Source of the DNA: a virus
Direction: 5' to 3' (one strand)
Virus record (IMG/VR): IMGVR_UViG_3300024433_000071
Location: 1 to 21,593 of that record
Length of the DNA stretch: 21,593 nt
This document shows positions 1 through 21,593 of this stretch, in pieces (positions within the stretch are counted from its first letter, which is position 1; each line of letters opens with the position of its first letter). Below the pieces are notes generated by a model, which worked only from the letters and a program-made list of their open reading frames with translations, made no database searches and was not told the origin of the DNA. The position numbers and the translations under genes are program-made.

Positions 1-2
1 CT

Positions 3-41
3 CCAAATGTTTCGCAAACATGGACCGGGGTTGCCGCTTAA
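3..41 (+). CDS. C-terminal tail of an upstream gene (partial)
   Basis: The window opens inside what looks like the end of a coding region. The frame starting at base 3 reads PNVSQTWTGVAA and stops at TAA (39-41). Short Trp/Val/Ser/Thr-rich endings of this kind occur at the C-termini of phage tail proteins, which would suit the tail-fibre gene that follows. Two other frames also stay open for a similar short distance (stops near 58-66), so the choice of frame rests only on residue composition. The missing upstream sequence would settle it. Confidence 0.35.
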   Translation, partial: PNVSQTWTGVAA

Positions 42-87
42 CGCGAAAAACAGTATATTAGTTTAGTCACTGCAAAGGTTTTATGAA

Positions 88-951
88 ATGGCTAGTACAT
101 ACACAAACATAGGTATTGAAAAGCCGGGTACTGGCGAACAGTCTGGTACCTGGGGCGTCACTACAAACACGAATTTTGATATTATTGACCGCATTGGCGC
201 GGTTGGTGATATTTCTCTTTCTGGGACAACACACACCCTTACCGCGACTGATGGCAGCGCATCTGAGGCGCAATTTACACTGCTTAACTTGGGCGGCTCA
301 CCTTCTGGCACAAACACAATTACCATTTCTCCCAACGACCTTAGAAAATTTTACATCGTGCGTAACGCCTCTGGGCAAACAGCGACTTTTACACAAGGTT
401 CAGGCGCTAACGTCAGTGTTGCAAACGGCGTTTCTAAAATTATTTTCTGTGATGGAGCTGGCGCGGGTGCTGCCGTAACGGATGTAACCCTTTCATTAGC
501 TGTTCCGACAGACCTAGTGAACGATACCACACCCCAGCTTGGCGGCAATTTGGACGTAAATTCCAACGAGATTACCTCTGCGTCTAGCGGAAACGTGGTC
601 GTAAATCCTGATGGCACAGGCACAATCGAGCTTGAGGCCGCGACAAATATTACTGGTAATACGGATGTTCAAGGGACATTTGGTGTAACTGGAGTGTCTA
701 CTTTTACAGGTAACATTGTCCCAGAAGCTGATGGCACAAGAGACATAGGAACAACATCTGTTCGGTTTGCCAACGTGTTCGCTGACAACTTTACATCTGG
801 TGATATGATTCTTGACAACACTGACAGGCCATTTGTAAACAGTGTAGACGGAACGCAAGGCCGTTGGCGTATCCAAGAGGGTTCAGATAGCTTGTTTATT
901 ATTAACGAGGTTTCTGGAGACAAATATAAATTTGTTTTAGAGAAGGTTTAG
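88..951 (+). CDS. tail fibre-like structural protein
   Basis: A 287-residue protein rich in Gly, Thr, Ser and Asn with almost no charged helices, as expected for a beta-structured phage fibre. The N-terminal segment (about 1-45, with TWGVTTNTNFDIIDRIGAVG) resembles the start of many marine phage fibre proteins. TTPQLGGNLDVNSNEI (about 147-162) and a region with repeated NxTGNTDVxG and DGTRDIGTTSVRFANVFA (about 187-233) match the 'GGNLDVN' and 'DLGSxxxRFxNVYA' motifs typical of phage fibre shafts. The C-terminal 40 residues are more polar and could form a distal domain. ATG 88 has AAAGG nine bases upstream. It heads the tail accessory module. It probably takes part in host-surface binding; the receptor cannot be inferred. 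Confidence 0.8.
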   Translation: MASTYTNIGIEKPGTGEQSGTWGVTTNTNFDIIDRIGAVGDISLSGTTHTLTATDGSASEAQFTLLNLGGSPSGTNTITISPNDLRKFYIVRNASGQTATFTQGSGANVSVANGVSKIIFCDGAGAGAAVTDVTLSLAVPTDLVNDTTPQLGGNLDVNSNEITSASSGNVVVNPDGTGTIELEAATNITGNTDVQGTFGVTGVSTFTGNIVPEADGTRDIGTTSVRFANVFADNFTSGDMILDNTDRPFVNSVDGTQGRWRIQEGSDSLFIINEVSGDKYKFVLEKV

Positions 952-968
952 AATGTCTGGAGGGGCGA

Positions 969-1559
969 ATGAATAATGTGAGTATAGACCACTATATTGG
1001 TGTGTATGATAATGTTTTTGACGAAGAGTATTGCAATAAGGTAATTCACAGGTTTGAGGAGTTAAACAAAACTGGCGTGTTTTCTTCAGACGGCACTCAG
1101 CAGTTCGGAGAGGGTTCTCTAGGTCGCCGCGATACAAGTGTGTTTTTTGAACGTAATGCTCAAGACATGAGCAATGAAATTCAGCAAGCGGTGATGAGTT
1201 GTTTTGAGGAGTATAAAAAAACATATGTAGGCTTGAATAATGCTCCTTTGGTGTCTTGGTGTTGCAAGGTCCAAAGAACAGGGCATTCTGGTGGGTACCA
1301 TGTTTGGCATAACGAACATGCAGGCGATATTGGAGCAATGCGAAGAGCGGCGGTTTGGATTTTATACTTAACCAGTCACGAAGGTTCTGGAGAAACAGAG
1401 TTTTTACAGCAGGGGATGAGGGTTGCGCCTAGAGCGGGAAGAGTAGTAATATGGCCCGCTAGCTTTACTCATCCACACAGGGGAAACCCTGTTTATAACG
1501 ACACAAAATATATTGCCACAGGTTGGTTTGAACATTATTATGATATTGCAAAGGCTTAG
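969..1559 (+). CDS. 2OG-Fe(II) oxygenase, HxE type (first of two)
   Basis: A 196-residue protein with the core of the 2-oxoglutarate/Fe(II) dioxygenase fold. The candidate iron ligands are H114 and E116 in GGYHVWHNE, and H170 in FTHPHRGNP. K180, ten residues after the distal His (DTKYIATGWF), fits the 2OG carboxylate ligand. GSGETEFL (139-146) is the usual strand before the distal motif. An HxE rather than HxD facial triad is a known variant in the YHxWHxE-type phage subgroup. The family hydroxylates protein side chains, nucleobases or small molecules; the substrate here is unknown. SD sequence GGAGGGG lies shortly before ATG 969. It sits between a tail-fibre gene and a tail chaperone-like gene, so a virion-protein substrate is possible but inferred. 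Confidence 0.82.
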   Translation: MNNVSIDHYIGVYDNVFDEEYCNKVIHRFEELNKTGVFSSDGTQQFGEGSLGRRDTSVFFERNAQDMSNEIQQAVMSCFEEYKKTYVGLNNAPLVSWCCKVQRTGHSGGYHVWHNEHAGDIGAMRRAAVWILYLTSHEGSGETEFLQQGMRVAPRAGRVVIWPASFTHPHRGNPVYNDTKYIATGWFEHYYDIAKA

Positions 1560-1568
1560 GTGAATAAA

Positions 1569-1934
1569 ATGGCTCAATATGCGGTTATAAAAAATGGTGC
1601 GTGTGAAAACATTGTTGAATGTGACGCGGCTAATGCTGACGCAAGTTGGGTGTTACTTACTGATTCAAATTCTGCATCTGCGGCAGTTGGAAGCAGTTAC
1701 GACTCTGGCACGGGTTCCTTCACTTTGCCAGCATCGCCCTACACTGCTGAAGAGTTGAAAGAAATGTCTAAAAAGGCTCTTGTGGATAGTGATTGGACTC
1801 AACTAGCAGATGTCGGCCTGACTGCGGATAGTGTTGTGAATTGGCGTTCATATAGAGCCACGCTTAGAGATATAAAAGACGGAGATAAGGGCTTTGACGA
1901 ATGGCCTGAAGAGCCTGCAAAGGAGTATGTGTAA
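1569..1934 (+). CDS. phage tail assembly chaperone-like protein
   Basis: A 121-residue protein whose C-terminal part (about 73-102) contains DSDWTQLADVGLTADS followed by WRSYRATLRDI. This is the hallmark of the phage tail-assembly chaperone domain found beside fibre genes (DWTQ...L...W..YR..LR.I). The first 55 residues are a small beta-like region starting with AQYAVIKNG. I chose ATG 1569 because AGGTGA (1558-1563) is ideally spaced for it; a GTG at 1560 in the same frame would add three residues but has no room for a ribosome site. Its stop shares bases with the next start (TAATG, 1934). Probable role: chaperoning folding or attachment of the neighbouring fibre proteins. Confidence 0.72.
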   Translation: MAQYAVIKNGACENIVECDAANADASWVLLTDSNSASAAVGSSYDSGTGSFTLPASPYTAEELKEMSKKALVDSDWTQLADVGLTADSVVNWRSYRATLRDIKDGDKGFDEWPEEPAKEYV

Positions 1935-2521
1935 TGGCTTACATTATTGGAAACACAACAGTTATTGACAATAACGCGGCCCTTGGCTCTGTTAGCGGTA
2001 ACAGCTTAAACCTTGCGAATAATAACAATCTACCAGCTGGCGGCGCACAAGCTGCTTTCTTTTCTTCAACCACAAACCAAGCTGTTGTTGGTGAGAATAT
2101 AGCTTTTATGATTGGGGTTGGCGGTGGCGGCGGTGGCGGTCTAAGCAATAGTCCAAACTCTTCTGGCGGGCAGGGAGCTGCCGGGCGGTCGGACGTATTC
2201 GTTGCTAATGTAAGTGCTGGTGGTAATGCCACTTACACTGTTGGCGCTGGCGGTAATGGAGGAATGTCAAACCCTCAGTCCCCTGCTCGTACTGGTAATC
2301 CCGGTGGCGCGTCTTCATTTGGTTACAATGCTAATGCTACTTTTAATGGAGGCAATGGCGGACAACAAAATGGTGCGCAAGGCAGCACGCCCGGCAATGG
2401 TTTTTCTAATAGCAACCTTACCGTAGGGCCTTTTCCAAATCTTGGCAACGGAGGGAATGGAGCGCCTAGAAATGGAGGTGCACCCGCCGGGAGCGCTGGG
2501 TACATCTTTACAATCGGGTAA
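1934..2521 (+). CDS. glycine-rich tail/adhesin-like protein
   Basis: A 195-residue low-complexity protein dominated by Gly, Asn, Ala and Ser. It has a seven-glycine run (GVGGGGGGGLS, about 62-72) and many GG and NGG motifs, a composition seen in phage Gly-rich tail proteins that pack as polyglycine-like sheets (for example distal adhesins). Proline occurs in small GxP or NPxG contexts (NPQSPAR, GNPGG, STPGNG, GAPAGS). There is no signal peptide or membrane segment. Its start overlaps the stop of the chaperone-like gene (TAATG), so the two are probably translationally coupled. A receptor-binding role is likely by analogy; a substrate role for the neighbouring oxygenases is speculative. Confidence 0.7.
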   Translation: MAYIIGNTTVIDNNAALGSVSGNSLNLANNNNLPAGGAQAAFFSSTTNQAVVGENIAFMIGVGGGGGGGLSNSPNSSGGQGAAGRSDVFVANVSAGGNATYTVGAGGNGGMSNPQSPARTGNPGGASSFGYNANATFNGGNGGQQNGAQGSTPGNGFSNSNLTVGPFPNLGNGGNGAPRNGGAPAGSAGYIFTIG

Positions 2522-2530
2522 ATTTAAGAA

Positions 2531-3040
2531 TTGAAGTCTTTCAATATCAGCAAGCAATTGGACAAAGTTGGCTGGGTAGACCAGTTAAACATGAACCAAG
2601 AAGATGCTTTGAAATACACCGCGCCAATTTTTAATTGGCTTAAAGGAAACCTTGATAATTGTTTAAATTACCAAGTCTATGAAAAAGATGTACAAAACAG
2701 GGACCCTTACAGAAATGGTGAGGATTACATAGCGAGTTGGGAAGACGCTTTTTTATTTCAGGGTTTTGATAACGGAAAGTATGGATTTCTAACAACTCAA
2801 ATTATGTACCACATAGATAAATATGGTTTTGTCTCTACTGCAACTTATCATTGGCCTGAAAAGAAAAACCCCAAACTTGGAAGCAATGAAATAATTGTTC
2901 GGCTACAATACAAGGGTGAAGATTGTATTGGAGATGTGGACAAAAAGGGCGAAAAAATAATTCTTGGGGTTACGGAGCCCAGAAGCTATTTACCAAATGA
3001 AGTTATCATGCTTTTTGATACGGAGTTTGGCTTAAGGTAA
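2531..3040 (+). CDS. unknown protein in tail accessory module
   Basis: A 169-residue protein I do not recognise. It uses a TTG start (2531), nine bases after the previous stop, with only a weak AAGAA upstream. An in-frame ATG at 2591 would remove 20 residues, but the section it would lose (FNISKQLDKVGWVDQLNMNQ) reads as genuine protein. The chain is rich in aromatic residues (many Tyr, Phe, Trp) and soluble in character. The centre (about 75-115, with FLTTQIMYHIDKYGFVSTATYHW) looks like beta strands, and the end (EPRSYLPNEVIMLFDTEFGLR) carries no known motif. It lies between the Gly-rich tail gene and the second oxygenase and is clearly part of the same transcript. A small tail accessory or modifying role is possible; none is assigned. 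Confidence 0.65.
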   Translation: MKSFNISKQLDKVGWVDQLNMNQEDALKYTAPIFNWLKGNLDNCLNYQVYEKDVQNRDPYRNGEDYIASWEDAFLFQGFDNGKYGFLTTQIMYHIDKYGFVSTATYHWPEKKNPKLGSNEIIVRLQYKGEDCIGDVDKKGEKIILGVTEPRSYLPNEVIMLFDTEFGLR

Positions 3041-3058
3041 AGTTTATCGGAGGGATAT

Positions 3059-3628
3059 ATGCCAGACAAAACAATCTGCATTGAAGATAATTTTTTTAAC
3101 GCTAAAGAGTGCGAGGGGTTAATTAATTATTGTAAAGGGCATTTGACACCAGGCAAACTCGATACAGATGAAAATCCCAATAACAACATAAGAAGAAGCA
3201 ATATTTTTATGATAACAAACGCGCTTCAAGAGGCCGATTTGTTTTATAAAATTAACAAAAAAATTTGGGAAATTAACCAGCAGTATTTTCGTTACGATAT
3301 TCAGATGTTAAATTTTCTACAATTTACAGAGTACAGTGAATCTTATTCAGGAAAATATGAGGTTCACACAGACTGTTTTGACTCTACCGACTCTGATGGA
3401 ATAGAGTGGAGCAGAAAGCTAAGTTTTACAATTCAGCTTTCAGAGCCTTCTGATTATGAGGGGGGGGAGCTATGTTTCCCCGACAATGATGCGTATAACC
3501 CTGAATCTGTTAAAGCTCGCGGAACTTTAATTTCGTTTGGCAGCTTTAACCCTCATGGTGTTACGCCAGTAACAAAGGGAAATAGATACAGTTTAGTTGG
3601 GTGGGTGTTGGGTCCGCGCTGGAGATAG
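3059..3628 (+). CDS. 2OG-Fe(II) oxygenase, prolyl-hydroxylase-like (second of two)
   Basis: A 189-residue protein with a canonical 2OG-Fe(II) dioxygenase core. The iron ligands are H103-T-D105 (KYEVHTDCF) and H166 (NPHGVTPV), and R176 (GNRYSLVGW) is the 2-oxoglutarate-binding arginine exactly ten residues after the distal His. DYEGGELCFP (132-141) is the expected pre-core strand of P4Hc/PKHD-type hydroxylases. The length fits the minimal family. ATG 3059 is preceded by GGAGGG. It is not a close duplicate of the first oxygenase: the triad type (HxD against HxE), the 2OG ligand (Arg against Lys) and the flanking residues differ. Proteins of this group hydroxylate Pro, Lys or Asp/Asn side chains; the substrate here is unknown. 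Confidence 0.87.
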   Translation: MPDKTICIEDNFFNAKECEGLINYCKGHLTPGKLDTDENPNNNIRRSNIFMITNALQEADLFYKINKKIWEINQQYFRYDIQMLNFLQFTEYSESYSGKYEVHTDCFDSTDSDGIEWSRKLSFTIQLSEPSDYEGGELCFPDNDAYNPESVKARGTLISFGSFNPHGVTPVTKGNRYSLVGWVLGPRWR

Positions 3629-3644
3629 ACACGCGCTGGTCTAT
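3625..3644 (+). other. small hairpin over the stop of the second oxygenase
   Basis: ATAGAC (3625-3630) and GTCTAT (3639-3644) are perfectly complementary across an 8-base loop and enclose the end of the oxygenase gene. The octamer CGCGCTGG is also repeated directly just before and inside the loop. No U-tract follows, so it is not a convincing terminator. It marks the boundary between the tail accessory module and the large structural gene. TATAAA at 3658-3663 looks like a -10 box but has no good -35 partner. Confidence 0.3.
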
Positions 3645-3694
3645 TCAAGAAAAATAGTATAAAATGGGGAGCATAGGTGTTATGGATAAAAAAT

Positions 3695-5821
3695 ATGGCT
3701 CTTACAAAACTACAATTTAGACCCGGCATAAACAGAGAAGTAACGTCTTACTCCAACGAAGGCGGTTGGTTTGATTGTGATAAGGTTCGCTTCTATTTAG
3801 GGTATCCTGAAAAATTAGGCGGGTGGCAAAAATATTCGTCATCTAGTTATCTCGGCACAGCGCGAGCTTTGCATAGCTGGAGCGCGTTGGACGGCTCTCA
3901 GTTTTTAGGCGTTGGCACTCATTTAAAATATTATATTGAAGAAGGTGGGGCTTACAATGATGTAACGCCTCTCAGGGAGACTACATCTGCGGGGGATGTA
4001 ACTTTCGCCGCTACCAATGGCTCTTCTATAGTCACTGTTACTGACAACGCTCACGGTGCTGTTTTAAACGATTTTGTTACGTTTTCTGGCGCTGTTTCTT
4101 TGGGCGGCGATATTAGCGCTGCCGTTTTAAATACAGAGCATGAAATTGTTTCTATTGTTAATTCAAACACATATACAATAAATCTTTCACCATTCGTTGC
4201 AAACGCTTCAGACACTGGCAATGGAGGCTCCAGCACCGTTGGCGCTTATCAGGTTAATACAGGTCTAAATGTCGGTATTGGTGGTACAGGTTGGAGCGCT
4301 GGACTCTTTGGGGGTATTACAACAAGCGCGTTAGCCAATCAGTTAAATGGCAGTATAAACGACAGCGTAACCACCATTACATTGGTTGATGCATCTAGCT
4401 TTCCCAACACAGGAACCATCGCTATAAATGGTGAATTGATTAGCTATACAGGGAAGTCTACAAACGATTTAACAGGGTGCACAAGGGGCGTTAACGGAAC
4501 GGACGCGGACTCTCATACAAGCGGAGATGATGTTCTGCTTGCTACAGGCAATGCAGACCCTGACGATGATTTTACTGGTTGGGGTGTTGCCGCCGCTAGT
4601 GTCGCTGCCCCTCAATCGGAATTAAGAATATGGACTCACGATAATTTTGGCGAAGATTTGCTTATGAACATTCGTGACGGCTCTATATTTTATTGGGACA
4701 AGTCAGGTGGTTTAGACCAAAGAGCAGTAGAGATTAGCACTGTGGCTGGAGCCAATAATGTGCCAACAACTGCTAAGCAAATACTTGTTTCAGATAGGGA
4801 CAGACATGTGCTGGCGTTTGGCTGCAACCCACAAGGCTCAACCGTTCAAGATAATTTACTTGTAAGATTTTCTGACCAAGAGTCATTTACAGATTGGGAA
4901 GCGCGGTCAGACAACACCGCTGGCGATTTGCGCCTTGGCTCTGGCAGTACATTTGTTCGGGCAATTGAAACAAAAAGAGAAATTCTTATTTGGACTGACC
5001 GCTCTCTGCATTCCATGCAGTTCATTGGTGCGCCATTTACTTTTGGTATGCAGCAGCTTTCTGCAACAATATCAATTATATCTTCTAGTGCAGTCGCGGC
5101 TACAGAGGATTTTGTGGCCTGGATGGGAATTGATAATTTCTATATTTATTCTGGTAAAACACAGCAAATACCCTGTACTGTAAAAGACAAGGTTTTCCTT
5201 GATTTAAATTTCGAGCAAAGAGACAAAATCACGGCTGGCGTTAACGCCGAGTTTGGTGAAATTTGGTGGTTCTACCCATCCGCTAGCGGCACTGGTGAAA
5301 ATGACAGGTATGTTGTTTATAACTACTTAGAGAAGGCATGGTATTACGGCTCTCTTGGTAGAACAGCTTGGATTGGTCGCGGAACCAATCAGTACCCTAT
5401 TGCTGCCGGGGAAGACTCTAACGGTGATAATTATCTCTACAATCACGAAGTAGGATATGATGATGATGGCGCGGCTATGGATTCTTACATAGAAAGTAGC
5501 CAAATGGACATTGGTGATGGCGACCAGTTCTTGTTAACGCGCAGACTTATACCTGATTTAAACTTTTTGGGCTCTACAAGCGCGACCCCTACAGTTGACT
5601 TTACTTTGCAGACTCGCACATATCCCGGCGCGAATTATAATCAAACTGATACAGCAAATGTTATCAGGTCCGCTACAACTCCTGTGGAGCAGTGGACTAA
5701 TGAGGTGGACATGCGTTTGCGTGGTCGTTCTTTTGCACTGAAGGTCGAGTCCTCTGGCGCGGGCACAGCTTGGAAGCTTGGTATACCTAGGGTGGATTTA
5801 CGGCCTGATGGGAGGCGCTAA
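3695..5821 (+). CDS. large virion structural protein (head-tail/stabilisation-like)
   Basis: A 708-residue structural protein. The N-terminus MALTKLQFRPGINRE, followed by EGGWFDCDKVRF and YPEKLGGWQK, is a signature of a common marine phage virion protein that resembles P22-type stabilisation/tail-needle-hub proteins in layout. A beta-rich insert (about 101-166, VTVTDNAHGAVLNDFVTFSGA) and a second small module (about 225-287, ITLVDASSFPNTGTIAI, then TGCTRGVNGTDADSH) are mobile domains seen in many phage structural proteins. The remainder reads as beta-propeller-like strands. I favour ATG 3695 from homologue-like N-termini. However, GGGGAG (3666-3671) is better placed for an in-frame GTG at 3677, which would add six residues (MLWIKN). 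The gene ends one base into the next start (CTAATG). Confidence 0.8.
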   Translation: MALTKLQFRPGINREVTSYSNEGGWFDCDKVRFYLGYPEKLGGWQKYSSSSYLGTARALHSWSALDGSQFLGVGTHLKYYIEEGGAYNDVTPLRETTSAGDVTFAATNGSSIVTVTDNAHGAVLNDFVTFSGAVSLGGDISAAVLNTEHEIVSIVNSNTYTINLSPFVANASDTGNGGSSTVGAYQVNTGLNVGIGGTGWSAGLFGGITTSALANQLNGSINDSVTTITLVDASSFPNTGTIAINGELISYTGKSTNDLTGCTRGVNGTDADSHTSGDDVLLATGNADPDDDFTGWGVAAASVAAPQSELRIWTHDNFGEDLLMNIRDGSIFYWDKSGGLDQRAVEISTVAGANNVPTTAKQILVSDRDRHVLAFGCNPQGSTVQDNLLVRFSDQESFTDWEARSDNTAGDLRLGSGSTFVRAIETKREILIWTDRSLHSMQFIGAPFTFGMQQLSATISIISSSAVAATEDFVAWMGIDNFYIYSGKTQQIPCTVKDKVFLDLNFEQRDKITAGVNAEFGEIWWFYPSASGTGENDRYVVYNYLEKAWYYGSLGRTAWIGRGTNQYPIAAGEDSNGDNYLYNHEVGYDDDGAAMDSYIESSQMDIGDGDQFLLTRRLIPDLNFLGSTSATPTVDFTLQTRTYPGANYNQTDTANVIRSATTPVEQWTNEVDMRLRGRSFALKVESSGAGTAWKLGIPRVDLRPDGRR

Positions 5822-6120
5822 TGGCCTCCGTAGAAAATCCAGCACCGCGACTTCCAGAGGCGCCAGAGGAGTATTCTCAGGATTATCTTGCTAGTCTTGT
5901 GCGAGCGCTTGAAGTTTTTATAAATCAAGAGCGCAATCCTGGTCAGGAAAGAGCCACAAAAGTTACTTTTACTGATTTGCCCACCTCTGACACAGGCTTA
6001 GAAGCAGGGGCATTGTATAGAATCGGAAATAATGTTAAAATTTCTCTAATAGATACGGCAGTACCCGATAGCTTTTTGGTGCAAAGCTCGTTAGGCAGCG
6101 TTACAGTGAGTATTTCGTAA
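5821..6120 (+). CDS. small conserved phage protein, unknown function
   Basis: A 99-residue protein. The first half is helical and charged (PEEYSQDYLASLVRALEVFINQ), like a short coiled coil. The second half is beta-like (FTDLPTSDTGLEAGALYRIGNNVKISL), and the 'LEAGALYRIGNNVKI' pattern recurs in small marine phage virion genes. It overlaps both neighbours by one base (TAATG at each end), so it is translated in step with the structural protein before it and the hydrophobic protein after it. Position and composition suggest a minor virion or assembly component. I do not assign a named function. Confidence 0.7.
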   Translation: MASVENPAPRLPEAPEEYSQDYLASLVRALEVFINQERNPGQERATKVTFTDLPTSDTGLEAGALYRIGNNVKISLIDTAVPDSFLVQSSLGSVTVSIS

Positions 6121-6923
6121 TGAATTTAAAAGATTTAATTAAAGTAGCAGCTCCCGCCGCTCTTAGCGCATTTGCCCCCGGCATTGGTCAGGCTTTGCTA
6201 CCGGGCGTTAATCCTTTTTTGCAAAAAGCCTTGGTTTCTGGCGTTGGCAGTATAGCTCTAGGTGGCAAGCCAAAAGACGCGCTTTTGTCCGCAGCTTTGG
6301 GCGGAGGATTTGACCTATTAGGTGGGCAGGCAGCAGGCCAGAAACCCGGACAATTCTCCGGGGGCACATATGATGCAGGCCCTATGCAAGTAGCAGACAT
6401 GGCGAAGAAAACAGGCCTTACTCCTAGTGAAGCCGCTCAAAGAGTGGCGAAAGAGGCCGCAAAAAAAATTGCTACAACAACAGACCCTGTTGCGGCAGAT
6501 ACAATGTCTGCAAGCCTTCTTAGAAATATGGGCATGAACGAAGATAGCATGTTGTTTAAGTTTATGAACTCAAAGCTTGGTGAGGGTGTTGCGGCTGGTG
6601 TTTTGGCGGAGCTATTGTCGAGCGATGAAGAAGCACCCCAAAGAGAGTTTGAGCGCAGGCCATTTGGCGAGGGCGGCCCGGGCGGTAGAATCGGCGGTAT
6701 GCCTTTACAATACGCAGATGGTGGAGAGGCCTACTTCCCGCGCCGTAATGGCGGTATAGACCCTTCTGAAGGTTCAGGTAAAAAGGATGATGTGCCTGCC
6801 TTGCTTATGGCTGGAGAGTTTGTAATGACCCGTGATGCTGTAAAGGGCATGGGTGATGGCAGCTTGCGTAAAGGCATAGGTCGCATGTATGATATGATGG
6901 ATAATCTTGAGAGGATGGCATAA
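6120..6923 (+). CDS. putative internal virion protein with hydrophobic N-terminus
   Basis: A 267-residue protein. Residues 1-75 are Ala/Gly/Leu-rich and strongly hydrophobic (AAPAALSAFAPGIGQALLPG, SGVGSIALGG), consistent with membrane insertion. The middle (about 95-165) is helical. The C-terminus (about 222-267) contains DDVPALLMAGEFVMTRDAVKGMGDG and ends in RMYDMMDNLERMA, a tail I recognise from marine phage structural clusters. A Gly/Arg-rich linker (GEGGPGGRIGGMP) separates the parts. Start and stop overlap both neighbours (TAATG). By position before three further Ala/Gln-rich proteins it is probably one of a set of ejection proteins that leave the virion and line or cross the host envelope. 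Function is inferred from position and composition. Confidence 0.68.
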   Translation: MNLKDLIKVAAPAALSAFAPGIGQALLPGVNPFLQKALVSGVGSIALGGKPKDALLSAALGGGFDLLGGQAAGQKPGQFSGGTYDAGPMQVADMAKKTGLTPSEAAQRVAKEAAKKIATTTDPVAADTMSASLLRNMGMNEDSMLFKFMNSKLGEGVAAGVLAELLSSDEEAPQREFERRPFGEGGPGGRIGGMPLQYADGGEAYFPRRNGGIDPSEGSGKKDDVPALLMAGEFVMTRDAVKGMGDGSLRKGIGRMYDMMDNLERMA

Positions 6924-7801
6924 TGGCTACCCAAACCGTAGAACAGGTACAAAGACTTGCCCCTTATCTAGAAGGCCTAGAGAAGCGCGTTCTGCAAACA
7001 GCATTTGGCGAGTTTGACCCTGACGACCCTACAAAGCAAACCCAACAAGGGCTGCTGGACTCACCTCTTAACTTGCCTCAGTATCAAGTAGCGGCTCTTG
7101 ACCCGCTACAGCAAAGAGCGCAACAAGAAGCCTTACAGGGCTTTGGCATGTTTCAGCCTTATGTGCAGACAGCAGGGCAGCTAGCCACTTCTGGTATCGC
7201 GCAGGGATTGGGTATGCTTGACCCATCTCAAAGCATACAACAGTTTATGGACCCCTATCAGGGGGCTGTTATTGACGAAATTAACCGTCAAGCTGCAATT
7301 GGTCAGAACCAGTTAGCAGGGCAGGCTGTGCAGGCTGGTGCGTTTGGCGGTGCTCGTCAGGGCATTCAAGCGGCAGAGCAAGAAGGCCGCAGGCTTGGTA
7401 AAGTTGGTGAATTCCTTTCAAAGGGCTTTGGGCAGGCTGTTGATGCCTCACAGAAAGCCGCACAATTGTTCGGTGGTCTTGGTCAGGCAGCGTCAGGTAT
7501 CGCTGATGTGGGTCGCCTGCAATCAGAGTTAGGCCGCGCTGACATTGGTATGCTTTCTCAGCTAGGCCGCGTTGGTCAGGCACAGGAACAAGCACAGCTA
7601 GACGCACAAAGACAAAACCTAATGCAGGGCGTTATGGAGCCATTCACACGGTTAGAGCTTGGAAGCTCACTATTGAAGGGCACTCCTTCAGGTAGCTTGT
7701 CCAGCACCTTTAAAAGCGCCACAACGCCTCAAGCAAACCCATTCCTACAGGGTGTTGGGGCGTACACTGCGCTTCAAGGCTCTGGCATGACATCTGCATA
7801 A
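6923..7801 (+). CDS. putative internal virion/ejection protein, Gln/Ala/Gly-rich
   Basis: A 292-residue, almost wholly helical protein rich in Gln, Ala and Gly. The block FMDPYQGAVIDEINRQ then QNQLAGQAVQAGAFGGARQG (about 109-150) is typical of a widespread marine phage virion protein usually left unnamed. There are no enzymatic motifs. The N-terminus (VEQVQRLAPYLEGLEKRVL) is amphipathic. It begins inside the previous stop (TAATG) and ends 10 bases before the next gene. Composition and position match the amphipathic internal proteins of podovirus-like phages that assemble in the capsid core. An alternative is a tail-tube or tape-measure-like role, but the length is short for that. Confidence 0.68.
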   Translation: MATQTVEQVQRLAPYLEGLEKRVLQTAFGEFDPDDPTKQTQQGLLDSPLNLPQYQVAALDPLQQRAQQEALQGFGMFQPYVQTAGQLATSGIAQGLGMLDPSQSIQQFMDPYQGAVIDEINRQAAIGQNQLAGQAVQAGAFGGARQGIQAAEQEGRRLGKVGEFLSKGFGQAVDASQKAAQLFGGLGQAASGIADVGRLQSELGRADIGMLSQLGRVGQAQEQAQLDAQRQNLMQGVMEPFTRLELGSSLLKGTPSGSLSSTFKSATTPQANPFLQGVGAYTALQGSGMTSA

Positions 7802-7811
7802 GGAGCTTTAA

Positions 7812-9632
7812 ATGGCTGCTTCTCTAACTGATATTATTCGCGCTGGTGCGGGTGGGCCTGAAGTAAAGTCAGGAATAGCTGCTGTTGAGGCTGGAGGCAT
7901 GTTTGCTCCCGGCAGGCTTGACCAGCTTAGAGCTGCTGCTGGGTTACAGCCCCAAGGTGACATTCGGCAGGCTACCGCAGAGTCTCTGACTAGCGCGGCA
8001 GAAGAAACTTATGTTGACCCTTCAGAAACTCCACTTGTGCAAGATTTGTCTGCCCTTTTACAGGGAATAAAAAGCAGGCAGGCGCAAACTAGCGCAAACC
8101 TACAGGCAATTGATTTACGAGACTCAGACGACCTCGGCTCTGCTCCTACAGCACCAAAAACAATTACAGAACAATTGAGTGATTTGTCTCAAGAGTTAGG
8201 CGCGGCTGGCCCAGATGGAGCTCCTGGTGCCGTTGTTAAGCCTGAAGGCGATTTAGGTGCTGTTGGTCCTGATGGTGCGCCCGACACAACCACTGGAGCT
8301 TCGACCACCACAGACGACATAACCACCACCACCACTACAGATACCACTACAGAAACCACTCAGGAAGGTGCCGAAGGCGGGTCTACGGAGGCGTACAATC
8401 CCTACGGCGCTTTGTTGGAAAAAGCTATGGCTGATGTTACCGCTTTGCGCGGTGAGGACCCAAACAAAAAATCTAGAGAAGATTACATGAAGGAATTTGC
8501 CGAAGCCACTGGTGTAAAAATTGATGGCGAGCCGGACAAATCACACGCTCTTATGGCCTTTGGCTTGGCTCTTATGCAGAACAAAGCAGGCAAAGGCTTT
8601 AATGTAAGCAACATGCTTGGCGCAATTGGTGAAGCTGGCGAGAAGGCCATGCCTGCATTCCAGAAGGCTAAAGAACAAGCTCGCGCAGAGCGTATCGCGG
8701 CTGGTAAGTACGCTCTTGGTGAGGTTAAGGCAGCAGACAAGCAAAGAATTGCTCAACTTAGCGCGGCTCAAGAGCGTGTCACTGACTTAATGACAAAGAC
8801 TCAAGATTATGTTGGTAAGCAGCTTTTGGCTCAACAAAATCATGGGCTTGAAATGGAAAAGCTGCGTATTGAAAAGCAAGCCGACAAAGAAATAAAAGAA
8901 ATAGAGTCTGGCGGCAAAAGATTTGAGGTAATGGGCCTTGGTACATACACGCCACTATCCTCGATGCCAAATATTAAAATCAGCGAGGGAATTAGAAAAA
9001 CTGATGGTAAAGAAGTATTAACAAAGCCATTAAAAGATGTTGAGATGTTAAGTAAAGGATATGCAGATGTACTTGATGGCATATCTTCTATTGACAAAAT
9101 TTCTACTCTAATAAATGAAGCCGCAAATGCAAGTAAAGCAGGCGGCGTAACTGGTCAGAAGCTGTTTGAATTCATTGACGGGAGAATGAAGGCTTTAGGA
9201 TTTAAAGAGGGTCTTGGAGTTGGAGTAACAGTGGACGGTAAAAAGCTCGGCCCCTTGGCAGAAGCAGATGCCATTAGAAAAAGGCTTGTGTTTCAGTATA
9301 AAAGATTTCTTACTCAAGAAACTGGCAATGGTATATCTAACCAAGATATTAAAAATCTTGATGCCGCTATTGGTGATGTAAACTTCTTTACTAACCCGCA
9401 AGAAGCGTTGGTAAAGCTAAGAGAAACAAGAAAGCTGTTTGAATCTTCCAAAGACGCATTAGAACGTCAGCTTGTTAGATTTGGCAACAAAGACCTCTAC
9501 TTAGCCCCATCTCAGTTTGACGAGGTTCAGGAAAAGATAGGTCAGGCCGCTCTGTCTGGCATTGGCATGGGAAGAGAAGGCCTTAATGTTTCGGAAAACG
9601 ATGACGGCATAACAGTAATAAAGCTTTCGTAA
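7812..9632 (+). CDS. putative internal virion protein with collagen-like and Thr-rich linker
   Basis: A 606-residue protein with AAGGAG spaced well before ATG 7812. The order is: an Ala/Gly-rich N-terminal region (1-125); a short collagen-like duplication, GAAGPDGAPGA and GAVGPDGAP (about 130-157); a threonine-rich stretch (about 159-183, up to six Thr in a row); then a long helical section. Residues about 285-365 (Lys/Glu/Ala/Gln heptads such as EQARAERIAAGK and EKLRIEKQADKEIKEIE) look like a coiled coil. The rest is mixed helical and ends in DDGITVIKLS. No catalytic motif is visible. Together with the next gene it is probably part of the DNA-ejection apparatus. The Thr/Pro/Gly linker suggests a flexible hinge between two helical domains. 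Confidence 0.68.
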   Translation: MAASLTDIIRAGAGGPEVKSGIAAVEAGGMFAPGRLDQLRAAAGLQPQGDIRQATAESLTSAAEETYVDPSETPLVQDLSALLQGIKSRQAQTSANLQAIDLRDSDDLGSAPTAPKTITEQLSDLSQELGAAGPDGAPGAVVKPEGDLGAVGPDGAPDTTTGASTTTDDITTTTTTDTTTETTQEGAEGGSTEAYNPYGALLEKAMADVTALRGEDPNKKSREDYMKEFAEATGVKIDGEPDKSHALMAFGLALMQNKAGKGFNVSNMLGAIGEAGEKAMPAFQKAKEQARAERIAAGKYALGEVKAADKQRIAQLSAAQERVTDLMTKTQDYVGKQLLAQQNHGLEMEKLRIEKQADKEIKEIESGGKRFEVMGLGTYTPLSSMPNIKISEGIRKTDGKEVLTKPLKDVEMLSKGYADVLDGISSIDKISTLINEAANASKAGGVTGQKLFEFIDGRMKALGFKEGLGVGVTVDGKKLGPLAEADAIRKRLVFQYKRFLTQETGNGISNQDIKNLDAAIGDVNFFTNPQEALVKLRETRKLFESSKDALERQLVRFGNKDLYLAPSQFDEVQEKIGQAALSGIGMGREGLNVSENDDGITVIKLS

Positions 9633-9642
9633 AGGGTGAATT

Positions 9643-12588
9643 ATGGGTCAAATTTTACTAGAGCTACCTAACGAGACTGTTAAGTTTGAGTTTGCTGGCG
9701 ACAAGCCAACCGTTGAAGAGCAGTTCAAAATAGGTCAAGTTATCCGCGACAAACAACGTGGAATATCTAAACAAATAGCGTCAGAAAAGTCTGCTGCTGA
9801 AGCAAAAGACGAACAATTGTTCGACACAGAATCTGGAATCAAAGACGCTGGCCTGCGTGCAAAGTTGTCTGCTGCTGAGACAGAGGGCGATGCTGAAGCT
9901 CAGTTGCGCGTGCTATACGGCATGACTGAAGATGATTACCTTCGTGATTCTCGCGGAAGGTTAGCACTAACACCATCAGGCGGCGCGAAGATTGGCGTAG
10001 AGCTTGATAAGCCCACATTAATTGATGAGGCTGGTTTTAGCCGATATGATTTAGCCGATTTCGCTGGGTTGGCGCCAGAAGTTATTGGCGGTGTCACAGG
10101 GGCTATTAAAGGGGCTGCAATTGGAACCGCAGTAGCGCCTGGCATTGGCACGCTGCTCGGCGGAGCTATTGGTGCTGGGACAGGGGCTGCTGGTGGGCAG
10201 GCACTTGAAGAAGGTGTTGAAGCAATTTATGGCGTGCAAGACCAGACAGCAGAAGAAGTTGCAAAAGACTTAGGAAAAGAATTTGCTTACGGGTTTTTAA
10301 CTGACGCTACATTGGGTGCTTTTGGATTAGCAGCGCGTGGCATTGGCAGCTCAATGAGAGCTGGCAAGGGCCTTACTGATGAAGAGCTTGAGATTGCCGC
10401 CAAGTCTATTGAAAGAGGCATTAACCCTACTCTGAGCGCAATCCGCGCTCCGTCCGTTGTGGCTCGTCAGCAAGGTATTGTTGAGAAGATTTTTGGCTCT
10501 TCTCCTCGCTTAAAAAACAACAATGAGGTTATGCAAAAAACAATTGCAGACTTCCGCTCGAAAGTAGAGAAAGTTGGAGATGAAGAGGCTGGGCGCATTT
10601 TGCTTGAAGGCACAGGCAAAAAAGCTGCTGAATTAATCGCGGCCCAAGAAGCGTCTCAGAAAGCTGTCTTGCAAACCTTGCGCGGGTTAGGCAATGACCT
10701 TGGCGCGGCTGCTGAAAAAAACATGGACTTGAATGAAGATGTGTTTGATATCTTGATTGGTGCTAGAAATGCTTTTGACTCTGAGGTAAAGGCTGCGTTT
10801 AAGCCAATTGATGAGGCATTAGAATCTGCTGCTGGCTCTGAAAAATTGTTCGGCATAGGCAATATACGCGCAGCAGTAAAAGAGATAAAAGACATAGAAA
10901 AATCTGGATTAGCTGGCGACACCATGCAAGAGCTAAAGTCTGCTTTAAAAGGCATAGATGCTTTAGGCAAGCAAGGGAATGTCTCTTTCTTGGAGCTTTA
11001 CAATTTACGCAAAACATTAAGCGATAATTTAGCAAGAGTCCCCTTGTCTAAGAAAAATATTCAGCGCGGTCATATTAGTGATTTGATAAGCAAGATTGAT
11101 GCAAAGTTATCTACAAATAGCATCAAAGCCACTCTTGATAATTTACAGGTTCCAGCGGGGCTTGAGAGAAGGTTTCTTGAAAGAGCCTCAGAGGCCATTG
11201 AGCCAGCCAGAAAGCTATATAACGAAGGTGCACAAATATTCGAGGATATAGAAGCTGCTGGAATTATCAAAAACATTGCCGCTAAAGCTAGAGGAAATCA
11301 GCCTATAGGGATTGATGATGTTGCTATGGATAAGATTATCCGTAACAACAAGCCTTTGGTTTTAACAAGAGCGTTAAATGCAATAGATTTTGCCGCTTCT
11401 AAAGGGGTGAAAGGAAAGGCTGGCGCTGAGCTTGATAAAGAAGCATTTAGAAACCAGCTAGCCGGAGAATGGCTAAATGATGCTTTGTCTACATCAGGCC
11501 TTAGAGGCATTGATGATATTGACCCTTCAAAATTCAAGCCCGCCGCGTTTGCTAAAGCTGTTAAGGACTTAGGCAAAACAGCCGATGTTCTGTTTGGCGC
11601 GGATGCAGCTAAAGTAAAATCATTAGCATCTCAAATGGAAAAGATTGGTCTATCAAATCTAAAGCAGGCTGATGTTGACGCAGTTATTAAGGAAATAGGG
11701 AAAGATGCTCCTTTAGCCGAACAATTAACCGTCTTAACCAATTTACAGAGGGCTGCACGCGATGAACAAAAAAGCTCTGCTTTGCGTGCTTTGCAGGCTG
11801 GAGATTTAAATCCTATTCAGGCAGCAGAACTAATTTCCACTAGAAGCACAACAGCGACAGACGTAAAAAAGATTTTTAATGCGTTTAAAGGAAACGAAGA
11901 AGCTCTTCAAAAGTTGCGCGGTAATTATATGGAACGCCTTATTTCTGACTTTGGCGATACACTGACGACAGACGGGAAAGCCTTGGGTGCTTTTGCAAAG
12001 CGCATTTTAGATGCTAACGAGGGCGGCAAGTTGTCGGCTATATTTGGCGATGAGATGGGCAAGGATATGGCTGAGTTTGCTAGAATACTAGACTTTAACT
12101 CTCGCACAGCGGCTGGTGGTGATTTGGTTGCTGCTAACATCGCCGCTAGCCCAATTCAAAACCTTGGTAAACTAGCCAAGTTTACAATTGTTGGGCGGCT
12201 TTTAACATCAGGTCCGTATTATAAGCAAATTGTTCAAGACTACAAAAAACTTTCATCAGGGCAAACAGCCGAAGAAAAGTCAAGAATACTTGGCAGGCTA
12301 ATCTCTCAGTCTTTGGCTCAACAAAGCCAAGAGGGTGTGCGGGAAGCAGAGCAACAGATAAGCTCAGTAATAGAATCTTCTGGTCTGGGAGAGCAAATCC
12401 AAAATATAAACAGCCAGGTGCAGTCTCAAATACCGAACAATTCTTCTGGTATTGGGCAGGCAGCGGTTGTTCCGCCCGCAACCCCAGCGCCCGCAGCACA
12501 ACAATCTTCAGTTAGACAACGGGCCGCGCAGAACCCAGCAGTGGCACAGGCCCTCGGTATACGCGGCGCAACAGCAGGGTTGATATAA
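9643..12588 (+). CDS. large internal virion/ejection protein
   Basis: A 981-residue protein, the largest in the window. The N-terminal 40 residues form a small domain (ILLELPNETVKFEFAGDKPTVEEQFKIG) common at the start of large phage internal proteins. Residues about 145-187 make a glycine-zipper-like hydrophobic segment (GGVTGAIKGAAIGTAVAPGIG, then LLGGAIGAGTGAAGG) that could insert into a membrane. Most of the rest is Ala/Lys/Glu-rich helix. The C-terminus (about 925-981) is Gln/Pro/Ala-rich and probably disordered. I see no transglycosylase or protease motif. AAGGGTGA precedes ATG 9643. It is the last virion gene before the lysozyme, as internal core proteins often are in podovirus-like maps. 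A tape-measure protein is the main alternative. Confidence 0.72.
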   Translation: MGQILLELPNETVKFEFAGDKPTVEEQFKIGQVIRDKQRGISKQIASEKSAAEAKDEQLFDTESGIKDAGLRAKLSAAETEGDAEAQLRVLYGMTEDDYLRDSRGRLALTPSGGAKIGVELDKPTLIDEAGFSRYDLADFAGLAPEVIGGVTGAIKGAAIGTAVAPGIGTLLGGAIGAGTGAAGGQALEEGVEAIYGVQDQTAEEVAKDLGKEFAYGFLTDATLGAFGLAARGIGSSMRAGKGLTDEELEIAAKSIERGINPTLSAIRAPSVVARQQGIVEKIFGSSPRLKNNNEVMQKTIADFRSKVEKVGDEEAGRILLEGTGKKAAELIAAQEASQKAVLQTLRGLGNDLGAAAEKNMDLNEDVFDILIGARNAFDSEVKAAFKPIDEALESAAGSEKLFGIGNIRAAVKEIKDIEKSGLAGDTMQELKSALKGIDALGKQGNVSFLELYNLRKTLSDNLARVPLSKKNIQRGHISDLISKIDAKLSTNSIKATLDNLQVPAGLERRFLERASEAIEPARKLYNEGAQIFEDIEAAGIIKNIAAKARGNQPIGIDDVAMDKIIRNNKPLVLTRALNAIDFAASKGVKGKAGAELDKEAFRNQLAGEWLNDALSTSGLRGIDDIDPSKFKPAAFAKAVKDLGKTADVLFGADAAKVKSLASQMEKIGLSNLKQADVDAVIKEIGKDAPLAEQLTVLTNLQRAARDEQKSSALRALQAGDLNPIQAAELISTRSTTATDVKKIFNAFKGNEEALQKLRGNYMERLISDFGDTLTTDGKALGAFAKRILDANEGGKLSAIFGDEMGKDMAEFARILDFNSRTAAGGDLVAANIAASPIQNLGKLAKFTIVGRLLTSGPYYKQIVQDYKKLSSGQTAEEKSRILGRLISQSLAQQSQEGVREAEQQISSVIESSGLGEQIQNINSQVQSQIPNNSSGIGQAAVVPPATPAPAAQQSSVRQRAAQNPAVAQALGIRGATAGLI

Positions 12589-12589
12589 A

Positions 12590-13057
12590 ATGAAATCTAC
12601 AACGATTGACCAGCTACGTCAGGAGCTTGCTTCTGATGAGGGCTGTAAGTACGAAATATATTTAGACCACCTAAATTTGCCCACGTTTGGCATAGGTCAC
12701 TTGATTAAGAAAGATGACCCTGAGTACGGCAAGCCTGTAGGCACTGTTATAGAGCAAGAGCGCGTAGATAATGTGTTCAAGCTTGATATAGCTGTAACTC
12801 TAGATGATTGTCACCGCCTGTATTCAGATTGGAATGAGTTGCCAGAAGAGTGCCAGCTTATCATTGCAAACATGATGTTCAACCTTGGCTACCCTCGGCT
12901 GTCAAAGTTTGTTGGCATGAAGGCTGGTGTAGATGCGCGGGATTGGAACGAAGCAGCAGACCAGATGGTAGATTCCAAGTGGTATACGCAAGTCCCGAAT
13001 CGAGCACGGCGTTTAGTAACGCGCATGAGAGGATTGGCAGATGATTCCGAAAGTTAG
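12590..13057 (+). CDS. endolysin, T4-type lysozyme (GH24)
   Basis: A 155-residue muramidase of the T4 lysozyme family, which cleaves the N-acetylmuramic acid/N-acetylglucosamine bond in peptidoglycan. The catalytic triad aligns exactly with T4: E17 (T4 E11) in DEG, D26 (T4 D20) in IYLDH, and T32 (T4 T26) in PTFGIGH. The C-terminal lobe is present (NMMFNLGYPRLSKF, then WYTQVPNRARRLVTRMRG). There is no signal peptide or signal-anchor, so release would need a holin, none of which is visible nearby. The start follows the previous stop by one base without a strong ribosome site, suggesting coupling to the large virion gene. A virion-associated role cannot be excluded from its position. Confidence 0.93.
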   Translation: MKSTTIDQLRQELASDEGCKYEIYLDHLNLPTFGIGHLIKKDDPEYGKPVGTVIEQERVDNVFKLDIAVTLDDCHRLYSDWNELPEECQLIIANMMFNLGYPRLSKFVGMKAGVDARDWNEAADQMVDSKWYTQVPNRARRLVTRMRGLADDSES

Positions 13058-13229
13058 TGCAACCACAGGCCCCGCGCCAATGAAAAAACACTGCCGCCGT
13101 TGCCCACGTTGTAGTGAGCCACTAAAGACAGTATATGTGCATGGTCACACACAATGCGTCAATTGTGATTGCATCATAGATGATTGCTGCCAAGGCGAAA
13201 CCTGTCAGGCCGCTCCATCAGCATCATAA
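13041..13229 (+). CDS. small zinc-ribbon protein
   Basis: A 62-residue cysteine-rich protein. C21-x2-C24, fourteen residues, then C39-x2-C42 forms a zinc ribbon; extra cysteines (C18, C44, C49, C50, C55) and the HGH around 34-36 may add a second site. The VHGHTQCxxC and DDCCQGE pattern is one I recognise from small marine phage genes of unknown role. ATG 13041 lies 17 bases inside the lysozyme gene; an in-frame ATG at 13080 would give a tighter 49-residue version starting just before the cysteines. Its 3' end overlaps the convergent leftward gene by 25 bases. The role may be protein or nucleic-acid binding. Confidence 0.65.
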   Translation: MIPKVSATTGPAPMKKHCRRCPRCSEPLKTVYVHGHTQCVNCDCIIDDCCQGETCQAAPSAS

Positions 13230-13426
13230 TCACAACGCCAGCTTTTAGCTTCATAAGGAAATTTATGGTCGCTAAAAACATTGACGCTAAATTTTGACAT
13301 TTCAACTGTACGCGCTTTGCATTCCGATAGAGAATTATACGGCCCCCAATTGTCTCTTAACTCAAAACAATGATTACCGTAGCCGCTACCGACAACAGCG
13401 CATACAACAATAACTGCTGTATACAT
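13205..13426 (-). CDS. small secreted or membrane-anchored Cys protein
   Basis: A 73-residue leftward protein. A short hydrophobic N-terminus (YTAVIVVCAVVGSGYG) looks like a signal peptide or anchor and is followed by a small domain with C20, C36 and C65, aromatic residues (FELRDNWGPYNS) and a charged end. The layout 'signal, C-F/Y-E/Q-L...GPY-S...C...W-C' is familiar from small phage and bacterial periplasmic proteins. Translation is supported by GGAG five bases before the ATG, located in the last codons of the upstream leftward gene (stop two bases away). It might act in the envelope during lysis or superinfection, but no function is assigned. Its end overlaps the convergent zinc-ribbon gene. 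Confidence 0.6.
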   Translation of the reverse strand: MYTAVIVVCAVVGSGYGNHCFELRDNWGPYNSLSECKARTVEMSKFSVNVFSDHKFPYEAKSWRCDYDADGAA

Positions 13427-13428
13427 AA

Positions 13429-13614
13429 CTACTCCAATTCTACAACAATCTCCATCTCACTGTGTCTTGGTGTCAGCACCTCCAGCTTGCATACAGGGCA
13501 AACCATAAAATCCTCTTCAAGACCGTCAGATTTAAATTGCATTTCTGTTTCACACTTGGGGCACAACCCATAAGACATGAGCCGCGCCATTTTTCCGTCA
13601 CCTTCTTGTATCAT
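13429..13614 (-). CDS. small leftward zinc-ribbon protein
   Basis: A 61-residue protein with CPKC (residues 18-21) and CPVC (39-42), a textbook two-knuckle zinc ribbon, followed by an acidic end (EMEIVVELE). The start has AGGGAGA six bases upstream on the minus strand; an internal ATG (13590) also has an AAGGTGA and would trim eight residues. It is the first gene of a two-gene leftward operon and lies directly below a TTGACA-containing promoter candidate. Such small zinc ribbons often bind RNA polymerase, nucleic acid or other proteins. The exact role is unknown. Confidence 0.65.
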   Translation of the reverse strand: MIQEGDGKMARLMSYGLCPKCETEMQFKSDGLEEDFMVCPVCKLEVLTPRHSEMEIVVELE

Positions 13615-13648
13615 GGGATGTCTCCCTAGAAAGTTGCACTATATTAAC

Positions 13649-13678
13649 ATTTAAGTCATACTTATAGCGTACTGTCAA
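13649..13678 (-). promoter_or_regulatory. candidate leftward sigma70-type promoter
   Basis: On the minus strand TTGACA (13678-13673) is a perfect -35 box. TTAAAT (13654-13649) is a fair -10, matching TATAAT at four of six positions, with an 18-base spacer. It points at the two leftward small genes, whose first ATG lies about 35 bases further on behind a good ribosome site. It sits in the only divergent gap of this region (13615-13710), so it could be read by host RNA polymerase without phage factors. The call rests on consensus matching only. Confidence 0.5.
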
Positions 13679-13710
13679 GAAATAAATTTCACACTTCCAA
13701 CGGGGGGAAG

Positions 13711-14133
13711 ATGTTAAATGCTTTCGAGGCTGGCAAGTTGGGCGAGCATATATGTATGGTTCGCTTGATGAAGCTTGGCTACTCTTGCCAAATAGTCAAC
13801 CTAGATACGGTTGATGTAATTATTAATTGGCAAGATGTTTTTCTGCGCGTTCAAGTTAAATCCAGCATTTTAAAGGGCAGAGGCGGAACGCAAGCCGCGC
13901 ACATGGGGTATCAGTTCGCTACATCTCATGGCGGCAAGAAAAAGCCACTAACAAAACAACAATGCGATATAATAGCCTTTGTTGCAGTAGAGCCAGAGCG
14001 CGTTTTGTTTAAACCAGTAGAGTGCCTAAAAGGTCAGGTGACAAAGCGTATATCGCCTGCAAAATTTATTAAAGATGATTTGGAGCAGCGGTCTTTGCAA
14101 AATTGCTTAGACCGTATTTTTTTGTCCAACTGA
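13711..14133 (+). CDS. PD-(D/E)XK endonuclease-like protein
   Basis: A 140-residue protein with the order of a small PD-(D/E)XK nuclease: GKLGEH supplies E12, TVDVII supplies D35, and RVQVKSS supplies Q48-V-K50, the Q variant of the E/QxK metal-binding motif. The rest (SILKGRGG, then CDIIAFVAVE) continues the alternating alpha/beta core as in archaeal resolvase-like and group I intron-type PDDEXK enzymes. Probable role: cutting branched or foreign DNA, or repair. GGGGGGAAG precedes the ATG. It is transcribed away from the leftward small-gene pair, and its last 27 bases overlap the convergent regulator gene. Which DNA it cuts cannot be told from sequence. Confidence 0.72.
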   Translation: MLNAFEAGKLGEHICMVRLMKLGYSCQIVNLDTVDVIINWQDVFLRVQVKSSILKGRGGTQAAHMGYQFATSHGGKKKPLTKQQCDIIAFVAVEPERVLFKPVECLKGQVTKRISPAKFIKDDLEQRSLQNCLDRIFLSN

Positions 14134-14301
14134 GCCAATTCCCAGCGAACCAATTGAATCACCGTACTTTTCCTTGTAAGCTTCAGATACAAGCATACCA
14201 ATCTGTTGACGTATGTTACGGTGTTCATCTTCACAAAGCTTTTTCAGCTTGTTATAGGTTCTCATGTCAATTCCGACAGTTCTATGATTTCCTGATGCCA
14301 C
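14107..14301 (-). CDS. ribbon-helix-helix transcription regulator
   Basis: A 64-residue leftward protein. NHRTVGIDMRTYNKLKKLCEDE followed by RNIRQQIGMLVSEAYKEKYG fits an Arc/CopG ribbon-helix-helix: a short basic beta strand (HRTVGI), helix one, a turn, and helix two ending in Tyr. I chose GTG 14301 because GGAGG is placed five bases before it; upstream TTG codons would cover that site. The C-terminal tail (SIGSLGIGSVGQKNTV) is flexible. RHH dimers bind short direct or inverted repeats. A perfect tandem 10-bp repeat lies about 20 bases upstream, over the start of the divergent nuclease gene, suggesting autoregulation and control of that neighbour. This is the only likely repressor in the window. 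Confidence 0.72.
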   Translation of the reverse strand: MASGNHRTVGIDMRTYNKLKKLCEDEHRNIRQQIGMLVSEAYKEKYGDSIGSLGIGSVGQKNTV

Positions 14302-14321
14302 AAAAGCCTCCAACAAAAAGG

Positions 14322-14341
14322 GACATATAATGACATATAAT
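14322..14341. promoter_or_regulatory. tandem 10-bp direct repeat, candidate RHH operator
   Basis: GACATATAAT occurs twice in perfect tandem (14322-14331 and 14332-14341). The repeat covers the start codon of the DUF1064 gene (ATG 14330-14332) and lies just upstream of the divergent RHH gene. Ten-base spacing puts both copies on the same face of the helix, as expected for cooperative binding of ribbon-helix-helix dimers. The second copy also codes for MTYN, so it is constrained by both DNA and protein. Binding is inferred. Confidence 0.5.
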
Positions 14342-14698
14342 AAAGGTTTTTATCAGAAACGCAATAAGTTCGGCGCGAAGAAAACCGAATTTATGGGCAT
14401 GAAGTTTGATAGCAAATGGGAGGCAGAGCGGTATGGGCAGCTCTGGAAGATGCAAGAGAACGGCGAAATACGCGACCTAGATAGACAGGTGCGGTTTAAC
14501 ATGGTCATTGATGGGCAGAAGATTTGCGCGTACATAGCTGACTATACATATTATAAGCCGAACAAAGACGGTAAAGATGAATTTATAGTCGAAGATGCCA
14601 AGGGCGTGGAGACAGATATCTTCAAATTAAAGAAGAAGTTAATGAAGGCTTTGCACGGCATAGAAATAAAGATATCGAAAAAAAATCAAAAAAATTAA
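14330..14698 (+). CDS. DUF1064-family PD-(D/E)XK nuclease
   Basis: A 122-residue protein matching the DUF1064 phage family. FDSKWEAERYGQLWKMQENGEI supplies E31 in the first motif. YIADYTY supplies D71 and VEDAKG supplies D89-x-K91, giving a full PD-(D/E)XK-like active site. The helical end (FKLKKKLMKALHGIEIKI) is typical. The family occurs in phage replication clusters and is thought to be a structure-specific or Holliday-junction-type nuclease. AAGGGA lies six bases before ATG 14330. Its first codons overlap the tandem-repeat operator candidate. The last codons and the following bases are A-tract-rich (14678-14703), which also shapes the promoter candidate of the next operon. Confidence 0.83.
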   Translation: MTYNKGFYQKRNKFGAKKTEFMGMKFDSKWEAERYGQLWKMQENGEIRDLDRQVRFNMVIDGQKICAYIADYTYYKPNKDGKDEFIVEDAKGVETDIFKLKKKLMKALHGIEIKISKKNQKN

Positions 14699-14736
14699 AA
14701 AAAGTTCTTGCAATGTGAAACAAGTATCACTACCTT
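14678..14736 (+). promoter_or_regulatory. A-tract array with weak promoter, upstream of recombination operon
   Basis: Three A-tracts (14678-14685, 14688-14694 and 14697-14703) recur about every 9-10 bases, close to one helical turn, so the DNA should be curved. Immediately downstream is TTGCAA (14708-14713) as a -35-like box, with a poor -10 (TACCTT, 14731-14736) 17 bases on. The tracts resemble an UP element placed upstream of a weak core promoter. This gap feeds the gene at 14793 and probably the whole recombination block. A short ACGGA...TCCGT hairpin (14746-14764) also lies in the leader. Confidence 0.4.
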
Positions 14737-14792
14737 GGTTTTATAACGGATTTAACAGCTCCGTCTTTTAAAGTTGATAAAGGAGGGTCGCA

Positions 14793-15236
14793 ATGACCAA
14801 TTCAGACGTATCGTCTGTGTCCTCCGCATCATTGGCTGAATTAACCATGCTCAAGAAAGAGCTGGACCAGCTTATTGTGGAGTCACAGGAAAAAGTAAAG
14901 GTTATCAAGAATGAGCTTGAGAACCGCTATCTAGGCAGAGCGCAAGACACTTTGCGTCAAAACGGAAAAGACTTTGGCAGCGTAACCATTGAAGACGCTG
15001 GTTATAAGCTAAAGGTCAATCTTCGCAAGCGCGTGGAGTGGGATGAAGGTAGGCTTCTAAATATCTTAAATGGTATGGATGAAGATACTGCTCGTCACTA
15101 CGTTTCTGTCAAATACACAATCCCAGAAGCTAAGTATAATAATGCTCCGCCTGAAATTCAGGCGCGGCTTAGCGATGCGCGTACTGTGCATTTGCAGGGT
15201 ACAAGCATTGATGTTGAGGGAGATGATGATGCTTAA
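14793..15236 (+). CDS. small helical protein opening the recombination operon
   Basis: A 147-residue protein. A helical N-terminal half (SLAELTMLKKELDQLIVESQEKVKVIKNELENRYLGR, about 13-50, probably coiled coil) is followed by a compact mixed region (TIEDAGYKLKVNLRKRVEWDEGRL, then YVSVKYTIPEAKYNNAPPEI) and an acidic end (DVEGDDDA). Proteins of this layout stand just before Sak4-like ATPases in other phage maps and have no assigned activity. AAAGGAGGG is ideally placed before ATG 14793, one of the strongest ribosome sites here. The coding end overlaps the next start by eight bases. A regulatory or recombination-accessory role would fit. Confidence 0.72.
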   Translation: MTNSDVSSVSSASLAELTMLKKELDQLIVESQEKVKVIKNELENRYLGRAQDTLRQNGKDFGSVTIEDAGYKLKVNLRKRVEWDEGRLLNILNGMDEDTARHYVSVKYTIPEAKYNNAPPEIQARLSDARTVHLQGTSIDVEGDDDA

Positions 15237-16092
15237 CATTATCACAGCCGAACAACGGCTAAACGAAAAGAAGGGCCACAAGCTTGTTGTATGTGGTCAG
15301 TCAGGGGTGGGTAAGACTTCTCTTGCTCGCACCCTCGACACATCCAAGACATTGTTCATGGACTTGGAAGCGGGTGACGCGGCTATCGAAGGTGTAGCCA
15401 TTGATGTCATTCGTCCGCGCACATGGACAGAGTGCCGTGATTTCGCGGTGTTCTTGGGTGGTCCGAACCCATCTTTGGGTGAGGACGCAACTTACAGTCA
15501 GGCACATTACGATTATGTGTGTCAGACTTATGGAAACCCAGCAGATGTTTTGTCTAAGTATGACACAATCTTTGTTGACTCAATTACCGTAGCGGGGCGT
15601 TTGTGCTTTACGCATTGTCAGAACCAGCCTGAGTGTAAATCAGACCGTACTGGCAAGCTAGACACTCGTGCAGCTTACGGTATGCAAGGGCGTGAAATGA
15701 TGGGGTGGCTATCACACCTTCAGCACATCCGCGATAAGAATGTAATCTTTGTTGGCATTCTGGATGAAAAGACAGATGAGTATGGTCGCCAGACTTATGA
15801 GCTGCAAATTGAAGGCTCTAAAACTGGACGCGAATTGCCGGGCATTGTGGATGAAGTTATTACAATGGCTCTTATGTCAGATGATAACGGAGTTCCATAT
15901 CGCGCCTTTGTGTGTCAGACACTGAACCAGTGGGGATACCCAGCTAAAGACAGGTCTGGCAGATTAGATACTCTAGAAGAGCCGCACTTAGGCAAACTTC
16001 TAGAGAAGATGAGTGGCGGCACGCCACAAAATGAACGTCCTATGGACTTTGTAAATCCAAGTGAAATGAATGGAGCGGAAGAAAATGCTTAA
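15229..16092 (+). CDS. Sak4/RecA-like ATPase (AAA_24-type recombination protein)
   Basis: A 287-residue P-loop ATPase. Walker A is GQSGVGKTS (23-31); MDLEAGD (44-50) follows the next strand; Walker B is TIFVDSIT (113-120, with D117). NVIFVGILDE (171-180) matches the sensor-like strand. Together these identify the AAA_24/Sak4 group, phage single-strand annealing or RecA-like recombinases that usually work with an SSB. ATG 15229 has GAGGGAG six bases upstream; two further ATG codons just before it (15223, 15226) are too close to that site, and the long in-frame extension upstream lies inside the previous gene. The next gene is a probable SSB, supporting a recombination role. Confidence 0.8.
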   Translation: MLNIITAEQRLNEKKGHKLVVCGQSGVGKTSLARTLDTSKTLFMDLEAGDAAIEGVAIDVIRPRTWTECRDFAVFLGGPNPSLGEDATYSQAHYDYVCQTYGNPADVLSKYDTIFVDSITVAGRLCFTHCQNQPECKSDRTGKLDTRAAYGMQGREMMGWLSHLQHIRDKNVIFVGILDEKTDEYGRQTYELQIEGSKTGRELPGIVDEVITMALMSDDNGVPYRAFVCQTLNQWGYPAKDRSGRLDTLEEPHLGKLLEKMSGGTPQNERPMDFVNPSEMNGAEENA

Positions 16093-16735
16093 TCTTAATG
16101 AAGTAGAAACTGGTAGTGAACAGAAGCCTCTAGAGCTTATCCCAGACAAAACACCTGTTCGCGCAATTATTAACCTATTAGGCGGTGACAGCGAAATGCC
16201 TGAGTTTGGGCCTGGCTTTCTTTTCAAGAAGTCAATGTCATCTAGCGCAGTGTATTGCCCGATGGAATTTACCATCATTGGCGGTCAGTTCGATAAGCGC
16301 AAAGTATGGCACAATCTGTTTGTGCACGGTGACAAGCTAAACAGTAACGGCGTTCCTGTGGCGCGTCAGATTGGCCTTGAAACGCTTCGGCGCATGATTG
16401 ACAGCATCCATAACTTGAAGGGCGCTGACATGTCTCCAGAGGCTCAGCAAAAGCGTAATATTGCTGGTCTTGATGCCCTGCAAGGACAACAGTTTTGTTT
16501 CTTGGTTGGTGTAGAGCCGGAGCAGAATGGATACGCTGCAAAGAACAAAATGACTATTGCGCTGACTCCAGACAATAGTGATTACATTCCTAGCGGCGGT
16601 AACAGTGGCGCGGCACCAGCAGTTAATCAGACATTGATTAATTCAATGCCGCCACAAGGTCAGGCCGCTATGAATGCTCAAGCCCCTGCGGTAACAGCAA
16701 CGGCTGGAGTTGTTCCAGCGTGGGCGCAGAAGTAA
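16085..16735 (+). CDS. probable single-stranded DNA-binding protein
   Basis: A 216-residue protein immediately downstream of the Sak4-like ATPase. The first half (PLELIPDKTPVRAIINLLGG, then FLFKKSMSSSAVYCPMEFTI and KVWHNLFVHG) is beta-rich and OB-fold-like. The remainder (about 145-216) is a Gly/Asn/Pro/Ala/Gln-rich flexible tail ending in VVPAWAQK. The order folded core then linker then short aromatic-containing tip is that of phage SSBs, although no family motif gives proof. I chose ATG 16085, which overlaps the previous stop by eight bases (ATGCTTAA), rather than ATG 16070. SSB partners usually accompany Sak4 proteins. A replication accessory protein is the main alternative. Confidence 0.6.
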   Translation: MLNLNEVETGSEQKPLELIPDKTPVRAIINLLGGDSEMPEFGPGFLFKKSMSSSAVYCPMEFTIIGGQFDKRKVWHNLFVHGDKLNSNGVPVARQIGLETLRRMIDSIHNLKGADMSPEAQQKRNIAGLDALQGQQFCFLVGVEPEQNGYAAKNKMTIALTPDNSDYIPSGGNSGAAPAVNQTLINSMPPQGQAAMNAQAPAVTATAGVVPAWAQK

Positions 16736-16757
16736 AGTAATTTTCTGGAAGTTAGGA

Positions 16758-16840
16758 TTGCAGCGAAAGCTGTGCATCTCCAGAGATAGAGGGGCGAAGT
16801 ACGTTGGTTCTTGGAGGTAATAGAACCTTGTCTAGCGCAC
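16758..16840 (+). other. candidate structured RNA region
   Basis: The 201-base gap 16736-16936 holds no gene. Its first half can fold into consecutive small hairpins: CAGC-GAAA-GCTG (16761-16772), a GNRA tetraloop; ATCT-CCAG-AGAT (16776-16787); and GGTTCT...AGAACC (16806-16811 with 16822-16827) whose 10-base loop carries GGAGG. An enclosing GTGC/GCAC pair (16772-16775 with 16837-16840) would join the last two. It could be a small RNA, a regulatory leader or a processing site. The call is from base complementarity only, and no known RNA family is recognised. Confidence 0.35.
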
Positions 16841-16846
16841 CTTGAA

Positions 16847-16885
16847 AAGAAGGGTCTGGCTTTGTTGCTAGGCTAGACCCTTCTT
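16847..16885 (+). terminator. long-stem hairpin, possible terminator
   Basis: AAGAAGGGTCT (16847-16857) pairs perfectly with AGACCCTTCTT (16875-16885), and the stem continues inward with GGCTT/AGGCT pairing that includes two G-U wobbles, giving about 16 base pairs and a loop of seven. It is followed by CCTTTAACTTT, pyrimidine-rich but not a clean U-tract. It could end the recombination operon, be a transcript processing site, or stabilise the upstream RNA. It is the strongest stem in the window. Confidence 0.5.
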
Positions 16886-16912
16886 CCTTTAACTTTAGCA
16901 ACATCAGAAGGG

Positions 16913-16935
16913 CCGCCATACAAACGGAACGGCGG
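16913..16935 (+). promoter_or_regulatory. hairpin abutting the ParB-like gene's start
   Basis: CCGCC (16913-16917) pairs with GGCGG (16931-16935) across a 13-base loop, ending two bases before ATG 16937. The stem would hold the only purine-rich stretch before that start, so it could mask or position the ribosome site. The alternative start at ATG 16949 lies beyond it. The function is inferred. Confidence 0.3.
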
Positions 16936-16936
16936 T

Positions 16937-17869
16937 ATGGGTAAGAAAATGGCTTTAACTAGCATTACAAGTAAACAGCGCAAGCTTACATCAGAGCTTT
17001 CGCCAGAAGACCAAATCAAAACTCTAAAGTATTTGATTAAAAATCCACCAGAGAACAGCCGTGTCTGCGAATTTACTCCAGAGCTTGCTGAGTACATTCT
17101 GGATAAAACGAAGGGCAACTTAAATATCAATAACCGTCCGCGTAAGTCTCAAAAAATTATTGAGTATAAGCGCGACATGCAGAATGATAATTGGTCACTT
17201 ACTGGTGATACGATTAAGTTTGGAACAGACGGTTATCTAAAAGATGGGCAAAACCGTTTAGCCGCGTGTATTCAGGCGCAAACGCCTTTTACTACGCACG
17301 TTACTTTTGGCATTGACCCGAACACTTTTCATCACATGGACTCAGGTAAGAACCGTGGCGCGGATGATGTTCTGGCAATTATGGGTGTGACGAATTACAG
17401 TAAGATTGCTCAAGAAATTAAGTTTCTTCTTAATTGGGAAAAGGGCAAAACCAACACGGCTGGCGGCGTTAGCAACGACCAGATTAAGGATGCTTACCTA
17501 AACAAGTACAATCCTGATTTGTTGCAAGAGGGCGTTTCAATGGCGCGGAAAGTGTACGCTCAAACTTACTATACTCATGGTCAAGTCGCAGCAACATTTT
17601 ATCTTGCCGTAGAGGCTGGATACCGCGATGAGATTGAAGATTTCTTTAATTGCATGATGAATGGCACTGGAAAGGCTACCAGTGGCCCTATTAAGCTTAT
17701 GAGGCAAATTACGTTTTTACGGGCAAATAGAATTCACATTAGTTCGCATGACTATTCTGTTTTATTAAGCCGCGCTGTTCATTGCTTCATCAATAAAAAA
17801 GCTATGACTAAAGCGGACTTAAATGTTAGTCTTGCAGACAAGCGGATGCCTCTGCCGTCTGCTAAATAA
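16937..17869 (+). CDS. ParB/sulfiredoxin-like domain protein
   Basis: A 310-residue protein. RPRKSQKIIEYKRDMQNDNW (67-86), GDTIKFGTDGYLKDGQNRLAAC (90-111) and the following strand (FTTHVTFGIDP) match the ParB-N/sulfiredoxin-like fold of phage proteins with a 'DGQxRLxA' core. The family includes nucleases, CTP-binding partition proteins and many unassigned phage proteins. A helical C-terminal half (HMDSGKNRGADDVLAIMG, then QIKFLLNWEKG) follows, with no HTH I can define. Start uncertain: ATG 16937 or ATG 16949, neither with a strong ribosome site, and a hairpin sits just before the first. The gene stands between two structured gaps, suggesting its expression is adjusted separately. Confidence 0.72.
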   Translation: MGKKMALTSITSKQRKLTSELSPEDQIKTLKYLIKNPPENSRVCEFTPELAEYILDKTKGNLNINNRPRKSQKIIEYKRDMQNDNWSLTGDTIKFGTDGYLKDGQNRLAACIQAQTPFTTHVTFGIDPNTFHHMDSGKNRGADDVLAIMGVTNYSKIAQEIKFLLNWEKGKTNTAGGVSNDQIKDAYLNKYNPDLLQEGVSMARKVYAQTYYTHGQVAATFYLAVEAGYRDEIEDFFNCMMNGTGKATSGPIKLMRQITFLRANRIHISSHDYSVLLSRAVHCFINKKAMTKADLNVSLADKRMPLPSAK

Positions 17870-17885
17870 AGTTAAAGGCGTACTA

Positions 17886-17950
17886 ACGGCAACTTTATCG
17901 TAAAAAGCTGTTAGCTGGTTTGGGTGGCACCAGTGCCGTAAAGCCACCCA
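17886..17950 (+). other. hairpin with potential pseudoknot
   Basis: TGGGTGGC (17921-17928) and GCCACCCA (17943-17950) form a perfect 8-bp stem with a 14-base loop. The loop contains TGCCGT (17934-17939), complementary to ACGGCA (17886-17891) upstream of the stem, so the leader could fold into a pseudoknot. An alternative small stem (GGCA/TGCC around 17926-17937) would compete with this. The element ends 27 bases before the start at 17978 and has no U-tract, so it is more likely a regulatory or stabilising structure than a simple terminator. Confidence 0.4.
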
Positions 17951-17977
17951 CCCTTGCATCATAAGGTAGGACTAGCG

Positions 17978-18334
17978 ATGCTATACAATAACGACTTTAG
18001 CCACGACCTTTTAGTTGGTCAGGTAGCCGAACAATTCCTCGGTGACTTACTTCAGAACAAAAAGATTGAAGTAAAGAATGATAAAATAGCTCATAAGTCT
18101 GGGCGTGTATTTATTGAATTTGAATGTCGCGGGAAACCGTCAGGTATTACAACAACACAATCAGATTTTTGGGCTTTTGTTTTAACTACAGGTGTGGTCA
18201 TAATTGTATCGAAAGACAGGTTAACCGAGTTGTGTAATAACGAATATAATAATGGCAATGTTATACGCGGCGGGGATAGAAACACATCACAAGGTTTCTT
18301 AATTAATTTAGACGACTTATTGAGGAAAGTTTAA
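17978..18334 (+). CDS. PD-(D/E)XK-like phage protein
   Basis: A 118-residue protein. GQVAEQFLGDLLQ (14-26) followed by KIEVKND (29-35, E31-V-K33) and RVFIEFECRGKPSGI (43-57), then TTQSDFWAFVL (59-69) and GGDRNTSQGFLI (98-109). This arrangement recurs in small phage proteins related to restriction-fold nucleases, with E31 and K33 as the possible ExK pair. The preceding acidic site is ambiguous (E18 or D23), so catalysis is not certain. I chose ATG 17978 because AAGG and AGGA lie at suitable distances. A TTG upstream (17954) would add residues encoded by the end of the hairpin region. The stop overlaps the next start (TAATG). Confidence 0.6.
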   Translation: MLYNNDFSHDLLVGQVAEQFLGDLLQNKKIEVKNDKIAHKSGRVFIEFECRGKPSGITTTQSDFWAFVLTTGVVIIVSKDRLTELCNNEYNNGNVIRGGDRNTSQGFLINLDDLLRKV

Positions 18335-18519
18335 TGGCTGATTCTGAGAGAGTTACTGAAAGAAAAAAGAGAGAGCAACTTTTAAAGCTTCAGGAGTGGG
18401 ACAAGATTTGCCCTGATGATGCATTTGTTGATGTCGATGTAAAAGAAGAGCTTACTGGAAGGCACATCCATAAAGGCACAGAAGCTACTGCTAAGAGCGC
18501 TAGCTCTCTGGAGCAATAG
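18334..18519 (+). CDS. small charged protein, unknown
   Basis: A 61-residue protein I do not recognise. The N-terminal half is very basic and helical (ERVTERKKREQLLKLQEWDKI), followed by an acidic segment (DDAFVDVDVKEEL) and a polar end. ATG 18334 lies in TTTAATGG with GAGGAAAG five bases before it, and overlaps the stop of the gene before it. It is almost certainly translated in step with its neighbours. The charge pattern allows nucleic-acid or protein binding, but nothing more can be said. Confidence 0.6.
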   Translation: MADSERVTERKKREQLLKLQEWDKICPDDAFVDVDVKEELTGRHIHKGTEATAKSASSLEQ

Positions 18520-18810
18520 ATGCGGGTGGAAATTAATCTAACGCTATTCTTAAAGGATAAGAGCTCAGAGAGCATTGACGGATTTATAACCGTAAGCGAA
18601 ATGGCAGAAGATGAAGAAATTTTAGACGCGATGGGTGTTTTTATCGAAGACGCGGCACATAAGCACAAGTTTAATTTTACTTCTGGTATGGCATATATGC
18701 TTATTAACGAAGAAGAGATTTATCAAATAACATTTCAAAACCCAGAGATGCAAATGGAGGGCACGGAGTTATGCAACATAATAATTCCAGACGGAGTGAC
18801 GGTACATTAG
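18520..18810 (+). CDS. unknown small acidic protein
   Basis: A 96-residue protein without a recognised family. The start directly follows the previous stop, with GGAG six bases before ATG 18520. It is acidic, mixed alpha/beta (FKVDKSS-like charged turns, FITVSEMAEDEEILDAMG, YMLINEEEIYQITFQNPEMQ). The acidity and small size would fit a DNA-mimic or inhibitor as well as an assembly factor; this is only a possibility. Its last 40 bases overlap the next gene in another frame. Confidence 0.6.
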   Translation: MRVEINLTLFLKDKSSESIDGFITVSEMAEDEEILDAMGVFIEDAAHKHKFNFTSGMAYMLINEEEIYQITFQNPEMQMEGTELCNIIIPDGVTVH

Positions 18811-19043
18811 AGGCCTTGGAGAAAAGCGATACACTTACAAACGCCGCTAAGATGTTTAGCGAGTTGGGGTGGGGCAAAAGGCTTTGCGACCTTAAAGAAG
18901 AAGAAGTATTAGGTATGGTCGCGTATTTTCAGAAAATGAAGGAAATAAGAGATGAGTTTACAGAGCAGGGGCTTCTTGAATTTGAACAGAGTATCACCAG
19001 TTCTGACGCCACGGACGACCTCAACGACCCCATTCCATTCTGA
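18771..19043 (+). CDS. unknown small protein overlapping its neighbours
   Basis: A 90-residue protein without a recognised family. ATG 18771 has GGAGGG about nine bases upstream. The sequence is helical (TLTNAAKMFSELGWGKRL, then EEEVLGMVAYFQKMKEIRDEF) and ends in DDLNDPIPF, a short acidic-aromatic tip like the C-terminal interaction tails of SSB-type proteins, though far too short to be an SSB itself. It overlaps the upstream gene by 40 bases and the downstream exonuclease by about 92 in a different frame, an unusually long overlap. An accessory role with the exonuclease is suggested by this coupling. Confidence 0.58.
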   Translation: MQHNNSRRSDGTLEALEKSDTLTNAAKMFSELGWGKRLCDLKEEEVLGMVAYFQKMKEIRDEFTEQGLLEFEQSITSSDATDDLNDPIPF

Positions 19044-19749
19044 TGCTATAGAGCTTATCGCCTACAATATAGACAAAGCTATTTGCGATAAAAATGATGA
19101 GCAGCCAAGAAGAAAATACTTAGGCGGCTCATCACTTGGTAGCGCGTGTTCTAGGCAAGTCCAGTATAGATATATGCAAGTCGAGCCAGATGAGGATAAA
19201 GCCTTTCCAGCGCGTACATTGCGTATATTCGATATGGGGCACTTCATTGAGGACTTGATTGCTGGCTATCTGAGGGCTGCTGGCTTCGAGCTTAAGACGC
19301 ACGACTCACAAGGTAAGCAGTTTGGGTTCGCGGTAGCTGACGAACAGATAAAAGGGCACATTGATGGCGTCATAACTGGCGGACCAGTTCCAATGCACTA
19401 CCCTTTTCTATGGGAGTGTAAGTCAGCTAACAGTAAAAAGTTCAGTGAATTTGTTCGGAAAGGTGTGGCGGAAGCAAACCCTGTTTACGCCGCGCAAGTG
19501 GCATTGTATCAGGCATATATGGATTTAACAGAAAATCCGGCCTTGTTTACTGTGATGAATAAAGATACAAGTGAGATTTACTACGAGCTAATTCCTTTCA
19601 ATAAAGTGTTAGCTCAAAACACAAGTGATAAGGGCGTAGAAATATTGAAGGCTACAAAAGCGGGGGAAATGCTGCCGCGTATTGCAGCAAATTCAGATTA
19701 CTTTGCTTGCAAATGGTGTGAGTTTCGTGAAACATGTTGGTCAAAATAA
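18952..19749 (+). CDS. Cas4/RecB-like exonuclease with iron-sulfur cysteines
   Basis: A 265-residue PD-(D/E)XK exonuclease. MGHFIEDL (95-102) gives the GxxxE of motif I, GHIDGVI (135-141) gives D138, WECKSA (154-159) gives E155-x-K157, and QVALY (182-186) is the RecB-family QxxxY motif. C66 in GSACSRQ together with C253-x2-C256-x5-C262 at the C-terminus forms the four-cysteine 4Fe-4S signature of Cas4/AddB nucleases. Expected role: processing double-strand ends to give ssDNA for the Sak4-like protein. ATG 18952 has AAGGA eight bases upstream and lies inside the previous gene; homology-like sequence begins clearly only after about residue 28, so a later TTG start (18976 or 18982) is possible. 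Confidence 0.85.
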   Translation: MSLQSRGFLNLNRVSPVLTPRTTSTTPFHSDAIELIAYNIDKAICDKNDEQPRRKYLGGSSLGSACSRQVQYRYMQVEPDEDKAFPARTLRIFDMGHFIEDLIAGYLRAAGFELKTHDSQGKQFGFAVADEQIKGHIDGVITGGPVPMHYPFLWECKSANSKKFSEFVRKGVAEANPVYAAQVALYQAYMDLTENPALFTVMNKDTSEIYYELIPFNKVLAQNTSDKGVEILKATKAGEMLPRIAANSDYFACKWCEFRETCWSK

Positions 19750-19787
19750 GAAAGAGGCCGCCAGTTAATACCTGAGCGACCCCTTTC
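19750..19787 (+). other. hairpin between exonuclease and primase genes
   Basis: Immediately after the exonuclease stop, GAAAGaGG (19750-19757) pairs with CCcCTTTC (19780-19787, one A-C mismatch), then CGC/GCG and CAG/CTG pair inside, closing a 7-base loop TTAATAC. The stem has about 13 pairs with one bulge and two mismatches. No U-tract follows on the plus strand. It may be a processing or stabilising stem, or an attenuator for the primase gene. Confidence 0.4.
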
Positions 19788-19841
19788 AAAGTGTGAAACG
19801 AAATCAGAAAAGGAAACAATCGGACTTCAGGATACAATATA

Positions 19842-21593
19842 ATGAGTGTTATAAGGTTTGACAATACTAAATCTGGTACGGCACATGATTTAGTCGAAAG
19901 AATTAGCCGTGAGGTTCCACGCTCAGTACAGGTGGAAATGCTGCTTGAAACATATCCGAATGGCAGGGTTCGGGGCAGCGACTTCTTTATCGGGTCGTTG
20001 GCTGGCGAGGCTGGCGAGAGCCTAAAGATTGATATCAACACCAACAGTCCGCACTTTATGCGTGGGCAAGACTTCAATGGCGGGGAAGGTGTAGGGGGAA
20101 TTGTTAAGATTCTGATGGCAGCTCGCGGTATGCGCCTGCCTGAAATCAAAGAATTGTTCGGCTCTTATCTTTCTACAGACGCGCCTAGCACGCCGCCCCC
20201 ACCAAATTGGCGCACTGAAAACGGGATAAATCTTAACAAGATACCAGTTGGCAACGGTGTACAGCAACAGGGCAATAGTACACCGCAGGCAGAGCCTACA
20301 GCCGAGAAGGTTCGCATTGATATTGATACGCCGCATAACGGGCAGTGGGATTACATTTCTCGTGACGGTGAGGTATTAGTTTCTGTGCGCCGTTATGATA
20401 TTCAAGGCAAGAAGGAATTCCGTCCGTGGATTCCAGGGGTTTCATATCCAAAAGCGCCAGAAGTCCGGCCTCTGTATAATATCCCGAACATTTTAAATGA
20501 GCATAGAGTTGTATGGGTTGAGGGCGAGAAATGTGCTCAAGCCCTGATTGAAGCAGGCATACCAGCTACATGCACATTGGGCGGGGCTGGCGCGTTGACA
20601 AGAAAAAACGCAGATAAGTTCGACTTCACGCCGTTGCGCGGGAAGGAGCTTGTTATCTGGCCTGACAATGATGACGCCGGACGCAGGCTCGCTGAAATTG
20701 TTCGGGAAGTAGCGCTGGAATCTGATGCGGATAGTGTAACCATATTGCAACCTCCGTCTGGTAAACCTCCCAAATGGGATGCCGCAGATGCTATAGAAGA
20801 AAGTTTTGACGTTGAAAAATTCATTACAAACGGGGCTGGTAACACTCGCCGTTCTATCAACCTTCTTAATGATAGTCTCCTTATCTCACGCTTTAGTGGT
20901 GCTGCGCCTGTCCAGCAGTTTCTTGTAGACGGCACGTTCCCACTAGGCGTTCCTATTATCTTTGCAGCAGCAGGCGACAGTGGTAAGGGCATGATGACCC
21001 TAGACCTAGCCATGAAGGTTGCAGCAGGCAAGCCAGTTCAAAACTCTTTCGGGGGAATTGTTCGGGAGTTCGGGGACGTTGTTATCTTCACAGCAGAAGA
21101 TGATGAGTCCGAGATGCATAGACGTATCGAGCGCCTTGATGAAGCAGGCTTGCGCTTTGACTACCCGAACAAATTGCATGTAGTTCCGCTGCCAAACGTG
21201 GGCGGTGTGTTCCCTATCTTGCGAGAGAATATGGGCGACTACAGCGAGACAGATGAGTTCAAGAAAATATACGAACAAATGCTACAGCTCGACAATCTCA
21301 AGCTTATCGTGTTTGACCCGCTCGCATCATTCGTACATGCAGACGTAAACTCAGACCCTGCGGCAGGCGCGGCGTTAACGGGCTTGTTGGCTAGAGTTGC
21401 CACAGAAACGGGGGCGGCTGTTATTGTATGTCACCATATGACGAAGGTACAGGGCGACAAGGTTGTGTCTAAACCAGAAGAGGCACGCAATCTTATTCGG
21501 GGTACGTCCGCGCTTGTTGATGGCGTGCGTTGTGCGTTTGCTATCTGGCAGTTAGATGAGAAAACAGCACGCGGTAGATGTAAAGACCTAGGC
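19842..21593 (+). CDS. TOPRIM primase/RecA-fold helicase (partial, runs off right end)
   Basis: The frame stays open for 584 codons to the window edge. ATG 19842 follows AGGA at about eight bases. The N-terminus (about 60-110, IDINTNSPHFMRGQDFNGGEG) resembles the region after a primase zinc domain but has no cysteine set. A TOPRIM domain follows: VEGEKCAQ (226-233) and WPDNDDAG (273-280), the metal-binding DxD. An AAA_25/RepA-type helicase comes next: Walker A FAAAGDSGKGMM (374-385), Walker B LIVFDPLASF, CHHMTK with the usual His pair, and LIRGTSALVDGVR. It would prime and unwind DNA in phage replication. The final Gly of the P-loop (GKG, not GKT/S) is a variant also seen in other phage ATPases of this type. 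Confidence 0.88.
   Translation, partial: MSVIRFDNTKSGTAHDLVERISREVPRSVQVEMLLETYPNGRVRGSDFFIGSLAGEAGESLKIDINTNSPHFMRGQDFNGGEGVGGIVKILMAARGMRLPEIKELFGSYLSTDAPSTPPPPNWRTENGINLNKIPVGNGVQQQGNSTPQAEPTAEKVRIDIDTPHNGQWDYISRDGEVLVSVRRYDIQGKKEFRPWIPGVSYPKAPEVRPLYNIPNILNEHRVVWVEGEKCAQALIEAGIPATCTLGGAGALTRKNADKFDFTPLRGKELVIWPDNDDAGRRLAEIVREVALESDADSVTILQPPSGKPPKWDAADAIEESFDVEKFITNGAGNTRRSINLLNDSLLISRFSGAAPVQQFLVDGTFPLGVPIIFAAAGDSGKGMMTLDLAMKVAAGKPVQNSFGGIVREFGDVVIFTAEDDESEMHRRIERLDEAGLRFDYPNKLHVVPLPNVGGVFPILRENMGDYSETDEFKKIYEQMLQLDNLKLIVFDPLASFVHADVNSDPAAGAALTGLLARVATETGAAVIVCHHMTKVQGDKVVSKPEEARNLIRGTSALVDGVRCAFAIWQLDEKTARGRCKDLG

Follow-up and report, generated by a model that had tools for sequence, protein, structure and literature searches.

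In an uncultivated virus record (IMGVR_UViG_3300024433_000071, positions 1 to 21,593; this whole stretch of 21,593 bases is called the window here) a small leftward gene and a rightward nuclease gene of the DUF1064 family have overlapping start regions, and a perfect tandem repeat lies across the start of the nuclease gene. We consider it likely that the leftward gene encodes an Arc-like ribbon-helix-helix (RHH) autorepressor, and that this protein binds phased boxes where its own gene and the replication-module operon on the other side begin. The two genes are paired in every relative that holds both, the 10-bp phasing of the boxes is conserved, and codons 2–4 of the nuclease gene are constrained at the DNA level.

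The tandem repeat and its setting

The sequence GACATATAAT is present in two adjacent copies, head to tail, with 10 bp from start to start, and the pair spans the DUF1064 start codon (Table 1). As an earlier note on this DNA had claimed, the copies are exact and one helical turn apart, and the repeat also encodes MTYN, since copy 2 forms codons 1–4 of the DUF1064 gene (ATG ACA TAT AAT). The same note placed the repeat in the gap between the two genes. This is correct for most of copy 1, but the DUF1064 gene begins with the final two bases of that copy and takes in all of copy 2, so that half of the repeat is coding. Position 14301, given as the left edge of the repeat region, is not part of the repeat; it is the GTG start of the leftward gene. 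The start codons of the two genes are separated by 28 bases.

The GACATATAAT pair is the sole perfect two-copy tandem of period 10 in the window. Dinucleotide shuffles of the window give an expectation of 0.017 perfect tandems at period 10 and of 0.15 over periods 9–30. Two perfect 9-bp tandems were seen in or near open reading frames, at 8886–8903 (AAAGAAATA) and at 20000–20018 (GGCTGGCGA, with an extra base).

A second operator was also sought in the window. The pattern TATATGKCATTATATGK, with up to three mismatches allowed, was found at one site only. A looser box-pair pattern has two extra sites, and by our own estimate about two are expected from base composition. Just within the first gene (ATG at 88), the minus strand of the stretch 97–111 (TATGTTTGTGTATGT) carries the box TATGT twice, at a distance of 10 bp. 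This box pair is a possible second site, of a kind whose number in the window is about at chance level.

Table 1. Features around the start regions of the RHH and DUF1064 genes, in window positions
Feature	Position	Strand	Remarks
RHH regulator gene, 64 aa, likely Arc-like	14107–14301	−	GTG start at 14301; conserved family A1–A3
Putative rightward promoter TTCTCA-18-TATGAT	14259–14288	+	inside RHH gene; 9 of 12; shared with closest relatives; weak
RHH-gene ribosome-binding site GGAGG (CCTCC on + strand)	14307–14311	−	from sequence
Possible degenerate third box TTTGT	14313–14317	−	10 bp beyond; two mismatches to box-pair pattern over 14313–14327; weak
DUF1064 ribosome-binding site AAGGGA	14318–14323	+	from sequence
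Repeat copy 1, GACATATAAT	14322–14331	+	exact; holds box TATGT (14327–14323) on RHH-sense strand
DUF1064 gene, PD-(D/E)XK nuclease, phage Holliday-junction-resolvase-like	14330–14698	+	opens replication/recombination block
Repeat copy 2, GACATATAAT	14332–14341	+	exact; holds box TATGT (14337–14333) on RHH-sense strand
Putative −10 TATTAT of leftward RHH promoter	14337–14342	−	overlaps repeat copy 2; fixed place in most relatives
Putative −35 TTGCGT of leftward RHH promoter	14359–14364	−	within DUF1064 codons

The two genes and their relatives

Single-sequence searches with the 64-aa protein of the window gave no match, and no Pfam RHH model matched it at cut-off. Among 30 members of its family, 20 match the PHROG Arc-like repressor family phrog_3180, weakly (best E 9.8e-4), and six match the C-terminal RHH domain of MatP (MatP_C; best E 0.0039); the top PDB sequence match is Arc (E 0.053). 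As a control, the family profile was compared with 28 small P22 proteins. Arc came first and Mnt second, which are P22's own RHH repressors, and their alignment to the profile covers the helix-turn-helix part. A strand K-S-V-x-[IV]-D and a turn E-[DH]-R-N are invariant or nearly so in the family, and so is a C-terminal tail GIGSxxQKN in the clade of the window. These scores are weak when taken singly and consistent when taken jointly. The protein is likely, not proven, to be an RHH protein, and the ranking of Arc and Mnt together with the weak phrog_3180 matches supports the earlier assignment of the leftward gene as an RHH regulator. The AlphaFold model of the monomer has no helix in residues 1–12 and one long helix at 13–46 (pLDDT 74.8, pTM 0.39), and a Foldseek search of this model against the PDB gave no match. 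That the monomer model fails to resolve the fold may be expected for a fold which exists only as a dimer. Because the monomer model is uninformative, the fold assignment rests on sequence.

The rightward gene is a clear member of its family, with 51.8 bits against Pfam PF06356 (cut-off 24.7, E 1.3e-13) and E 5.7e-31 against phrog_190 (Holliday junction resolvase). PMC1189080 places the DUF1064 family in the PD-(D/E)XK superfamily.

Relatives came from four scans of viral contigs, three of them RHH-based and one DUF1064-based. Together these gave slightly more than 200 loci, some contigs being fetched repeatedly. The RHH and DUF1064 genes are divergent in 208 of the 208 fetched loci that hold both, and six further loci, close to a contig end, have the RHH gene only. 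Gene order is constant across clades: a large structural gene, a rightward lysozyme gene, optional small genes, the leftward RHH gene and the rightward DUF1064 gene, followed in the rightward direction by a gene of about 145 aa (DUF7173-like in the window), a Sak4-like gene and then more genes. The late/lysis block and the DNA-metabolism block thus meet at the RHH gene. A scan of bacterial and archaeal genomes found no relative, and in the cultured-phage collection there was no DNA match and no match to the RHH family. DUF1064 alone has wide matches in cultured phages, at less than 60% identity.

We also considered a type II toxin-antitoxin module with an RHH antitoxin and rejected it. There is no co-transcribed toxin, and the neighbours of the RHH gene are either divergent (DUF1064) or convergent (the 140-aa PDDEXK gene).

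Putative promoters and a model of regulation

Most relatives have a leftward TTGNNN-16-TATTAT element (or the same with TAGAAT, TAATAT or TATAAT) in a matching position, and the G of TTG in the putative −35 comes from an invariant third base at alignment codon 11 of DUF1064. If the leftward promoter is as placed, then its −10 and the first transcribed bases of the RHH gene would lie under the boxes. A rightward TTG[T/A]A[T/C]-17-TATAAT-like element has a fixed place just before the boxes of the second clade, and the rightward element of the window (Table 1) is its putative weaker counterpart. When promoters were scored over the gap clusters, the best scores were not clearly above those of shuffles, and for this reason promoters were called from conserved position only. 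The repeat itself was tried as a sigma-70 promoter for DUF1064, with TATAAT present twice. For the window it was rejected, as there is no −35 at the right distance and the transcript would start inside the gene.

In the model that we favour, adjacent dimers of the 64-aa protein would most likely occupy the same face of the DNA, on TATG[G/T/C] boxes of the RHH-sense strand exactly 10 bp apart. In the window the two boxes are the two halves of GACATATAATGACATATAAT. They lie over the ribosome-binding site and start codon of DUF1064, and also over the −10 and transcription start of the putative leftward promoter of the regulator. Bound dimers would occlude the leftward promoter, and we hold the resulting autorepression with reasonable confidence. 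The same dimers would either block a rightward promoter or obstruct the polymerase entering DUF1064, and the nuclease and recombination genes would be damped as the regulator accumulates. Occlusion of the rightward start region of the nuclease/recombination operon is probable, if at close to an even chance. The protein–DNA contact, the promoters, the direction of regulation and its targets are inferred.

It is possible, at clearly lower probability, that the RHH protein binds the boxes but regulates itself alone. Transcripts of DUF1064 would in that case come by read-through from a late or middle promoter further upstream, and the boxes would overlap its start codon just because the gap is very short. 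Such read-through is possible because nearly all remaining genes of the window run rightward. The box pair lies exactly at −10/+1 of the putative leftward promoter, and no conserved rightward promoter was found across the window's own clade as a whole, both of which suit regulation of the RHH gene alone. What speaks for an effect on both sides is the second clade, where the promoter-like rightward element stands at a fixed position right before the boxes, and the fact that DUF1064 is always the first gene past the boundary of the DNA-metabolism block.

Constraint on the first codons of DUF1064

Across 20 lineages of the window's clade, codons 2 and 4 of DUF1064 always have the same third base (100% identity), and at codon 3 the third base is 90% identical. 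The amino acids still vary: T, P or A at codon 2, Y, R or S at codon 3, and N, F, P, S or Y at codon 4. Third-base identity has a mean of 0.52–0.53 in the DUF1064 gene and falls to 0.23 at codon 5. In neighbouring genes used as controls, the value for codons 2–4 is 0.45 (DUF7173), 0.48 (a 221-aa gene) and 0.62 (lysozyme); the start of Sak4 was covered by few sequences.

In the second clade (L102/L119/L140) the DUF1064 start codon lies about 10 nt further downstream, and most of the boxes are therefore non-coding there. The exception is a phased ATG over the antisense start codon; the remaining boxes are in non-coding DNA. Conservation of third bases in one clade and non-coding boxes in the other thus indicate that the constraint acts on the DNA and not on the peptide. 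It is important to note that in the second clade the ribosome-binding site of the RHH gene itself falls within one box, and some of the box conservation in that clade thus has another cause.

A/T-rich gene starts are common, and both copies of the repeat overlap the ribosome-binding site, the start codon and codons 2–4 of DUF1064. The repeat might accordingly be a by-product of constraint on translation start, acting on an A/T-rich spacer and early codons, and not a protein-binding site. We find this unlikely. Other gene starts of the same phages are without such third-base conservation, and a constraint on translation start predicts neither a 10-bp period nor its persistence where the boxes lie upstream of a later DUF1064 start.

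Ten-base phasing across relatives

The exact repeat is ruled out as the conserved signal, as two copies of GACATATAAT are found in none but the nearest relatives. What is conserved instead is a spacing: short ATG[G/T/C] boxes on the RHH-sense strand are phased at 10 bp, and there are two of them in the window's clade and two to four in the second clade. On that strand the pattern of the window's clade is TATATG[G/T]-CAT-TATATG[G/T] (e.g. L032, L013 and L112), and the second clade (L102, L119, L140 and L188) has ATGG, ATGC or ATGGG boxes, mostly in 10-bp steps.

Self-similarity at different lags was measured alignment-free on 14 divergent gap clusters. At lag 10 it is 6.29 of 8, compared with 4.47 in dinucleotide shuffles (z 6.8, 0 of 300), for clusters that are related and therefore not fully independent. 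None of 234 offset windows of the same genomes reaches the lag-10 value, their maximum being 5.71. Lags 8, 9, 11 and 12 are at or below chance. Lag 20 is slightly raised, to a value which 8 of the 234 offset windows also reach. When lags 6–15 are compared, about three quarters of the 62 unique gaps score best at lag 10.

The earlier note had proposed an operator, and as a check the co-conservation of repeat and RHH gene. With respect to phasing the proposal is supported, as 10-bp-phased repeats are present in the gaps of most lineages. It is not supported for the exact GACATATAAT pair: the boxes of relatives are mostly degenerate or different (TATATGG/TATATGT, ATGGG), and sometimes there are three or four of them. 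Relatives with the RHH gene and no repeat, which the note had named as evidence against an operator, do occur. Two clusters (L096/L097 and L058) keep the gene pair and have no clear boxes, and L042, L076, L126 and L128 belong here in part, their boxes being degenerate; in L048 the spacing is different or disturbed. Apart from L096/L097 and L058, repeated boxes over the regulator's own start region are conserved with the gene.

The boxes may be asked to serve something other than the RHH protein. Helically spaced direct repeats beside a replication block resemble iterons, and RHH proteins can act as partition factors. The boxes could then bind, for example, a host regulator, or the module boundary could hold a replication or partition site with the boxes as its iteron-like repeats. 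This seems improbable for boxes that travel with the RHH gene in most lineages, number two to four only and overlap the start signals of both genes, at a site with no consistent GC-skew reversal. Finally, a functionless slippage duplication that arose by chance in this lineage would agree with perfect 10-mer identity being confined to the closest relatives, but it is very improbable, given the 0.017 such tandems expected in the window and a 10-bp period that is found in most of the divergent lineages with differing box sequences, and the comparative data appear largely to refute it.

Comparison with known systems

Binding of phased boxes by an RHH autorepressor would have several parallels. 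The immI region of P22 also combines a small RHH-type protein with divergent start regions, and the helix region of Arc aligns with the 64-aa protein family. P22 operators sit on overlapping divergent promoters: in the annotation of NC_002371 the arc promoter is at 14793–14821 (+) and the mnt promoter at 14798–14826 (−), with the Arc site at 14798–14818 and the Mnt site at 14822–14844. In P22, however, arc and mnt are both RHH genes and are joined by an antirepressor, whereas in the window a single RHH gene stands opposite a nuclease/replication operon. The Arc site does not consist of an exact 10-bp direct repeat, and the RHH family described here is without members in the cultured-phage collection.

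The viral RHH protein F55 of SSV1 binds to tandem direct repeats where its own gene and early genes start, and sites of viral RHH proteins often overlap the transcription start site (PMC5569661). F55, SvtR and AvtR are virus-encoded RHH proteins like the one proposed here, and the F55 operator likewise consists of tandem repeats. F55 differs in belonging to an archaeal virus, in its repeat (ATAGATAG) and in having several operators per genome, while in the window one site stands out. In the RelBE system, RelB binds as RHH dimers along a single face of the DNA; the stretches that it protects are 9–10 bp apart, and the core is [A/T]TGT[A/C]A (PMC2812701). One-face binding at this separation is a precedent for our model. 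The RelB sites are palindromic hexads in a toxin-antitoxin operon, in contrast to an RHH gene without a paired toxin gene.

An RHH autorepressor with a repeated operator is of a known kind. The family and the arrangement are apparently undescribed, within limited literature searches; a divergent pairing with an RHH regulator was not found in the available parts of papers that mention DUF1064. A more far-reaching idea, which we put forward tentatively and think rather doubtful, is that this undescribed RHH family works as a boundary switch in uncultivated phages of a large group. In all of them a 10-bp-phased array of two to four boxes, lying partly in the first nuclease codons, would set when the DNA-metabolism block and the late block take over from one another.

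For a small protein family with no Pfam RHH model at cut-off, these results provide a hypothesis of function together with a candidate operator that is conserved and can be mutated. The likely RHH family sits at a module boundary of apparently widespread uncultivated phages. The putative operator is a clear example of a site that constrains synonymous positions in the first codons of a neighbour gene, and equally of a start codon that has moved, between clades, around a conserved putative operator.

Other observations in the window

The RHH gene lies between two predicted PD-(D/E)XK nucleases, PDDEXK_5 (13711–14133, E 2.8e-6) and DUF1064 (14330–14698). Its 3' end overlaps the convergent 140-aa PDDEXK_5 gene by 27 bp (14107–14133). 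The tail GIGSVGQKNxV of the RHH family (14107–14142) extends past the RHH part and is possibly a partner-binding peptide. Throughout the window's clade, tail codons near the overlap (S TCA, K AAA and V GTC) do not vary, probably as a result of coding on both strands.

Small leftward open reading frames of 73 and 61 aa lie near the RHH gene (13205–13614), and the window's clade repeatedly has leftward frames of about these lengths. A match to phrog_4875, of unknown function (E 2.9e-4), was obtained with the 61-aa frame (13429–13614). Past the Cas4-like exonuclease gene (18952–19749), the stretch 19750–21593 has no clear rightward genes and holds several leftward open reading frames of 90–165 aa without a PHROG match. 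Near the other end of the window, the gene at 969–1559 matches the 2OG-Fe(II) oxygenase family phrog_61 (E 6.8e-42, C-terminal part of the profile) and also the DNA endonuclease / endonuclease V families phrog_2297 and phrog_274.
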